Assembly: GCF_030734285.1 (NCBI RefSeq)
Contig: NZ_CP132294.1
Coordinates: forward strand, 2,666,001-2,730,000
Source of the DNA: Natronococcus sp. AD-5
Lineage (GTDB): Archaea; Halobacteriota; Halobacteria; Halobacteriales; Natrialbaceae
Direction: 5' to 3'
DNA length: 64,000 bases
The translations under genes were made by a program, and so were the position numbers. Below, in pieces: positions 1 through 64,000 of this stretch (positions within the stretch are counted from its first letter, which is position 1; each line of letters opens with the position of its first letter). Below the pieces are notes generated by a model. That model did not search any database, was not told the origin of the DNA, and saw only the letters and a program-made list of their open reading frames with translations.

Positions 1-1448
1 CGGATCTGACTCACTGGATCCATGATACGTTCACCGTGGACCTCCGCCGCAACCAGTCGAGCGGACACTCGCTGGATGGAAAGGACGTAGTCAGCGCCCG
101 CTCTGAACGCCGGCCTCGTCTTCTCTCCATCGGTCACGCGAGCGAGAATCTCCACGCCGCTGGAGAGCGAGCGGGCGACGGCGATGGTCATCAATGCGGT
201 CGAATCGTCGTCGACGGTGACGACCAGCGCCGAGGCATCGTCGATGCCGGCTTCGCGGAGCGTTTCGGGTTCAGTAACATCGCCGACGATGTCGGGATTG
301 CGCCCTTCCGATCGGTCGACGGTCGTCACGGAGACGTCCGGCGGGAGTGCCTCGACGGCGGCGGTTCCGCCCTCGCCGAACCCGGCGACGACCACCTTCG
401 ATGGGGTCGCGATGGGCCGTGATTGGACGCCGCCGATCTCGGTCGTCATCTCGTCGATCTCGTGCTCCGGCCCGGCGACGGCCAGGACGGTGTTCGGCGT
501 GAGTTCGTCGTCGGGGGACGGCGGCAGCCGCAGTGCACCGTCGAACCATCCGGCAACCAGCGTCAGATTCGGATGGTTCGCGATCGGCGAGTCACGCACC
601 CGAACGCCGTGGAGCGGACTATCCCGCCGGACGAGTATCTCACGGATATCGATTTCGTCCTCTTCGGACCGTTCATCGACCGTGACGGGCATCGTCGCTT
701 TCTCCGCCAGTCGCCGGCCGATCAGCGCGTGTGGAGCGACGCTGCGGTCGACGCCGATTTCCGCGAGCGCTTTGCTATGGCGCGTTGACTCTGTGAAACT
801 GATCACCCGCAGGTCCTCATGGGCCTCCAATGCGGTTAGGACGATGCTCGCGGTTTTGTCGCCAGCATCGGTGATGAGTAGTGACGCTCGCTCGATCGCA
901 GCACGGTCGAGGTCGGCCCGGTCCTCCGGATTGCCGTTGATAGCCTGATACCCGTCATCCGAGAGGCGCTTCGCCTCCTCCATGTCGGATTCGATGAGGA
1001 CGTAATCGATATCGAGTTCTTCGAGTTCGTCGAGCAGTATGTCGGTGTCGCGCTGGTACTCCGCGATGACGACGTGATCGGCCTTGCTCGTGAGGCGGCC
1101 GGCGAGGTTCAGCGGCGTCTGCTCGAATAGCGGGATGACCAAGACGCGCAACGCGACGAACCCGATGACGATGCCGGTCAACTGGATCGTTACCATCAGG
1201 GCGTTCATCACCGGCGTCGCCCAAGGCGAATCCGCACCGAACCCGGTCGTCGTCATCGTCTCGACAACCGTTTGGAACGACCGAAAGATAGACTGGGGGC
1301 GATTTTCGAGCGCTCGCATCCCCCAGTTGTAGACGAGCGTGTAGAAGAGAACGACCACGCCGAGACTGACCACGAAGATCACTAACAGCCGTTGACGCTG
1401 TGTAAGATCGCGCGGATGCAGTCCCTCGATGTCCCGGAGCTCGCGCAT
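1..1448 (-). CDS. Potassium channel with cytoplasmic RCK (TrkA-N) domains, C terminus beyond the window
   Basis: About 482 residues are visible and the frame runs open off the window edge. Residues ~19-42 form a first membrane helix. Residues 66-73 read TTTGFGAD, a two-TM K+ channel selectivity filter. A second helix follows at ~82-104. Two Rossmann-like RCK halves come next. The first (from ~125, HVVIAEYQRDTD) has lost the Gly-rich nucleotide loop. The second (from ~347, VVVAGFGEGGTAAVEAL) keeps a Gly-rich loop. This order is that of MthK/Kch-type channels, which pass K+ across the membrane under control of a ligand bound to the RCK ring. ATG at 1448-1446 fits the family N terminus. The missing part probably completes the second RCK. 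Function is inferred from the filter and fold motifs; the gating ligand cannot be told. Confidence 0.9.
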   Translation of the reverse strand, partial: MRELRDIEGLHPRDLTQRQRLLVIFVVSLGVVVLFYTLVYNWGMRALENRPQSIFRSFQTVVETMTTTGFGADSPWATPVMNALMVTIQLTGIVIGFVALRVLVIPLFEQTPLNLAGRLTSKADHVVIAEYQRDTDILLDELEELDIDYVLIESDMEEAKRLSDDGYQAINGNPEDRADLDRAAIERASLLITDAGDKTASIVLTALEAHEDLRVISFTESTRHSKALAEIGVDRSVAPHALIGRRLAEKATMPVTVDERSEEDEIDIREILVRRDSPLHGVRVRDSPIANHPNLTLVAGWFDGALRLPPSPDDELTPNTVLAVAGPEHEIDEMTTEIGGVQSRPIATPSKVVVAGFGEGGTAAVEALPPDVSVTTVDRSEGRNPDIVGDVTEPETLREAGIDDASALVVTVDDDSTALMTIAVARSLSSGVEILARVTDGEKTRPAFRAGADYVLSIQRVSARLVAAEVHGERIMDPVSQI

Positions 1449-1622
1449 TCGATAGCCTCCCGTTGTCAGTGATAGGTCCTCTGATCGATTAAATAATTGG
1501 TCGGCTGTTGCGAGGAGACAGGAGGAAGCGGCTGCACCGACGGTGATCGACCCGTGACTTGAGTGGTCGAACGATCGATGAGTCCCTTTTACGGCCGTTC
1601 CAACGCGGCCGAATCGAGAGCG

Positions 1623-1634
1623 GAAGACGTCTTC
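1623..1634. promoter_or_regulatory. 12-base perfect palindrome
   Basis: GAAGACGTCTTC is fully self-complementary and lies in the non-coding region upstream of the K+ channel gene, about 175 bases from its start. It could be a regulator site. Distance from the promoter and lack of a second copy make this weak. Confidence 0.2.
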
Positions 1635-1734
1635 TTTGATACGCTCGGAACGAGAATCGTCTACTTCCGGATGGCGCGGTATGCGATTCCCTCGTACTGA
1701 CCGCTTACCATGGACCTCTGAATGAGTATTGGAG

Positions 1735-1752
1735 CGTGCTGTATTCAGCACG
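1735..1752. repeat. Perfect 7-base-arm hairpin (CGTGCTG-TATT-CAGCACG)
   Basis: Both arms are perfectly complementary around a 4-base loop. It is in a non-coding region between two convergent or unrelated genes and is followed by ~90 bases of lower G+C. It could be a terminator-like structure or the end of a decayed insertion element. Confidence 0.35.
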
Positions 1753-2042
1753 GCTTTGCCAACAGTATCGGCAGCTGATAGAAGCAACTGCGTTAGGTTC
1801 GCCCTCTCTACGTAACAGATCGGCTTTTTCACTACCTCACACCGGCAACAAGGGATCCGCCGCGCCCTCCCCAGTCGATTCGCTCACTCACCCCGTTCGT
1901 TCGCTCACCCCTCGCACGGTGTCGTCGATCAGTTCTCGCTATCGCTCGAACATTGATCGACAGCGCGCGCCACCACAAGGGTCAACCACGTGTCGTAGGT
2001 CAGCCAGTTCGAGCACGCCGATCGGTCCTCGCCGCAGCGGAG

Positions 2043-3110
2043 TCAGGACCACCGGAAGCCGAGCGGCTCCGTCGGCGACTCGAGCGGACTCGTCGGCAAC
2101 TCGTCACCGACCTCGGGATCGTTGTACGCCCCCGGCGCGACGTCGTTCGGCGAGTCGGGGTAGAACAGCGAGGCGAGCGACTGAATCTGTCCCCGGCCGA
2201 CGCCGAGTTCGAACTGGCCGCCGCCGTACAGTCGGATCCCGCGCTCCCGGCAGTACGAAATCGTCTCGAGCAGCGACTCGAGCGAGCCGAACCGGGAGGG
2301 TTTGACGTTGAGCCACTGGGGCTCCCACGGGAGGGTCTCGACGTCCGTCAGCCCGTGGATCGGCGCGTCCCAGGAGACCCGATCGCGGACGTCGGGATCG
2401 TCGAACAGCGGCCGCGTCGCGGACTCGAGCGCCGGATCCTCGATCACGGCGTCGGGGAACTCCTCGAGCACCAACCCGTACAGCTCCGGGTCGGCTTCGA
2501 CGTCGACCTCGGTGCCGTGGTACTGGCCCTTCAGGTCGAGGATGCGCACCGCGTCGGTCGCCGCGAGCTCTCGGACCAGCGGGGCCTTCCACTCGGGGGT
2601 CGGGTCGAGTTTGAACTCGAGCGCCGGAACCGCCTCGAGCAGGTCCTCGACGCGGTCGGTCGACGGCTCCTCGCCCAGTCGCGTGCTGGCGACGAAGCGG
2701 ACGGGCTCGTACCGCTCGCCGAGTTCCGACGCCAGGTCCGTCCCGGCCTGTCGAAGCGCGAGGTCGAGCGCCGCGCTCTCGAGTCCCCACCGGCGGTAGT
2801 TGCGAAAGACCTCGCGGTCGGGCGCGCCGGCCGGAAAGCACTCGAGGTCCTCGAGCCGGCTCGAGAACGACCGGAGGGTGTAATCGCCGGTCAGGTTCGG
2901 CAGTCCGGTTTCGGCCAGCGCGTCGTGTTCGTCGGCCTCGTAGGTGACGTCTTCGCCTCGGCCCTCGACGGGGTCGCCGTCCGGGCCCGGTCCGGAGAAC
3001 GCGATTTCGGTCGTAACGCGCGTAAACCCGCTCGAGGTGTCGCGCTCGAGGCGATCCGTCGATACCGACTCGATCGTCAGGGGGAGGTCGACGATCCGGT
3101 CGTACTCCAT
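2043..3110 (-). CDS. Enolase-superfamily protein (mandelate racemase / muconate lactonizing-like)
   Basis: The protein has 355 residues. The C-terminal two thirds read like the TIM-barrel of the enolase superfamily: KLDPTPEW around 170, ILDLKGQYHG around 195, VIEDP around 225, DAPIHG around 250, NVKPSRFGS near 275 and YGGGQFELGVGRGQIQ near 305. These correspond to successive metal- and base-bearing strands. The N-terminal ~120 residues would be the capping domain. Family members abstract a proton alpha to a carboxylate with Mg2+ help. This haloarchaeal subgroup has no assigned substrate known to me. ATG at 3110 is the only sensible start. There is no obvious partner gene: the K+ channel gene lies ~600 bases downstream and in the same orientation. 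Confidence 0.8.
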   Translation of the reverse strand: MEYDRIVDLPLTIESVSTDRLERDTSSGFTRVTTEIAFSGPGPDGDPVEGRGEDVTYEADEHDALAETGLPNLTGDYTLRSFSSRLEDLECFPAGAPDREVFRNYRRWGLESAALDLALRQAGTDLASELGERYEPVRFVASTRLGEEPSTDRVEDLLEAVPALEFKLDPTPEWKAPLVRELAATDAVRILDLKGQYHGTEVDVEADPELYGLVLEEFPDAVIEDPALESATRPLFDDPDVRDRVSWDAPIHGLTDVETLPWEPQWLNVKPSRFGSLESLLETISYCRERGIRLYGGGQFELGVGRGQIQSLASLFYPDSPNDVAPGAYNDPEVGDELPTSPLESPTEPLGFRWS

Positions 3111-3316
3111 ACCTCACTCCTCGAGGGCCATCGAAAAGAACGTTAGAGTCGACGGCTCCCGCCTGTATTTCTCAAGGGTTGATAATTCGGCCGAATCGTA
3201 CTAAATATTGCCAGATGAAAATTCGATATCGGGGGTTCTCTCGGCAGAATCGCAGGATTTTCCCTGACCAACCGTTAAATCATAATTTTGGTAAGTAAGG
3301 AAAAATTAGTTATTTC

Positions 3317-3335
3317 ACCGTACAGTTCATACGGT
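3317..3335. promoter_or_regulatory. Inverted repeat between TATA-like box and small zinc protein start
   Basis: ACCGTA (3317-3322) and TACGGT (3330-3335) are perfect 6-base arms with a 7-base spacer. They lie just after an AT-rich TATA-like stretch (3301-3315) and end 8 bases before the ATG at 3343. An operator in this place would block initiation. The region 3180-3315 is strikingly AT-rich for this genome. Confidence 0.4.
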
Positions 3336-3342
3336 TCACATA

Positions 3343-3594
3343 ATGGGTACGGGGGACGGAGGAGAGCGGTGCCGGACAGAGCGATCGATCGTCTGGATCG
3401 ATTCGGACGATCTTTCGCCCTCGAGGGGATCCGATGCGAGGGACGAGAGTATCGATAATTCTGAGCGCGGAACCGACCGTATCGATATGGAGTTCGAGTG
3501 GTTCCAGCTCTGTCACGGGTGTGGCGAGCAGAAGTGGTTCAGCGCGATGATCTGTGAGAACTGTCGGAAGCGACACGGCGTCTCCCGGCGGTAG
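3343..3594 (+). CDS. Small CxxCG zinc-finger protein
   Basis: The protein has 83 residues. The C-terminal 36 carry two Cys pairs, CHGCG and, 12 residues later, CENC, typical of a one-zinc ribbon of the CPxCG-related small proteins common in haloarchaea. The N-terminal ~47 residues are charged and without structure signals. A TATA-like AT stretch ~30 bases upstream supports the ATG at 3343 on a near-leaderless transcript; a second ATG at 3487 would give only the finger. It converges with the UbiB gene. Role unknown; small zinc proteins of this type have been linked to regulation and stress in Haloferax. Confidence 0.6.
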   Translation: MGTGDGGERCRTERSIVWIDSDDLSPSRGSDARDESIDNSERGTDRIDMEFEWFQLCHGCGEQKWFSAMICENCRKRHGVSRR

Positions 3595-3619
3595 CTGATC
3601 CGCGACGGCCGGACTACTG

Positions 3620-5284
3620 CTACTCCTCGCGGCGCCGCTGGCGGAGGTTCTGCCGCGTGAACTGCGGTTTCGCCTGGAGCGAGCGCGGCTCACGGAACGA
3701 CCGATAGAGCTGGACGAGAACGACCGCCGAGAAAACCGCGGCGACGATCGACGCCTCCGGCGCGTTCAGGGCGTACAGCACGCCCGTCGAGAACAGCGAC
3801 ATCGTCAGAAGCATGCCGTAGACCAGCCGTCGTGCGAGCTGGTCGAAGACCCCTTCCGAGTCCTCGACGCCGATGCGGACGTAGAGGTTGTCCCGGTCGA
3901 GCCGGTCGAGCGTTCGTTCGGTCTTCGGCGCGAGCCGAGTCAGCGACTCGCCGGACTCGCGGACCTGCCGGCTCGTCTCCGCTATGTACTGTCGAACGGA
4001 CTCCTCGCGGTAGCCCTGCTCGGTCAGGTAGTCGGTCGCGGTCGCGATGAAGTCGAAGCCCTCGTCGAGCGTGACGCAAACGCCTTCGACGACGGTCGCG
4101 ACCCGAAGGACGAGCGCGAGGTTCTTCGGCAGTCGGAACGGGAACTCGTAGATCGAGTCCTCGATCTGGCCGACGATCTGCTGGACGCGGTACTGTTCGA
4201 TGTCCTGGCCGCGGGCGTCTTGGATCGCCAATTCCATCACCTCGGCCATCACCGCGCGGTCGGCCTCGGGGCTCAGCGTGCCGATTTCGATGAGCGCGTC
4301 CAGGATCGCGTCGATGTCCTGGTTGGCGACCGCGATGTAGAACTCGACGATCTTCCCCTGGACGAACTCGTCGACCCGACCCGACATCCCGAAGTCGTAG
4401 AAGATGATCGCGCCGTCGTCGGTCACCGCGAGGTTCCCCGGGTGCGGATCCGCGTGGAAAACTCCGTCGTCGACGATCATCTGGAGGTAGGATCGCTGGA
4501 GATTCTCCGCGACCCGGCTCCGATCGATCCCTTTGCGATCGAGGGCCGCGACGTCGTTGATCTTCGTCCCGGGAATGTACTCCATCGTGAGCACGCGCGG
4601 CCCCGAGTGGCTCTCGACGACGGCCGGGATAACGAAGCGGTCGTCGCCCGCGAAGTTCTCCCGGATCTCGGTCAGCATGGTCGCCTCGCGTTCGTAGTCC
4701 ATCTCCTCGCGGATCGTCTTCGCGAACTCGTCGGCGAGGTTCTCGAGCGAGAACGACCGGGACTCGTCGACGAAGTAGAGCAGGATCGGCAGCGACCACC
4801 GGACGACCCGCAGGTCGGCTTCGACCAGGCTCTCGATGTTCGGGCGGCGGATCTTCACGGCGACGGGTTTGCCGTCGACCCGGGCCCGGTACACCTGTCC
4901 CAGGCTCGCCCCGCTGATCGCGTCGGTCTCGAACTCGTCGAAGCGGGCCTCGACGGGGCCGAGTTCGTTTTCGAGGACCGTCCTCGCTTCGGGCCAGGGG
5001 GCCGGCGGCACCTCGTCCTGCAGCGCGGCGAGTTCGTCGATGTACTCCGGCGGCAACACGTCGGGCCGCGTCGACAGGAGCTGCCCGAGCTTGATGAACG
5101 TCGGTCCGAGCGTCAGCAGCGACTCGAGGAGCACCTCGGCGCGGCGGCGCCGGGTTTCCGGATTCACTCGCCGCGGCCGGCCGAACAGCAAGTACCGTCG
5201 CCGGTCGCGCGCGTAGGCCAGCAACAGCGGGAGGAACTGCCACGCGACGACGACGAATCGCCGGTACGCGCGGAGGGTTGCCAG
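3620..5284 (-). CDS. ABC1/AarF/UbiB family atypical kinase
   Basis: The kinase-like core shows the ABC1 signatures. FIKLGQLLSTRPD is the KxGQ motif that folds over the active site, followed by LQDEVPPAPW. AVKIRRPNIES contains the ATP-binding Lys. HADPHPGNL and YDFGM are the catalytic and metal-binding loops. Two hydrophobic C-terminal helices (~residues 490-540) would anchor it in the membrane. Family members support isoprenoid quinone biosynthesis by an ATPase or kinase activity. The start is uncertain. Codons for RAYRRFVVVAWQFLPLLL, a conserved N-terminal segment of the family, lie upstream of a TTG at 5224, but the only start-like codon before them in frame is CTG at 5284, seven bases after a GAGGTGA. 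The in-frame TGA at 5293-5291 prevents further extension. It follows the hsp20 gene closely, probably as an operon. Confidence 0.88.
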   Translation of the reverse strand: MATLRAYRRFVVVAWQFLPLLLAYARDRRRYLLFGRPRRVNPETRRRRAEVLLESLLTLGPTFIKLGQLLSTRPDVLPPEYIDELAALQDEVPPAPWPEARTVLENELGPVEARFDEFETDAISGASLGQVYRARVDGKPVAVKIRRPNIESLVEADLRVVRWSLPILLYFVDESRSFSLENLADEFAKTIREEMDYEREATMLTEIRENFAGDDRFVIPAVVESHSGPRVLTMEYIPGTKINDVAALDRKGIDRSRVAENLQRSYLQMIVDDGVFHADPHPGNLAVTDDGAIIFYDFGMSGRVDEFVQGKIVEFYIAVANQDIDAILDALIEIGTLSPEADRAVMAEVMELAIQDARGQDIEQYRVQQIVGQIEDSIYEFPFRLPKNLALVLRVATVVEGVCVTLDEGFDFIATATDYLTEQGYREESVRQYIAETSRQVRESGESLTRLAPKTERTLDRLDRDNLYVRIGVEDSEGVFDQLARRLVYGMLLTMSLFSTGVLYALNAPEASIVAAVFSAVVLVQLYRSFREPRSLQAKPQFTRQNLRQRRREE

Positions 5285-5300
5285 TCTCGGTCACCTCGCG

Positions 5301-5663
5301 TTAGGGATCCCGGTCGACGACGTCGATCGTCGTTTCGCCGCTTCCCGGACGCTTGGGGAGCGTCAACTCGAGCACGCCGCGTTCGACCGACGCCTCCGCG
5401 TCGTCCTCGGTCGCGTCGGCGGGCAGCGGCAGATCGACGTCGAGAAAGAGCGGCCGGTTCTCCTCGATGTACCGGTACTCGTCCTCGGCGTTCTTCTCCC
5501 GGTGTGCGTCGATGACGATGCGCCCGTCTGCGACCGTAATGTCGGTCGAGTCGGCCGTGACGCCCGGCACGTCGAGCACGAGGAGGTACGCGTCCTCGCT
5601 CTCGAACAGATCGAAGAAGACGTCGTCGGAGAGGTCCTGCAACGCGTCGCGGAGCGCTGACAT
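5301..5663 (-). CDS. Hsp20 / alpha-crystallin small heat-shock protein
   Basis: The protein has 120 residues from the ATG at 5663 (MSALRDALQDLSDDVFFDLF). A longer open frame upstream is low-complexity and not needed. The alpha-crystallin domain runs from ~25 to the end: YLLVLDVPGVTADS opens it, DADLPLPAD-like FLDVDLPLPADAT and the closing GVLELTLPKR follow, where the GVL box is the usual G-x-L motif. Such proteins form oligomers that hold unfolding proteins. The gene is divergent from moeA with a ~120-base promoter region, and the UbiB gene follows within ~20 bases. Confidence 0.9.
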   Translation of the reverse strand: MSALRDALQDLSDDVFFDLFESEDAYLLVLDVPGVTADSTDITVADGRIVIDAHREKNAEDEYRYIEENRPLFLDVDLPLPADATEDDAEASVERGVLELTLPKRPGSGETTIDVVDRDP

Positions 5664-5785
5664 AGCCGTGGATTCGGACGCGGGTACGAAAAAGCCCGCG
5701 GTAGCGGTCGATTCCGGCACGATCGGACCGAGATCTCTCGCCGTCGTCCCGTATCCTTTTGAGCCCCGCCGACCCGAGTCAGGGT

Positions 5786-7057
5786 ATGGAAGGAGCCGAC
5801 CGCGAACGCAAGGACGCGGGGTTCAAGGTACGGACGCCCGTCGACGAGGCGCGCCGAATTCTCGAGGAGGCCGTCCACGACGACGGAGCGAGCGATCCGC
5901 GGACGGGTACCGAGACGGTGTCGCTCGAGCGAGCCGACGGACGGGTGCTCGCGGCACCGATCGCGGCCGCCCGGAACGTCCCTCACTACCGGCGGGCGGC
6001 GATGGACGGCTACGCCGTCCGGGCCGCGGACACGTTCGGAGCGAGCGAACGCTCGCCCGAGGTGCTCCGGATCGGCGACCGCGAGGAAGCGGTCGGCCCC
6101 GACGCGGCCGTCCGGGTCCACACGGGCAGCGCCCTCCCCGACGGCGCCGACGCCGTCGTGATGATCGAACACGTCGACGAACTCGAGGAGTTCGACGAAC
6201 TCGAGGTCGCCGACGCGGTGGCGGAGGGCGAGAACGTCGCCCCCGTCGGGGAAGACGTCGAGGAGGACCAGCGACTCTACGAGGCCGGCCACCGGCTGCG
6301 TCCCTCCGATCTGGGCCTGCTACGATCGGTCGGCTACGGCCGGCTCGAGGTCGCACAGCGGCCGACCGTCGGCGTGATTCCGACCGGCGAGGAACTGGTC
6401 GAGGCCGATCCCGGCCCCGGAGAGGTCATCGAGACCAACGGTCTCACCGTCTCCCGGCTGGTCGACCGCTGGGGCGGCGACGCGACCTACCGCGACGTCG
6501 TCACCGACGACGCCGAGTCGCTACGGGTGGCGATCCAGCGCGACCTCACGAAGGACGTGGTCGTCACGACCGGCGGCTCATCCGTGGGTGAACGGGATCT
6601 GCTGCCCGAAGTGATCGACGACCTCGGCGAGGTGCTCGTCCACGGCGTCGGGCTCAAACCCGGCCACCCGGTCTGTCTCGGCGTGGTCGAGGGGACGCCC
6701 GTGCTCGCGCTGCCGGGCTATCCCGTCGCCTGTATCGTCAACGCCGTCCAGTTCCTCCGGCCGACCCTGCGCTGGCTCGAGGGGACGACCCCCGATCCGC
6801 ACCCGACCGCGCGGGCCGTCCTCGAGCGCAAGATCCCGAGCGAGCCCGGCACGCGGACGTTCGCGCGGGTGCAACTCGAAGAGCGCGACGAGGACGATGC
6901 GGAGCCGGCGTATCGGGCGATTCCGACGCGGGCAAGCGGCTCCGGCGTGCTCTCGAGCGTCGCCCTCGCGGACGGCTGGGTCGTCGTCGACGACGAGCGC
7001 GAGGGGATTCCGGAAGGCGAGGCGGTTACCGTCGAGAACTGGGAGACCCATCCGTAA
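5786..7057 (+). CDS. moeA: Molybdopterin molybdotransferase MoeA (first copy)
   Basis: The protein has 423 residues, the usual length. MoeA inserts molybdate (or tungstate) into adenylylated molybdopterin in the cytoplasm. Visible family motifs are AAMDGYAVRA (~70), HTGSALPDGADAVV (~115), VGVIPTGEELV (~195), TTGGSSVGERD (~262) and GVGLKPGHPV followed by LALPGYPVACIVN (~290-320). A C-terminal MoeA domain IV follows to the end. The ATG at 5786 is preferred over a GTG 27 bases upstream because the family begins at about this point. A second, divergent moeA lies 1.6 kb downstream; the two copies may serve different metals or partners. Confidence 0.95.
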   Translation: MEGADRERKDAGFKVRTPVDEARRILEEAVHDDGASDPRTGTETVSLERADGRVLAAPIAAARNVPHYRRAAMDGYAVRAADTFGASERSPEVLRIGDREEAVGPDAAVRVHTGSALPDGADAVVMIEHVDELEEFDELEVADAVAEGENVAPVGEDVEEDQRLYEAGHRLRPSDLGLLRSVGYGRLEVAQRPTVGVIPTGEELVEADPGPGEVIETNGLTVSRLVDRWGGDATYRDVVTDDAESLRVAIQRDLTKDVVVTTGGSSVGERDLLPEVIDDLGEVLVHGVGLKPGHPVCLGVVEGTPVLALPGYPVACIVNAVQFLRPTLRWLEGTTPDPHPTARAVLERKIPSEPGTRTFARVQLEERDEDDAEPAYRAIPTRASGSGVLSSVALADGWVVVDDEREGIPEGEAVTVENWETHP

Positions 7058-7170
7058 CGCCTCGGCCCCGGCTTTCCGCTCCGCCGGATCGCCCCCATCG
7101 GTCACTCCGACCGACCGTCACGATGCCCCTGACAAAGGACTATACCGACGATGCTGGTACGACGAGTGCT

Positions 7171-7374
7171 ATGACGGCAGTCAAAGTCATCCGCGTGATG
7201 GGAACGTCAAAAGAGTCCTGGGAGGACGCCGCCCACGAGGCGGTCCGCGAGGCGAGCCAGTCGGTCGACGACATCTCCGGCGTCAACGTCGAGCGGTGGA
7301 CGGCGGACGTCGAGGACGGCGAAATCATCGAGTACAAGGTAACGACCGAGATCGCGTTCCCGGTCCAGCACTGA
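7171..7374 (+). CDS. Dodecin-family protein, calcium-dodecin-like subtype
   Basis: The protein has 67 residues from the ATG at 7171. It has the dodecin pattern: a beta strand (VKVIRVMGTS), an amphipathic helix (ESWEDAAHEAVREASQSV), then two long strands ending in VTTEIAFPV. Dodecins form hollow dodecamers. The flavin-stacking Trp and Gln of classical dodecins align with Gly and Lys here (SGVNVERW, EYKV), so flavin storage as in Halobacterium dodecin is unlikely. The SWEDAA and SVDDI segments resemble the mycobacterial calcium-binding dodecin Rv0379 as I remember it. Longer upstream open sequence has no family counterpart. It lies ~110 bases after moeA on the same strand. Confidence 0.82.
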   Translation: MTAVKVIRVMGTSKESWEDAAHEAVREASQSVDDISGVNVERWTADVEDGEIIEYKVTTEIAFPVQH

Positions 7375-7423
7375 CCGGGGAGCAGGTCGCTCGTTTTATC
7401 GCAAGTTCGTATCCGATCGCCGG

Positions 7424-8551
7424 CTACCGCAGCGTCAACCGAACCGCGTCCGCGAGCGCGTTCACGCGAGCGACGTGCTCGTAGGAGCCGTCGCGAACGC
7501 CGTTGGTGACGTACGAGAAGGCGACGCCCGTCTCGGGGTCCGCCCAGCCGACGCTGCTTCCCAGGCCGGCGTGGCCGAACGCCCGCTCCGGGCTGAGCGT
7601 CCCGTACGGTGCGACCGTCGTCCCGCCCTTCCAGAATCCGAGGGCGAACCGCGCCTCCCGCGAGAGCGTGCCGTCGGATTCGGTCTCCGCCTGGACGGTC
7701 GTCATCGCGTCGACGGTCTCCTCGGAGAGGATCCGGGTCCCTTCGACTTCGCCCCCGTTCGCCAGGCAGGCGTAGAAGCGGGCCATGTCCCGTGCGGTGC
7801 CGATCCCGTTCGCGGCGGGGATCACGGCCCGGTGGATCGCCTCGGTGTTGAACGGCGCCGCGACCTGGGTGTGGTCGCCGAGCCCCTCGCCGGGATCGCG
7901 ACAGCGATCGAACTCATCGAAGGCGACGAGCGCGGCGACGTCGTCCGGTTCGTGCTCGCGGAGGCCGATCCCGGTGTCGGTCATGTCGAGCGGGTCGAAC
8001 ACGCGCTCGGCGGCGACGTCCTCGATCCGCGATCCCGACACCCGTCGAACGAGTTCGCCGACCAACCAGCCGAACGTGAGCGCGTGGTAGGCCGGCCGTT
8101 CGCCCGGCGGGGAGATCGGCTCCATCGCCTCGAGGTGGTCGACGACGGCGGTCCAGTCGGTCCAGCGATCGGGCCGATCGTCGATTTCTCCGGTCGACAG
8201 CCCGGCCGTGTGGCTGAGCACGTGCCGGACGGTGATCTCGGCCTTGTCCGTCCCGTCGTCGGCGAACTCGGGCCAGTGGTCGACGACGCGGTCGTCGTAG
8301 GCGAGGTCGCCGTCGTCGACGAGCGCGTGCAGGGCCGCCGCCGCGTACGGTTTCGTACAGGAAAACAGGAGGTGTCGCGTCGTCGAGGTCGTCCCGTCGC
8401 CGTCGGGCCCGGTCGTCCCGCCCGCGAGGTCGACGACGCGTTCCTCGTCGACGTAGACTGCCAACTGGGCGCCGTGGTGGAGGCCGGCCTCGAGGTGGCG
8501 GTCGAAGAGCGCGGCGATTCGATCGCGATCGCCTTCGCGAATGCGTGTCAT
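7424..8551 (-). CDS. Serine beta-lactamase-fold hydrolase (class C / EstB-like)
   Basis: The protein has 375 residues from the ATG at 8551. The active-site SxxK reads SCTK (~residue 83) in LFSCTKPYAAAALHAL. The second motif is Tyr-based (PAYHALTFGW, ~165-175). A C-terminal FGHAGLG (~340) takes the place of the KTG box. This pattern is shared by esterases, D-aminopeptidases and penicillin-binding-protein relatives. Archaea lack murein, so an esterase or peptidase role is more likely than beta-lactam cleavage. There is no signal peptide, so it should act in the cytoplasm. It sits convergent to the dodecin and divergent from the second moeA, with a ~90-base shared promoter region. Confidence 0.85.
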   Translation of the reverse strand: MTRIREGDRDRIAALFDRHLEAGLHHGAQLAVYVDEERVVDLAGGTTGPDGDGTTSTTRHLLFSCTKPYAAAALHALVDDGDLAYDDRVVDHWPEFADDGTDKAEITVRHVLSHTAGLSTGEIDDRPDRWTDWTAVVDHLEAMEPISPPGERPAYHALTFGWLVGELVRRVSGSRIEDVAAERVFDPLDMTDTGIGLREHEPDDVAALVAFDEFDRCRDPGEGLGDHTQVAAPFNTEAIHRAVIPAANGIGTARDMARFYACLANGGEVEGTRILSEETVDAMTTVQAETESDGTLSREARFALGFWKGGTTVAPYGTLSPERAFGHAGLGSSVGWADPETGVAFSYVTNGVRDGSYEHVARVNALADAVRLTLR

Positions 8552-8643
8552 ACTACACCCAACTAGTGACAGCATTGTAATCGTTCCCCTCGAAGCGCCG
8601 CCGATCGACCGACGTTTTTAGCCCCGGCCCGCCAACTGGCGGT

Positions 8644-10548
8644 ATGGACCGGAAAGAATTTCGCGATCTCGCCTCCCCCGAGGAGGCGCGCGAGGCGATC
8701 CGATCGCTCTCGCTAGAGGGGGGCATCGACCGCGTCTCGCTGTCGGACGCACGCGGCCGGGTGCTCGTCGCGCGACTGGACGCCGAACTCGACGTTCCGG
8801 GGTTCGACCGGGCGAGCCTCGACGGGTACGCGCTCCGCGCACGGGACACGTTCGGCGCCGACGAGGCGGATCCGGCGCGGCTCGAGGTGACGGGCGAAGT
8901 CCACGCCGGCGAGAAACCCGAGGTGAGCGTCGGCGAGGGTGAGGCCGTCGAAATCTCGACCGGCGCGGTGATGCCCTCGGGCGCGGACGCGATGGTTCCG
9001 GTCGAACGAACCGACCGCGTCGAGCCGCGCTCGACGGACGAAACGAGCGGCGACGCCGCGAGTACCGACGGGGGCGGCGTGTTGATCCGCACCTCGGTCG
9101 CTCCCGGCGACAACGTCATGTTCGCCGGAGCCGACGTCGCCGCCGGCGAGCGAGCGCTCGGCCCGGGAACGCGGATCACGCCCCGGGATATCGGCCTGCT
9201 CTCCGCGCTCGGAATCGACGAAGTTCCGGTTCGAGCGAAACCGCGGGTCGGCATCGTCTCGACCGGCGACGAACTCGTCCGGCCCGGCGACGAACTCGAG
9301 AGCGATCGCGGCGAGATCCACGACGTCAACAGCTACACGATCGCCGCGGGCGTCGAGGACGCTGGCGGCGAGGCGACCCTCTACCCTCACGCCGGCGACG
9401 ACCAGGCCGAGATGGAGCGGATTCTTCGCGAGGCGGCGGCGGAGTGCGACCTCGTCCTCTCCTCCGGATCGACCAGCGCGAGCGCGGTCGACGTCATCTA
9501 CCGCGTGATCGAGGAGCAGGGCGAACTGTTGCTCCACGGGGTCGGCGTCAAGCCGGGAAAGCCGATGCTCGTCGGCCGACTCGATGACTCCGCGTACGTC
9601 GGACTGCCGGGCTACCCCGTCTCCGCGATGATGGTCTTTCGAACGTTCGTCGCCCCGGCGATCCGCGAGGCGGCCGGGCTCCCGGAGACGGAAACCGCGA
9701 CGATCACGGGCCGGATGGCCAGACAGGAGCGCTACGGCGAGGGCCGACTGCGGCTCATGCCGGTCGGACTAGTTCGCGACGGCGACGGCGAGACCCTCGT
9801 CTACCCCGTCGACAAGGGCAGCGGCGCGACGACCAGCCTCGCCGAGGCCGACGGCGTCGTCGAAGTCGACCCCGAGACCGACTACCTCGAGACCGGCGAG
9901 ACCGTCACCGTCTCGCTGTTCTCGCCGGACGTCCGGCCGCCGACGCTGCTCGGCGTCGGAGAGGACGATCCGACGCTGAATCGACTGCTCGACGGCCTCG
10001 AGAACCCGCGCTACCTCTCGGTGGGCACCCGACCCGGACTACGACGACTCCGGGAGGGCGTCCCCGACGTCGCCGTCGTCGCGGGACCGCTCGATCGAGA
10101 CGCTGATGCCGTGGAGCTCGGCGGCTGGGAGCGCGAGTGGGGGCTGCTCGTCCGCCCCGGCAACCCCGACGGGATCGAGGGACTCGCCGATCTGGTCGAC
10201 GACGACCTCCGGTTCGTCAACCGGACGACCGACTCCGGGCTGCGCTCGAGTCTCGGGACCGCGGTCGCCGACCTCGCGGACGACCGCGGCGTCGAGCGCC
10301 GCGAGATCGTCGAGTCGATCGCGGGATTCGATCTCGGCCTGCGCGCCCACGAGAGCCCCGCGCGAAAGGTCGCGACGGGCGAAGCCGACGCCGGGCTCGG
10401 CCTCCGACGGACCGCCGATCGACTCGGCCTCGCGTTCGTCTCGCTCGGGACGCAACCGGTGCGCGCCCTCGCGAACGCCGACCGGCGGGAGAAACGCGGC
10501 GTCCGCGAGTTCGAGGCCGCACTCGGAGAGCTGCCGGGCGGACGTTAG
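8644..10548 (+). CDS. moeA: MoeA fused to a C-terminal periplasmic-binding-like (LysR-substrate-type) domain
   Basis: The protein has 634 residues. The N-terminal ~425 are MoeA: ASLDGYALRARDTFGA (~58-73), ISTGAVMPSGADAM (~105), VGIVSTGDELVRPGDE (~200), GVGVKPGKPM and VGLPGYPVSAMM (~300-325). The residues that read TGGxSVG in ordinary MoeA are SSGSTSASAVD here. The C-terminal ~195 residues start with GEDDPTLNRLL and contain RFVNRTTDSGLRSSL and AGLGLRRTADRLGLAFV, the pattern of the PBP/LysR-type substrate domain that in some proteins binds molybdate or tungstate. The fusion is a known archaeal arrangement. The binding domain may present the oxyanion to the transferase. It is monocistronic as far as can be seen. 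Confidence 0.9.
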   Translation: MDRKEFRDLASPEEAREAIRSLSLEGGIDRVSLSDARGRVLVARLDAELDVPGFDRASLDGYALRARDTFGADEADPARLEVTGEVHAGEKPEVSVGEGEAVEISTGAVMPSGADAMVPVERTDRVEPRSTDETSGDAASTDGGGVLIRTSVAPGDNVMFAGADVAAGERALGPGTRITPRDIGLLSALGIDEVPVRAKPRVGIVSTGDELVRPGDELESDRGEIHDVNSYTIAAGVEDAGGEATLYPHAGDDQAEMERILREAAAECDLVLSSGSTSASAVDVIYRVIEEQGELLLHGVGVKPGKPMLVGRLDDSAYVGLPGYPVSAMMVFRTFVAPAIREAAGLPETETATITGRMARQERYGEGRLRLMPVGLVRDGDGETLVYPVDKGSGATTSLAEADGVVEVDPETDYLETGETVTVSLFSPDVRPPTLLGVGEDDPTLNRLLDGLENPRYLSVGTRPGLRRLREGVPDVAVVAGPLDRDADAVELGGWEREWGLLVRPGNPDGIEGLADLVDDDLRFVNRTTDSGLRSSLGTAVADLADDRGVERREIVESIAGFDLGLRAHESPARKVATGEADAGLGLRRTADRLGLAFVSLGTQPVRALANADRREKRGVREFEAALGELPGGR

Positions 10549-10610
10549 CGAGAGAGACAGTCACGAGCGCCTGAACAGCGGTTTTTACACCGCGTGATGT
10601 ATGGATCCTG

Positions 10611-11255
10611 ATGTCGACCATAGCCGAATTCCGGGTTCCGGCTGCAGATACGACACTCGCGGTAACGTTCGATCGCCTTCCCGACGCGACGGTCGAGCTC
10701 GAGTCGGTCGTCTCGCGGACGCAGCCCTGTCTCTGGGTCGCTGACGTCTCCCAGACGGCTGTAGACGGCGCATTCGACGCGGATCCGTCCGTCGCGACGC
10801 ACGATCTGCTCGTCGAGGCGGGCGACAGACTGCTGTACGACGTGACGTTCACCGACGAGACGGAGACGCTGTGCGACAAACTGGTCGTCGACGGCGGGTC
10901 GCTGCTCGAGGCCTGGGCTACGAGCGGCTGGTGGCAGGCGCGAGTGCGGTATCAGGACCGCGAAACGCTCGTCCGCGTCCACGATGGGCTCGTCGAGCAG
11001 GGCGTCAGCGTCGACCTTCGGCGGGTGACGGACGTCACGACGGCGGCGCCGTCGGATACGCGTTTGACGCCCGAACAGACGGAAGCGCTCGAGGCCGCGC
11101 TCGAGCGGGGCTACTTCGAGATCCCGCGAGAGATCTCGATGGAAGAGCTCGCGGCCGAACTCGGAATCTCCCACCAGGCGCTGTCCGAGCGGTTACGACG
11201 CGCCTACGAGACGCTCGTCAACGAGGAGATCCAGCCGGTAGGCAAACAGTCGTGA
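10611..11255 (+). CDS. HTH-10 (Bat-type) transcriptional regulator
   Basis: The protein has 214 residues. The C-terminal ~60 are the haloarchaeal HTH_10 module: LTPEQTEALEAALERGYFEIPREISMEELAAELGISHQALSERLRRA in pieces, with RGYFEIPR and LGISHQALSERLRRA diagnostic. The N-terminal ~145 residues are a sensor-like domain of the bacterio-opsin activator type, with no PAS or GAF motif that I can name. A run of T's with TTTTTACA ~28 bases before the ATG is a likely TATA element on a leaderless transcript. Regulated genes are unknown. Confidence 0.85.
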   Translation: MSTIAEFRVPAADTTLAVTFDRLPDATVELESVVSRTQPCLWVADVSQTAVDGAFDADPSVATHDLLVEAGDRLLYDVTFTDETETLCDKLVVDGGSLLEAWATSGWWQARVRYQDRETLVRVHDGLVEQGVSVDLRRVTDVTTAAPSDTRLTPEQTEALEAALERGYFEIPREISMEELAAELGISHQALSERLRRAYETLVNEEIQPVGKQS

Positions 11256-11334
11256 TCGAGCGGCGTGGTGAACCCCCCTCTCACCGACGTGAATCGCTCG
11301 GTCGACCGCAGTCCCCCGCTGTCGCTCGTCCCCG

Positions 11335-11631
11335 TTACCACTCCTCCATCGACTGAGAGCACCTCACGCTCGCATCTCTGTTCACGACCGTAATGACGGT
11401 CTCCCCCTCCTGGTGGACGGTTACGTCGTACTCGAGGTACGAAAACGACAGCCGTAGATCCGACCCGTCGTCGGAAGCGGCGAAGAGCGCGTTGAGTGCA
11501 TCCGGATCGACGTAGTCGTAGAGCGGTGGTAACTCGCCGGCTGGTACGTCGGCGAGTGCCGAAACCGCAGTGATGATCGCATTACACGGTGCCTCTGACC
11601 ACTCGAGTCGAGTCTGGTGATTCGAACACAT
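11335..11631 (-). CDS. HalOD1-like small output-domain protein
   Basis: The protein has 98 residues from the ATG at 11631 (MCSNHQTRLEW). The order of a helix (APCNAIITAVSALADVPAGE), PLYDYVDPDALNALF and a beta section with DLRLSFSYLEYDVTV fits the halobacterial output domain 1, a short module found alone or attached to two-component proteins. The longer upstream open sequence is not needed. It lies in the same orientation downstream of the large MEDS/GAF/HTH-10 regulator, 150 bases away, suggesting functional coupling. Role unknown. Confidence 0.7.
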   Translation of the reverse strand: MCSNHQTRLEWSEAPCNAIITAVSALADVPAGELPPLYDYVDPDALNALFAASDDGSDLRLSFSYLEYDVTVHQEGETVITVVNRDASVRCSQSMEEW

Positions 11632-11780
11632 AGTAAACCCCATCGGAACGCAACGCGGCGCCACGCAACGGCTTGACAGTAACTTCCTACACTCCGGATC
11701 GAATATAACCCCGTGTGGGATAGCCAACCGAGCTCGATCGAAGCGAGTTGACTATCCAACCCCTCCCGTAACGGGCCTCA

Positions 11781-14132
11781 CTACGGTTCCTCGAGAACCG
11801 TCTCGATCAGCGTCCGCTGGATGCGTCGCATGTGCTGGTAGAATCCCTGAGAGGAGATATCGAGTGCGGCGGCGACCTCGTCTCCCGTGCACTGACGCGG
11901 CGATTCGAAGTAGCCCGCATGGTACGCCGTTCGCAAGACCTGTAGCTGGCGGTCGGTCAACCGTTCCCGAAGCGCCGCGGCCGGCAAACCGGACGTAGCC
12001 AGCCGTGATCGGTCCTCGCGTCGCGCCAGCAGTTCCAGCTTGGGGTACCGGTCGGCGATCAGTTCCGGGACCAGTCGGCCGTCCATCGGCTCGGGTTCGG
12101 AGACGACGAGCCGGGCGGCGGTCGGCGTCGCCGTGATCGACTCGAGCACCGCGCCGCGGTTCGCCAGCGCGGCGCCGACGAACGGCTGCGTGAAGACGAG
12201 GTCGAGCAGGTACGTGTCGGCCGTTTCGTGAACGACGTCACCCGAGTCGATCGTCACCGCGGCGCCGACGGCGTCGGAAACGCGGTCGCGGGACGCGTCG
12301 GCGACGGTCGCGACGGCCAGCACGCGATCGTCGTCTTTCACGACGAGGTCCTCGACCTCGAGCGTGCAGCCGGCGTGAGCGGCGAGCTGGACGAACGGAA
12401 AGTTCGAGGCCGTGAGCTCGAGCTCGAGCGTCCGTCCGTCCCGAGCGCGGAACGCGGCTTCCTGTTCGACCATGGTGATCCGTTGGCCGACGAGGGTCCC
12501 GAGTTCGTCCAGGACTTCCGACAGCGACTCGGTGAACACCGTCGGTTGCGTCGCGTACACCGTCAGGACGCCGTAGGAGACGTTCGCGTCGGCGATCGGC
12601 ACGCTCGCGACCGATCTGAAGCCGCGACCGACCGCCTCCCGACACCACTCGTCCGTGTGAAGGTCGTCGGCGACGGCGGGGACGACGTAGGTCTCGTCCG
12701 AGCGGGCGGCCGCCGTCGCGGGACCGGACACGCCGGCCGTCAGAACGTCGGTCAGATACTCCTGGCCCGTCCCCGCCCAGGAGCGCGGCGTCACCGCCGC
12801 CGCGTTCGGGTCGACCTCGCCGACCCACGCGAACGCGAACGGATCGAGCGCGGTCACCGACTCGCAGAGCCGCGTCTCGATCTCGTCGCGCGTCGATCCG
12901 TCGACGACGGCTCGCAGAACCTGCTGGACGAGCGCGTTGACGGTTCGGAGCCGCTCGAGTTCCTCGCGTTTGGTCTCGAGGCGTTCGTCTTTGGCCGCTT
13001 CCACGAACGAAACGTGAACGGCGGTCGCGAGGATTCGCGTGATCCGCAACTGGTACTCGGTGAGTCCGTCGGGCCGTTCCGTCGCGACCGCCAGCACGCC
13101 CGCCTCGGTCACGGGAACGAACGTCAGCCGTCGCACGTCGGCGTCCGGAAGGACGGAGTCGTGAACGTCCCGCCGTGTGCGTTCGTGCGAGACGAAGCTT
13201 TCCCACGCCTGCCCGGAAAACCGCGACAAATCGCCGACGTCTCCGGTGGCGCGGCGGCTGATCGCCGCAAGCTCGAGACCCTGCTCGGCCGGCTCGTAGC
13301 GCCAGAACGCCGCCAGCGGAGCGTCGATCGCCCGTCGCGCCGCCCCGGCCGCGACCGACGGGATGTCGTCGCCCTCGACCTCGCGGAGCTGCTGGGTCGC
13401 CTCGGAGAGCGCGGTGATGCCGCGCTCCTGCTGGCGACTCTCGCTGACCGCCGTGACCTTCTCGCGGTGGGCCTCGAGCTTCGCCCCGAGTTCGACCCGC
13501 GAACCGGCGGCTTCGGCGTCGGACGAGCGATAGTACGCGTTGGGTCCGACGGTCTCCCGGTAGCCCAGTAGCGGGTGGTGCCGAACGATCCCCTCCGCGA
13601 CCGCCGGCGGGAGCCGAGTCCGGTCGTACTGACAGAGGCTGACGAACGACATCTCGAGGTGAAGGTCGTCGGCGGCGCTTTCGTACGCGAGTAACGTTCC
13701 CGGGTCGGCACCCCGTTCGAGCAATTCGGTCATATCGGCCGTGAGACGAATCCCCGCGTATCGGTCCTCGTCGAGGTCCGCGACGAGCATCTCGACGTCG
13801 GCGAGTACCTCCTCGGCCACGAACTCGTCGTCGGTCCGATAGATCTCGCTCAGATCGACCAGCGAGAGCGCGCCGGACTCGCGAGCGGCGTCGACGGCGA
13901 CGCCGCCGTCGCGCAGCGCCTCGGCGACCGCCGCTCTCGAGTTCTGCGAGACGGCGTAGATGACACGCTCGCCCCGTTCGAGGCCGCGTTTGACGAACGG
14001 GACGGCGACGGCGAACTGCTCCGATCGCGTCTCGTAGAGGAGTGCGAAGTGGTCGTGGTGATCGTCGTCCGCCTCGAGTTCTCGAAACGAGAGGGTGGGA
14101 GAAGACGGAGCGGCCATTTGACTATCCCACAT
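11781..14132 (-). CDS. Multi-domain sensor-regulator: MEDS, GAF repeats, Bat domain, HTH-10
   Basis: The protein has 783 residues from the ATG at 14132 (second ATG at 14117). The open frame extends much further upstream but there overlaps the HAD gene antisense. Residues ~20-190 (HFALLYETRSEQF, YAVSQNSRAAVAEALRD, GIRLTADMTELL, SFVSLCQYDRTRL) are a MEDS (DcmR-type) sensory domain. Two GAF-like domains follow at ~225-385 and ~400-560 (ALDPFAFAWVGEVD, FRSVASVPIADANVSYGVL). A bacterio-opsin activator domain spans ~570-710, and the C terminus is HTH-10 (LTDRQLQVLRTAYHAGYFES, ALDISSQGFYQHMRRIQ). It has no kinase, so it is a one-component regulator. The ligand or light input cannot be told from sequence. 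Confidence 0.9.
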   Translation of the reverse strand: MWDSQMAAPSSPTLSFRELEADDDHHDHFALLYETRSEQFAVAVPFVKRGLERGERVIYAVSQNSRAAVAEALRDGGVAVDAARESGALSLVDLSEIYRTDDEFVAEEVLADVEMLVADLDEDRYAGIRLTADMTELLERGADPGTLLAYESAADDLHLEMSFVSLCQYDRTRLPPAVAEGIVRHHPLLGYRETVGPNAYYRSSDAEAAGSRVELGAKLEAHREKVTAVSESRQQERGITALSEATQQLREVEGDDIPSVAAGAARRAIDAPLAAFWRYEPAEQGLELAAISRRATGDVGDLSRFSGQAWESFVSHERTRRDVHDSVLPDADVRRLTFVPVTEAGVLAVATERPDGLTEYQLRITRILATAVHVSFVEAAKDERLETKREELERLRTVNALVQQVLRAVVDGSTRDEIETRLCESVTALDPFAFAWVGEVDPNAAAVTPRSWAGTGQEYLTDVLTAGVSGPATAAARSDETYVVPAVADDLHTDEWCREAVGRGFRSVASVPIADANVSYGVLTVYATQPTVFTESLSEVLDELGTLVGQRITMVEQEAAFRARDGRTLELELTASNFPFVQLAAHAGCTLEVEDLVVKDDDRVLAVATVADASRDRVSDAVGAAVTIDSGDVVHETADTYLLDLVFTQPFVGAALANRGAVLESITATPTAARLVVSEPEPMDGRLVPELIADRYPKLELLARREDRSRLATSGLPAAALRERLTDRQLQVLRTAYHAGYFESPRQCTGDEVAAALDISSQGFYQHMRRIQRTLIETVLEEP

Positions 14133-14254
14133 CTGGACACGCGGCCGCTTAAACGTTGCACTCCGAAGTACCGGAAGTCGACGAACCGGCGATACGACCG
14201 CACGTGGAACTCGAGCCGCCGAATCGGCGCGTCGGCCTCGAGTCGCCGGCCGAT

Positions 14255-14884
14255 TCAATAGAGTTCGTCGAACGTCCGGACGCGGTAATCTCCGAGGACG
14301 CACTGTCCGCGGCGCTCGTGGCCGACCCGTTCGACGTGGATCGCGTCGAGACCGGCGTTCCAGGCCGCGCCGACGTCGTTCGCGCCGTCGCCGGCCAGCA
14401 CACCCTTGTGCCCGTTGTGTGCGACGCCGAGGTCTGCCACGACGGACCGAACGGGCTCCGGATCGGGCTTCCAGCCGGTTTCTTCCGTACAGCAGAGCCG
14501 GACGTCGAACCAGTCGCGAATGCCGACGTTGTCGAGCACCGGTTCGCAGAGAAACTCCTGACAGTGGGTGACGAGCCCGACGGGGACGTCGAGATCGGCG
14601 ACGAACGCCGCGTCCTCGTGGAGATAGGTCTGCTCGGCCCGCACGAGCGGATCTTCCTCGGCGTGGAACGCCTTCCAGAACGACCGGGGTTCGATACCCC
14701 ACTCCCGTAGCTGGCGATCCCGGGAGCCGGTGAGGCCGTTCCAGAGGATGTCGGCCTCCCGGTCCGTGAACTCGCGGCCGAGTCGGTCGCCGACCCGGTC
14801 GAAGACCTCCCGGGTGTACGACCACTCGACGTCGACGAGCGTCCCGTCGAGGTCGAGCAGCCAGTAATCGTACTCGGAGACCAT
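14255..14884 (-). CDS. HAD-superfamily hydrolase (phosphoglycolate-phosphatase-like)
   Basis: The protein has 209 residues. HAD motif I is LLDLDGTLVD (~residues 9-18). Motif II is VGLVTHCQEF with its Thr (~100), the conserved Lys is in TGWKPDPEP (~138), and motif IV is LAGDGANDVGAAWNAG (~163-178). A helical cap lies between I and II. This is the pattern of subfamily I phosphatases such as phosphoglycolate phosphatase or sugar-phosphate phosphatases. A TATA-like ACATTTACT ~30 bases upstream supports the ATG at 14884. The gene sits just ahead of the sensor-regulator in the same orientation, separated by ~120 bases. Confidence 0.88.
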   Translation of the reverse strand: MVSEYDYWLLDLDGTLVDVEWSYTREVFDRVGDRLGREFTDREADILWNGLTGSRDRQLREWGIEPRSFWKAFHAEEDPLVRAEQTYLHEDAAFVADLDVPVGLVTHCQEFLCEPVLDNVGIRDWFDVRLCCTEETGWKPDPEPVRSVVADLGVAHNGHKGVLAGDGANDVGAAWNAGLDAIHVERVGHERRGQCVLGDYRVRTFDELY

Positions 14885-15154
14885 CGGGACGTTCAGTTAC
14901 GGTATTCTCCAGTAAATGTGTATCGCTTGGGTATAGTATTCGATACTTCGCCAGAACCGGTCGGCGGCTCGAACGTTCGAGAAGGGATAGGTCGCCGGTT
15001 TCTCCGGAGAATCCGGTCACACCCGCTGATCCAGGTTCGCCTCGATGCCTTCCCGGTTTCCGTTCAAGAGGGGGATGTGAAAATGTAGCGAGTACCGATT
15101 ATCGACTCGATACCGTCGATCCGGCTACCGCACCCGGTAACGAACCGGTCCGAA

Positions 15155-15553
15155 CTACTCGTCCGCGTCGCTGGGGAGTCGAATACTCGAGCCGAGATAC
15201 TTCGAGAGGACCTCGGACACGTTGTCGGCCTTGAACGCCTCGAGATTCGACGCGATCTCGCCTTTCATCGCGTCGAAGTACTCCTCGTCGGCCTGAAATT
15301 CGCGGAACTCGACGGACTCGATCGCGCCGAGCGGCTCGCCGAGCCAGTCCGCGGCGAGCTGTCTGGCGTACCGCTGGTCGGCGACCTCGCCGCGCCAGAG
15401 CGCGTTCCGGAAGAACAGCCATCCCTCCGTGCCCGGGTCGGGGGCGTCGCGCGAGACCGTGACGGTCGCCTCGGCGGAGTCCGGGTCGACGCGGACCGAT
15501 TCCGCGGCTGGCTCGAGGCGGAGCCGCACGCGAAAGACGTACTCGGCGTCCAT
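15155..15553 (-). CDS. LWR-salt protein
   Basis: The protein has 132 residues and is acidic. It carries the segment FFRNALWRGEVADQRYA, the signature that gave the haloarchaea-only LWR-salt family its name. It has no membrane segment or known catalytic motif. It starts 3 bases after the stop of the PCD gene, so the two are almost certainly co-transcribed. Function unknown. Confidence 0.85.
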   Translation of the reverse strand: MDAEYVFRVRLRLEPAAESVRVDPDSAEATVTVSRDAPDPGTEGWLFFRNALWRGEVADQRYARQLAADWLGEPLGAIESVEFREFQADEEYFDAMKGEIASNLEAFKADNVSEVLSKYLGSSIRLPSDADE

Positions 15554-15556
15554 CGC

Positions 15557-15838
15557 TCAGCCGCTTCGCTCGGACTCGATCAGCTCCGCCATCTCGATGT
15601 CGTCCTCGGTGATCCCGCCCGCCTCGTGGGAGGTCAGCCGGATCTCGACCTCCTCGTACCGGATGATGATCTCGGGGTGGTGGAACTGCGCCTCGGCGAT
15701 CTCGCCGACCATCTGAGCGAAGTTGACGCCGCGGAGGTAGTCGTCGAACTCGTACGTCCGGGCGATCTCGTCGCCCTCTTGCGCCCACTCGTCGGGTAGT
15801 TGCGCGTCGATCTCGTCGTCTGAAAGCAGGTCGGCCAT
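15557..15838 (-). CDS. 4a-hydroxytetrahydrobiopterin (pterin-4a-carbinolamine) dehydratase
   Basis: The protein has 93 residues from the ATG at 15838. The family signature EAQFHHPEIIIRYEEV followed by TSHEAGGITEDD carries the catalytic His pair, the aromatic residue, the third His and the Asp. The enzyme dehydrates 4a-hydroxy-pterins; in organisms without aromatic amino-acid hydroxylases it has been linked to molybdopterin metabolism instead. Two MoeA genes lie 5-10 kb away, but no direct link is visible. It lies ~85 bases downstream of hemA and overlaps functionally with the following LWR-salt gene by a 3-base gap. Confidence 0.93.
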   Translation of the reverse strand: MADLLSDDEIDAQLPDEWAQEGDEIARTYEFDDYLRGVNFAQMVGEIAEAQFHHPEIIIRYEEVEIRLTSHEAGGITEDDIEMAELIESERSG

Positions 15839-15922
15839 GTGCGGCCGAACGGAAGCCACCAAAATAACGATTGTGCCGTCTCGATCGCGATCGATCGAAA
15901 TCGGGGTGCGGCGACGCGGCGC

Positions 15923-17248
15923 TCAGTCGTCGTCGGTCGCGCCGAGTTGGACGTCCGACCGGTCGGCGTCTCGCATCGCGACGGACGACGGCGGCCGTCG
16001 CGAGTTCCCGCCGAAGTCGGGATCGAACAGCTGGAGCGCGGTGTTGATCGTGGTCCAGTCGTCCTCCGCCGCGGCCTCTCGCAGGCTCTTGGTCGGCGGC
16101 GCGAGCAGCTGACTGACCAGCGAGTCGGCCATCGACTCGACGATCTCGCGCTGTGCCGCGTCCTCGGTGTCGAGTTCGGCGAGCGCGCGCTCGAGTTCGC
16201 GCGCCTTGATGCGTTCGGCCGACTCGTACATCGCGGCGATCACCTCGTCGGCTCGGGCTCGCTTGTACTGGTCGCAGAGCAGGCCGAACTCGCGGTCGAT
16301 CATCGCCTCGACCTCGCTTGCGGCGTCGGCCCGCTGTTCGCGGGTTTCCGCGGTGATCGACTCGAGGTCGTCGAGGTCGTAGACGGTCACCGTCGAGAGG
16401 TCGTCGGCCGCCGGCGCGACGTCCCGCGGCTGACCGAGGTCGACGATCACCCGCTCGTCGCTGCCGCCCGTCTCGAGGTGGTGCGGCGCGAGCACGGGTT
16501 CCTCGCTGCCGGTGGCCGTGATGACGACGTCGGCGTCGTCGACGACGGTCGCGAGCGCCTCGAGCGGGACCGCGCTGGCGTCGGCCTCGAGTTCGCCCGC
16601 GAGGTGGTCGGCGTGTTCGACCGTCCGGTTCGCGACGATCAGTTCGTCCACGCCGGCGTCCGCGAGACTGCGGGCCGCCAGCCGCCCCATCTCGCCGGCA
16701 CCGACGACCAGGCTCGTCGCCCCGTCGAGGGGGACGTCGTCCGCCACGAGTCTGGTCGCGGCGGAGCCGAGCGAGACGACGCCCTCGTTGATCTCGGTCT
16801 CGGTGCGGGCGCGCTCGCCGACGTGGATCGCCTTCGTGACGGCGGCCTCGAGCATGGGGCCGATGCCGCCGGCGTCGCGGGCGTCCTCGTAGGCCGTCCG
16901 AACCTGGCCGATGATCTGGTCTTCGCCGAGGATGACCGACTCGAGTCCCGCCGCGACGCGCAGCAGGTGGCGCAGGCTCTCGTCGTGGTCCGCGACGACG
17001 AGCGCGTCGTCGTCGCTCGTCGCGAAGAACTCCTCGAGCGCGGCCCGACCGACGGCGGCGTCGGTGGTGACGGTGTAGGCCTCGACCCGGTTACACGTCG
17101 AGAGCACGTACGCCTCCTCGACGTCCGGCACCGAACACAGATCCGCGACGCCGGCGCGCTGGCTCTCGGGGCTCGCGGCGGCGAGATCGTCGACGCTACC
17201 GCTTTCGTGCGTTACGCGCGCGGCAGTGATGACCCCGGTCGGCGTCAC
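15923..17248 (-). CDS. hemA: Glutamyl-tRNA reductase
   Basis: The protein has 441 residues. HemA reduces glutamyl-tRNA to glutamate-1-semialdehyde, the first step to 5-aminolevulinate and tetrapyrroles. YVLSTCNRVEAY (~48-59) contains the catalytic Cys. ESVILGEDQIIGQVRTAY (~108-125) is the strongly conserved helix. VVGAGEMGRLAARSLADAG (~180) is the NADPH-binding loop. A C-terminal dimerisation helix follows and the last ~30 residues are a variable tail. Its ATG overlaps the sirC stop by 4 bases (ATGA), so it is translationally coupled in the ahbAB-sirC-hemA operon. Confidence 0.97.
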   Translation of the reverse strand: MTPTGVITAARVTHESGSVDDLAAASPESQRAGVADLCSVPDVEEAYVLSTCNRVEAYTVTTDAAVGRAALEEFFATSDDDALVVADHDESLRHLLRVAAGLESVILGEDQIIGQVRTAYEDARDAGGIGPMLEAAVTKAIHVGERARTETEINEGVVSLGSAATRLVADDVPLDGATSLVVGAGEMGRLAARSLADAGVDELIVANRTVEHADHLAGELEADASAVPLEALATVVDDADVVITATGSEEPVLAPHHLETGGSDERVIVDLGQPRDVAPAADDLSTVTVYDLDDLESITAETREQRADAASEVEAMIDREFGLLCDQYKRARADEVIAAMYESAERIKARELERALAELDTEDAAQREIVESMADSLVSQLLAPPTKSLREAAAEDDWTTINTALQLFDPDFGGNSRRPPSSVAMRDADRSDVQLGATDDD

Positions 17249-17901
17249 GACCGATCACCCTCCGCCCACGGTTGGTCGCCGAGCACGTCCTCAATCACTT
17301 GCGATGGCTTGGATGCACCCGTACGTAAAGCTGTCCAAACGTCGGAAGAATTGACGACATCGGTGACGATCTCGCGCCGGCGCGTCGGCGCTACGCCCCG
17401 CGCTTTGAGCGCCGTCCGCAGTTCCGCGCACACGGCCGCCATTTCGCCGGCGCCCGAAAGCGTTTCCTCGAGTTCCCGGCGGAGGTACTTGCTCAGCGCG
17501 GGCGCCGTCCCGCCGGTCGCGATCGAGACGACGACGGGATCCTCCCGGACGGTCGCGGGGACGACCACGCTGCCGGGATCGCGCCCGCCCGATCGGTCCG
17601 CGCGGTTGACCAGGATTCCTCGCTCCCGGGCGGCGGTCGCGATCGCCTCGTTGACCGCGTCGTCGTTCGTCGCGGCGACGACCAGCGCGGGCGCGACTCG
17701 GCGGATCCAGGACGCGACCGCTCCGGCTTCGGGCGCGGCCCGCACCAGTTCGGCACCGCCGAATCCCTCGTCGGCGAACGTCGGGCTGGCCACGATCACC
17801 TCGGCCTCGCGGGCGAACCGACGGGCTTTCCGCGCACCCACCGGTCCGCCGCCGAAGACGAGCACCCTCGCGTCCGCGAAATCGTGGAGGAGTGGGATCA
17901 T
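17245..17901 (-). CDS. sirC: Precorrin-2 dehydrogenase / sirohydrochlorin ferrochelatase-like (SirC/CysG N-domain)
   Basis: The protein has 218 residues. It opens with a dinucleotide-binding fold (ARVLVFGGGPVGARKARRFA), then VVAATNDDAVNEAIA, VNRADRSGGRDPGSVVVP and SIATGGTAPALSKYLRRELE, the full set for the NAD-dependent oxidation of precorrin-2 to sirohydrochlorin. Whether it also inserts iron cannot be decided. The CysG methylase domain is absent. It lies between ahbAB (7-base gap) and hemA (4-base overlap), which places it on the route from 5-aminolevulinate-derived uroporphyrinogen to siroheme and heme. Confidence 0.93.
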   Translation of the reverse strand: MIPLLHDFADARVLVFGGGPVGARKARRFAREAEVIVASPTFADEGFGGAELVRAAPEAGAVASWIRRVAPALVVAATNDDAVNEAIATAARERGILVNRADRSGGRDPGSVVVPATVREDPVVVSIATGGTAPALSKYLRRELEETLSGAGEMAAVCAELRTALKARGVAPTRRREIVTDVVNSSDVWTALRTGASKPSQVIEDVLGDQPWAEGDRS

Positions 17902-17908
17902 GCTGGTA

Positions 17909-18991
17909 TCACGGGGATTCGGTGTTCGCGTCCGCGCGTTCCTCGAGTCGAATGCCCGTCTTCTTTAAGATCCGCGTCGAGAACAGCGAGTCCCAGTCGT
18001 CGTCGGCGACGTCCCAGTACTCGCTCATCGTCTCGCGGACCCGATCGATGCGACGCCGGCTCTCGGCCTCGCTGCGGCCGTGGGTCATCGCGAAGAAGTT
18101 GTACGGCCAGACGCCCTCGTGGCGCGGTCGCTCGTAGCAGTGGGTGACGAACGGCAGCGAGGCGACCTCGGGACCGACCTCGCTCACGAGGTCGTCGGGA
18201 ACGTTCCAGACGGTCATTCCGTTCTCCGTGTAGCCGAGGGCGTAGTGGTTCGGGACGACGCCGATCCGGCGGATCTTCCCCTCGCGCTCGAACCGGGCGA
18301 TCGTCTCGAGCACCCATTCGGGCTCCCGCCCGAGCGCGTCCGCGACGTCGGCGTACGGCGTCTCCGAAAGCGGGAGTCCGTCCTGGATCTCGAGCACCAG
18401 GTCGCGCTCGGCCGGCGTGAGCGTCGTCGCGTCGGTGGGTTCGACGTCCGGACCCTGGTCGGTGCAGTCGACGCCGGCGGCCCCGGCGTCGCCGTCCCCG
18501 TCGAGCGGGCCGTCGACGTAGAACTTCGCCTCGACGCGGAACTCCTGCCGTTTGGGCAGGTTGTACGTCTCCTGGCCCGTCTCGGCCTCGATTGCGGAGA
18601 GCACCTCCTCGACCCGCTCCTCCTCGGCGACGCTCACGACGAACCAGACGTTCAGATGGGGATGTTCGCGCTCGTAATTGTGGGCGACCTCGCGGCGGTC
18701 GTTGACGGCCTCGACGACCTCGTCGAACCGGTCCTCGGGGACGTGCATCGCGACCAGCGTCGCCGCGCCGCCGATCTCCTGGGCGTTCACCAGCGGGCCG
18801 AACCGCGAGAGGACGCCCCGCTCGTCAAGGTCGCGGATCGTCTCGAGCAACTCCGTCGCGGTAATGTCGACCCCGTCGTCGCGCACGGCGGCGGCGGCGA
18901 CCTCGAAGGGGTCGTCCGCGACGGGAAAGCCGCCCTGGAAGGCGTTAACGACCGCCCGTTCGCGGACCGTCAGGTCGACGTCAGTGGTCAT
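17909..18991 (-). CDS. ahbAB: Siroheme decarboxylase, fused AhbA-AhbB (Lrp/AsnC-like)
   Basis: The protein has 360 residues from the ATG at 18991. The open frame continues far upstream but there runs antisense to a DUF5778-like gene's other frames. It consists of two homologous halves (~5-165 and ~195-345), each with an AsnC-type winged helix (LLETIRDLDERGVLSRFGP and VLETIARFEREGKIRRIG) followed by a ferredoxin-like ligand domain (NYEREHPHLNVWFVVS and YERPRHEGVWPYNFFAMT). These are the marks of AhbA/AhbB, which decarboxylate siroheme to 12,18-didecarboxysiroheme on the alternative heme route, although such proteins are often annotated as AsnC regulators. The operon with sirC and hemA supports the enzyme reading. 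Confidence 0.88.
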   Translation of the reverse strand: MTTDVDLTVRERAVVNAFQGGFPVADDPFEVAAAAVRDDGVDITATELLETIRDLDERGVLSRFGPLVNAQEIGGAATLVAMHVPEDRFDEVVEAVNDRREVAHNYEREHPHLNVWFVVSVAEEERVEEVLSAIEAETGQETYNLPKRQEFRVEAKFYVDGPLDGDGDAGAAGVDCTDQGPDVEPTDATTLTPAERDLVLEIQDGLPLSETPYADVADALGREPEWVLETIARFEREGKIRRIGVVPNHYALGYTENGMTVWNVPDDLVSEVGPEVASLPFVTHCYERPRHEGVWPYNFFAMTHGRSEAESRRRIDRVRETMSEYWDVADDDWDSLFSTRILKKTGIRLEERADANTESP

Positions 18992-19080
18992 ACGTGAGAG
19001 TCGGGAGTCCCGTACCATAAGCGAACCGGGACCGGACCCGTCGACCTCGGTTCGGACCGAACGGGTTCGACTCGAGACGA

Positions 19081-19482
19081 CTACCCTTCGACGCCGGTCA
19101 CGTCGTACCCGAGTTCCCGAACGTCCTCGAGGATCGCCTCGTGGTCGGCGCTCGCCTCGTAGTAGATGACGACGTCGAAGCTCCCCTCGCGCAACAGCTG
19201 CTGGCACTCCCAGACGAACTCCTCGCCCTCGAGGGTGAGCCCCTGGTGCTGGTTCGAGGAGAAGTCCGGGTCGTCGTTGCCCGAGTAGACGTAGCAGTCC
19301 GTCGGGTCGTGACCGGCGTGTTCGGCGATGACGTCGCCGACGTCGATCGTCGCCTGCATCATCTGGACGTCCTCGCTGCCGTCGTACTCGGTGTGGACGA
19401 TCGCGGCGTTGAGTTCGACGTCGCCGGGCTCGAGCAGCGCTTTCGTCCGCTGGTAGAGGTCCTGGTCGAGTGTGTCCGTCAT
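19081..19482 (-). CDS. Haloarchaeal conserved protein (DUF5778-like)
   Basis: The protein has 133 residues and is acidic. It has no membrane segment and a single Cys pair too far apart for a zinc site. Segments IVHTEYDGSEDVQMMQATI and YVYSGNDDPDFSSNQHQG are typical of a haloarchaea-only family that I recall as DUF5778; the number is from memory. The end (FDVVIYYEASADHEAILED, ELGYDVTGV) suggests a beta-alpha-beta fold. It lies upstream of ahbAB in the same direction with a ~90-base gap and divergent from the cis-prenyltransferase. Function unknown. Confidence 0.7.
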   Translation of the reverse strand: MTDTLDQDLYQRTKALLEPGDVELNAAIVHTEYDGSEDVQMMQATIDVGDVIAEHAGHDPTDCYVYSGNDDPDFSSNQHQGLTLEGEEFVWECQQLLREGSFDVVIYYEASADHEAILEDVRELGYDVTGVEG

Positions 19483-19609
19483 TGCTCGAGACGAGACTCC
19501 CCGGCCTGATAGCGGTCACGATTGCGCTCGAAAACCGGCGTGCGAATGCTTATCAGTGGCGGTGAGTCACACGTAAGACACATACTTCTCGCCGACATCA
19601 CGTCAAGTG

Positions 19610-20542
19610 ATGAACCGGTGGCTCCGTCAACGCGTCGACGCGGCGTACGAGCAGTTACTCTCGCGGGAGATCGCCGGTGCGCCGACCCACGTCGCCGTGA
19701 TTCAGGACGGAAACCGCCGGTACGCCCGAAAGCAGGGGGGCGACGCGACGGAAGGTCACCGGGCCGGCGCGGAGACGACCGAGCGCGTCCTCGAGTGGTG
19801 CCAGGAGATCGGCGTCGAAGAGCTCACCCTCTACGCGTTCTCGACGGAAAACTTCAACCGACCACCCGAGGAGCGCGAGGCGCTGTACGACTTGCTCTGC
19901 GAGAAACTGCGGGAGTTCGCCGACGCCGAGCGCGTCCACGAGAACGAGGTGCACATCCGGGCGCTCGGCGCCGTCGATCGACTCCCCGAACGAGTCCGGG
20001 AGGCCGTCGCGTACGCCGAGGAGCGGACCCGCGAGTACAACCGCTTCGTCCTCAACATCGCGCTCGCCTACGGCGGTCGCTCGGAGCTGCTCGAGGCCGC
20101 CCGCGGCGTCGCGGCGGACGTCGAATCGGGCGCCGTCGACCCCGAGGAGATCGACGTCGAGACGATCGAGCGCCGGCTGTACGACGAGCCGGTCCGCGAC
20201 GTCGACCTGATCATCCGGACCGGCGGCGACGAGCGCACCTCGAACTTCCTGCCGTGGCACGCGAACGGCAACGAGGCGGCGGTGTTCTTCTGTACGCCCT
20301 ACTGGCCCGAGTTCTCGAAGGCGGACTTCCTCCGCGGGATCCGCACCTACGAGCACCGCCAGGAGTCCTGGCGACGGACGCGGGCCCGCCGAGCGCTCGC
20401 CCTGCTCGGCGCGATGAGCGACCACGAACTCGTCGAGGCCCGCTCGATCGTCGACCGCTTTCGCGACTCGCTGCCGACCGCCGAACAGCCGGACGAGGAG
20501 GAGTTCGAACCGGTCGACTCGAGCGGCCCGGCGGCCGACTGA
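19610..20542 (+). CDS. uppS: cis-Prenyltransferase (UppS/DHDDS-type), catalytic subunit
   Basis: The protein has 310 residues from the ATG at 19610 (a GTG directly before it is possible). VAVIQDGNRRYARKQGG (~27-43) contains the catalytic Asp and the phosphate-binding Asn-Arg. GHRAGAETT, TLYAFSTENFNRP, ALAYGGRSEL and DLIIRTGGDERTSNFLPW complete the family set. The enzyme condenses isopentenyl diphosphate onto an allylic primer to make long Z-polyprenyl diphosphate for the dolichol-type carrier used in glycosylation. The C terminus after FLRGIRTYEHRQ lacks the RxG motif present in homodimeric UppS and goes on for ~60 residues, as in eukaryotic DHDDS. The second paralogue at 21284-21916 carries that motif. 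Confidence 0.95.
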   Translation: MNRWLRQRVDAAYEQLLSREIAGAPTHVAVIQDGNRRYARKQGGDATEGHRAGAETTERVLEWCQEIGVEELTLYAFSTENFNRPPEEREALYDLLCEKLREFADAERVHENEVHIRALGAVDRLPERVREAVAYAEERTREYNRFVLNIALAYGGRSELLEAARGVAADVESGAVDPEEIDVETIERRLYDEPVRDVDLIIRTGGDERTSNFLPWHANGNEAAVFFCTPYWPEFSKADFLRGIRTYEHRQESWRRTRARRALALLGAMSDHELVEARSIVDRFRDSLPTAEQPDEEEFEPVDSSGPAAD

Positions 20543-20587
20543 GACCGAACTCGAAACCTACAATCGGGGCGAGTTCGAACGTCCGGT

Positions 20588-20809
20588 ATGAACCGCCGCC
20601 AGCTCGCCGTCGGGGCTCTCGCGACGAGCGCCGGCCTCGTCCTGTTTCTCGCCCTCGGGCTGACCGACGGCCTCCGACACCCGCAGGCGGCGGTCGAGTC
20701 CACCCGGCCGGTGGAGTTTCTCGCGATCGGGAGCGGGTTTTTCCTGCTCACCGTCGGCGTCCTCGTCCTGTTTCTGGCCTCCGTCGAGCTTCCCGATCCC
20801 GACGCCTGA
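20588..20809 (+). CDS. Small two-helix membrane protein
   Basis: The protein has 73 residues. It contains two strongly hydrophobic stretches, ~7-27 (VGALATSAGLVLFLALGL) and ~45-66 (FLAIGSGFFLLTVGVLVLFL), joined by a short polar loop. It starts 45 bases after the cis-prenyltransferase stop on the same strand, so it may be co-transcribed. I do not recognise the family. Confidence 0.6.
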   Translation: MNRRQLAVGALATSAGLVLFLALGLTDGLRHPQAAVESTRPVEFLAIGSGFFLLTVGVLVLFLASVELPDPDA

Positions 20810-20922
20810 CGCCCGACGCTTCGGTGCGAGCGATGATCGGGCCCCGCTCGAGAGAGACGCAGCGCCTGCTCGAGTATCTCGGGGACTACCGATGATCGTC
20901 GGAACGCAGCAAAATCGGCGGA

Positions 20923-21099
20923 TCACCCTTCGTAGTGCGGCCAGTTTTCTTCGGTTATCAACTCCGTCGAACCGCAGCAGCCGCACTTTTCGGGTGCATC
21001 GTACCGGTGACCGCTCTCGGTGTGTGTGACCGTACCGGCGTGCAGCACCTGACATTCTGTGCAAACGTACTTTTCCGGGGACTCCGGGGCGTGAGCCAT
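20923..21099 (-). CDS. Small zinc-ribbon protein
   Basis: The protein has 58 residues from the ATG at 21099. CTEC (~14-17) and CGCCG (~40-44) form the two knuckles of a zinc ribbon, with THTESGHRYDAPEK between. A TATA box (TTATAT, reading leftward, at about 21121-21127) lies ~25 bases upstream, fitting a leaderless transcript and deciding this ATG over one further upstream. It belongs to the many small haloarchaeal zinc proteins of unknown function. Confidence 0.78.
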   Translation of the reverse strand: MAHAPESPEKYVCTECQVLHAGTVTHTESGHRYDAPEKCGCCGSTELITEENWPHYEG

Positions 21100-21283
21100 G
21101 TATACGGACACGCGCGCCAACGAGATATAAGTCGGGTGTGGGTTCCGCGCGGGATCAGCGAAACACCCGAAGCCGACGCGTCGAACTCGACCTCGCTATT
21201 CAACGCGCCGCGCGTCGAAGCGAATCCGACAGCACACCTCGGATCCGACGTGCTGACGGCAGCTTCTCGAGCCGGGCGCCGAG

Positions 21284-21916
21284 CTACCGGCCGAACCGCC
21301 TCGAGCGGTTGCAGTACTCCCGCACCGCTCGCATGAAGTCCCGCTTTCGGAAGTCCCGCCAGTTGACGTCCGTGAAGTAGAGTTCGGAGTAGACCGACTG
21401 CCAGATCATGAAATCGGAGAGCCGCTCCGCGCCCGTCTTGATCACCAGGTCCGGTTCGGAGGGGAAGACGAGGTGCTCCTCGACGCGTTCGTCGTCGATC
21501 TCGCTCGGCTCGAGTTCGCCCGCGTCGACGCTCTCGGCGAGCGTTCGGACCGCGCTCGTGAACTCGTGCTTGCCGCCGAGGCCGATGCCGATCTGGATCG
21601 GGGCGTCCGCCCGCGACCGATCGTCCGGACTCCGAACCGCGACCGAGCGCGGCGCGTCGACGGCCTCGAGTTCGCGCCGCAGGGCGGGAACCGCGGCGGC
21701 GTCGAGGACGCTCACGTAGACGGTCACCCGGGAGGCGTACTCGAACGCCCACTCGAAGAAATCGGTGAGCGTCTCGTAGGCGCCGCGCTCCAAGAGGTCG
21801 CGTTCGGTGATCACGAGCGCGACGTGGTCGGGGCTGTCGGCCTCGTGGCGGCGAATGCGAAGGGAGAGATACCGTTCGTACAGACCCACAGCGTCTCGTT
21901 CCCGGGCCGATGGCAT
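21284..21916 (-). CDS. cis-Prenyltransferase paralogue lacking the catalytic DGN motif (NgBR-like partner candidate)
   Basis: The protein has 210 residues. The cis-prenyltransferase fold is recognisable from IQIGIGLGGKHEFTSAVRTL and EPDLVIKTGAERLSDFMIWQ, matching strand and loop elements of UppS. The N-terminal catalytic loop DGNxRWA is missing: the equivalent place reads VALVITERDLLERGAYETL. The protein ends in VREYCNRSRRFGR, which has the RxG motif that completes the active site across the dimer in UppS and is carried by the non-catalytic subunit NgBR/Nus1 in eukaryotes. I infer a non-catalytic partner of the enzyme encoded 750 bases away. It is divergent from the DUF92 gene across ~130 bases. 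Confidence 0.88.
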   Translation of the reverse strand: MPSARERDAVGLYERYLSLRIRRHEADSPDHVALVITERDLLERGAYETLTDFFEWAFEYASRVTVYVSVLDAAAVPALRRELEAVDAPRSVAVRSPDDRSRADAPIQIGIGLGGKHEFTSAVRTLAESVDAGELEPSEIDDERVEEHLVFPSEPDLVIKTGAERLSDFMIWQSVYSELYFTDVNWRDFRKRDFMRAVREYCNRSRRFGR

Positions 21917-22047
21917 ACCGGTTACGGGTTCGTTCGACGACAGTTGACAGTCCCCGATATTCCGTCAGTGACCCTGAACGCGGGGAAAACCGGACTCGAG
22001 ACGGTTCACGAACCTTCAAGTAATCCCCACAGAAAGGACCGGATATC

Positions 22048-23373
22048 GTGACAGAACCCGTTCGGCGAGCCGGCGTCTTCGCGCTGTTGGGTACGCTCTC
22101 GCTCGCCGTTCCGCTCTTCGGTCCGCGAGTCGCGGCGGCGCTGGCCGCGGTCGTGTTACTGGGAGCGTTCGTCGTCACCGACGGCCCCGTCTTCGATCTC
22201 CTCGCGTATCCCGGCGACTACGAGGACGGTCGGCTCTACGGGCTCATCACGTTCGTCCTGGCCGGAGTCGCCCTCGGGCTCATCGCCGCGCAGTCGTCGA
22301 TGCCGACGGCGGTGTTCGTCGGCACAGTCTTCCTCATCGGGTACGGGAACGTCGGCGAGCGGCTCGTACGCACCCGAACGGACCGCGACGTCGTCCACGC
22401 CACGGTCTTCTGCCTGGCCGCGACCGCCGCGGCGGTCGTCGGCCAGGCCGCCGCGCTCGGACTCGCGGGGGTTCCGATCGAACCCGACGCACCGACGATA
22501 CTGTTTCTCGCGGCGAGCGGAGCGCTGCTCGCCGCACTCCTGCGGGACGTCCTGTTGCTCTACGACGATCCCGTCGTGATGCTCTCGGTCGGGTTCCTCC
22601 TGTGGCTGCTCGCGGAACTCGATCCCACCCTCGGGACGGCCGAAATCGCCGTCGCACTGGCGGTCACCGTCGCGCTCGGTTACGTCTCCTACGCGCTCGA
22701 GACGGCGTCGATCGCCGGGATGCTCACCGGCGTCCTGTTGGGACTGTTGACGATCGTGCTCGGCGGCTACGGCTGGTTCGCCGTGCTCATCTCCTTTTTC
22801 GCCATCGGCGGCCTCTCGACGAAGTTCCGCTACGACCAGAAGGAGGACCTCGGCGTCGCCGAGGAGAACAACGGCGCTCGCGGAACCGGAAACGTCCTCG
22901 GGAACGCCGCCGTCGGCCTCGTCGCCGTCCTCGGTTACGCCGCCAGCTCCGCCGACCTCCTCCCCGTCGAATCCACGCTCTTTCTGTTCGCGTTCGCCGG
23001 CTCCGTCGCGACCGCGATGAGCGATACGCTCTCGAGCGAGATCGGCAGCGTCTTCGAGACGCCGCGGCTGATCACCACGCTCGAGCCGGTCGAGCCCGGC
23101 ACCGACGGCGGCGTCACCTGGCAGGGGGAGATCGCCGGCCTCGTCGGGGCGGGGATCGTCGCCGTGATCTCCTACGGACTCTTCCCCGAGGTCGGTCCGG
23201 TCGGGGCGGCGATCATCGTCGCCGCCGGTTTCGTCGGGATGACCGTCGACAGCCTCCTCGGCGCGACGCTCGAGGGGTCGCTCCTGGGGAACCAGGGCGT
23301 GAACTTCCTGGCGACGCTGTCGGGGGCGCTGGTCTGTGCGTTGCTCGTCCTCTCGCTGGCGATATTCGGCTGA
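22048..23373 (+). CDS. DUF92 (TMEM19/VTE6-like) polytopic membrane protein
   Basis: The protein has 441 residues from a GTG. The C-terminal half is DUF92: ISFFAIGGLSTKFRYDQK, GARGTGNVLGNAAVG, SVATAMSDTLSSEIGS and GMTVDSLLGATLEG, with ~6 membrane segments. The N-terminal ~200 residues hold about six further segments (including GLITFVLAGVALGLI) without a motif I can name. The plant DUF92 protein VTE6 is a phytyl-phosphate kinase, so an isoprenoid alcohol/phosphate kinase is plausible. The neighbouring cis-prenyltransferase genes make a polyprenol or dolichol (phosphate) kinase the natural guess. This is inference from family and neighbourhood. Confidence 0.85.
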   Translation: MTEPVRRAGVFALLGTLSLAVPLFGPRVAAALAAVVLLGAFVVTDGPVFDLLAYPGDYEDGRLYGLITFVLAGVALGLIAAQSSMPTAVFVGTVFLIGYGNVGERLVRTRTDRDVVHATVFCLAATAAAVVGQAAALGLAGVPIEPDAPTILFLAASGALLAALLRDVLLLYDDPVVMLSVGFLLWLLAELDPTLGTAEIAVALAVTVALGYVSYALETASIAGMLTGVLLGLLTIVLGGYGWFAVLISFFAIGGLSTKFRYDQKEDLGVAEENNGARGTGNVLGNAAVGLVAVLGYAASSADLLPVESTLFLFAFAGSVATAMSDTLSSEIGSVFETPRLITTLEPVEPGTDGGVTWQGEIAGLVGAGIVAVISYGLFPEVGPVGAAIIVAAGFVGMTVDSLLGATLEGSLLGNQGVNFLATLSGALVCALLVLSLAIFG

Positions 23374-23477
23374 TCCGCGGGCGAAACGACGCGTACAGAA
23401 CGAGACGGAGTCGAGAGGCGGGATCGATTCCGACGCGGAGCGATCTCCCGTCGGTCGCGTCGCTCGAGTGCCGGGCG

Positions 23478-24875
23478 TCACTCCTCCGGCGGCGTTTCGG
23501 CGATCTCGTCGGCCGCGTGAATCTGGACGTTCGTCGGCCGTTTCGTGAACTGCCCAAGCGAGTGGGCCACGATTCGCTCGACGCCTCGATCCGCCGCGAG
23601 GTCGAGCAATCGCTGTTCGAGGATCTCGTCTAAGACGACCGTCGTCGGCGCCGACTCGAGCGACTCGAGCGTGTCGTAGGCGGTACTCGCCGGCGCCTCC
23701 TCGATCACGTCGTCGTTCTCGTCGAGGAACCGGACTCGATCGGTTCCCCCGCCGATGACCGCCGTCGCGTGCCCGTAGACGGTTTCCGGGTCGGTATCCG
23801 CGGCGGCATCGGCCGTCGACTCGGCGTCGGACTCGTCCGGACGTAGGCGGGTCGCGTCGGCATCCGCACGTGCGTGCGGGCCGCTCGCCGATGACAGTTG
23901 CGCGTCTTCGGACGGGGCCGAACCCACGCCGGACGCCGGCGTCAGTCGACGACTTTCGTCCCGCTCGGATTGCTTCGGGGGCTCCTCGTCGATCGTCGTC
24001 GGCGACGACGTCGGCGGGGCCGGCGTCGCGCTGCCGTCGGTCGCGGCGATCGCTTCGCGGGGCTCGTTCAACCCCGAGACGGTGTCGTAGGGGACCTTGT
24101 TCCGGAGCGCGGCGAACAGCTGGTGATGGTCGAGTTCCTCGACCGACTCCCCCGACGGGGCGAACGCCACGTAGTCGATGTCGCCGACCTGAGAGAGTTC
24201 CTCGAAGATCAGGTCGCCGCCGCGATCGCCGTCGAGAAAGACCGTGACCGTGCGGTGACGGGTCAGTTCGGCCACCGCGTCGGGGACGTTTGTTCCCTCG
24301 ACCGCGATGCCGTTCTTGACGCCGTACTTGAGCAGCGTCAGCACGTCGGACCGCCCCTCGACGACGATGATAGCGTCGCTGTCGGTGACTCGCGGTCCGG
24401 CGGGGAGACCCTCGTACTCGGTGATGTCCTCGACGCGGACGTGCTGGCGCACCTCCGCGAGGATCTCCTCGGAGGTCATCACGCTGTCGTCGAAGCCCGT
24501 CCGGAGGAGTTCCTTCGCGCGGTCGACGACCTCCTTGCGCTTGGCCGCGCGGACGTCCTCGATCTCGGTGATCTCGAGGGAGGCGCGACAGGGACCGACG
24601 CGAGTGATCGTCTCGAGCGAGGCCGCGAGCGTCGCCGTCTCGACCTTGTCGAGGCTGGTCGCGATGGTGAGATGGCCGTGCGACTGCCCCTTCGTGCTGG
24701 CTATTTCGACGTCGATGCGGCCGACCTTCTGTGACTGACGGAGATCGCGGAGATCGAGTTCGTCGCCCAGCAAGCCTTCGGTCTGACCGAAGATAGCGCC
24801 GACGACGTCGCTCCGCTCAACAACCCCGTCAGCGGTTACGTCAGCGTGGATATGGTATTTCGAGGTGTCTTCCAT
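23478..24875 (-). CDS. dnaG: Archaeal DnaG (TOPRIM primase-like / exosome-associated)
   Basis: The protein has 465 residues. The start MEDTSKYHIHADVTADGVVERSD and DVVGAIFGQTEGLL are characteristic of archaeal DnaG. The TOPRIM domain (~165-260) shows IIVVEGRSDVLTLLKYG with the catalytic Glu and VFLDGDRGGD with the metal-binding Asp residues. A Ser/Asp/Ala-rich linker of ~120 residues (~290-400), longer than in non-halophiles, leads to a conserved C-terminal domain (VVLDEILEQRLLDLAADRG, AHSLGQFTKRPTNVQIH). Archaeal DnaG has primase activity in vitro and is a subunit of the RNA exosome; replication in archaea otherwise uses PriSL. Confidence 0.95.
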   Translation of the reverse strand: MEDTSKYHIHADVTADGVVERSDVVGAIFGQTEGLLGDELDLRDLRQSQKVGRIDVEIASTKGQSHGHLTIATSLDKVETATLAASLETITRVGPCRASLEITEIEDVRAAKRKEVVDRAKELLRTGFDDSVMTSEEILAEVRQHVRVEDITEYEGLPAGPRVTDSDAIIVVEGRSDVLTLLKYGVKNGIAVEGTNVPDAVAELTRHRTVTVFLDGDRGGDLIFEELSQVGDIDYVAFAPSGESVEELDHHQLFAALRNKVPYDTVSGLNEPREAIAATDGSATPAPPTSSPTTIDEEPPKQSERDESRRLTPASGVGSAPSEDAQLSSASGPHARADADATRLRPDESDAESTADAAADTDPETVYGHATAVIGGGTDRVRFLDENDDVIEEAPASTAYDTLESLESAPTTVVLDEILEQRLLDLAADRGVERIVAHSLGQFTKRPTNVQIHAADEIAETPPEE

Positions 24876-24991
24876 TGGAGATCCGCCCCGGGTGAAGGGA
24901 CGCAGTGACGCGACGATGCGTCCAGAGACTTACCTAGAGAAAGGATCGTCAGCGGCAAATAGCTGTTGACCTGTAAAGCGGCGGTCGGCGT

Positions 24992-25948
24992 TCAGTACGC
25001 CGGTCGGTACCAGTACCAGTAGCACGTGACGGCGAGGAGGACGACCAGTCCGCCGAGGAAAAAAAGCAGTCCCGGCGGGACCGTCCCGAAGATCGCGTCC
25101 GCGGCCTCGGCACCGCCGTCGGTGAGAGGGTCGGAGCCGCCGTCGGCGACGGTCTCGGTTCCTTCGGTCCCGCCGCCGCTCGGGGATACGCTCTCGTTGG
25201 CCGAGTTATACTCCTCGGGTGCGGTATCGGTGACGGTCTCGTCCGCGGTGTTGTCCCCCTCGTCAGCGATGTCAGCGCCGTCAGCACCGTTAGCACCGTC
25301 CTCGCTCTCCCTGTCGGCGGTCATTGCCTCGCCGTCGGCCTCCGCATCCCTCTCGGCGTCCGCCTCCTCCGAAGGCCCGTCCTGATCCGCGGATTCGACC
25401 CGTTCGTCGCCCTCACCGTCGCCCGCCGGCGCATCGCCGCTATCGCCCCCGTCCGCGCTGTCTTCGCCCCCCGTCGGCACGAATTCGTCCGACTCCGGTC
25501 CCCCCGACCCGAGCCACCGGGTGGCTCCGTACTGTACCAGCAGGCTACCCCCCGCCAGCGCGCCGATTCCGCCGACAAGCCGCGAGAGGGCCGTCCGCAA
25601 CTGCGAGGCCCGCGACTCGTCGCTCGTGACGATCAACGGGCCGTCCGTCGTCGCGTAGACGCTCATCTCGTTGCCGCGCGACGAGTACCACGTGTCGACG
25701 ATCTCGACGAGGCCCGCGTCCTCGAGTTTCTCGAGGTGGTAGCGAACGTTCTGAATCGAGGAGTCGATCGAATCGGCGACGTCGCTCGGCGTTCCGGGTT
25801 CGTCGTCGAGTCGCGCGTAGATCCGCCGGGCCGTCGTCGACGAGAGGGCACCGAACACGGCGTCGGCGTCCTCGCCCTCGAGGTCGACGACACGCGGTTG
25901 CCCCTCCCCGGTCGACGGCTCCGAACGGAAGGGGAACAGACGAGCCAT
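24992..25948 (-). CDS. Membrane-anchored winged-helix (ArsR-type) regulator
   Basis: The protein has 318 residues from the ATG at 25948 (MARLFPF). An ATG 18 bases upstream is possible, and the very long upstream open frame is not coding. Residues ~25-110 form an ArsR-like winged helix (FGALSSTTARRIYARLDDEP, PSDVADSIDSSIQNVRYHLE, LEDAGLVEIVDTWYSSRG). A long acidic, Gly/Ser/Ala-rich linker (~150-270, with GANGADGAD repeats) leads to one C-terminal membrane helix (PGLLFFLGGLVVLLAVTCYWYW). The layout suggests a DNA-binding domain held at the membrane. It is divergent from the DUF3311/symporter pair. Confidence 0.85.
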   Translation of the reverse strand: MARLFPFRSEPSTGEGQPRVVDLEGEDADAVFGALSSTTARRIYARLDDEPGTPSDVADSIDSSIQNVRYHLEKLEDAGLVEIVDTWYSSRGNEMSVYATTDGPLIVTSDESRASQLRTALSRLVGGIGALAGGSLLVQYGATRWLGSGGPESDEFVPTGGEDSADGGDSGDAPAGDGEGDERVESADQDGPSEEADAERDAEADGEAMTADRESEDGANGADGADIADEGDNTADETVTDTAPEEYNSANESVSPSGGGTEGTETVADGGSDPLTDGGAEAADAIFGTVPPGLLFFLGGLVVLLAVTCYWYWYRPAY

Positions 25949-26124
25949 ATCGGGTTCGTGTCCCATTCGTTCGCCGACACATATACCCCTTTTCCTCCCT
26001 GAAAGAGCGATTTTACCTAACCAAAACCGCAAGGCGCAACGGGGGCGCACTATTGATGAAAAAAGTCGTTCAATAACTGGGATCGAACAGTAACAGTTAC
26101 CCACTCCGAGACGAACCATCGACC

Positions 26125-26406
26125 ATGCCGCGTCTGGAACTGTGGGGATGGCTCGCGGTCGCCGTCGGGCTCTGTGCGCTCGCGATACCGTGGTTCCTCT
26201 GGAACGACGCGACGCTCGTCGCGGGAATCCCGCTGTGGCTCTGGTGGCACGTCGGCTGGATGGTGCTCGCGTCGGTCGTCTTCTGGCTGTTCGCCCGGCG
26301 CGCGTGGGGGGTCGGAATCGAATCGCCCGACGGGGACTCGGGCGACGGGTCGCGCCCGCCACGGCGTCACGGCTCGAGAACCGAAGCCGGGGGTGAGTCG
26401 CGGTGA
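26125..26406 (+). CDS. DUF3311 small membrane subunit of a sodium:solute symporter
   Basis: The protein has 93 residues. It has two membrane helices (~8-26 and ~34-58: WGWLAVAVGLCALAIPWFLW and WHVGWMVLASVVFWLF), followed by a polar tail. This is the DUF3311 pattern of short proteins that accompany SSS-family carriers. Its stop overlaps the symporter start (GTGA), so translation is coupled. It is thought to be an accessory subunit, by analogy with other two-gene SSS systems. Confidence 0.85.
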   Translation: MPRLELWGWLAVAVGLCALAIPWFLWNDATLVAGIPLWLWWHVGWMVLASVVFWLFARRAWGVGIESPDGDSGDGSRPPRRHGSRTEAGGESR

Positions 26407-27872
26407 CGGTTGCGCTCCAGCTCGCGATCATCGTCGGCTACCTCCTGCTGGCGCTCGCGATCGGACTGGTCGCCTACCGGCTCACCGAGCGGACGGCCGA
26501 GGACTTCTACCTCGCGAGTCGAACCGTCGGCACGGTCGTCCTGCTCTTTACGACGTTCGCGACCCTGCTGTCGGCGTTTACCTTCTTCGCCGGACCGAAC
26601 GTCGCCTACCGCGAGGGGCCGGAGTGGATCCTCGTCATGGGGCTGATGGACGGGATCATCTTCGCGATCCTCTGGTACGTCATCGGCTACAAGCAGTGGC
26701 TGCTCGGCCGGCGCTACGCGTACGTCACCCTCGGCGAGATGCTCGGCGATCGGTTCGCCTCGAGGCGGCTCCGCGGGCTCGTCGCCGGCGTGAGCCTGCT
26801 CTGGCTGTTCCCGTACGTCATGCTCCAGCAGGTGGGCGCCGGCACCGCGCTACAGGCGCTGACCGAGGGAGCCGTCCCGTACGCCGTCGGCGCGGGGCTG
26901 ATCACGGCGTTCATGATCCTCTACGTCGTCGTCGCCGGCTTCCGCGGCATCGCCTGGACCGACACCCTCCAGGGGGCGTTCATGCTCGCCACCACCTGGG
27001 TCGCGACGGTGTGGGTACTCGCCGTCGTCGGCGGGCCCGACGCCGCGACCGCTGCACTCGAGGCCGAAGCGGCCCACCACCTCGCGCTCGGCGGCGACCA
27101 CTACACGCCCCAGTGGATGCTCTCGACGGCGATCGTGATCGGATTCGGCGTCGCGATGTTCCCGCAGGTGAACCAGCGCTTCTTCGCCGCGGGATCCAGA
27201 ACCGTTCTGAAGCGATCGTTCGCGCTCTGGCCGATCCTCTGCGTGTTGCTGTTCGTCCCCTCGTTCATGCTCGGCGCGTGGGCGCGAGGCCTCGACGTGG
27301 CGGTCCCGGCGGGCGAGAACGTCCTCCCGGTCGTCCTGGCCGAGTTCACGCCCGTCTGGTTCGCCGCGCTCGTCATCGCCGGCGCGATGGCCGCGATGAT
27401 GTCCTCCTCGGACTCGATGCTGCTGTCGGGCTCGTCGTACTTCACGCGGGACCTCTACCGCCCGTTCGTCGAGGCCGACCTCTCGGATCGACGCGAGGAC
27501 CTGCTCGCTCGCGTAGGGGTCGTCGTCTTCGCGACGGCGTCGTTCCTCGTCAGCCTCGTCAATCCCGCGACGCTGTTCGAACTCGGCGACGCGGCCTTCA
27601 GCGGCTTCGCCCAGCTCGCCTTGCCCGTGACGGTGGCACTCTACTGGCGAGGGACGACCCGCGCCGGCATCACCACCGGGATCCTGGTCAGCCAGCTGTT
27701 CTACCTCTCGAGTCTCTTTCTCGCGGTCGTCCCCGGTTCCTACGCCAGCTGGTCGGCCGGACTCGTCGGGATGGGTCTCGGGCTCGTCGTCACCGTCGGT
27801 ATCTCCCTCGTGACGACGCCGGCGGCCGACGAACGACAGGCGATCTACTTCGACGGGCTCGGCGCGGACTGA
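26403..27872 (+). CDS. Sodium:solute symporter (SSS family)
   Basis: The protein has 489 residues and about 13 membrane helices. SSS marks are EDFYLASRTVGTVVLLFTTFATLLSAFTF in its first third, ARGLDVAVPAGENVLPVVL in the middle and AGAMAAMMSSSDSMLLSGSSYFTRDLY around residue 325-350, the helix with the sodium-site Ser pair. The start is GTG at 26403, overlapping the DUF3311 gene. The carrier should bring an organic solute in with Na+; DUF3311-linked members have been tied to monocarboxylate, proline or pantothenate-like substrates, and the sequence does not decide. The adjacent divergent winged-helix gene may regulate it. Confidence 0.93.
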   Translation: MTVALQLAIIVGYLLLALAIGLVAYRLTERTAEDFYLASRTVGTVVLLFTTFATLLSAFTFFAGPNVAYREGPEWILVMGLMDGIIFAILWYVIGYKQWLLGRRYAYVTLGEMLGDRFASRRLRGLVAGVSLLWLFPYVMLQQVGAGTALQALTEGAVPYAVGAGLITAFMILYVVVAGFRGIAWTDTLQGAFMLATTWVATVWVLAVVGGPDAATAALEAEAAHHLALGGDHYTPQWMLSTAIVIGFGVAMFPQVNQRFFAAGSRTVLKRSFALWPILCVLLFVPSFMLGAWARGLDVAVPAGENVLPVVLAEFTPVWFAALVIAGAMAAMMSSSDSMLLSGSSYFTRDLYRPFVEADLSDRREDLLARVGVVVFATASFLVSLVNPATLFELGDAAFSGFAQLALPVTVALYWRGTTRAGITTGILVSQLFYLSSLFLAVVPGSYASWSAGLVGMGLGLVVTVGISLVTTPAADERQAIYFDGLGAD

Positions 27873-27945
27873 GCGCCGGATTCGCCTCGAGTGCAGGGAG
27901 CGACAAGCGACACACCGAAAGGATCGGGTCGCCTACGCCGGGGCG

Positions 27946-28539
27946 ATGACGATCGACCTGCCGGAGTCGCTCGCCGAGACGTGGCAGCCGCTCGGAACGC
28001 GAACCGGAGAAGCCTCCGTTCTCGTCGCCTCGATCACGACCGAAACGACGCTGTACGAGCCGACCGACTCGACGCCGTCCGAACTCGGGCCCAGCAGGAT
28101 CCCGGTTCGCTCGCTGTTCGCCGTCGACGTGACGATCTCGCCGTCGCTGTCGACGATCGGCGTCTCGCCCGAATCGGCGCTCTCGAAGGCCGCGCCGAAG
28201 GCGAAGGCGCAGTTCGTCGACGCCCTCGCGGACGAGGGTCTGGTCGTCGACGGGACGCGAGACACGCTCGAGTTCGAGGGCCCAAACGGAAACGCCGGAA
28301 CGTGGTACGTCCTCGAGGCGGCCTATCCCGTCGATCCGGACGTAACGGCGAACGGGACGGACCGGATCGCGACCGAGGCGCACGTCGCCGTCTGGCCGAC
28401 CGACGCGAGCTACGGGATGGCCGGCGGCGTCCTGCCGCTCGAGTCGAGCGAGTCGAGCGAGGTCGATCTCGCAGTGGCTCCGGAGCGCGACCGCGAGACG
28501 ATCACGGAGCTGGTTCGAACGGTCGAGCCGGCCGAGTGA
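27946..28539 (+). CDS. Haloarchaeal hypothetical protein
   Basis: The protein has 197 residues and is soluble. It has regular alternation of hydrophobic strands (VLVASITTETTLYEP, LFAVDVTISPSL, TWYVLEAAYPV, IATEAHVAVWPTD) and one helix (ALSKAAPKAKAQFVDALADE), so a compact alpha/beta domain is likely. It has no Cys, signal peptide or membrane segment. A very similar lipoprotein-like family exists in haloarchaea, but this one starts without a lipobox. It stands alone 73 bases after the symporter. Function unknown. Confidence 0.72.
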   Translation: MTIDLPESLAETWQPLGTRTGEASVLVASITTETTLYEPTDSTPSELGPSRIPVRSLFAVDVTISPSLSTIGVSPESALSKAAPKAKAQFVDALADEGLVVDGTRDTLEFEGPNGNAGTWYVLEAAYPVDPDVTANGTDRIATEAHVAVWPTDASYGMAGGVLPLESSESSEVDLAVAPERDRETITELVRTVEPAE

Positions 28540-28672
28540 GAGTTCGGCTGCGATCGCGAATTTCTGCCGCTTCGTCCTCGAACCCGTCCTTTCGGATCGT
28601 AATATATCAATTAATAACCCGCTTCGCACTACGCTTATGTACGCTTGTGCGCGTGAGTAGCACGGGTACATC

Positions 28673-30283
28673 ATGGACGAGGACCGGCGCTCGATCGAGA
28701 CCGATTCCTTCCCCGGAGACGAGGGGGTGGAAGCAGTGCTCGACCGTATCCCCGACGGCGTCTACGAGTTCGACACCGAGTTACGAAACCTCGTCGCGAA
28801 CGAGCAGGTGAGCGAACTCCTCGGAACCGAACGTGCGGGAGACGAGGCGACCGGGGAAGCGCTCCGTTCGCTGTTCGACGGGGCACACGAGCGAGCCCTC
28901 GAGCGGCGGGTGCCGGTGACCGTCGAGGCGTACCACTCGCCCACCGATACCCGGCTCGAGGCGCGTATCGCTGCCTCTCGGATCGGCGTGACCGGAACCG
29001 TCCGGGACGTGACCGAACGGAGGGCGCGCGAGCGGCGGTTCGAACGCCAGCGCGATCGGATGGAAGCGTTGAACAACGTCTATACCGTTATGCGGGCGAT
29101 CAACGACGCGATCGTTACCGGATCGGCACGGGACGAACTCGAGCGGGTCACCTGCGAAACGCTCGCCGATACGTCATCCTACGAGTTCGCGTTCGTGGCT
29201 GCAATCGACTCGAAAACGGGAGACGTGATCCAGCGAGTCGAAGCGGGAATCGAGGGATACGTCGAGAGCATCCCGCTTTCGACAGATCCGAACGAGCCGG
29301 CGGGTCGCGGCCCGGCGGGACGTGCGATCCGGACCCAGCAGCTACAGGTGTCGAACGACGTCTTCACCGATCCAGATTTCGAACCCTGGCGCGAGGACGC
29401 CTACGAGCGCGGCTACCAGTCGGCCGCTGCGATCCCGATCGTCCACAGCGGTGGACTGTACGGCGTTCTCGGCGTCACGAGCGCGCACCGACACGCGTTC
29501 ACAGCCGAGGTACGGGAAGGGATCGGCCAGCTCGGAGAAATTCTCGGCCACGCGATCGCCGCACTCGAGCGTAAGCGCGCGCTGATGGGAGACGAACTGA
29601 TCGAACTCGAGTACGAGATTCGGAACGCGGTCGACATATTCGACGGACCACCGATGGCCGATCAGTACGTCTCCTTCGAGCGCGTCGTACAGATCGACGA
29701 GGAACGGTTCCTCGAGTACGGCGTCGCGGCGGTCGAGGCGTTTCCGAACGTGGAGGAACTGACCGAATGCGTCCCCCACTGGGAAGACGTGGCGGTGCTC
29801 GATGAGTCGGCCGGGGAGGTCACGTTCGAACTCACGATCACGTCGCCGCCGATGTTCTCGGTCGTCGCCGCACACGGCGGCTACGTCGAGTCGGCTGCCA
29901 TCAACGGCGGCGACTACACGATGACGATTCACCTGCCGAAGAGCACGGACGTACGCGCCGTGACCGAGGCGATTCAGTCCGTGTATCCGAAAGCGACGAA
30001 CATCGCTCGGCGACAAGTGAGACCCTCTAACGAGTCGATCGCACAGATTCAGGACCACCTGTACGGAGTATTAACCGAGCGTCAGCGAACCGTCCTAGAA
30101 ACGGCCTACTACGCCGGCTTCTTCAACTGGCCCCGGAACAGTTCCGGCGAGGACGTCGCGACGACGCTCGAGATTACGCCGGCGACGTTTCACGAGCACC
30201 TCCGATCGGCCCAGCAGAAGATCGTCGAAGCAGTCTTTAACGAGCCGGATACGACGCGCGGAGGTTCTGATAGGACCGAGTGA
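28673..30283 (+). CDS. PAS-GAF-Bat-HTH-10 transcriptional regulator
   Basis: The protein has 536 residues. Residues ~20-120 resemble a PAS domain (VLDRIPDGVYEFDTELRN, ending VTGTVRDVTERRARER). After a coiled linker comes a GAF domain (~145-305: SYEFAFVAAIDSKTGDVI, GRGPAGRAIRTQQLQVSND, YQSAAAIPIVHSGGLYGVLG). Residues ~320-455 are the Bat domain and ~465-530 HTH-10 (LTERQRTVLETAYYAGFFNW, EITPATFHEHLRSAQQKIVE). Same design as the bacterio-opsin activator, which responds to light and oxygen. The upstream ~70 bases are AT-rich (28599-28614) with a further TATA-like CTTATGTA at 28635. No opsin gene is in the window. Confidence 0.92.
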   Translation: MDEDRRSIETDSFPGDEGVEAVLDRIPDGVYEFDTELRNLVANEQVSELLGTERAGDEATGEALRSLFDGAHERALERRVPVTVEAYHSPTDTRLEARIAASRIGVTGTVRDVTERRARERRFERQRDRMEALNNVYTVMRAINDAIVTGSARDELERVTCETLADTSSYEFAFVAAIDSKTGDVIQRVEAGIEGYVESIPLSTDPNEPAGRGPAGRAIRTQQLQVSNDVFTDPDFEPWREDAYERGYQSAAAIPIVHSGGLYGVLGVTSAHRHAFTAEVREGIGQLGEILGHAIAALERKRALMGDELIELEYEIRNAVDIFDGPPMADQYVSFERVVQIDEERFLEYGVAAVEAFPNVEELTECVPHWEDVAVLDESAGEVTFELTITSPPMFSVVAAHGGYVESAAINGGDYTMTIHLPKSTDVRAVTEAIQSVYPKATNIARRQVRPSNESIAQIQDHLYGVLTERQRTVLETAYYAGFFNWPRNSSGEDVATTLEITPATFHEHLRSAQQKIVEAVFNEPDTTRGGSDRTE

Positions 30284-30336
30284 GCGCCGTCGTGCGACCT
30301 CACGGGATTCAGTACGACGCCGACAAACTACCAGGT

Positions 30337-30389
30337 ATGCAGACCCACATCGTTCCGGTCGGCTTCGACTACGACCGGCTGATCTCGCC
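30337..30389 (+). repeat. Truncated duplicate of the 5' end of the DUF6293-type regulator gene
   Basis: The 53 bases starting with the ATG at 30337 match 33299-33351, the first 17-18 codons of the complete regulator gene, with only about three substitutions; both begin MQTHIVPVGFDYDRLI. After 'gatctcgcc' the two sequences diverge fully and the frame is soon lost, so this copy is a dead gene end. The upstream sequences are unrelated. The two copies bound the low-G+C segment with asnB, which points to a past insertion or recombination at this gene. Confidence 0.8.
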
Positions 30390-30433
30390 TTATTGGGCCT
30401 GTATCCCTCGTTTCGGGTTTCTCGGAGACACCA

Positions 30434-30478
30434 ATGCAAGACCGAAAACTCGAGCCGATTGCACCGGGTGAAGCAGTC
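30434..30478 (+). pseudogene. Possible N-terminal relic of a tyrosine recombinase
   Basis: The frame from the ATG at 30434 reads MQDRKLEPIAPGEAV and then loses sense. LEPIAP(x)2A(V/L) close to the first Met is how many haloarchaeal phage-type integrases begin, from memory. It sits right inside the left edge of the asnB island, 45 bases after the truncated regulator copy. The match is short, so the assignment is tentative. Confidence 0.35.
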
Positions 30479-30815
30479 ATTTCTCGCTCACTGGGTGGGT
30501 GCGACCTACTACCTCTATCAGAAACCGATTCCGAGTGCGGCGATCGGCTCCGGCCTCTGGATAACGGCACTCGTGATGTTGCTCACACCCGTCCTCTTCT
30601 ATCTGCCCGTTATCATCGGCGAGGGTGCCGGCGAAAGCGCTGAAGCAACTGGAACGTTCATCGGCGGCATTCTCGACCTCATCATCTGGGAAATCGCGTT
30701 TGCCGTCGGGGCGATCATCGTCGCTGCTATCGGTTGGGCGTTTAAGCGTCGAGCACGTAACAAGGTCGGGAGCGAAGCGAACCGAGCACCTCGCGAGGCC
30801 TCTCCCGGTCGCTAG
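30468..30815 (+). CDS. Small two-helix membrane protein
   Basis: The protein has 115 residues from the GTG at 30468; an upstream start in the same frame would run through the duplicated and relic DNA. It has two hydrophobic helices, ~28-50 (GSGLWITALVMLLTPVLFYL) and ~68-92 (GGILDLIIWEIAFAVGAIIV), then a basic tail. The last ~20 residues come from a repeat-like sequence (gcgaagcgaaccgagc) and may not be conserved. It converges with asnB, the two stops overlapping by 4 bases. Unknown function; it may be real or a by-product of the insertion. Confidence 0.5.
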   Translation: MKQSFLAHWVGATYYLYQKPIPSAAIGSGLWITALVMLLTPVLFYLPVIIGEGAGESAEATGTFIGGILDLIIWEIAFAVGAIIVAAIGWAFKRRARNKVGSEANRAPREASPGR

Positions 30816-32719
30816 TGAGTGATCGTTGGATGGATCTCACTCGTCGGAGAACCAATAATAGCGGTTTCAGCATCAATAAACGTATGATACCATGCGACGT
30901 ACGTGAGGATCATCCAGAGCGTTCGACCGACCGATTTGTCACCACGACGATGAGCATCTCGCAATGCGATGGCTTCGGTGGCGTCGATGTACGGCGTATT
31001 GCTGAGCTTCTCCCGGGTGAACCAGGTTTCGATCGATCCGTGTTCGCCACGGAACCACCCTTCGACGGGCGGTCGCATTCCCATCTTTTTTCGGTTGAGA
31101 ATCTCCTCCGGGAGAAGATCACTGACAGCATGCTTGAGCACCCGCTTAGCGTCCTGATCCGTCACCTTGTATTGGACCGGCAGTGAGCGAGCGAACTCCA
31201 CGATCTCGGCCGACAAAAACGGGACCCGGGCCTCGAGCGAGTGGGCCATACTCATATGGTCGGCTTTGTAGAGATGGTAGTCGGGGAGCGTGTAGCTCGT
31301 TTCGAAGGCTGTCATATGTTGTTCGGGAGTGGGGTCGTCGATCCGGGTCGTTATTCTACTGACGCTCGACCGGAGGCCCGATGTATCAGCAGTTTCGCCC
31401 GTCTCGAGGAAGTCCTCCGGCTCGGGGCGGAAGGGCATGAACCCACAGGTGTTGTGGAGTATCAGCTCCGTGTTATCTTTTAGCCACGAGAAGTACCTGA
31501 GATGTCTCTTCCCGATCGGCGAAATCGGAGCGACGGAACCCGCGATATCGTGGGTGAATTCCGGGAGGAAATCGACTTTCCGTTTATACTGCGATGGCTG
31601 GCGGTAACGCGGATACCCGGCGAACAACTCGTCGGCGCCTTCGCCTGCGAGGGCGACTTTCACGTCTTCGCTGGCACGTTGAGAGAGGGCGTAGATGGGA
31701 AGCATCTGGAGGTGACCAGTCGGTTCTCCGAGCGACCGTATCATCTCGCCAAATAGATCCATCGACGAGAGGTCAACACGGACTTCGTGGTGATCGGTTC
31801 CGAAATGATCTGCGACGAGACGCGCCTCTTCACTCTCATCGAGTCTATCGTCGGTAAAGGAGATCGAGTAGGTCTTGAGCGGTTCGTCCGTTACGTTCGA
31901 CGCGATACCGACGACGGCGGAGGAGTCAAGCCCACCCGATAGAAACGCTCCGACCGGGACGTCTGCCATGAGGCGCCGCTCGACCGACCGCTCTAACAGG
32001 TCTGCCAATCGGTCGGCCGCACTCGAGAAACTCATCGTTGCGCTACCGGTCTCGACGTCGAGCAGGCACCAATACGCCCGTTCCGCGATTCCATCGGGAC
32101 CGATTCGCACCGCATGGCCCGGTTTCACCTTTCGAACGTCCCGTAAGAGGGTCTGAGAACCCGGCGTGTACTCGAGTGAGAAGTGATTGAAAACGGCTGC
32201 TGGATCGAGTGTTCGATCGACCCCGCCGATCAGCAGTGCCGGAAGCTCGCTCCCCCAGACGTAGCCGCGTTCCGTCTGGCCATAGTACAGCGGTTTAATG
32301 CCAAGACGATCACGGGCGAGGAAGACCGCGTTCGCGTTCTCATCCCAGAGAGAGAACGCGAACATTCCCTCGAGGTGAGTGACCATCTCCTCACCGTACT
32401 CTTCCCAGAGGTGGACCAACACCTCGGTATCGGACTGACTGCCGAACCGATGTCCCCGCTGTTCGAGTGACTCTCGTAAGGCAGCGTGATTGTAGATCTC
32501 TCCGTTGAAGACGACACCGACCGTCTCGTCTTCATTGAACTCTGGCTGCGAACCGCCGGCAAGATCGACGATCGAGAGGCGACGCGACCCCATCATCACC
32601 CCGGCGTCTCGATCGATATACGTCCCCTCTTCGTCGGGGCCGCGATGTTCGATCCACTCTAACATCGATGAGAGCGTGCTCTTATCGGTCCACCCATATG
32701 TACCGGTAATGCCACACAT
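30812..32719 (-). CDS. asnB: Asparagine synthetase, glutamine-hydrolysing
   Basis: The protein has 635 residues from the ATG at 32719, which places Cys directly after Met (MCGITGTYGW). That Cys is the class II glutaminase nucleophile, so this start is decisive over an ATG 18 bases upstream. The glutaminase domain (~2-200) shows IEHRGPDEEGT, SRRLSIVDLAGGSQP and GVVFNGEIYNH. The synthetase domain has the PP-loop FLSGGLDSSAVVGIAS (~255), SISFTDDRLDES and GEGADELFAGYPRYR (~365). It makes Asn from Asp, Gln and ATP, or amidates another substrate; relatives sit in surface-polysaccharide clusters. Codon third positions are visibly richer in A/T than in flanking genes, suggesting transfer. Confidence 0.95.
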   Translation of the reverse strand: MCGITGTYGWTDKSTLSSMLEWIEHRGPDEEGTYIDRDAGVMMGSRRLSIVDLAGGSQPEFNEDETVGVVFNGEIYNHAALRESLEQRGHRFGSQSDTEVLVHLWEEYGEEMVTHLEGMFAFSLWDENANAVFLARDRLGIKPLYYGQTERGYVWGSELPALLIGGVDRTLDPAAVFNHFSLEYTPGSQTLLRDVRKVKPGHAVRIGPDGIAERAYWCLLDVETGSATMSFSSAADRLADLLERSVERRLMADVPVGAFLSGGLDSSAVVGIASNVTDEPLKTYSISFTDDRLDESEEARLVADHFGTDHHEVRVDLSSMDLFGEMIRSLGEPTGHLQMLPIYALSQRASEDVKVALAGEGADELFAGYPRYRQPSQYKRKVDFLPEFTHDIAGSVAPISPIGKRHLRYFSWLKDNTELILHNTCGFMPFRPEPEDFLETGETADTSGLRSSVSRITTRIDDPTPEQHMTAFETSYTLPDYHLYKADHMSMAHSLEARVPFLSAEIVEFARSLPVQYKVTDQDAKRVLKHAVSDLLPEEILNRKKMGMRPPVEGWFRGEHGSIETWFTREKLSNTPYIDATEAIALRDAHRRGDKSVGRTLWMILTYVAWYHTFIDAETAIIGSPTSEIHPTITH

Positions 32720-33298
32720 CGATCGCCAGATCCGCATCTCGTATCATTGTAAAGTTGTACTTTCTCTACTTCAGTACATTCATAACTACATTAGTTTGCA
32801 GTCCTACTATTCCGCATAGACCACAATATCATCAAAAATTCGAGTTATACGGTCGGACGTATGACTGCTCTTGCTACCCCCTCTACGAAATCTAATCCGG
32901 ATCGATTCCGGGGATTTCGCCTATCGGTATTAGGAGGGGAGTTCCGAAACTCTCGGTATTCGTTAGTAGCTGCGAGAAAGAGACCGAAGACGAGATACCG
33001 CGGTTAGAGGGCCGAGACGACTCGGATGCCTTCCCTCCTATTCCTCGTTATCGGTTTCGTTGTCGTCACCGGTCTCATCGTCACACTCGACTCGCTGTCG
33101 ATCGGTTAGTCGATTCAGGTAGGCTCGAGTCCGATATGAGTCTAACAAGTTTTGAAATCGATGTACAGCGGCGGGATCGGGACGGAAGCAAGGGCCAACA
33201 GCAATGGTGTGGAAGTGAACGGTGCTTGATCTGCCAGATAGTATTAAAAATCCCTGCAGATCAACACCATTACGGCGCCTACCTCGCAAAGAGAAGAT
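32720..33298. other. Intergenic region of ~580 bases, low G+C, no gene supported
   Basis: The left half (32740-32860) is the AT-richest part of the window and should hold the asnB promoter, which reads leftward. The middle has no plausible gene; an open frame reading leftward over 33038-33200 ends in an acidic tail (DDETGDDNETDNEE) but has no recognisable start or fold. The right 80 bases carry the regulator promoter with its inverted repeat (33226-33264). The segment is part of the foreign-looking island. Confidence 0.6.
33226..33264 (+). promoter_or_regulatory. Promoter of the DUF6293-type regulator with a perfect inverted repeat around the TATA box
   Basis: TTGATCTGC (33226-33234) and GCAGATCAA (33256-33264) are perfect 9-base arms. 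Between them lies ATTAAAAA (33243-33250), a good archaeal TATA element ~50 bases ahead of the ATG at 33299. Adding outer bases, GGTG/CACC pair as well with one unpaired base. A dimeric regulator bound here would cover the TATA element, so autoregulation by the downstream gene product is a natural guess. Confidence 0.6.
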
Positions 33299-34207
33299 AT
33301 GCAAACCCACATCGTCCCGGTCGGCTTCGACTACGACCGGCTGATCGCGCCGCTGGTGCGCGATCAGATCGACGTCGACCGCGTCATCCTGCTCGAGGGG
33401 GCCGTCGGCAGCGAGGCCAACGTCGAGTACTCGCGGCACCTCTCGAAGAAGCTCGAGACGGACTTCCGGAACCTGCTCGGGGCCGAGACCGACCGGTTCG
33501 TCCTCGAGGACGTCTACGACTACGACGACGCGTTCGAGCAGGCGTACGGCCTCATCACCGCCGAACTCGACCGCGGAAACGACGTCTGGGTCAACGTCGC
33601 CGCGATGCCCCGGACCGTCAGTTTCGCGTTCGCGACGGCGGCCCACTCCCTGATGGTCGAGCGCGAGGACGACCGCGAGGCGATCCACACCTACTACACC
33701 GCCCCGGAGAAGTACCTCGAGACCGAACTCGCCGAAGAGCTTCGCGAGCAGATCGGCCTGCTCGAGGATCTCCGAGCGCGATCTGGCGACGAGGAGCGGA
33801 TCGCGACGCGACTCGAGAGCGCTCGCTCCCTGCTCGCGGAGTTCGACGAACGCGGCACGACGATCGGCGCGAAGGAGATCGACGGCCAGCACGTCGTCGA
33901 ACTCCCCGTCGCGTCGTTCTCGAACGTCAAACCGTTCGAGGAGCTCATCCTCTACAAGCTCGGCGAGGACGGCGAGTTCGACTCCGTCTCCGAACTCGCC
34001 GAGTCGCTGGCCCGCGAGCTGAACGAGGAGTACACCGACAGCTTCCGCTCGAAGGTCATCTACAACGTCGACCGGCTCGGCCCCGGCGGGAAGGGCTACA
34101 TCGAGCGCGAGGAACACGGGAAGTCCTACCGGACGCGTCTCTCGAGGATCGGGGAGCTGTGGGTGCGAGCGCACTCGGATACGACGCCCGCACCGGAGGA
34201 CCGGTGA
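33299..34207 (+). CDS. HFX_2341/DUF6293-type transcriptional regulator with CARF-like N domain
   Basis: The protein has 302 residues. It starts MQTHIVPVGFDYDRLIAPL; VILLEGAVGSEANVEYSRHL and VNVAAMPRTVSFAFATAAHS follow. This Rossmann-like order, with a ligand loop after the fourth strand, resembles the CARF fold of Csa3-type regulators. The C-terminal ~100 residues (VASFSNVKPFEELILYKLG, RSKVIYNVDRLGPGGKGYIE) are a winged helix. Such proteins are annotated as a haloarchaeal regulator family named after a Haloferax gene. No CRISPR or nucleotide-cyclase gene is near. A truncated copy of its first codons lies 3 kb upstream, and its promoter has a 9-base inverted repeat. Confidence 0.83.
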   Translation: MQTHIVPVGFDYDRLIAPLVRDQIDVDRVILLEGAVGSEANVEYSRHLSKKLETDFRNLLGAETDRFVLEDVYDYDDAFEQAYGLITAELDRGNDVWVNVAAMPRTVSFAFATAAHSLMVEREDDREAIHTYYTAPEKYLETELAEELREQIGLLEDLRARSGDEERIATRLESARSLLAEFDERGTTIGAKEIDGQHVVELPVASFSNVKPFEELILYKLGEDGEFDSVSELAESLARELNEEYTDSFRSKVIYNVDRLGPGGKGYIEREEHGKSYRTRLSRIGELWVRAHSDTTPAPEDR

Positions 34208-34580
34208 AGCGGTAACCGACGGATTGCGGACCTTCTCGGACGGCCGGTCAGTCGTTCGGCGAGGACTCCCGAAACTCGTCGCGGCGAGTGCGGTGATTCG
34301 CACGGATCGCGACGAGTAACCGCCGCCGTCGGACGCGAAACACATAACAGGAATCGCCGGCAAGAACTGCGCATGAGCGAGTCCGTCGAGTTCGGTACGA
34401 TCGTCGGCGGGCCCCGCGACACCGTTTTCGTAGGGGCCCCGTAGCCCCGAATCCCCACCCCGTATCGACGGATGTATTGTAGCCGATCAGCATTCACCGA
34501 GCAACGACCAGTATGCAGCTACTCAATCGACAGCCGAAACCGATCCGAACGCATCGACGCCCGATACGGGCAGTGAGAGC
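34208..34580. other. Intergenic region of ~370 bases, nothing convincing
   Basis: The stretch between the regulator and valS has only short open frames with atypical composition. It includes 'ggggcccc' near 34432-34440 within 'gtaggggccccgtag', a perfect 12-base palindrome-like core that could fold as a terminator hairpin. I see no tRNA or small protein. The valS promoter is not obvious. Confidence 0.4.
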
Positions 34581-37355
34581 ATGAGCGCGGACGCCGACGC
34601 TCGCGAACGCGAGCGCGACGAGGCGAGCCTCGAGGGCGGCTACGACCCTGAAGCGGTCGAATCCCGATGGCAGGACCGCTGGGTCGACGAGGGAGTCTAC
34701 GCCTACGACGGCGACCCCGAGCGAGATCCGAACACCGTCTACGCGATCGACACGCCGCCGCCGACGGTCTCGGGTAGCCTACACATGGGCCACCTCTACG
34801 GCTCCACGCTACAGGACTTCGCGGCGCGGTTCCAGCGGATGCACGACGGCGAGGTGCTGTTCCCCTTCGGCTACGACGATAACGGAATCGCGAGCGAACG
34901 CCTGACCGAAGAGGAACTCGACATCCGCCACCAGGATTACGAGCGCCGCGAGTTCCAGGAACTCTGTCGCGAGGTCTGCCAGGAGTACGAGGCCGAGTTC
35001 ACCGACAAGATGCAGGGGCTCGGCTGCTCGATCGACTGGGACAACACCTACAAGACGATCGAACCCCGCGTCCAGCGCATCTCGCAGCTCTCGTTTCTCG
35101 ATCTCTACGAGAAGGGCCGCGAGTACCGCAAGAAGGCGCCCGCGATCTGGTGTCCCGAGTGCGAGACGGCGATCTCGCAGGTCGAGATGGAAGACGACGA
35201 GCGAGGCTCGCACTTCAACGACATCGCCTTCGAAGTCGTTGGAGACGGTGCGGACCGCGAGGAGTTCGTCATCTCCACGACGCGACCCGAACTGCTGCCC
35301 GCCTGCGTCTCCGTCTTCGTCCACCCCGACGACGAGGAGAACCAGGATCTCGTCGGCGAGACCGCTCGCGTCCCCATCTTCGGTCAGGAGGTCCCGATCA
35401 TCGAAGACGAGCGCGTGGACACGGAGAAGGGCAGCGGGATCGTCATGTGCTGTACCTTCGGCGACCAGAAGGACATCGAGTGGTACCAGGCCCACGACCT
35501 CCCGCTTCGCGTGGCGATCGACGAATCCGCGACGATGACCGACCTCGCCGACGAGTACGAGGGGCTCACGACCGAACAAGCCCGCGAGGCCATCGTCGAG
35601 GATCTCGACGACGAGGGCTACCTCCGCGACCGCTGGGAGATCTCCCACGCCGTTCAGGTCCACGAGCGCTGCGAGACGCCGGTCGAGTTCCGCGTCTCGA
35701 AGCAGTGGTACGTCGAGATCTTAGATCATAAGGAGGAGTACCTCGAGGCCGGCCGGGAGATGGACTGGTACCCCGAGAAGATGTTTACCAGATACCGCCA
35801 CTGGATCGAGGGCCTCGAGTGGGACTGGCTGATCTCCCGCCAGCGCGACTCGGGGATTCCGTTTCCCGTCTGGTACTGTACCGAGTGCGATCACGAGGTC
35901 ATGGCCAGGCGCGAGGATCTGCCCGTCGACCCACTGAGCGACGAGCCGCCGATCGACACCTGTCCCGAGTGCGGGAACGACGCGTTCGATCCGGAGGAGG
36001 ACGTCTTCGACACCTGGGCGACTTCCTCGCTGACTCCCCTCATCAACGCCGGCTGGGACTGGGACAAGGAGGCCCACGAGTTCGCGATGGAGAACCCCGA
36101 ACTCTACCCGTTCGACCTCCGACCCCAGGGCCACGATATCATCTCGTTCTGGCTGTTCCACACCATCGTCAAGTGCTACGAGCACACCGGCGAGGTGCCG
36201 TTCGACGCGACGATGATCAACGGCCACGTCCTGGACGAGAACCGCGAGAAGATGTCCAAGTCGAAGGGCAACGTCGTCGAGCCCGACGAGGTGCTCGCCG
36301 AGTATCCGGTCGACGCGGTTCGCTTCTGGGCCGCCAGCGCGGCGGTCGGGGACGACTTCCCGTACCAGGAGAAGGACCTCACGGCGGGCGAGAAGCTCCT
36401 GCGGAAGCTCTGGAACGCCTCGAAGCTCGTCGATACCCTCGCGCCCGCCGATCCCGACGAGCCCGCCGAACTCGAGGCGATCGATCGCTGGCTCCTCGCG
36501 GAGCTCGACGACGCGATCGACGAGCTGACCGCCCAACTCGAGGCCTACGAGTTCGCGAAGGCCCGCGACCGCCTGCGGACGTTCTTCTGGAACACCTTCT
36601 GCGACGACTACCTCGAGATCGCCAAGGAGCGCGAGGATAACCCCTCGACGCAGTACGCGCTGCGGACCGCCCACCGCACGTTCCTCGAGCTGTGGGCGCC
36701 GTTCCTGCCGCACGTCACCGAGGAGATCTGGCAGGCGTTGTACGCGAACGAAAACGACGGCCTCGACGAGACCAGTCTCCACACCCGCGAGTGGCCCGCC
36801 CCGCAGGGGTACGAGGCCGACCTCGAGGCCGGCGAGACCGCGATGGAGGTCATCTCGGCGCTGCGACGCTACAAGAGCGAGAATCAGCTGCCGCTGAACG
36901 CCGACCTCGAGGCCGTCTCGGTCTACGGCCCAGTCGAAGGCTTCGAGGACGCGATCCGGAACGTGATGCACGTTCAGGACCTCGACGTGCTCGAGGAGCC
37001 CCCGGAGATCACGACCGAGGTCGCCGCGATCGACCTCGACTACTCGACGCTCGGTCCCCGGTACGGCTCGAAGGTCGGCGACATCGACGCCGGCATCGAG
37101 AGCGGCGAGTACGAGATCGTCGAGGACAGCGCGGAGCCACGCTCCGCGGACGATTCGAGTAGCGCGGAACGAAGGTCCGCGGACAGTCGAGCGGCGCAGC
37201 CGCGAGACGACGGCGACGAGCCGCGAGAAGGAGGCGTGCTGCGGGTCGCCGGCGAGGAACTCGAGGACGACCTGTTCGAGGTCGAACTCGAGCGGACGTA
37301 CTCGGGCGAGGGCGAGATGCTCGAGACCGACTCGGCCGTCGTCATCCTCGAGTAG
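34581..37355 (+). CDS. valS: Valyl-tRNA synthetase
   Basis: The protein has 924 residues. Class I signatures are PPTVSGSLHMGHLYG (HIGH motif, ~58-72) and ENREKMSKSKGNVV (KMSKS, ~553-566). The editing domain lies between them, and WCPEC/CTECDHEV with CPECGNDAF are zinc-binding pairs. The anticodon-binding domain covers ~640-780. The enzyme charges tRNA-Val. Residues ~850-884 are an insertion (SAEPRSADDSS, SAERRSADSRA and a basic patch) encoded by palindromic repeat units; ordinary homologues do not have it as far as I know. Sequence after it (VLRVAGEELEDDLFEVEL) resumes the family C terminus, so the insertion is in frame. Confidence 0.97.
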   Translation: MSADADARERERDEASLEGGYDPEAVESRWQDRWVDEGVYAYDGDPERDPNTVYAIDTPPPTVSGSLHMGHLYGSTLQDFAARFQRMHDGEVLFPFGYDDNGIASERLTEEELDIRHQDYERREFQELCREVCQEYEAEFTDKMQGLGCSIDWDNTYKTIEPRVQRISQLSFLDLYEKGREYRKKAPAIWCPECETAISQVEMEDDERGSHFNDIAFEVVGDGADREEFVISTTRPELLPACVSVFVHPDDEENQDLVGETARVPIFGQEVPIIEDERVDTEKGSGIVMCCTFGDQKDIEWYQAHDLPLRVAIDESATMTDLADEYEGLTTEQAREAIVEDLDDEGYLRDRWEISHAVQVHERCETPVEFRVSKQWYVEILDHKEEYLEAGREMDWYPEKMFTRYRHWIEGLEWDWLISRQRDSGIPFPVWYCTECDHEVMARREDLPVDPLSDEPPIDTCPECGNDAFDPEEDVFDTWATSSLTPLINAGWDWDKEAHEFAMENPELYPFDLRPQGHDIISFWLFHTIVKCYEHTGEVPFDATMINGHVLDENREKMSKSKGNVVEPDEVLAEYPVDAVRFWAASAAVGDDFPYQEKDLTAGEKLLRKLWNASKLVDTLAPADPDEPAELEAIDRWLLAELDDAIDELTAQLEAYEFAKARDRLRTFFWNTFCDDYLEIAKEREDNPSTQYALRTAHRTFLELWAPFLPHVTEEIWQALYANENDGLDETSLHTREWPAPQGYEADLEAGETAMEVISALRRYKSENQLPLNADLEAVSVYGPVEGFEDAIRNVMHVQDLDVLEEPPEITTEVAAIDLDYSTLGPRYGSKVGDIDAGIESGEYEIVEDSAEPRSADDSSSAERRSADSRAAQPRDDGDEPREGGVLRVAGEELEDDLFEVELERTYSGEGEMLETDSAVVILE
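37129..37203 (+). repeat. Tandem ~32-base palindromic units inside valS
   Basis: Two units, 37129-37160 and 37161-37192, share AGCGCGGA...TCCGCGGAC...TCGAG and each contains a hairpin: CGCGGAG/CTCCGCG around a 5-base loop and CGCGGA/TCCGCG around a 7-base loop. A third small hairpin, GCGGC-GCA-GCCGC, follows at 37191-37203. The array is a multiple of three and stays in frame. It looks like a mobile or expandable short palindromic element tolerated in the protein. Confidence 0.7.
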
Positions 37356-37545
37356 ACGGCCACCGGGGCGCGATCGCAGTTCTCGAGTTCTCCGTCTCGC
37401 GGGTTCGTTGAAATCTGCGCTACTACGATCGCGCACGTCGGTGACGGCCCGGGGCGGTTCGGTTCTCACGCGCCCGTGACCGTACGATAAAATACCCATT
37501 TCACCTATCCGTGCTCTCTTTTAGACAAGTACCGTCAATGACAGT

Positions 37546-38553
37546 ATGGATCACCTCAGTCGCCGTCGCCTGCTCGGATTCGGCGGAGCCAGTCTCGGGG
37601 CAGTGGCGGGTTGCCTGGACGAAACGTCCGGAACGGGGTCGGAAAACGGATCGGACGATCCGGCCGGGGACGGGAACGGAGCCGACGACTCGAACTCGTC
37701 CCTGGACGGGGTGGACCCGCCGTGTCCCGACTACGGCGACGGCGTCGACCGCGTCGTCTGCTACGACGGCGTCGATCCCGATACCGAACCGACGTTCCTC
37801 GAACCGTCGGAGCGGACCGTCGAGGAGGGCTCGACGATCGAGTTCACACTCGCGAACGGCGCGGACGAGCGGCTGGCGACGAACTTCTACAACTGGCGCG
37901 TCGACAAGTACGTCGACGGGGAGTGGCACCGGATCGCTCCGCTCGGCTACAACCAGCCGTTAATGCACCTCGAGCCGGGCGAACACCACACCTGGGCAGT
38001 TACGCCCGACAACGACGGGATTACGGACGGTGAACGCGTCGCCTCGACAGGCGACACGAACGAGATCACGCTCGAGGGTGTCGGTCCGGGAACGTACGCC
38101 TTCAGGGCCCGCGGCTGGTTCGAGGGCGCTCGCGACGAGGGCATACTGGCGTTCGCGACGACGTTCGAACTCGAGGCCGAGGAACTGACGCTGACGCCGA
38201 CGGACGCGATCGCGGAAACCGAGAGAGAGCGCGGCGACGACGGCACCGAGACGCTCGTCGCCCGCTCGACTCGGGGGGATCCCGACGACGAACACCGGCG
38301 ACCGGGCGCGTTCGAACTCGAGGTCGTCGACGAGCCGGATTGGGACGGGAAACCGCGGCGGATGATTACGGAGCAACTGCTTCGGTTCGGGCAACTCTGG
38401 GATGCGATCGCGCTCGCGAACGAGCGCGACGCGTCCGCCGTTCGCATCGAAGAGCGCGACGGAACGCGTCCGATATTCGGCCGCGACAGCGACGGACTCT
38501 ACGAGTACCGTTCCCGGTGCTACCGTGTTCGGACGCGCGAACTCGAGGAGTGA
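37546..38553 (+). CDS. Tat-exported lipoprotein of unknown function
   Basis: The protein has 335 residues. The N terminus, RRRLLGFGGASLGAVAGC, has a twin-Arg motif followed by a lipobox ending in Cys (~residue 23), so it should be exported folded and lipid-anchored outside. A low-complexity Gly/Asp/Ser/Asn spacer (~25-55) precedes a beta-rich domain with EPSERTVEEGSTIEFTLANG, FYNWRVDKYVDGEWHRIAPL and LEPGEHHTWAVT, reminiscent of an Ig-like/BsuPI-type fold. Four Cys in the mature part may pair. TTTTAGA 25 bases before the ATG is a TATA element for a leaderless transcript. No partner gene. Confidence 0.82.
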   Translation: MDHLSRRRLLGFGGASLGAVAGCLDETSGTGSENGSDDPAGDGNGADDSNSSLDGVDPPCPDYGDGVDRVVCYDGVDPDTEPTFLEPSERTVEEGSTIEFTLANGADERLATNFYNWRVDKYVDGEWHRIAPLGYNQPLMHLEPGEHHTWAVTPDNDGITDGERVASTGDTNEITLEGVGPGTYAFRARGWFEGARDEGILAFATTFELEAEELTLTPTDAIAETERERGDDGTETLVARSTRGDPDDEHRRPGAFELEVVDEPDWDGKPRRMITEQLLRFGQLWDAIALANERDASAVRIEERDGTRPIFGRDSDGLYEYRSRCYRVRTRELEE

Positions 38554-38584
38554 GACGAGACGACGGCGGGGGCGTGACGCCGTG

Positions 38585-39343
38585 TTACGGCTGCGTCGCG
38601 CTCTCTGCGCTCGTCTCCGTCCCCGCTTCCGACTCCGGTTCCGTCGCCCGGCGTCGCGCGAGTTCGAGTTCGCGTTCGCACTTCTCGGCGCGCGTCGCGA
38701 GGGCGAGAAACAGCGCCAGCAGGACGAACGTCGTCTCGCCCGCGGCGATGACGCCCAGCGCGTCGCCCGCGAGGAACATCGGCTCGTCACGCGGGACGGG
38801 AATCACGGTGTGGTGGGGCTCGCCGACGATCGGAACGTGGTAGTCGACGATCAGGTTGCTCGCGTACCAGAGGAGCGCGACGGCGACCCCCCGGACGGGA
38901 AAGTCGGTGATCCGGTGGAGGACGTACGCCTGGACGACCATCGCGAGGTGACTCCAGAAGAGGAACTGGTACATGAGCGGGTGCAGCGGCGAGTAGGCGT
39001 CGGCGAAGACGAGCAGCGTAAACGGCGTCCACAGGCCGAGAACGATATTTCCGAAGAAGGCGAGCGCGGTCAGCCACGGCTGCTCGCGGCCGAGTTTCCA
39101 CGCCGCGATCGCGAGCGCGATGAACAGCGTCGCCAGCGGGCTGTCGGGCACCCACGGCCACATCACCGTCGGCGTCGCGGCGAACTGCCCGGCGTAGTAC
39201 CAGAAGCCGAAGGTCGTCCCGGCGAGGTTGATCGCCACGATGAGCCACGCGAACCGCAACCCGAGGTCTTCGATCGCCTTCGGGACGGGAGCGAGGTAGC
39301 TCGGCAACGGGTCACGGTCGGGCAGCCCAGTCGACGCGGTCAT
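38585..39343 (-). CDS. DUF1405 polytopic membrane protein
   Basis: The protein has 252 residues from the ATG at 39343; the open frame continues upstream without meaning. It has about six membrane segments (FAWLIVAINLAGTTFGFWYY, ATLFIALAIAAWKL, FGNIVLGLWTPFTLLVF, MVVQAYVLHRI, FVLLALFLALATRA) and a short charged tail. LWYASNLIVDYHVPIVGEPHH is typical of DUF1405. Function unknown. It is divergent from the acetoacetate-decarboxylase-like gene with a ~95-base intergenic region. Confidence 0.85.
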   Translation of the reverse strand: MTASTGLPDRDPLPSYLAPVPKAIEDLGLRFAWLIVAINLAGTTFGFWYYAGQFAATPTVMWPWVPDSPLATLFIALAIAAWKLGREQPWLTALAFFGNIVLGLWTPFTLLVFADAYSPLHPLMYQFLFWSHLAMVVQAYVLHRITDFPVRGVAVALLWYASNLIVDYHVPIVGEPHHTVIPVPRDEPMFLAGDALGVIAAGETTFVLLALFLALATRAEKCERELELARRRATEPESEAGTETSAESATQP

Positions 39344-39439
39344 CGTTCGTATCCGGCGCGACGAACGGAGCACGCAAAACGGTAGCGATTGCGACGGTGG
39401 ACCGCGTCTTCCATAGGGCGACGCCACCAACGTGATCCC

Positions 39440-40204
39440 GTGACACCCGCCAGCGGCCGCTCGTCGACGAACGACGGCCGGAACCGCCGACGGCTCTCGA
39501 CCGGTCACGAGATCGCCCTTCCGCTCGAGCTCGCGTTCGCGATGGGCGGCGTGGTCGTCCCCGCCCGGCGCGGGCGCCTCGAGTCGCTTCTCCCGGACCC
39601 GCTCTCGTCGCTGGCGATCGCACCGGGCGTCGGCTGCGTCGCGCTGGTCGCGATTCAGTACCACCGGGTCGGCGGGACCGAATCTAGCCTCGAGCCCTAC
39701 GACGAGTTCGCGGTCATCGTCCCCGCGGTTCGCGGGGGTCGAACGAGCCGCCCGTTCGCGCAGTTGATCGACGGCGAGGCGGGCGGCTACGTCCACCGGC
39801 TGCCCGTGACGACCAACGCCTCGGTCGCGCTCGGCCGCGAGATCTGGGGCTACCCGAAGGAACGCGCCGAGATCACCGTGACGGACGGGCCGCGCGGCGT
39901 TCGCGCCGTGGTCGGTGATCGCGATTCGAGCGAGGACGCGATCCGGCTCGAGGTCTCCCGTCCTCGAACTGGCGCGCCGCTTCGGGGAGTGACGCTCTCG
40001 AGTTTCACGACCCGCGACGGCGAACTGATTCGCGCACCGATGCGCCTCGGCGGCGAGGTTTCGGTCGGCCCGCCGATCGGAACGCGTCTCGAGGTCGCGC
40101 CGGACCTGGCGTCGGAACTCGGGCTGTGGCGGCGCCCGCTCGTTCGGCTGACCGGCTCGCGCGTTCGCGCACGACTGTTCGGCGGCGAGCGAGTAGAGCG
40201 TTGA
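39440..40204 (+). CDS. Acetoacetate decarboxylase-family protein
   Basis: The protein has 254 residues from the GTG at 39440; the upstream in-frame ATG gives an Arg-rich, unlikely start. The fold core is seen in GCVALVAIQYHRVG, DEFAVIVPAVRGG, YVHRLPVTTNASVALGREIW and GYPKERAEITVTD. The Lys in WGYPKE corresponds to the Schiff-base Lys of acetoacetate decarboxylase; the next residue, a second Lys that lowers its pKa in that enzyme, is Glu here. The chemistry could therefore differ, as in the many non-decarboxylase members of this superfamily. It lies between the DUF1405 gene and pdxS with no clear link. Confidence 0.75.
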   Translation: MTPASGRSSTNDGRNRRRLSTGHEIALPLELAFAMGGVVVPARRGRLESLLPDPLSSLAIAPGVGCVALVAIQYHRVGGTESSLEPYDEFAVIVPAVRGGRTSRPFAQLIDGEAGGYVHRLPVTTNASVALGREIWGYPKERAEITVTDGPRGVRAVVGDRDSSEDAIRLEVSRPRTGAPLRGVTLSSFTTRDGELIRAPMRLGGEVSVGPPIGTRLEVAPDLASELGLWRRPLVRLTGSRVRARLFGGERVER

Positions 40205-40354
40205 AAGCGGCAGCGGCGTCGCATCGACGGCAGAGTTCACGGCGGCGACCGGGCTCGAGACCTGAATCGTGCGGCGAACCCGACCGTCCGGCGGCCACCC
40301 CGGGTCCCGCTGTCAAAGGACACGCGTAAGTGGTGTGGCTTCCAACGCCGCAGT

Positions 40355-41263
40355 ATGTCCGAAACCACCGATCTCGAGGAACTGCGACGCGGCACCGACC
40401 TCGTCAAGCGCGGCTTCGCCCAGATGCAGAAAGGCGGCGTCATCATGGACGTCGTCGACCCGGAGCAGGCCCGGATCGCCGAGGACGCCGGCGCGGTCGC
40501 CGTCATGGCGCTGGAAGCGGTGCCGGCGGACATCCGCAAGCGCGGCGGGGTCGCTCGGATGGCCGACCCCGCCGACGTCGAGGAGATCGTCGGCGAAGTG
40601 TCGATCCCGGTGATGGGGAAAGCGCGCATCGGCCACACGAAGGAAGCTCAGATCCTCGAGGCCGTCGGCGTCGACATGATCGACGAGAGCGAGGTGCTCA
40701 CCCCCGCCGACGACGCCTACCACATCGACAAGCGCGACTTCACCGCACCCTTCGTCTGCGGCGCCCGCGACCTCGGCGAGGCGCTGCGCCGGATCAGCGA
40801 GGGCGCGGCGATGATCCGGACCAAGGGCGAAGCGGGAACGGGAGACGTCAACCAGGCCGTCCACCACCAGCGGACGATCAAGGGGGCGATCCGCGAACTG
40901 GAGGGGATGACCCACGAGGAGCGCGAGGCCTACGCCCGCGAGATCGAAGCGCCCGCGGAACTGGTCCACGAGACCGCCGAGATGGGCCGCCTTCCGGTCG
41001 TCAACTTCGCCGCCGGCGGTATCGCGACGCCGGCCGACGCCGCGCTCATGATGCACCACGAGTGCGACGGCATCTTCGTCGGCAGCGGCATCTTCGGCGC
41101 CGAGAATCCGCCCGAGATGGCCGAGGCGATCGTCGAGGCGACGAACAACTGGGACGACCCCGAAACCCTCGCCGAGATCTCGAAGAACCTCGGTAAAGGG
41201 ATGAAAGGCGACGCGAACGCCGATCTCCCCGAGGAAGAGCAGCTCCAGGGCCGCGGCGTCTGA
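40355..41263 (+). CDS. pdxS: Pyridoxal 5'-phosphate synthase lyase subunit PdxS
   Basis: The protein has 302 residues, the standard length. PdxS condenses ribose 5-phosphate, glyceraldehyde 3-phosphate and ammonia to [42 protein letters not shown] (with the first catalytic Lys), [19 protein letters not shown] (second catalytic Lys region) and [17 protein letters not shown] are nearly invariant in the family. The glutaminase partner PdxT is not in the window, so ammonia supply is encoded elsewhere. There is ~90 bases to the next gene on the same strand. Confidence 0.97.
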
Positions 41264-41360
41264 TCGGCGGACGACGGAACCGGTCTCGTATTCTACCGCT
41301 CAGGGCCCGAACGAATCGGCAAGCACGCCCGTTTTCTTCGTGTATCGCGCCCCCTTCCGT

Positions 41361-42137
41361 ATGAGTCACGCGACGTCCTCCGACACCCTCGAGCAACTGT
41401 CCGACCAGCTCAGAGCGGGAACCGAACGGTTGCTCCAGGAAACCGACGACGCGTCGGAAGAGCGGTTGTCGACGACGGCGGCCGAACTCTGGGACGTCGT
41501 CGAGGAATTCGAGGACCTCCTCGAGACGGTCGACCTCGAGAAGCTTCCCGACGTCGTCGAGGTGTCGGCGCTTCCGGAACTCCTCGAGGTCGAGGAGCTG
41601 CCGGACGCGATCCGCGAACACGACCCGGACCGGGCGCTCGACCTCAGCGCGATCCGCCACGCCATCAAGCTGCGGGAGCTCTGGAATTCGGTCGATCTCG
41701 TCGACTTCGCGAAGGAGTCGCGACAGCTCAAGGCCGAACTCGAGGACGTCGTCGGACCCGACGCGTTCGACTCGAGCGATGACTCGGAGGCGGCGGCCGA
41801 GGTCAAGAAGTTCGTCGACGAGGTGACGCCCGACGCGAAGAACGCGGCGATCCAGCAGGAGGTGAAAGAGGCTTCGACGGCGGCTCGCAAAGCGGTCCTC
41901 GAGGGTCACTCGAAGTTCGAAGAACTGTACGAGTCGAACCAGCGCGGATCCGGCTACGCCGGTCGGCGACCGGTGTCGAACAACCCGACGGCAGTCTCGA
42001 CGGTTCCCTACGGTCCGCTTCCGGCCAGCGCCTCCACCAGAGTCTCGACCGTGCCGACGAACGTCCGCCAGGCCAGGGTCGACGCGCCCCCGCGGATCTA
42101 CAGTCGCCGCTGGAAGGGCGCTTCCAGGCGTCCCTGA
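41361..42137 (+). CDS. Haloarchaeal helical hypothetical protein
   Basis: The protein has 258 residues from the ATG at 41361. It is strongly acidic and mostly helical: heptad-like patterns in LEQLSDQLRAGTERLLQE and AELWDVVEEFEDLLETVDLE suggest coiled coils over residues 1-80. A central part (IRHAIKLRELWNSVDLVDF) and a tail rich in Pro/Ser/Arg follow. It has no membrane segment or catalytic motif. It is a conserved-looking haloarchaeal protein that I cannot assign. Confidence 0.72.
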   Translation: MSHATSSDTLEQLSDQLRAGTERLLQETDDASEERLSTTAAELWDVVEEFEDLLETVDLEKLPDVVEVSALPELLEVEELPDAIREHDPDRALDLSAIRHAIKLRELWNSVDLVDFAKESRQLKAELEDVVGPDAFDSSDDSEAAAEVKKFVDEVTPDAKNAAIQQEVKEASTAARKAVLEGHSKFEELYESNQRGSGYAGRRPVSNNPTAVSTVPYGPLPASASTRVSTVPTNVRQARVDAPPRIYSRRWKGASRRP

Positions 42138-42161
42138 CGCCCCTCGACGCCCGTCTCCGCG

Positions 42162-42512
42162 CTACCACCAGGTTCGAGGCGACGGGACGATTCCGAGTTG
42201 GACGAGCGCCAGAAAGGCGAGATAGGTTATCGTGGCGCCGCAGCACAGCGACAGCACCGGTCCCGGTGCGACTCGAGCGCCGACCGCGGCGACGCCGACC
42301 GCGACCGCGAGCGACGCGAGTTGGACGCTCCGACGCTCCCAGTACCGGCGCACGAGTTCGTACGCTCGAGCCGCGAGCAGTTCGAACGCGAGCGTCGAAA
42401 GACCGCCGCCGACCAGGAAGGGCGGGGAGAGTGACGCGTCGACGAGAACGGCGGAGCCGACGAAGACGGCGAGCGCGACGAGCGCGAGCGCGGCGTCGGT
42501 TCGTTCGCCCAT
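42162..42512 (-). CDS. Small polytopic membrane protein
   Basis: The protein has 116 residues from the ATG at 42512. It has four hydrophobic segments: ALALVALAVFVGSAVLVD, FLVGGGLSTLAFELLAA, LASLAVAVGVAAVGARV and LCCGATITYLAFLALVQL. It starts 5 bases downstream of the homoserine kinase stop and is likely co-transcribed with it. Family unknown. Confidence 0.72.
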   Translation of the reverse strand: MGERTDAALALVALAVFVGSAVLVDASLSPPFLVGGGLSTLAFELLAARAYELVRRYWERRSVQLASLAVAVGVAAVGARVAPGPVLSLCCGATITYLAFLALVQLGIVPSPRTWW

Positions 42513-42517
42513 CGCGG

Positions 42518-43405
42518 TTACGAGCCGTCGCGGTAGAGCCGCGCCCCCTCGCCGACGGTCGTCTGGTAGGCGCGACTCTCGACGCCGGCGGCGTCGAAGG
42601 CGTCGATCATCGCCCCGGCGACGGCCCGCTGGTCGAGTTCGTGACAGACCGCGAGGATACCCGGACCGGCGCCGCTGACGGTGACGCCGGTCGCACCCGC
42701 CTCGAGCGCGGCCTCCCGGACCGCCTCGTAGCCGTCGATGAGCGCGGTTCGCTCGGGCGTGACGATCTCGTCGTCCATGCCCTTCCCCACGAGATCGGGA
42801 TCGTCGCGGGTCATCCCCACGGTGAGCGTGGCGGCGTGACCGACGGTGTCGACGACGTCCTCGAGCGCGGCCGTCTTCGGAACGACGTCGCGTGCGTCCC
42901 GCGTCGAGACGCTCGTCTCGGGGAGACACGCGACGACCGGAATCGCGGCGTCGACCTGCGTCACGCCGTCGCCGGTGGCGATCGTGAAACCGCCGAGCAG
43001 GGAGGGGGCGACGTTGTCCGCGTGAGCCTCGCCGGACACCAGCGCCTCGCCTTCGGCGGCGATCGGGACGAGTTCGTTCCGGGAGAGTCCCCGGTCGTAC
43101 AGCGCGTTGAGGGCGACGGCCGCCGCCGCCGCGCTGGCTGCCGAGGAGCCGAGTCCCGAGGAAGGGCGAACGCCCTTGTCGATCCGAATCCGCGCCGGGG
43201 CGTCGAGCGCTTCCGCGACGGCCCCGACGGTGTTCTGCGCCGGATCTTCGGGAATGTACTGGCTCCCGGCCCCGGTGATCGAGATCGTCGTTTCCGGGGC
43301 TCGCTCGACTCGGACCACGTCGGCGGGCGCCCCGAGAGCGACGCCGAAGACGTCGAAACCGCTCCCGAGATTCGCACTGGTCGCCGGAGCCCGCACGGTG
43401 AGCAT
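42518..43405 (-). CDS. thrB: Homoserine kinase
   Basis: The protein has 295 residues. It is a GHMP kinase: the start VRAPATSANLGSGFDVFG and the ATP loop RPSSGLGSSAASAAAAAVAL (~81-100) are diagnostic, and SGAGPGILAVC (~245) is the third motif. ThrB phosphorylates homoserine ahead of threonine synthase. TKGVRPSSG-type spacing and EAHADNVAPSLLGGF favour homoserine kinase over mevalonate kinase. Threonine synthase is not adjacent. It is followed by the small membrane protein gene. Confidence 0.94.
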   Translation of the reverse strand: MLTVRAPATSANLGSGFDVFGVALGAPADVVRVERAPETTISITGAGSQYIPEDPAQNTVGAVAEALDAPARIRIDKGVRPSSGLGSSAASAAAAAVALNALYDRGLSRNELVPIAAEGEALVSGEAHADNVAPSLLGGFTIATGDGVTQVDAAIPVVACLPETSVSTRDARDVVPKTAALEDVVDTVGHAATLTVGMTRDDPDLVGKGMDDEIVTPERTALIDGYEAVREAALEAGATGVTVSGAGPGILAVCHELDQRAVAGAMIDAFDAAGVESRAYQTTVGEGARLYRDGS

Positions 43406-43536
43406 GCCGGTTCTTCCGAGAGAGCAGGCAAAAAGGTAGCGAACGACGGTGACCGCGTACGCGACCGACGACAGGTCGACGTCGCTCCTCGGTTCGCGCT
43501 CGCCTCCGAAACGAGAGTCGGCGCCGAAATCCGCCG

Positions 43537-46527
43537 CTATTCCCGTTCTTCGTCGCCGAAGGTGAACACTTCGTCCGATCCGTCCACGTCGTCGTCGTCA
43601 GCACCGTCGGCACCGTCAGCACCGTCTACACCGTCCTCGTCGAGGTCGTCGGCGACCTCGGCGAACGGGTCGGGTTGCTCGTCTTCGTCGACCGCCGCGC
43701 CGTCGACCGTCTCGAGCGGATCGGCGCCGGATCCGTCCGCACCGTCCGCATCGGTCGGACCGACCGCCAGCGGGTCGTCGCTCGCGCGATCATCGACCGG
43801 TTCGACGGGTTGACCGGCGATCGGTTCGGATTCGTCCGTCGGATTCTCTGGTTCCGACGGCGCTTCTGTCTCGCTCGTAGCGTGATCCGAGGCCGACGTG
43901 GCATCCGTAACACCGGATGGAGCCGTCGAGTCGACCTGATACTCCGCCGGTTCCGACGCGGATTCGTCGGCGCTGTACGGCTCTGCCGGCACGGCATCGT
44001 GAGCGGCTTCGGTGGCGTCGGCCGTCGGCTCACCCTGTCCGTCGCCCTCGGAGGCCGTCACGTCCGGGTCGGCCGGTGGCTCGGTCGCGGGTTCGGGAGC
44101 CGCAGCGATCGGCTCCACGTCGCGTTCCGAATCCGCCGCGACGGCATCGTCGCCTACCGTCTCCGTCTCGAGGGACTCTTCGCCCTCGGCCGGCGGCTCT
44201 TCGGCCCGGAACTCGTCGGTGTCGGTCTCGAACCGGTCGAGCCCCTCCGAAAGCTCCGCGGCCTGCTCCGAGAGGTTCGACGCGGACTCCGTCACTTCCG
44301 TCAGTGCGGTAGTCTGCTCTTCGGCCGCCGCGGCCACGTTCTCGGACTCGGCGGACGTCTGGTCGGAGATAGACGCGGCGTCGTCGACCATCGCGACGAC
44401 CTCCTGCGTCGAGGCCGCCTGCTCTTCGGTCGCCGCCGAGATCTCCTGGACGCCGACGTTCGTCTCCTGTGCGAGGTCGGTAATCTCCTCGAGCGCTTCG
44501 ACCGCTTCCCGCACCCGCTCGCTGGCGTCGTCGATCTGGTCGCTGGTGACCTCGACTTCCTCGGCGGACCGTTCGGTCCGTTCGCGGATCCCCTCGAGCC
44601 GATCTTCGGCCTCGTCGGCCGCCTCGGCGACGTCCTCGGAGAGGGCCTTGACCTCCTTTGCGACCACGGCGAAGCCTTCGTCGTCGTCGCCCGACGCGGA
44701 GCGCGACGCCTCGATGTTGGCGTTCAGCGCCAGCATGTTGGTCTGGCGAGCGATCTCGGAGATCGTCGCGATCAGTTCGTCGATCTGCTGCACCTCCCGC
44801 TCGAGCCGCCGGATCTCGCTGACGGCCTGTTCGGACTCGGTCTCGATCTCGTTCATCGCCGTGATCGCCTCGTGGGCCGCGTCCTGCCCCTCCTGGCCGG
44901 TTTCGGCCGTCCGCTCGGCGATGTCGGCGACCTCGTTCGAGGAGGCGGCGATCTCTTCGGTCGTCGTCGAGAGCCCGCCCATCTCCTGGTTGACCGACTG
45001 CAGGGACTGGTTCTGCCGGTCGGCACCGTCGGAGATCTCCTGGACGGACTCGGTGACCTGTCGTGAGGCGGAGCGGACCTCTTCGCTCGAGGCGGTGACC
45101 TCTTCGCTGGCGATCGCGACTTCGGTCGCGAACCGGTTCAGTTGGGCCACCGTCTGCTCGATCTCCTCGAGCATGTGGTTGAAGTCCCGGCCGATCTCCG
45201 TCATGACCTCGTTCTCGCTCTCGGTATCCGCACGGGCCGTGAGGTCGCCGTCCGCGGCCGCGCCCATGACGTCGCAGTACTCCGTCGCCTTCTCTTCCAG
45301 GTGGTCGTTGAGCCGTGCGACGCGTTCGCGTTCGTGTTCGGCCTCCTCGCGGGCAGCTTCGGCTTCCTCGATCTGTTCGCGCAACGCGACCCGCATCGAG
45401 TCGAAGCCGTCGTAGAGCCGGCCGATGTTGTCGACCCGTTTGGTCTCGAGATCGACCTCGAGGTTGCCCTCTTCCATCTCCTTCGCTCGGCGAGTGAGGC
45501 GGTCGATCGCGACCGACGTGTTACGGCCGAGTACGGCCCCGACGAGGCCGATCAGGAGCACGCCGCCGGCGGTTGCCATCGTTCCGTACTGGTCGACGTC
45601 GTTGACGAACCCGTACGCTTCGTCCATCGAGGTGTGCATCAACACGGTCCAGCCCATGTCGGTCGTGTGATAGGCGGCGACGTATCCCTCGGGCGCGAAC
45701 TCGTACGGTTCGTTCTGGAGGGTCGCGCCTGGCCGGTTGTCGAACGCCATCGCGCCGGAGGCGTTTGCGCTGTCTTCCGCGAACGCCGCCTCGAGCAGCC
45801 CGTCGTCGTCGGTATACTCCTGGCGGAACACGTTCTCCGTGTAGTCGTCGATCAGCGCGTCCGAACCCGTTCCGGTGAACCTGTCGTCCGCGACGATCTC
45901 GCCTTCGGAGTCGACGGCCATCGTGACGCGCTCACCCTCGACGGACTTGCCGAAGTCGGCCATCATATTCTCGAGGTTGAACGTCATGACGAGCGCCGTA
46001 TCGTCCGAACCGCTGGTCTTGATGTAGTACGAGACCACCGGCGTTCCGTCGCTCTCGTAGGCTTCCGTGCGCTCGACGCTCGAGGCCGACAGGTCGTCGT
46101 TGATGCCGTCGATCGCCGGAAAGTCGGTGTCCTCGAGCGACTCGGCGTCCGCGGTGGTAGCACGTAGCTCGTGTTCGTCGACGCCTACGTAGTGAATCGC
46201 GGTCACCTGGTCGGAGAGCTCGAGCTGGAGGTTGTCCAGGTAGGTCTGGATCTCCTCTTCGTCGCCGGATTCGACGACCGGCGTGTTAGACGCGCTCGAC
46301 GTGTGTCGTTTGTTCTGCTCGTTCCAGTTGTCGAGCGCGGTCGCTTCCTGGCCCGCGAGCGCCTCCTGATCGTTCAGCGCGTTCTGCTCGACGCTGTCAG
46401 TGATCTGTGCGGTTCCGACGTATCCGATCAGACCGACCGACAACCCGAGGATCAGCAATGCGATCCCGAACTTGACTGCGTACCTGCGCCGAATCGCTAT
46501 CGGCACCAGCCGTCGAAGGAACTCCAT
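43537..46527 (-). CDS. Methyl-accepting chemotaxis transducer (Htr)
   Basis: The protein has 996 residues. There is a membrane helix at ~15-35, an extracellular Cache-like sensor (~45-305, with TAIHYVGVDEHELRATTADA and VSYYIKTSGSDDTALVMTFN) and a second helix at ~312-332. A HAMP domain (~335-390) and the cytoplasmic coiled-coil signalling domain (~440-750) follow. The tip reads ARQTNMLALNANIEASRS, then SGDDDE, then GFAVVAKEVKALSEDVAEAA. The last ~220 residues are an acidic Asp/Glu/Ala/Pro-rich tail with GAD repeats, ending FTFGDEE. The protein should relay an external chemical signal to CheA/CheW; the ligand is unknown. A TATA element with flanking inverted repeat precedes it. Confidence 0.95.
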   Translation of the reverse strand: MEFLRRLVPIAIRRRYAVKFGIALLILGLSVGLIGYVGTAQITDSVEQNALNDQEALAGQEATALDNWNEQNKRHTSSASNTPVVESGDEEEIQTYLDNLQLELSDQVTAIHYVGVDEHELRATTADAESLEDTDFPAIDGINDDLSASSVERTEAYESDGTPVVSYYIKTSGSDDTALVMTFNLENMMADFGKSVEGERVTMAVDSEGEIVADDRFTGTGSDALIDDYTENVFRQEYTDDDGLLEAAFAEDSANASGAMAFDNRPGATLQNEPYEFAPEGYVAAYHTTDMGWTVLMHTSMDEAYGFVNDVDQYGTMATAGGVLLIGLVGAVLGRNTSVAIDRLTRRAKEMEEGNLEVDLETKRVDNIGRLYDGFDSMRVALREQIEEAEAAREEAEHERERVARLNDHLEEKATEYCDVMGAAADGDLTARADTESENEVMTEIGRDFNHMLEEIEQTVAQLNRFATEVAIASEEVTASSEEVRSASRQVTESVQEISDGADRQNQSLQSVNQEMGGLSTTTEEIAASSNEVADIAERTAETGQEGQDAAHEAITAMNEIETESEQAVSEIRRLEREVQQIDELIATISEIARQTNMLALNANIEASRSASGDDDEGFAVVAKEVKALSEDVAEAADEAEDRLEGIRERTERSAEEVEVTSDQIDDASERVREAVEALEEITDLAQETNVGVQEISAATEEQAASTQEVVAMVDDAASISDQTSAESENVAAAAEEQTTALTEVTESASNLSEQAAELSEGLDRFETDTDEFRAEEPPAEGEESLETETVGDDAVAADSERDVEPIAAAPEPATEPPADPDVTASEGDGQGEPTADATEAAHDAVPAEPYSADESASEPAEYQVDSTAPSGVTDATSASDHATSETEAPSEPENPTDESEPIAGQPVEPVDDRASDDPLAVGPTDADGADGSGADPLETVDGAAVDEDEQPDPFAEVADDLDEDGVDGADGADGADDDDVDGSDEVFTFGDEERE

Positions 46528-46546
46528 TGATAGACACGGATATCTT

Positions 46547-46582
46547 CACCAATACATAAATTGTCAGCCCCCATTATTGGTG
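46547..46582 (-). promoter_or_regulatory. Transducer promoter with an 8-base inverted repeat around the TATA box
   Basis: CACCAATA (46547-46554) and TATTGGTG (46575-46582) are perfect arms with a 20-base spacer. Reading leftward, a TATA-like TTTATG lies in the spacer (about 46554-46562), 28-35 bases ahead of the ATG at 46527. The layout parallels the site ahead of the DUF6293-type regulator but with a different sequence, so a different regulator is expected. Confidence 0.55.
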
Positions 46583-46787
46583 TTGATAATTGGACGGGTA
46601 GTCTCGAGCGCGAAACCTACGTGGCCTGTGTCACCACTCACCGCGGTGGATTCGGTGGATACGTTCAAATGGGTTTTTATCAGATATCAGTGGAGACAGG
46701 CTGAATGTACACCACGAGGCGAACGCCGGTCCTGTTGTTCGTGTCGCGGCGTTTGTGAGGGGAAAGCCAACGAAGGTGAGGTGGCCG

Positions 46788-48056
46788 TCAGTCGTCCGTA
46801 GCGGAATCGACCGGTCGGTCCGCGTCGACGAACCGATCGAGTCCCGCGGCCAGCGCCGCCGACAGAAGCATCCCGGCGAGTGCGAACCCCGCGATCATCA
46901 CGAAGAACCATCCCAGAGAGACGTCGAGGACGAATCCGCCGAGCGCGATGCTCACGGCGCCGAGACCGAACTCGCCCAGGTAGGTGTAGCCGTAGGAGAG
47001 GCCGCGGCTATCGGCCGGCGTGTAGACCGCGACCGCGTTCTGGTAGAACGGCTGGATGGCGAACAGGAAGAAACCGAAGATCCCACAGAGGGCGGCGATC
47101 GCCGCCAGCCCCATCCCCGTGGCCAGAACGAACGAGACCGCCAGCGCCGCGAGCACGGCGAAGATAGCCGCCAGGCCGCGTGCTGGCGCTACCCGGTCCG
47201 TCAGTTTGCCGCCGACGTACTGGCCGGCCATCCCGACGACCAGCAGGCCGACGTAGATGTAGTCGGCCGGTTCGATCCCCTCGAGTCCTGCCGGCAGCGC
47301 CAGCCCGTCCATCGCGGACAGTCCGTGCAGAATTTCGGGGAGGTAGGTGAGCATTCCGCGGTAGTACAGCCCCTCGAAGGTGACGATCACGAAGACGACG
47401 GCGAACGCGCTCGCGAAGAGCGCCTTCGAATCCCCCGCGAGACCCGAGAGCGACAGCGCCTCGTCGGGACCCGCGTCGGCGTCGCCCTCGACCGCGGCGG
47501 TCGGTTCGAAGTCGGCCGAGAGTCCGTACAGGACGGCGAGGAGTCCGGGAAGCGCGAGCAGCGCGGCGACGAGTTGCCACTCGAGGAAGATCAGCAGCGT
47601 CGCGGCGACGAACGGCCCGAGCGCGATGCCGGCGTTGCCGGCGATGCCGTGCCAGGCGAACACGGTTCCGCGTTCCTCGACGCCGGTGCTGATGAGCGAC
47701 AGCCCCGCGGGGTGGTAGATGCTGGCGGCGATCCCCCACAGCAGCAAGCCGAGGGCGATCGCGTAAATCGAGGTGCTCATCGCGAGGACGACGAACGCGA
47801 GGCTCATCCCCGCGAGACAGAGCACGATGAGTCGCTTCGTTCCGTACCGATCGACCAGAATCCCGCCGGGAAGGGCGCCGATCCCGAACGGTGCGTAGCC
47901 GAGCGCGACGACGAGTCCCAGGAGGGCGATGGCGACGTCGAACTCGGCGAGCCAGACGACCAGGAAGATCGGAATCGCCGTCTCGAACCAGTGAACCAGC
48001 GCGTGGCCGGCCATCGTGAAGCCGGCGATCGATCGATCGTTTGCGTTCAGTGCCAT
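46788..48056 (-). CDS. Major facilitator superfamily transporter
   Basis: The protein has 422 residues and 12 membrane helices. GYAPFGIGALPGGILVDRYG with RYGTKRL is the MFS loop 2-3 motif (G-x3-D-R-x-G). AWHGIAGNAGIALGPFVAA is helix 5 motif C-like, and GKLTDRVAPARG repeats the loop motif in the second half. The central loop (~190-215) is acidic. Substrate cannot be predicted. There is ~260 bases to the transducer and ~90 bases to the NodB-type gene, all in the same direction. Confidence 0.92.
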   Translation of the reverse strand: MALNANDRSIAGFTMAGHALVHWFETAIPIFLVVWLAEFDVAIALLGLVVALGYAPFGIGALPGGILVDRYGTKRLIVLCLAGMSLAFVVLAMSTSIYAIALGLLLWGIAASIYHPAGLSLISTGVEERGTVFAWHGIAGNAGIALGPFVAATLLIFLEWQLVAALLALPGLLAVLYGLSADFEPTAAVEGDADAGPDEALSLSGLAGDSKALFASAFAVVFVIVTFEGLYYRGMLTYLPEILHGLSAMDGLALPAGLEGIEPADYIYVGLLVVGMAGQYVGGKLTDRVAPARGLAAIFAVLAALAVSFVLATGMGLAAIAALCGIFGFFLFAIQPFYQNAVAVYTPADSRGLSYGYTYLGEFGLGAVSIALGGFVLDVSLGWFFVMIAGFALAGMLLSAALAAGLDRFVDADRPVDSATDD

Positions 48057-48147
48057 CGAGTCAGTATCCGAACGGCGACGCGCTGGGTATTTAGCGGCTT
48101 GGATGCAGGCCAGTTGCGGCGCGATCGGGCGGCGGCGAGGGCGACAC

Positions 48148-49404
48148 TCAGAACAGGTAGTCGCGCTCGAGATCCTGCGGGAGGATCACGTCGATCTCGC
48201 CGGCGGACTCGTACTCGTGGAGCAGCCCGATCGTGGTCTCGAAGTCCTCGAGCAGTTCGCCCTCGAGGCGGTGGTAGAAAAACGAGGTGATGCCGCGCAT
48301 CTCGGCGGTCCGCTGGAGTTCGGTCGCCATCCGCTCGGCGCTCGGGTCGCCGATACGGGAGTTCAGGACGTGATTAACGTTGTAGCCTTGGACAGGTTTC
48401 CCGCCCCCGAAGCCGAGGTCGTGGTACTCGTCGATCAGCTCGAGCGTCGTCGCGTCGTAGGAACCGTGGGGGTAGGCGAAGTAGCGAGCCCCTTCGTCGA
48501 ACCCTTCGTTCTCGAGCCACTCCTTGCCCCGGCGGATCTCGTCTTCCTGCTCGTCGCGGTCCAGTTCCGCGAGCGACGGGTGGTTGTAACAGTGGTTGGC
48601 GACGACCCAGCCGGCGTCGCGGAGTTCGTGTGTCTGATCGATCGTGATCCGCGGGTAGCCGCCCGGATCCGTCCGTCCGTTGGTTTCGGCCTCGATCCGA
48701 CCCGGGTTGACGAACGTCACCGCCGGATAGCCGTACTCCTCCAGGATCGGGAGCGCCTTCGTGTAGTCGGTGACGTGGTTGTCGTCGAACTGGATCATCA
48801 CCTTCCCGACGTCGGGACGCGGGACGAAGTGGAAGTCGTCGAACCAGACGGTCGGCGTCTTCCCCTCGCCCGTCCAGATCTGGAACTGGACCTCGCTGAC
48901 GGCGGTGGGATCGAACGCGTCCTCGCGGGCGTCGACGCCGAAGTTGTACCGCATGAGCGGCAGGCCGCCCCTCGAGCCGCGACGGTAGTCGATCCGGTTC
49001 CCGTCGACGTCGAACAGGCGCAGCCACGGAAAGACGAAGTCGGAGCTGGCCATCGCGACGCCGGGAACGACGTCCGAGAGATCGAACGGCGACTCGTACT
49101 CGAGTGAGAGCCGCGTCGAACTCGACGCCCCGGAGACCTCGATTCGCGCGCTCTGCGAGCCGACGAGCGCGCGGTCGGTGTCGGTGTCCATCGATCCGCC
49201 GTCGATCGACCAGCGGGAGAGGTCCTCGAAGTCGTCCGCCGCCTCGGGAATTAACGGTTCTCGATGCTCCTCGGAGTCGGTCCCCGTCTCGTCGTCGGTC
49301 GAATCGTCGCGATCCGAGAGCCTGTCGGACTCGAGCGTCTCCGAACCGGCACAGCCGGCGAGACAGGTCGTCGACGCAAGCGCGAGATACGCACGTCGCT
49401 TCAT
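48148..49404 (-). CDS. Lipoprotein with polysaccharide-deacetylase (NodB-like) domain
   Basis: The protein has 418 residues. The N terminus, MKRRAYLALASTTCLAGCAG, is a signal with lipobox and lipid-anchored Cys (~18), followed by an acidic spacer. Residues ~55-185 look like a carbohydrate-binding beta-sandwich (FEDLSRWSIDGGSMDTDTD, WFDDFHFVPRP). The NodB domain (~190-400) has VMIQFDDNHVTDYTKALPIL with the catalytic/metal Asp pair, VVANHCYNHPSL with the HxxxH metal motif, and YFAYPHGSYDATTLELID. It should remove N-acetyl groups, or act on related bonds, from an external glycan. It precedes the MFS gene in the same direction. Confidence 0.9.
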   Translation of the reverse strand: MKRRAYLALASTTCLAGCAGSETLESDRLSDRDDSTDDETGTDSEEHREPLIPEAADDFEDLSRWSIDGGSMDTDTDRALVGSQSARIEVSGASSSTRLSLEYESPFDLSDVVPGVAMASSDFVFPWLRLFDVDGNRIDYRRGSRGGLPLMRYNFGVDAREDAFDPTAVSEVQFQIWTGEGKTPTVWFDDFHFVPRPDVGKVMIQFDDNHVTDYTKALPILEEYGYPAVTFVNPGRIEAETNGRTDPGGYPRITIDQTHELRDAGWVVANHCYNHPSLAELDRDEQEDEIRRGKEWLENEGFDEGARYFAYPHGSYDATTLELIDEYHDLGFGGGKPVQGYNVNHVLNSRIGDPSAERMATELQRTAEMRGITSFFYHRLEGELLEDFETTIGLLHEYESAGEIDVILPQDLERDYLF

Positions 49405-49558
49405 GTACGACGAGCGGTCTGTCAGTCGCGGCTATTGTTATGATCGCGTTTCTGTCTTCGTCGCCGAGGAAAGGGGTGAAAAACGAACGGCAGAAACGGT
49501 TTCGCTCGCGTCAACGATCCGTGCCCGAGCGGCGAGTGCGCCTCGTCGCCCGCGGTCG

Positions 49559-50155
49559 TTACTCCTCGTCACCCGCGGTCTCGTCGACGCCGACCGCTCG
49601 CGAGACGTCGACGCCCTCGGGTTCCTCCCGGCCGCCGACGATCAGTTCGCCGTCTTCGGTTTCGACGTAGACGTCGTCAGCGAACCCGCCCTCCGCGTAG
49701 GGATGCTCCGGTTCGTCGAGCTTTTCGGGCGTCGACGGCGCGTCGGGGATTCCTTCCGGGGGTTCGAACTGGCCGAGCGGCTCGTCGATCGTCACGTCCC
49801 AGCGGTCGAAGAACTCGCGGTACCGGTCGTAGTGGGCGTCGAGTTCGTCGGTCGGGAACTCCATCATCTCGGTCCAGCCGTGATTATAGAAGTCGAAGTT
49901 GGCCTGGACGTGCGTGATCTCGCGCGCTTCCGCCTCCGAGTACCCCTCCTGGAGCGCGCGCAGGTAGGCGTCCATCGTCGCGTCGAAGAAGGCGTCGAGC
50001 CGATCCGTTCGCTCCCCGGCGTGGGCCGGATCGGCCTTCTTCGTGAAGATTTTCGTGTGTAGCTTGACGAGGCCGGATTTGGCGACCGAGCGGACGACCG
50101 GCGTCTCGAGTGCCTTGCGGGACGCGAAGTGACGCGCGTTCTGACGGATCTTCAT
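49559..50155 (-). CDS. DUF6149-like haloarchaeal protein
   Basis: The protein has 198 residues from the ATG at 50155 (MKIRQNARHFASRKAL); the upstream open frame is not coding. It has a basic N terminus, a helical core (DRLDAFFDATMDAYLRALQE, REITHVQANFDFYNHGWTEM) and an acidic beta-like tail (GFADDVYVETEDGELIVGGR). I recall this as a DUF6149 family restricted to haloarchaea; the number is from memory. No membrane segment or catalytic motif is visible. It is divergent from the FAD oxidoreductase gene. Confidence 0.78.
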   Translation of the reverse strand: MKIRQNARHFASRKALETPVVRSVAKSGLVKLHTKIFTKKADPAHAGERTDRLDAFFDATMDAYLRALQEGYSEAEAREITHVQANFDFYNHGWTEMMEFPTDELDAHYDRYREFFDRWDVTIDEPLGQFEPPEGIPDAPSTPEKLDEPEHPYAEGGFADDVYVETEDGELIVGGREEPEGVDVSRAVGVDETAGDEE

Positions 50156-50353
50156 GGCGGGACGTAGGGAGGCGATCCTCAAGAGCGGTTCGGAGGGAGC
50201 GACGGTGAAGGACAGCCGCGGGTACTTCAGATTGTCGGCTGTTCGTCGAACGACCCCGACGAATCCAATCCGCTGATTCGAAGCCGACGGTATAGTGTAC
50301 GAATGTTGGGATAGGCTGGCATGACACAGAAAATAGACGAGATAGCAATCCAC

Positions 50354-50358
50354 TTTAA
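50354..50358 (+). promoter_or_regulatory. TATA box of the FAD oxidoreductase gene
   Basis: TTTAA inside CACTTTAACC lies 24-28 bases ahead of the ATG at 50382, the spacing expected for a leaderless haloarchaeal transcript. It supports that start codon. Confidence 0.5.
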
Positions 50359-50381
50359 CCCGCATTACGAACGGTCACGGT

Positions 50382-51620
50382 ATGACCGAGTACGTCATCA
50401 TCGGTGACGGGATCTCGGGCAGTTCCGCTGCCGAGACCCTTCGGGAGGAAGACCCGGAGTCTTCGATTACCGTGATCACCGATGAGGGGGAGCCACTGTA
50501 TAATCGGATTCTGATCAAAGAGCACGCGAAAGGGAAGCTTCCAGAGGCACCGATCTCGATCCACGACGAGGAGTGGTACGAGGACCGCGATATCGATCTC
50601 TCGCTCAACACTCACGTTACCGGCGTCGATACCGACGCGAAGACGATTCATACTCACGAGGGTGCAGACATCTCCTACGACAAACTGCTGATCGCGACCG
50701 GCGGGACGCCGACGCAACTGCCCGTCGAGGACAGCGACGCCGAGGGGATCCACCACTTCTGGACGTTCCAGGACGCTCGAAACATCCGCGAGAGCGCGGA
50801 GGCCGCCGAGAAGGGCGTCGTCGTCGGTGCCGGGCTCCTGGGGATCGACTTCGCCGCCGTCTGCGGCGCACAGGGCGTCGAAGGCCACTACCTCATGCGC
50901 GGCGACCGCTGGTGGCGCTACGCGCTCTCCGCCGACGGCGCGGAGATCATGCACGAGGGAATGCGCGATAAGGGCGTCGAACCGGTCTTCGACAGCGGCG
51001 TCGATCACTTCGAGACCGACGACGACGGTAGCGTCACCGCCGCCGTCGACCCCAACGGCGAGCGCTACGAGTGCGACTTCGCGGGCGTCGCGATCGGCCT
51101 CACCTTCAACATCGAGTTCCTCGGCGACATCGGACTCGAGCAGGACAACGGCATCGTCGTCGACGAGTACATGCAGACGAACCTCGAGGACGTCTACGCG
51201 GCCGGCGACATCACCCGCTTCTACGACGTGCTGCTCGGCGAGCAGGCCCAGAACGGCTCGTGGGGCTCCGCGAAGGAGCAGGGCCGCGTCGCCGGCGTCA
51301 ACATGGCTGCGGACGACGAGGCCGAGCAGTTCGAGTGGGTCTCCTCGTACTCGATCACGCACTTCGACTTCCCGTTTCTCTCCTTCGGTCACCCGACCCT
51401 CGGCGACGACCACGCCGAACGGCGGTACAGCGACACCGAGTGGCGCCGCATCGCGTTCAAGGACGGCAGGATCGTCGGCGGCGTCCTCATCGGCGACCTC
51501 TCGCCGCAGAGCAAGTACAAACAGCTGATGCGCGAACAGCGCGTCGTCGCCGACCAGAAGGACGTGCTGCTCGAGCAGACCGTCGACCTCGACGACCTCG
51601 CGCCGCCGCAGGAACAGTAA
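50382..51620 (+). CDS. FAD-dependent NAD(P)H oxidoreductase
   Basis: The protein has 412 residues. The FAD-binding loop is YVIIGDGISGSSAAETLRE (~4-22). The second dinucleotide site, KGVVVGAGLLGIDFAAV (~145-161), serves NAD(P)H. TNLEDVYAAGDITRFYD (~265) is the GD motif that contacts FAD. The C terminus (~320-412) replaces the usual interface domain. The pattern matches the nitrite-reductase/ferredoxin-reductase-like group. It has no redox-active Cys pair, so it is not a thioredoxin-reductase type. Electron acceptor unknown. Confidence 0.92.
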   Translation: MTEYVIIGDGISGSSAAETLREEDPESSITVITDEGEPLYNRILIKEHAKGKLPEAPISIHDEEWYEDRDIDLSLNTHVTGVDTDAKTIHTHEGADISYDKLLIATGGTPTQLPVEDSDAEGIHHFWTFQDARNIRESAEAAEKGVVVGAGLLGIDFAAVCGAQGVEGHYLMRGDRWWRYALSADGAEIMHEGMRDKGVEPVFDSGVDHFETDDDGSVTAAVDPNGERYECDFAGVAIGLTFNIEFLGDIGLEQDNGIVVDEYMQTNLEDVYAAGDITRFYDVLLGEQAQNGSWGSAKEQGRVAGVNMAADDEAEQFEWVSSYSITHFDFPFLSFGHPTLGDDHAERRYSDTEWRRIAFKDGRIVGGVLIGDLSPQSKYKQLMREQRVVADQKDVLLEQTVDLDDLAPPQEQ

Positions 51621-51740
51621 CGCGCTCCCGCATCCGCTCGTTCTCCGGTCCGGACTCGAGACGGTCCGTCGTGACCGGTCACCTGATCGACGATCCGGCC
51701 GAAAATTTAAATCGGCAGAGAGTGTTTGATACTGACACTC

Positions 51741-51962
51741 GTGCCAACAAGTAGCACCACACGTCGATCCCTCGCGCTCAGCCGCGTCGAAACGATCGAC
51801 GCGGCGGCAACCGTCCGGCACGTCGATCAGCTCGACGAGGAGACGCTGGACGCGTTCTACCGCGCGCTCGAGGGAACTCGTTCGGTAGGTGCTACTGAAA
51901 TCGGCCTCGAGCCGGGGACGATCGTCGTCGCCACCGACTACTACCGGGTCGAATCGACGTAG
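51741..51962 (+). CDS. Small HalOD1-like or hypothetical acidic protein
   Basis: The protein has 73 residues from the GTG at 51741, supported by a TATA element TTTAAAT at 51705-51711. It has one helix (VRHVDQLDEETLDAFYRAL) and a short beta hairpin (GTIVVATDYYRVEST). The length and VRHVDQLDEETLDAFYRALEG suggest a haloarchaea-only family of short proteins. It is followed after ~90 bases by the next gene on the same strand. Function unknown. Confidence 0.6.
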   Translation: MPTSSTTRRSLALSRVETIDAAATVRHVDQLDEETLDAFYRALEGTRSVGATEIGLEPGTIVVATDYYRVEST

Positions 51963-52054
51963 CCACCGCGGGCAGCGATGTTGACGTCGTTGGACGTATC
52001 GAAGCCGTTTTCCCCCGTGCGCGTTTTCGATACCGTATGAACGGCGGTAGCGAC

Positions 52055-52447
52055 ATGACCCTGGCGTTCGAGCTCGAGGCGCTGAAAGAGCTCGCGAAAC
52101 CCGAGAGCGTCTTCGAAGACGCCAGAGGGTGGAGCGAATACATCGGCGTCGTCTCCGAGAAACCGACCTACGTCGTCACGAACTACACGCGCAAGAACCG
52201 CATCCGGCAGGACTTCTTCTCCGGCCCCCGCGGGAAGCGCGAGAGCCTCGAGGCCGTCAAGGATCAGTTCGACACCGAGCGCCACGTCTTCATCGGTGCG
52301 AGCGACGAGGACGAACAGCTGGCCGAGGACGTCGACTGGGAGTACCTCCCCGTCGAGGACGCCGCGGAAGCCGCCGACTGGATCATCGCGACGGACGTCG
52401 ACGACGAGGAAGAGGACGCCGAACCGGTTCGGGACGACTGGCCCTGA
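52055..52447 (+). CDS. Haloarchaeal conserved protein (DUF7124-like)
   Basis: The protein has 130 residues from the ATG at 52055 (MTLAFELEALKEL); an ATG 18 bases upstream adds only a polar stretch. SEYIGVVSEKPTYVVTNYTR, NRIRQDFFSGPRGKRESLE and HVFIGASDEDEQLAEDVDW look like a Rossmann-type alpha/beta domain, and the tail is acidic. I recall a DUF7124 family of this kind in haloarchaea; the number is from memory. Convergent with the TRIC-type gene. Function unknown. Confidence 0.72.
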   Translation: MTLAFELEALKELAKPESVFEDARGWSEYIGVVSEKPTYVVTNYTRKNRIRQDFFSGPRGKRESLEAVKDQFDTERHVFIGASDEDEQLAEDVDWEYLPVEDAAEAADWIIATDVDDEEEDAEPVRDDWP

Positions 52448-52479
52448 GAACGGGTTCGAAGCCGGATCGAGTCCGCGGC

Positions 52480-53148
52480 TCAGTTCTTACCGATTTCCTC
52501 GCGCCGTCGGAGCGTTTGCGCCGTCGGGAGCGTCCACCCGCGCGTAACCGCGGCCATCCGCGCCAGCACGGTCACCACGGCGCAGGCGATCGCGGCAGTA
52601 CTCCCGGCGACGCCGCCCAGCGTCGCTCCCAGGTAGACGGCTCCGCCGAGCACCGCACAGCTGGCGTAGAAGTCCTCGAACAGGATGAACGGCGACCGGT
52701 CCAGAAGGACGTCCGCGATCGCGCCGCCGCCGACCGCGTTGATCGTCGCGATGGCGACGACACCGAACCCCGAAACGCCGACGTCGACGGCCACGATCGC
52801 GCCGGCCGTGGTGAACGCGGCGAGTCCGACCCCGTCGGCGAACAGCGTAATCGGGTGATCGTCGGGGGCCTCGAGAACGAGGTGCAGTCCGATCGCCAGG
52901 GCGACGCCGACCGTTCCGAGGCCGATCTCGCTCGTCGACTGGAGCGCCAACGGGACGCGTCCCACGAGGACGTCTCGCGTCGCACCCCCGGCGAACGCCG
53001 TGGCGAGTCCGACGACGGTGACGCCGAACAGGTCGAACTCCTCGCGTATCGCCTTGGTCGACCCGACCAGGGCGAACGCGATCAGGCCGATCGCGTTCAT
53101 CACGACGAACGGGTCGAGCGCTTCCGCGACGAACTCCTGACTCATCAT
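52480..53148 (-). CDS. TRIC/UPF0126-type membrane channel protein
   Basis: The protein has 222 residues and about seven membrane helices in two repeats. AFAGGATRDVLVGRVPLAL (~51-69) and AVGGGAIADVLLDRSPFIL (~137-155) are the paired GGG-x2-RD/AD-type motifs of the UPF0126 family. Structural work on bacterial and archaeal members shows trimeric cation channels related to eukaryotic TRIC. Start is ATG at 53148 or the next codon ATG at 53145. It is divergent from the following gene with ~115 bases between. Confidence 0.88.
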   Translation of the reverse strand: MMSQEFVAEALDPFVVMNAIGLIAFALVGSTKAIREEFDLFGVTVVGLATAFAGGATRDVLVGRVPLALQSTSEIGLGTVGVALAIGLHLVLEAPDDHPITLFADGVGLAAFTTAGAIVAVDVGVSGFGVVAIATINAVGGGAIADVLLDRSPFILFEDFYASCAVLGGAVYLGATLGGVAGSTAAIACAVVTVLARMAAVTRGWTLPTAQTLRRREEIGKN

Positions 53149-53264
53149 CTCGGACCACGCGGGACCGGCTCTTGAGGGCTACGTCTCGGCCGGACTCCAC
53201 GGAGGTCGGGCCCGCGTCCCCTCGAGTCGTCGCTCTTATGGCTTCGCCGATCCAATCGCGAGCA

Positions 53265-53801
53265 ATGGCAGAGCCCCGCGTCCCGGGTTCCGGCGGCGAC
53301 GACCGACTCGAGCTTCCCTGTGGGGAGTCGCTCGATCCGCACGAGATCGACCTCGGCATGCGCGAGTACGCCTGTTCCTGCGGCGAGCGACACGCCGTCG
53401 TCACGGACGTCCACCCGCCGTCTCGATTCTTCCCCGAATCGTTCGTGGTCGTCCTCCAGGAGCTGATCGAGACCGACGACGAGTTCGAGGAGTTCGGCAC
53501 GCCCCACTTACTCGGCGTCGTCATGGAGGAGTTCCCCGAGGCCGTCGTCACCCACGACGCGAGCGACGACGGCGCCGTCGGCTACGCGATGCTGTGGGTC
53601 ACGGACTTCGACGCCCGGCGGCTCCACGAGATCGTCGTCGAACTCGTCGTCGAGCTGATGGAGCACGCGATCAGCCACGCCGAGGACGACGCCGCGATCA
53701 CCGAGTTCGAGTCGCAGATGCTCGAGTTCGACGTCGGCGAGTTCGTCGAGCAGTACCGCCGCCAGCGCGAGTTCGAGAGCGAGCACGACCGTGCGCTTTG
53801 A
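53265..53801 (+). CDS. Haloarchaeal conserved protein (DUF5815-like)
   Basis: The protein has 178 residues from the ATG at 53265; an upstream ATG at 53238 lies where the TATA-like CTTATG would be. The N terminus has a partial Cys set (LPCGESLD, YACSCGERHAVV) that could bind a metal. It is followed by DVHPPSRFFPESFVVVLQEL and a helical acidic C terminus. I recall this as DUF5815, from memory. Function unknown. Confidence 0.75.
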   Translation: MAEPRVPGSGGDDRLELPCGESLDPHEIDLGMREYACSCGERHAVVTDVHPPSRFFPESFVVVLQELIETDDEFEEFGTPHLLGVVMEEFPEAVVTHDASDDGAVGYAMLWVTDFDARRLHEIVVELVVELMEHAISHAEDDAAITEFESQMLEFDVGEFVEQYRRQREFESEHDRAL

Positions 53802-53854
53802 GTGCGATTTTTCGACCGCTACGACGCGAATCCGGGGAGCGCCCGTGTGCGACC

Positions 53855-54331
53855 GAAGAGCGAATAATCGAGAGCGAATCGGTCGAGTACGTGATGACCC
53901 TCTCGGCCCGGGACGACCCGTGGTATTCGGTGCTGTCGTTCGACGGGGACGCGTCCGTCACGGAACCACGGCCCGGTGAGCGGGCGACGGAACCCACGTT
54001 GACCCGCGTCAGCCACACGGAAGCGGTCGAGCACGCCGCCGTTCCCCGGACCGTCAGTCCGACGAAGTCCGCGAAGCCGTCGACGAGTTCCAACGCGATC
54101 AAACCATCGAGCACGACGGGGAGTACTGCTACGACACGAGACTCCAATACCGCGGCGGACAAACGTTCTCGGGGCGACCCTCGTCGACGTCTGGGTGACG
54201 CTGTTCGCGCTCGGGAGCGCGTTGCCGGCTTACTCGGGATGGCGGTCTCGATCGACGTTTATCGGACGCGTCCTCGAGTTCGCCCGGACGACGAGCCGGT
54301 ATTCGATTTCGCCGTCCCGGCGATCGCGTGA
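53855..54331 (+). pseudogene. Decayed membrane-protein gene with at least two frameshifts
   Basis: Coding-like sequence passes through three frames. First RIIESESVEYVMTLSARDD and DPWYSVLSFDGDASVTEP. Then, after a shift near 54040, SDEVREAVDEFQRDQTIEHD and GEYCYDTRLQYRGGQTFSG. After a second shift near 54165, LGATLVDVWVTLFALGSA, and after a third near 54220, VAGLLGMAVSIDVYRTRPRV and EPVFDFAVPAIA up to a stop at 54331. The joined product would be an acidic soluble domain followed by one membrane helix. No single frame spans it, and no normal start is evident. This explains the otherwise empty ~650-base gap before carB. Confidence 0.62.
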
Positions 54332-54454
54332 GCCGATCGTCGTGCTCGTTCGACGGCGATCGGGCGGGCTATTCGAATTTCGAAATCGAGTTACGAGAAT
54401 CGTACTGTTTCGTGGGGCTTATTACGATGTGCGAACTTCGGACGGACAGGACCA

Positions 54455-57676
<3,222 letters not shown>

Positions 57677-57820
57677 TCCGGCCGGCGCGCCGATCCACGC
57701 CTGATTCCGTTCATCGAGAAACGCTCGGCGACGACCGCCGGGTTCGCTTTCCGGTCCCGACGGCGTGACCGACGCGAAATTCGGCAAACGCACACGTAGG
57801 TGGGCGATCATTTTCTACGC

Positions 57821-58633
57821 GTGACCCGCCTTCCCTTCCGGACGGCTGCGCTCGCAACCGTCGGCGGCGTCGGGAACGCCGCCGTCGTCCTCGCGCTGTA
57901 CGCCCGCGCCGAGTATCCGACGCTCGAGTCGACCGTCGGCCTCGCGGCCCCCGTCTTCGCGGTCGGCCTCGTTGCGGTACTCGTCTCGGCGTCCACGCGC
58001 CTGGTAGCGCCAACCGTCGGTTTTCTCGCCGCCCTAATCGGGACGACCTACGTCGAACTCACCTCGCCGATGCCCGAGTGCGGCGAACTCCGCGGCTACG
58101 TCGTCGTCGATGGCCCGACGTACGTCGCCGACTACGCGAACGCGTGGTACGTCTGGCTCTCGCTGGCGCTGGTCGCGGGCCTCCTCGAGTTCGCGATTCG
58201 ACGCGGCTACGGGATCGCCGACGGGCGACTCCGGAACCTGCCCGCGTTCCCGCTCTCGCGGACCGCGATCGCGGGAACCGTCGCCGGCTTCGCCGGATTC
58301 GTCGGTATCGCGACCGCGCTGCTGGTGCTCCGGGCCGGAATCAGGCCACCCCTCGCTGCCCTGGTCGTCTTCGCCGCCGCCGCCGCCGTTACGGCGGTTC
58401 CGCTCCGGGCGTTGCTCGCCAGAGGGCTGCTCTCGCCGGTCCTCCTGTTCGCCGTCGTCGTTCCGTACTTCCTGATTGTGGAGGTCTTCGTCGCTACCGA
58501 CAGTCCGGTTCACCTCGTGCTGTTCGGTTCGTACGCCGTCGTTCTCTCGCTCGTCGGCGCCCTCGAGGCGGCGTTCCGAAGCCGAATTCGGGGCTGGAGC
58601 GGCGGTCGGTTCGTCGGGGAGCGTCCGCGGTGA
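57821..58633 (+). CDS. Polytopic membrane protein of unknown family
   Basis: The protein has 270 residues from the GTG at 57821; another GTG 21 bases upstream is possible. It has about seven membrane segments: TAALATVGGVGNAAVVLALY, LAAPVFAVGLVAVLVS, LVAPTVGFLAALIGTTYVEL, VWLSLALVAGLLEFAI, GTVAGFAGFVGIATALLVL, LAALVVFAAAAAVTAV and LLSPVLLFAVVVPYFLIVEV. Two Cys are near CGEL. I do not recognise the family. Confidence 0.78.
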   Translation: MTRLPFRTAALATVGGVGNAAVVLALYARAEYPTLESTVGLAAPVFAVGLVAVLVSASTRLVAPTVGFLAALIGTTYVELTSPMPECGELRGYVVVDGPTYVADYANAWYVWLSLALVAGLLEFAIRRGYGIADGRLRNLPAFPLSRTAIAGTVAGFAGFVGIATALLVLRAGIRPPLAALVVFAAAAAVTAVPLRALLARGLLSPVLLFAVVVPYFLIVEVFVATDSPVHLVLFGSYAVVLSLVGALEAAFRSRIRGWSGGRFVGERPR

Positions 58634-58669
58634 CTGGAGGTCGATGGGACTCGAGTCCGAGTACTCATG

Positions 58670-59470
58670 CTACGAGCGACGGAGGCTAGCAGCTGCGATG
58701 GAACCGGTGGCCGCGACCCCGGCGACGGAAGCAATCGCGGCCGTACCGGCTGGTCCCGGTCCGATCGTGAGCAACTGGTCGACGGTGAGACGAACGTGGC
58801 CGAGCCACGGGATCCGGAAGCTTCCCTTTCCCAGTACCCACTCCGATTTGACGACGCTGTTTTCCCGGCTCGATAATCCGCCGGCCTGATCGTAGTGGTG
58901 GTTCGCGTCGCCCTTGGTGACGAAGCCGTCGTGCGGTGCCGGGCAGTTTTCGACGGCGGCGCAGGACGCTCCGGCGACGTACCGCACGTCGGCTTTCGTG
59001 TCGACCCAGTTTTCGTCCGCGTCGACCCAGAAGTGAGCGCGGTGGATGATCGGCGTTCGCGACTCGTCGCCGCCGGGTGCGAAGACGATGACGTCGCCGC
59101 CGTTCCCGAACTTCTCGTGGTCTCGGCCGTCCTCGAGCGTCACGACGCCGGTGTTTCCGGCGGGGTCGTCACCGACGAAGCGATCGTCCGCGGTGATGAC
59201 GACGAGATCGCCGACGTCCACGTTCGGCTTCATGCTCCCGCTCTCGACGGCGACCAGCGGCGGCCAGACGCCGCTGATCCCGAAGATCAGCAGTCCGACG
59301 ACCGCGACGATGGCCACGCCGCTCAGGACGTCTCGTACGAGGAGCGCCGATCCGTCGCCGGCATCGAGGGCCCGGCGTCTCGGCCCGGCGTCCCCGACGG
59401 ACTCGCGACGCGTGGCATCACCGCCGCCGGCGATCTTCCCATTCTCCCTGCCGGGACCTGACTCGCCCAT
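58670..59470 (-). CDS. Archaeal signal peptidase I (S26, Ser-His type)
   Basis: The protein has 266 residues. It has a polar N terminus, a membrane helix (~48-66, VLSGVAIVAVVGLLIFGISG) and VESGSMKPNVDVGDLVVI with the nucleophile Ser. PIIHRAHFW places His where bacterial enzymes have the general-base Lys, as in archaeal and ER signal peptidases. FVTKGDANHHYDQAGG holds the conserved Gly-Asp. A second hydrophobic helix is at the C terminus. It cleaves Sec and Tat signal peptides outside the membrane. Opposite orientation to both neighbours. Confidence 0.92.
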   Translation of the reverse strand: MGESGPGRENGKIAGGGDATRRESVGDAGPRRRALDAGDGSALLVRDVLSGVAIVAVVGLLIFGISGVWPPLVAVESGSMKPNVDVGDLVVITADDRFVGDDPAGNTGVVTLEDGRDHEKFGNGGDVIVFAPGGDESRTPIIHRAHFWVDADENWVDTKADVRYVAGASCAAVENCPAPHDGFVTKGDANHHYDQAGGLSSRENSVVKSEWVLGKGSFRIPWLGHVRLTVDQLLTIGPGPAGTAAIASVAGVAATGSIAAASLRRS

Positions 59471-59622
59471 CCCACCGCACTACGCCCTCCCCGTAATTGA
59501 AACCCGTTCTCCGTCTCGAATTCCGATCCGAACGGCATCGGGTCCGGTTCGCACCCGGCGGGAGAGCCGCACGCGATGACGAAGTCCGACATCCCTAAGC
59601 GCCCGGACTCGCTGGTTCGAGT

Positions 59623-62124
59623 ATGGAGTATCACGAGGCGGCGGACTTTCTCTTCGGGTTGCGACGCTTCCGCCCGAAGCCGGGGACGGAGTCGACGGCG
59701 CAGCTGCTCGCCCACCTCGAGAACCCGCACGAGAACGTCGATTTCGTGCAGATCGCCGGCTCCAACGGGAAGGGGAGCACGGCGCGGATGCTCGAACGCG
59801 CGCTGCGGGAGGCGGGCCTCTCGGTCGGGCTCTACACCTCGCCGCACCTCGAGGACCTGCGCGAGCGGATCCGCGTCGACGGTCGCAAGATCCCCCGGTC
59901 CGCGGTGTGCTCGTTCGTCGAGGAGGCTCGCGACTACGTCACCGGACGGGCCGCCGACGGCGAGTCGCCGACCTTCTTCGAGGTGATGACCGCGATGGCG
60001 ATCTGGCAGTTCGGCCGCGCGGACGTCGACGTGGCCGTCCTCGAGGTCGGCATCGGCGGTCGCTACGACGCTACCAGCGTCGTCGACCCGATCGCGAGCG
60101 CGGTCACGAGCGTGACCTTAGAGCACACCGGCATCCTCGGCGACACCGAGGAGGAGATCGCCCGCGACAAGGCCCACGTCGCCCCCGCCGGGGCTCCGCT
60201 CGTCACCGGCGTGACGGGCGAGCCACTCGAAGGAATCCGCGAGGTCGCCGGCGAGGTCGTTACCGTGGGAACGGCCGCGGACGACGAGGCGAGTGACGAG
60301 GAGCCGCCGGACGTTCGAGTCGCCTACCGCGGCCGGACGAACCACACCGAGACCGCCGTCTCGATCGACGCCGGCGACGGGGCGCTCGAGACGCGGATTC
60401 CCTTGCTCGGCCGTCACCAGGCCGAGAACGCGGGGATCGCCGCGACCCTCGCTCGGCAGGCGGCGGACGTCTCGGACGCCGACCTCGCGCGCGGCCTCCG
60501 GAACGCCCACTGGCCGGGTCGCTTCGAGGTGATCGACACCGAGCCGCTGGTGATCCTCGACGGGGCGCACAACCCCGGCGCCTGCGAGCAGCTGGCGGAG
60601 ACGCTCGCCACCTACGACTACGACGACCTCCGCCTCGTCCTCGGGGCGATGCACGACAAGGATCACGGCGAGATGGCCGCGGCGCTGCCGACCCCCGACG
60701 CCGTCGTTACGACCGAGCCGGACCTCGACCGCGCCGAGGATCGGGACGTCCTCGCCGAGGTGTTCGAACGGACCGGCGTCGACGACGTCCGGACGTCGCC
60801 GGGCGTCCGGGACGCCCTCGAGCGCGCGCTCGAGGCGAGCGACGAGACCGACTGCGTGCTCGTCACCGGGTCGCTGTTCGCGGTCGCCGAGGCGCGCTCG
60901 CGGTGGACGGCGGCGGGCATTCCGAAGCGGATCCGCGACCTCGACGACGCTCGCGAGGCCCTCGAGGGGGCGAACGCGACCGCGGCCGACGCCCGTTCGA
61001 CGTCGGAATCGGCGGTTCACCGCGTCGTGAAGACGAACCTGCGCCACCGCCAGGCGACGGCCCTGCGCGAGGAACTGCTCCGCGTCGACGGGGAGTGTAC
61101 CCTCTCCGGACTCGAGCGCAGCGACGAAGCCGTCGACGCCGTCCTGATGGGGACGCTCGCGCAGTTCGAACGGCTCGTCTGCCGGCTCGAGGAGCGATCC
61201 GACGGCCTCGCGGAGATCGCACGGGAGTTGCGAGACCGCCTCGAGATCGGGGCGATCGGATCGACGGCGGACGAAACGGAGAGCGAACGGAGAGCGGACG
61301 CCGACTCGCAGTACCCCTGGGACGACCGAACGGCGGTGATGGGCATCCTGAACGTCACCCCGGACAGCTTCCACGACGGCGGCGAGTACGACGCGATCGA
61401 GGACGCCGTCGCCCGCGCCGAGGCGATGGTCGACGCCGACGCGGACGTCATCGACGTCGGCGGCGAGTCGACCCGGCCGGGCGCCAATCCCGTTCCGGTC
61501 CAGGAGGAGATCGACCGCGTCGTGCCCGTCGTCGAGCGAATCGCCGGCCTCGACGCCCTGATCTCGATCGACACGCGAAAGGCGGCCGTCGCCGACGCGG
61601 CGCTCGAGGCCGGCGCTGACATCGTCAACGACGTCTCGGGGCTCGAGGACCCCGAGATGCGCTTCGTCGTGGCCGACCACGACGCGATGCTCGTCGTGAT
61701 GCACAGCATCGACGCGATCGTCGATCCGGACCGGGAGGTCGAGTACGACGACGTCGTCGAGGACGTCATCGACCAGCTCGGCGAGCGCGTGCTGCTGGCC
61801 GAGAAAGCCGGCCTCGACCGCGAGGACATCATCGTCGATCCCGGGATCGGCTTCGGCAAATCGGCCCGCGAGAACTTCGAGCTGCTCGGCCGGACGGACG
61901 AGTTCCGGGCGTTCGGCTGTCCGATCCTCGTCGGCCACTCGCACAAGTCGATGTTCGCCCGCGTCGGTCGGGACGCCGGCGACCGGCTCGAGGCGACCGT
62001 CGCGGCGAGTGCGATCGCGGCGGACCGCGGAGCGGATCTCGTCCGGGTCCACGACGTCCCCGAGAACGTCGCCGCGGTGCGAACGGCGCTCGCAGCGCGC
62101 GACCCCGATGCGTTCGAGTGGTGA
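59623..62124 (+). CDS. folCP: Fused folylpolyglutamate/dihydrofolate synthase (FolC) and dihydropteroate synthase (FolP)
   Basis: The protein has 833 residues. Residues 1-~430 are FolC: P-loop VQIAGSNGKGSTARMLERAL (~44-63), YTSPHLEDLRERI, VGIGGRYDATSVVDP, GRHQAENAGIAATLARQ and DGAHNPGACEQLAETL. A helical linker (~440-560) follows. Residues ~565-833 are FolP: MGILNVTPDSFHDGGEYDA, VDVGGESTRPGANPVP, SIDTRKAAVADAALEAGADI, VNDVSGLEDPEM and DPGIGFGKSARENFELLGR. The protein would join pterin to p-aminobenzoate and then add glutamate. The same fusion has been described from Haloferax. Start is ATG at 59623. Neighbouring genes are unrelated. Confidence 0.97.
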   Translation: MEYHEAADFLFGLRRFRPKPGTESTAQLLAHLENPHENVDFVQIAGSNGKGSTARMLERALREAGLSVGLYTSPHLEDLRERIRVDGRKIPRSAVCSFVEEARDYVTGRAADGESPTFFEVMTAMAIWQFGRADVDVAVLEVGIGGRYDATSVVDPIASAVTSVTLEHTGILGDTEEEIARDKAHVAPAGAPLVTGVTGEPLEGIREVAGEVVTVGTAADDEASDEEPPDVRVAYRGRTNHTETAVSIDAGDGALETRIPLLGRHQAENAGIAATLARQAADVSDADLARGLRNAHWPGRFEVIDTEPLVILDGAHNPGACEQLAETLATYDYDDLRLVLGAMHDKDHGEMAAALPTPDAVVTTEPDLDRAEDRDVLAEVFERTGVDDVRTSPGVRDALERALEASDETDCVLVTGSLFAVAEARSRWTAAGIPKRIRDLDDAREALEGANATAADARSTSESAVHRVVKTNLRHRQATALREELLRVDGECTLSGLERSDEAVDAVLMGTLAQFERLVCRLEERSDGLAEIARELRDRLEIGAIGSTADETESERRADADSQYPWDDRTAVMGILNVTPDSFHDGGEYDAIEDAVARAEAMVDADADVIDVGGESTRPGANPVPVQEEIDRVVPVVERIAGLDALISIDTRKAAVADAALEAGADIVNDVSGLEDPEMRFVVADHDAMLVVMHSIDAIVDPDREVEYDDVVEDVIDQLGERVLLAEKAGLDREDIIVDPGIGFGKSARENFELLGRTDEFRAFGCPILVGHSHKSMFARVGRDAGDRLEATVAASAIAADRGADLVRVHDVPENVAAVRTALAARDPDAFEW

Positions 62125-62217
62125 GCGGTCGCAGACCGGCTCCGCACCTGCCGGTCCAACCTTCAACTGTTCCGAAACCGTACCGATCGTGAGTGCACCG
62201 TACTCGGTGACCGATAC

Positions 62218-62961
62218 ATGAGGGACGAACACGACCACGATCTGCAGTCGACCGTCGAGGCGGAGGGACTGGAAGAACTCGCAGACGATCCGATGGACAC
62301 GGCGATGTCGGTCGCGATCGAGAGCGCTCGCGACGGCAAACTCGCCGCGCTCGGTGGCGGGCTCTTGCTCCTGTCGACGCTTCGATCGCTGGCTCGCGGT
62401 CAACTCCGAACGCTGCCGAAGGCCGCCGTCGCCGCCGGTCTGCTCGGAATCGGCCTTCGCCAGCGCCGCTCGAGCGGGCCGACGATCTTCGAGCCGAGTA
62501 CGGACGAGATCGGGGGTGAAACCGAAGGGAAAGAAATCTCCGACGAGGCGCGCGGAGCGGCCGAGCGTCCCGACTCCGGTCAGGAGTCGCAGATCGACGG
62601 GAGCGGGGACGTCGAGGGGGCGGCGCAGCTCGGCGACGAGGGCGACACGGGCTCGCGGATCGAGTTCACCGACGACCCCGAGGACGCGGAGCCGCGGTCG
62701 AAACCCGACGCCGAGAAAGACGAGGAGGATCCCCGGCGCGACACCGACGACGGTGCGGAAATCGACGTCTCGGACGCGGCGATGGCCGAGGAGGCGAGCG
62801 AGGCGACCGGCCCGGACCCCGAACAGGCCCAGCCGACCCAGACCGACGCGACGGAACCCGAAGAGACGCCCGAGGAGGACGCGTCAGACATGAAGGTCGA
62901 GCCGGACGAGGACGAGGACGAGGGCGAGAGCTCCGAAGCCGACGACGAGGACGAAACGTAG
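62218..62961 (+). CDS. Acidic haloarchaeal protein with one hydrophobic segment
   Basis: The protein has 247 residues. The N-terminal ~95 contain a semi-hydrophobic stretch (LAALGGGLLLLSTLRSL, then AAVAAGLLGIGL) that could sit on or in the membrane. The remaining ~150 residues are an extremely acidic low-complexity tail ending DEDEDEGESSEADDEDET. Tails of this type are common in haloarchaea and give little functional information. It lies between folCP and the methyltransferase on the same strand. Unknown function. Confidence 0.7.
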   Translation: MRDEHDHDLQSTVEAEGLEELADDPMDTAMSVAIESARDGKLAALGGGLLLLSTLRSLARGQLRTLPKAAVAAGLLGIGLRQRRSSGPTIFEPSTDEIGGETEGKEISDEARGAAERPDSGQESQIDGSGDVEGAAQLGDEGDTGSRIEFTDDPEDAEPRSKPDAEKDEEDPRRDTDDGAEIDVSDAAMAEEASEATGPDPEQAQPTQTDATEPEETPEEDASDMKVEPDEDEDEGESSEADDEDET

Positions 62962-63009
62962 TCGGCCGCGAAGCGCTATCTCGAGCCCCGCGTTCGCGAT
63001 CCGAGTGCT

Positions 63010-63738
63010 ATGAGAGACCCGCTGGGACTGATCAGACGCGGACTCGAGCGGCCGACGAAGATCCCGCGCTACCTCTGGGGATTGCTCGTCCCCTCGTCGC
63101 GCTGGGGTCCCGAGTGGCGACGGCGGGACGGCATCGTGCTGTTCGAGCCCGGCGGCTACGCCGCGAGTCCCCGGACCAGACCCGAGTTCGCGTCGAACCT
63201 CTACCACGAGGTAGTCGGACTGTGGGCGGTTCTGGACGAACACCTCGAGTGCGACGAGCGACCCGAAACCTCGCTCGAGGTCGGCTGCGGCTACGGTCGC
63301 CTCTCGCCGTGGATCGCGCGGCGCTCGGAGACCCACTACGGCGTCGATCCGGACGAGCGCGCGCTCGGAATCGCGGCGACGCAGTATCCGGACCTCGCGT
63401 TCGCTCGCGGGCGGGCGTCGTCGCTGCCGGTTCCCGACGGCGCGATCGGGCTGACGGTCAGCTGGACCGTCCTCCAGCACGTCGACGACTCGCGGATCGA
63501 AGACGCCGCCGCAGAACTCCGCCGCGTGCTCGCTCCCGGCGGACTGCTCGTCTGCTGCGAACGCGTCCGCCCGCCCGGCGACGATCACATCTGGCCGCGC
63601 TCGGTCGAGACCTACGAGCGACTGTTCGAGCCGCTCTCGCTCCGCGCGGCGTACGAGCGGCCCGTCGAACCGACGTGGAACGAAGCGATGCCGACCGACC
63701 GGCCGGCGGAGCGCGTGCTGGTCTTCCGGGCGCCGTGA
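63010..63738 (+). CDS. Class I SAM-dependent methyltransferase
   Basis: The protein has 242 residues. Motif I is ETSLEVGCGYGRLSPWIARR (~87-106) with the SAM loop E-V-G-C-G-Y-G. Motif II is YGVDPDERALGIA. AIGLTVSWTVLQHVDDSRIE is motif IV/V, and LRRVLAPGGLLVCCERVRPP is motif VI. This is the Methyltransf_11 pattern for small molecules. The N-terminal ~60 residues (IRRGLERPTKIPRYLWGLLV) are basic and may bind a membrane or lipid. Substrate unknown. Confidence 0.9.
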   Translation: MRDPLGLIRRGLERPTKIPRYLWGLLVPSSRWGPEWRRRDGIVLFEPGGYAASPRTRPEFASNLYHEVVGLWAVLDEHLECDERPETSLEVGCGYGRLSPWIARRSETHYGVDPDERALGIAATQYPDLAFARGRASSLPVPDGAIGLTVSWTVLQHVDDSRIEDAAAELRRVLAPGGLLVCCERVRPPGDDHIWPRSVETYERLFEPLSLRAAYERPVEPTWNEAMPTDRPAERVLVFRAP

Positions 63739-63789
63739 TCCGGCCGCCGCAGCCGGTCGGCACTTCCCCCTGCAGCACCTCGTGAACCC

Positions 63790-64000
63790 ATGGAGACGGT
63801 TCCGACCGTCCGGTACTACGCCCGAGAGCTCCGGCGGCGGCTGGCGCACTACGCCGAGAAGCGCCGCCACGGGTTTCGGGATCACGGCTCGCTCGAGCGG
63901 GCGGCCGACCGGATTCTGACGGCGCGGGCCGAGCGCGGGCTCGAGTCGGGCGGCCACTTCCACGGCGTCTGGCCGCGGGACCTCTGTTTCGCCGCGGCGG
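63790..64000 (+). CDS. N terminus of a (alpha/alpha)-barrel glycosidase-like protein, cut by window end
   Basis: Seventy codons are visible from the ATG at 63790, and the frame is open at the window edge. The visible sequence METVPTVRYYARELRRRL then HGFRDHGSLERAADRILTA ends with SGGHFHGVWPRDLCFAAA. The HGVWPRD segment resembles the start of the catalytic barrel in GH15/glycogen-debranching-type haloarchaeal proteins. It lies ~50 bases after the methyltransferase gene. Family assignment is tentative because only the beginning is present. Confidence 0.65.
   Translation, partial: METVPTVRYYARELRRRLAHYAEKRRHGFRDHGSLERAADRILTARAERGLESGGHFHGVWPRDLCFAAA

What the first reader, a model, noticed from the sequence alone, without database searches (positions are those of the whole stretch)
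33226..33264. Nine-base perfect inverted repeat enclosing the TATA box of the DUF6293-type regulator gene
TTGATCTGC and GCAGATCAA flank ATTAAAAA, with further imperfect pairing outside (GGTG/CACC). A chance 9-base perfect pair placed exactly around a TATA element is unlikely. It fits an operator for a dimeric regulator, most simply the product of the downstream gene. The truncated copy at 30337 lacks it, so the site may have come with the newer copy.
Basis: partly seen in the sequence, partly recalled or inferred. Interest (0 to 1): 0.55.

Follow-up and report, generated by a model that had tools for sequence, protein, structure and literature searches.

The report
Mobile element swaps a regulator's promoter
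The palindrome lies in a promoter carried on the end of a decayed mobile element that inserted into the start of a CRISPR-related repressor gene (crr) in a salt-loving archaeon; related elements, several with restriction-modification genes, have done the same in other species, each time giving the host gene a new promoter.

Summary
The 9-bp inverted repeat is real (33226-33234/33256-33264, 21-nt loop), but by itself only modestly unusual: 34 of 3000 local shuffles have one as good, and the window holds 42. It is absent upstream of crr in all 8 other genomes of the genus and in 96 single-copy genomes. It lies at the right end of a 2.96-kb insertion between two copies of the 5' end of crr (HFX_2341 family, CARF fold). 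The 'truncated copy' at 30337 is attL, next to the native promoter; the intact gene starts at attR and now has an element-borne promoter. Similar arrangements recur in haloarchaea: all 9 close relatives of one tyrosine integrase sit just after a crr 5' copy, and several elements carry restriction-modification genes. The closest relative (G333) shares both ends of the window insert and a 6-bp core of the palindrome. Other elements have a covarying dyad centred on the TATA box at -27, which host promoters lack. Best reading: a promoter-replacing integrative element; the palindrome may be this lineage's version of the promoter dyad, binder unknown. Whether integration changes Crr levels or CRISPR activity is untested.

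The parts
28673..30283 (+). GAF/BAT/HTH_10 (bat-like) regulator gene, native upstream neighbour of crr
   Evidence: Pfam; in 8 of 8 other genus members the sequence runs from here straight into crr
30303..30336 (+). Native crr promoter region, now cut off from the intact gene
   Evidence: Matches crr upstream of genus members and of G333 attL
30337..30389 (+). attL: truncated 5' end of crr (about 18 codons)
   Evidence: Blast block with genus crr genes ends at 30389, or 30384 in one; copy of 33299-33351 with 3 mismatches in +1..+50
30355..30378 (+). Core dyad CCGGTCG-N10-CGACCGG in attL (likely recombinase core sites)
   Evidence: Only 2 matches in the window, this and 33317-33340; 0.05 expected
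30434..30479 (+). Stub of the integrase gene start (MQDRKLEPIAPGEAV), rest missing
   Evidence: 84.8% over 178 bp (30303-30479) to the G333 element, whose integrase is intact
30480..33182 (.). Interior of the insert: small membrane-protein ORF (30393-30815 +) and asparagine synthase gene (30812-32737 -)
   Evidence: No match to the other fetched elements; 30480-30771 is 86% identical to another place in G004; the asnB stretch matches other family genomes
33183..33225 (+). Right-end block of the element
   Evidence: 84% over 219 bp (33183-33399) to G333 right end; 82% over 107 bp, E 1e-22
33226..33264 (.). The reported palindrome, arms 33226-33234 and 33256-33264
   Evidence: against G333: left arm 7/9, right arm 8/9, loop 12/21 identical
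33265..33275 (+). CACCATTACGG: candidate TATA region of the current crr promoter, about -31 from ATG
   Evidence: CAACACCATTAC at the same place in G333, G053 and G395; promoter role inferred
33299..34207 (+). crr (HFX_2341 family), intact; attR is its first ~53 nt
   Evidence: NF051475, 576.5 bits vs cut-off 500; HFX_2341_N + DUF7776; CARF fold
33317..33340 (+). Core dyad CCGGTCG-N10-CGACCGG in attR, inside crr codons 7-14

Best explanation
The palindrome is part of the promoter region at the right end of a decayed integrative element. A tyrosine recombinase integrated the element into the 5' end of crr, most likely by crossing over inside a dyad (CCGGTCG-N10-CGACCGG) in codons 7-14. This left a truncated 5' copy with the native promoter on the left (attL) and an intact crr with an element-borne promoter on the right (attR). 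In the excised circle the same promoter would face the integrase gene, so integration moves it from integrase to crr (inferred from the map). In this genome the integrase is reduced to a 15-codon stub and the element is stuck. Shown: insertion, duplicated core, empty sites, homology of both ends to the G333 element, integrase next to attL in relatives (about 0.95). Inferred: the palindrome works as this lineage's form of the dyad found over the TATA box in other elements, as a binding site for a dimer (about 0.4), the binder being the integrase, an element winged-helix protein or Crr.
For: Empty site: in 8 of 8 other genus members the bat-like gene and crr are adjacent; the window matches break at 30384-30389 and resume at 33298-33299. 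Recurrence: 12 of 293 order genomes have two copies of the crr 5' end, all same strand, 1.6-20.9 kb apart. Integrase: the 7 hits at 570-779 bits (392 genomes searched; next hit 440) all follow a crr 5' copy, 0 of the next 13 do; in a second, named collection 4 of 34 loci do, two of them new, giving 9 of 9 close integrases. G333 shares both ends with the window insert. Core dyad: perfect in both att copies of 12 of 14 carriers, with 1 mismatch in G278 and 2 in G284; one of the 12 (G024) keeps it in attL by paired changes. Element promoter dyad at exactly -27.0: 51 of 72 pairs in 8 non-redundant elements, mean 37.8 when right arms are exchanged, 0 of 5000 reach it; 32 TATA-bearing single-copy promoters give 104 of 288 against 105.0.
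Against: The window and G333 lack the -27 dyad (3 and 4 of 9 pairs), and their palindrome sits at -54, so equating the two is a guess. The palindrome is not preferentially conserved: arms 15/18 identical to G333, flanks 31/36 and 20/23. The right-end profile trained on the other elements scores the window at noise level (3.9 bits; best shuffle 5.9); its tie to the family rests on G333. The window insert has no integrase and its interior is ordinary host-type DNA. No free circle, plasmid or virus with this att or a close integrase was found. The permutation test ignores relatedness of the elements. No transcript data.
Confidence: 0.8

Rival explanations
1. Conserved autoregulatory operator: Crr dimers bind the palindrome round its own TATA box.
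For: Crr has a CARF fold like the Csa3 dimers; published as a repressor of many genes (PMC11434293); a CTGGT half-site recurs just upstream of the TATA position (12-nt box starting at -40) in 26 of 96 single-copy crr promoters, 0-2 of 96 in boxes away from there, so something may bind host crr promoters.
Against: The palindrome is in 0 of 96 single-copy and 0 of 16 native carrier promoters; the recurring host half-site is CTGGT, not TTGATCTGC; the AT-rich centre of the loop is not the conserved promoter position.
Confidence: 0.15
2. Chance repeat in an AT-rich promoter stretch, with no function of its own.
For: 42 such repeats in the window against 24.7 in shuffles; 34 of 3000 local shuffles have one; 9-bp perfection is lost in G333.
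Against: Strand folding z -2.73; arms (15/18) are better kept than the loop (12/21) between two element right ends; other elements of the same kind do carry a selected-looking promoter dyad.
Confidence: 0.4
3. The second crr copy arose by ordinary homologous recombination or tandem duplication, not site-specific integration.
For: The window insert has no integrase and its interior matches host DNA found elsewhere; in one genome (G278) the duplication runs 41 bp upstream of the ATG and that insert carries no integrase.
Against: Element ends shared with G333, which has an intact cognate integrase; same ~45-55-bp duplication starting near the ATG in unrelated genera; 9 of 9 close integrases sit at this site.
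Confidence: 0.05
4. Transcription terminator or terminal inverted repeat of a small transposon.
For: A stem can form.
Against: No T-run follows it and no terminator-like site is called there; the repeat with its loop is single-copy in the genome.
Confidence: 0.02

Closest known systems
SXT/R391 elements in prfC (bacteria)
   Same: Integrate into the 5' end of a protein gene (passages of PMC4344509); that the host gene then gets a new 5' end and promoter is recalled, not read here
   Different: Conjugative, about 100 kb, translation-factor target; here 2.4-21 kb elements (G278 aside), target a CRISPR-related regulator in archaea
pTN3-type integrases (Thermococcales)
   Same: Use the 5' half of the target, and the rebuilt gene is expressed from the integrase promoter (PMC8371274, passages)
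   Different: Target is a tRNA gene and the integrase is split on integration; here a protein gene and an unsplit integrase
Archaeal elements in protein genes (thaumarchaeal elements; BJ1 virus; NitGar-E6)
   Same: Archaeal integrases with protein-gene attB (PMC8371274 section 19; PMC6563490 passages)
   Different: The 14 thaumarchaeal cases are in 3'-distal regions; none described in those passages replaces a promoter
HFX_2341 / crr of Haloferax mediterranei
   Same: Same regulator family; that locus is a self-spacer hotspot beside a putative transposable element (PMC11434293)
   Different: The parts read do not describe an element inside crr; that gene neighbourhood was not examined here
Csa3a and the CAPPa palindrome (Sulfolobales)
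   Same: CARF-wHTH regulator with a proposed promoter palindrome near BRE/TATA (PMC8699464, passages)
   Different: CAPPa is TCCC-N8-GGGA and conserved over Sulfolobales; binding there was nonspecific in vitro

Membership tests
Integrative element of a tyrosine recombinase | Direct repeats of the target flank the insert | tested here: met
   Window 30337-30389 / 33299-33351; 12 of 12 double-copy genomes on the same strand
Integrative element of a tyrosine recombinase | Empty site in close relatives | tested here: met
   8 of 8 genus members
Integrative element of a tyrosine recombinase | Integrase gene next to att | tested here: met
   9 of 9 close integrases in relatives; two scanned: Phage_int_SAM_1 above its cut-off in both, Phage_integrase above in one and 0.2 bits below in the other; in the window only a 15-codon stub
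Integrative element of a tyrosine recombinase | Dyad core site | tested here: met
   CCGGTCG-N10-CGACCGG twice in the window
Integrative element of a tyrosine recombinase | Circular form / excision | not testable with these tools
   No free form found in viral contigs or plasmids
HFX_2341 (crr) regulators | NF051475 above its curated cut-off | tested here: met
   576.5 bits vs 500
HFX_2341 (crr) regulators | CARF domain like Csa3 | tested here: met
   Model pLDDT 68.8; Foldseek hits Cam1, Csa3, Can2, Csm6 at E 2e-5 to 1e-3; low overall confidence, TM normalised by query about 0.3
Conserved autoregulatory operator | Palindrome kept upstream of orthologues | tested here: not met
   0 of 96 single-copy genomes, 0 of 16 native carrier promoters
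Conserved autoregulatory operator | Binding by the product | not testable with these tools
   No binding data can be made here

The most novel reading that the evidence does not exclude
A family of haloarchaeal mobile elements, several carrying restriction-modification systems, has evolved to integrate at the start of crr and to put this CRISPR-related repressor under the element's own, dyad-controlled promoter. Since over-expressed crr strongly lowers cas transcripts in Haloferax mediterranei (PMC11434293), integration would tune down the host's CRISPR-Cas immunity: the promoter swap would be a counter-defence device, and the palindrome its control site.
Probability: 0.25. Interest if true: 0.88.

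Novelty: new variant of a known kind. Interest (0 to 1): 0.62.

Why it matters
Integration into tRNA genes usually rebuilds the target under its own promoter (PMC8371274). Here insertions in 11 genera of four families each give one specific regulator, a repressor tied to cas expression, a foreign promoter. It also bears on a question put in the archaeal recombinase review (section 19), whether protein-gene attB sites contain dyads: this one does, inside codons 7-14. The recurrence makes a direct test possible: compare crr and cas transcript levels in strains with and without the element.

Tried and rejected
Conserved-operator reading: upstream regions of 96 single-copy genomes, 15 element right ends and 16 native carrier promoters compared; palindrome not conserved. 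Best-axis palindrome test per promoter: weak for most, 2 of 15 elements at p<=0.05; replaced by a fixed-axis test, chosen after seeing that the axis was shared (92 half-step positions from -60 to -14.5 were scanned and -27.0 led with 6.38 of 9 against 3.5 for the next). Right-end profile search in single-copy promoters: only G130 clearly positive, so 'domesticated element promoters' is a lead, not a result. G278 (duplication reaching 41 bp upstream) was dropped from the dyad tests because its insert resembles the other elements at neither end. In the dyad test the 12 non-window-type, non-G278 right ends were cut to 8 to reduce redundancy. The 96 single-copy upstream regions are those I fetched out of 139 family members over the cut-off plus the genus. 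Free or viral forms: none. Terminator: none at the site. PDB sequence search with crr: no hit. tRNA targets for the more distant integrases: tRNA-like 3' ends seen by eye in some loci, but ARAGORN found no tRNA gene beside them, so not claimed. In one search the attL tally (11 of 15) mis-indexed G219, whose contig ends close by; one search gives all arms. The script stopped with an error after its tallies.

Full report
Observation. Its loop is 21 nt, and repeats of this quality are not rare: 42 in the window against a shuffle mean of 24.7, and 34 of 3000 local shuffles contain one. It is unique in the genome with loops of 10-30 nt.

The gene. The downstream gene is an HFX_2341 family regulator with Pfam domains HFX_2341_N and DUF7776. 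A model from 20 orthologues (mean pLDDT 68.8) matches CARF proteins, Csa3 among them. The family is found in 140 of 145 sampled haloarchaeal genomes, 139 over the cut-off. The one paper found on it (PMC11434293, parts 1-3 of 5 read) reports that deletion alters many genes, that over-expression strongly lowers cas transcripts, and that its binding regions remain to be identified; it proposes the name crr.

The insertion. In 8 of 8 other genus members the bat-like gene is directly followed by crr. The window aligns with them up to 30384-30389 and again from 33298-33299, with the first ~53 nt of crr present twice. So the 'truncated copy' is the left junction with the native promoter, and the intact crr has a foreign upstream region that contains the palindrome.

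It is recurrent. A degenerate pattern for the first 14 codons of crr, searched in 293 genomes of the order, found 257 with a match and 12 with two; all 12 pairs are on one strand and 1.6-20.9 kb apart. Several inserts begin with a tyrosine-integrase ORF 89-97 nt after the left ATG. Searching that integrase in 392 genomes gave 7 hits of 570-779 bits and then a drop to 440; all 7 follow a crr 5' copy, 0 of the next 13 do. Two of the 7 (G333, G361) were not among the 12, and both have a second copy downstream. Leaving out G278, whose insert looks different, the unnamed carriers are 13 genomes in 11 genera and four families. No viral contig or plasmid in the collections carries this att or a close integrase.

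Anatomy. The duplicated stretch holds a perfect dyad CCGGTCG-N10-CGACCGG in crr codons 7-14, present exactly twice in the window and in 77 of 96 single-copy genomes in perfect form. In G024 the left copy keeps the dyad by two paired changes. Seen as a circle, right end + core + left end puts the right-end promoter in front of the integrase; this is inferred from the map, and resembles what is described for pTN3-type integrases (PMC8371274, passages).

Cargo. Of nine ORFs from six elements tested, six matched restriction-modification or methyltransferase models in PADLOC (two subunits in G282, one ORF each in G219, G276, G122 and CBA1125); one more (G276) has only an HSDR_N match in Pfam, and two ORFs of G333 matched nothing. 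The nine were picked because they looked like such genes or were large, so this is no survey.

The window insert. It is a decayed member: its left 178 bp and right 219 bp match the G333 element at 84-85%, its integrase is a stub, and its interior is a membrane ORF and an asparagine synthase gene whose relatives lie elsewhere in other genomes (in G395, for example, 1.2 Mb from crr). Against this: a profile of the other right ends does not recognise the window (3.9 bits, best shuffle 5.9).

The palindrome. Both 9-mers occur only in the window; G333 keeps a 6-bp core, with arms 15/18, loop 12/21 and flanks 31/36 and 20/23 identical. The stretch kept in G333, G053 and G395 is CAACACCATTAC to its right, at the usual promoter distance from the ATG (the usual distance in leaderless haloarchaeal genes is recalled). 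In the other element type a dyad is centred exactly on the TATA position (-27.0): 51 of 72 pairs in 8 elements against 37.8 when right arms are exchanged, 0 of 5000 as high; host promoters with a TATA box show nothing (104 of 288 against 105.0). Thus element promoters carry a dyad whose two sides change together while the sequence drifts (for example TCTGGTAC/GTACCAGA in G361 and GATGGTT/AACCATC in G219, sequences). The window palindrome, at -54, may be this lineage's equivalent; that step is a guess with about 40% support. The test ignores relatedness, and the axis was chosen after inspection.

Mechanism. Most likely: integrase-mediated insertion into crr, promoter exchange, later loss of the integrase. 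The dyad is probably a control site of the element's integrase promoter, left over crr after integration. Binder candidates are the integrase, an element winged-helix protein (HTH_45-like, 24.0 bits against a cut-off of 25.5) or Crr. Whether integration changes Crr levels or CRISPR-Cas activity is open.

Print. DUF6293 and HFX_2341 searches each gave the same single paper. Searches on haloarchaeal integrative elements and islands listed no title about integration at this gene, but only the papers named above were opened, so a description elsewhere cannot be excluded.

Noticed in passing
L011-L040, L120-L179 (crr upstream regions): A CTGGT motif stands just before the TATA position in 26 of 96 single-copy crr promoters, almost absent at other positions: a possible host regulator half-site.
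   Followed up: partly
G130, G082, G013, G012, G129 crr promoters: Some single-copy genomes have crr promoters resembling element right ends (G130 clearly by profile), as if element promoters were kept after the element was lost.
   Followed up: partly
L049 (G278): A different 1.6-kb insertion with a longer duplication that includes 41 bp of promoter, and a membrane-protein-like ORF.
   Followed up: no
L043, L044, L048: Three elements without an intact integrase (G024, G063, G284) carry ORFs that by eye look like FkbM-type methyltransferases or sulfatase-like proteins, perhaps comparable to the asnB of the window.
   Followed up: no
L043 (G024) left att copy: Core dyad changed on both sides to CCAGTCG/CGACTGG in a copy freed from coding constraint.
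   Followed up: partly
window 34581-37355: A valyl-type tRNA synthetase gene lies directly downstream of crr.
   Followed up: no
PMC11434293: In H. mediterranei the crr locus next to a putative transposable element is the strongest self-spacer acquisition hotspot; an element at crr could explain it, not checked.
   Followed up: no
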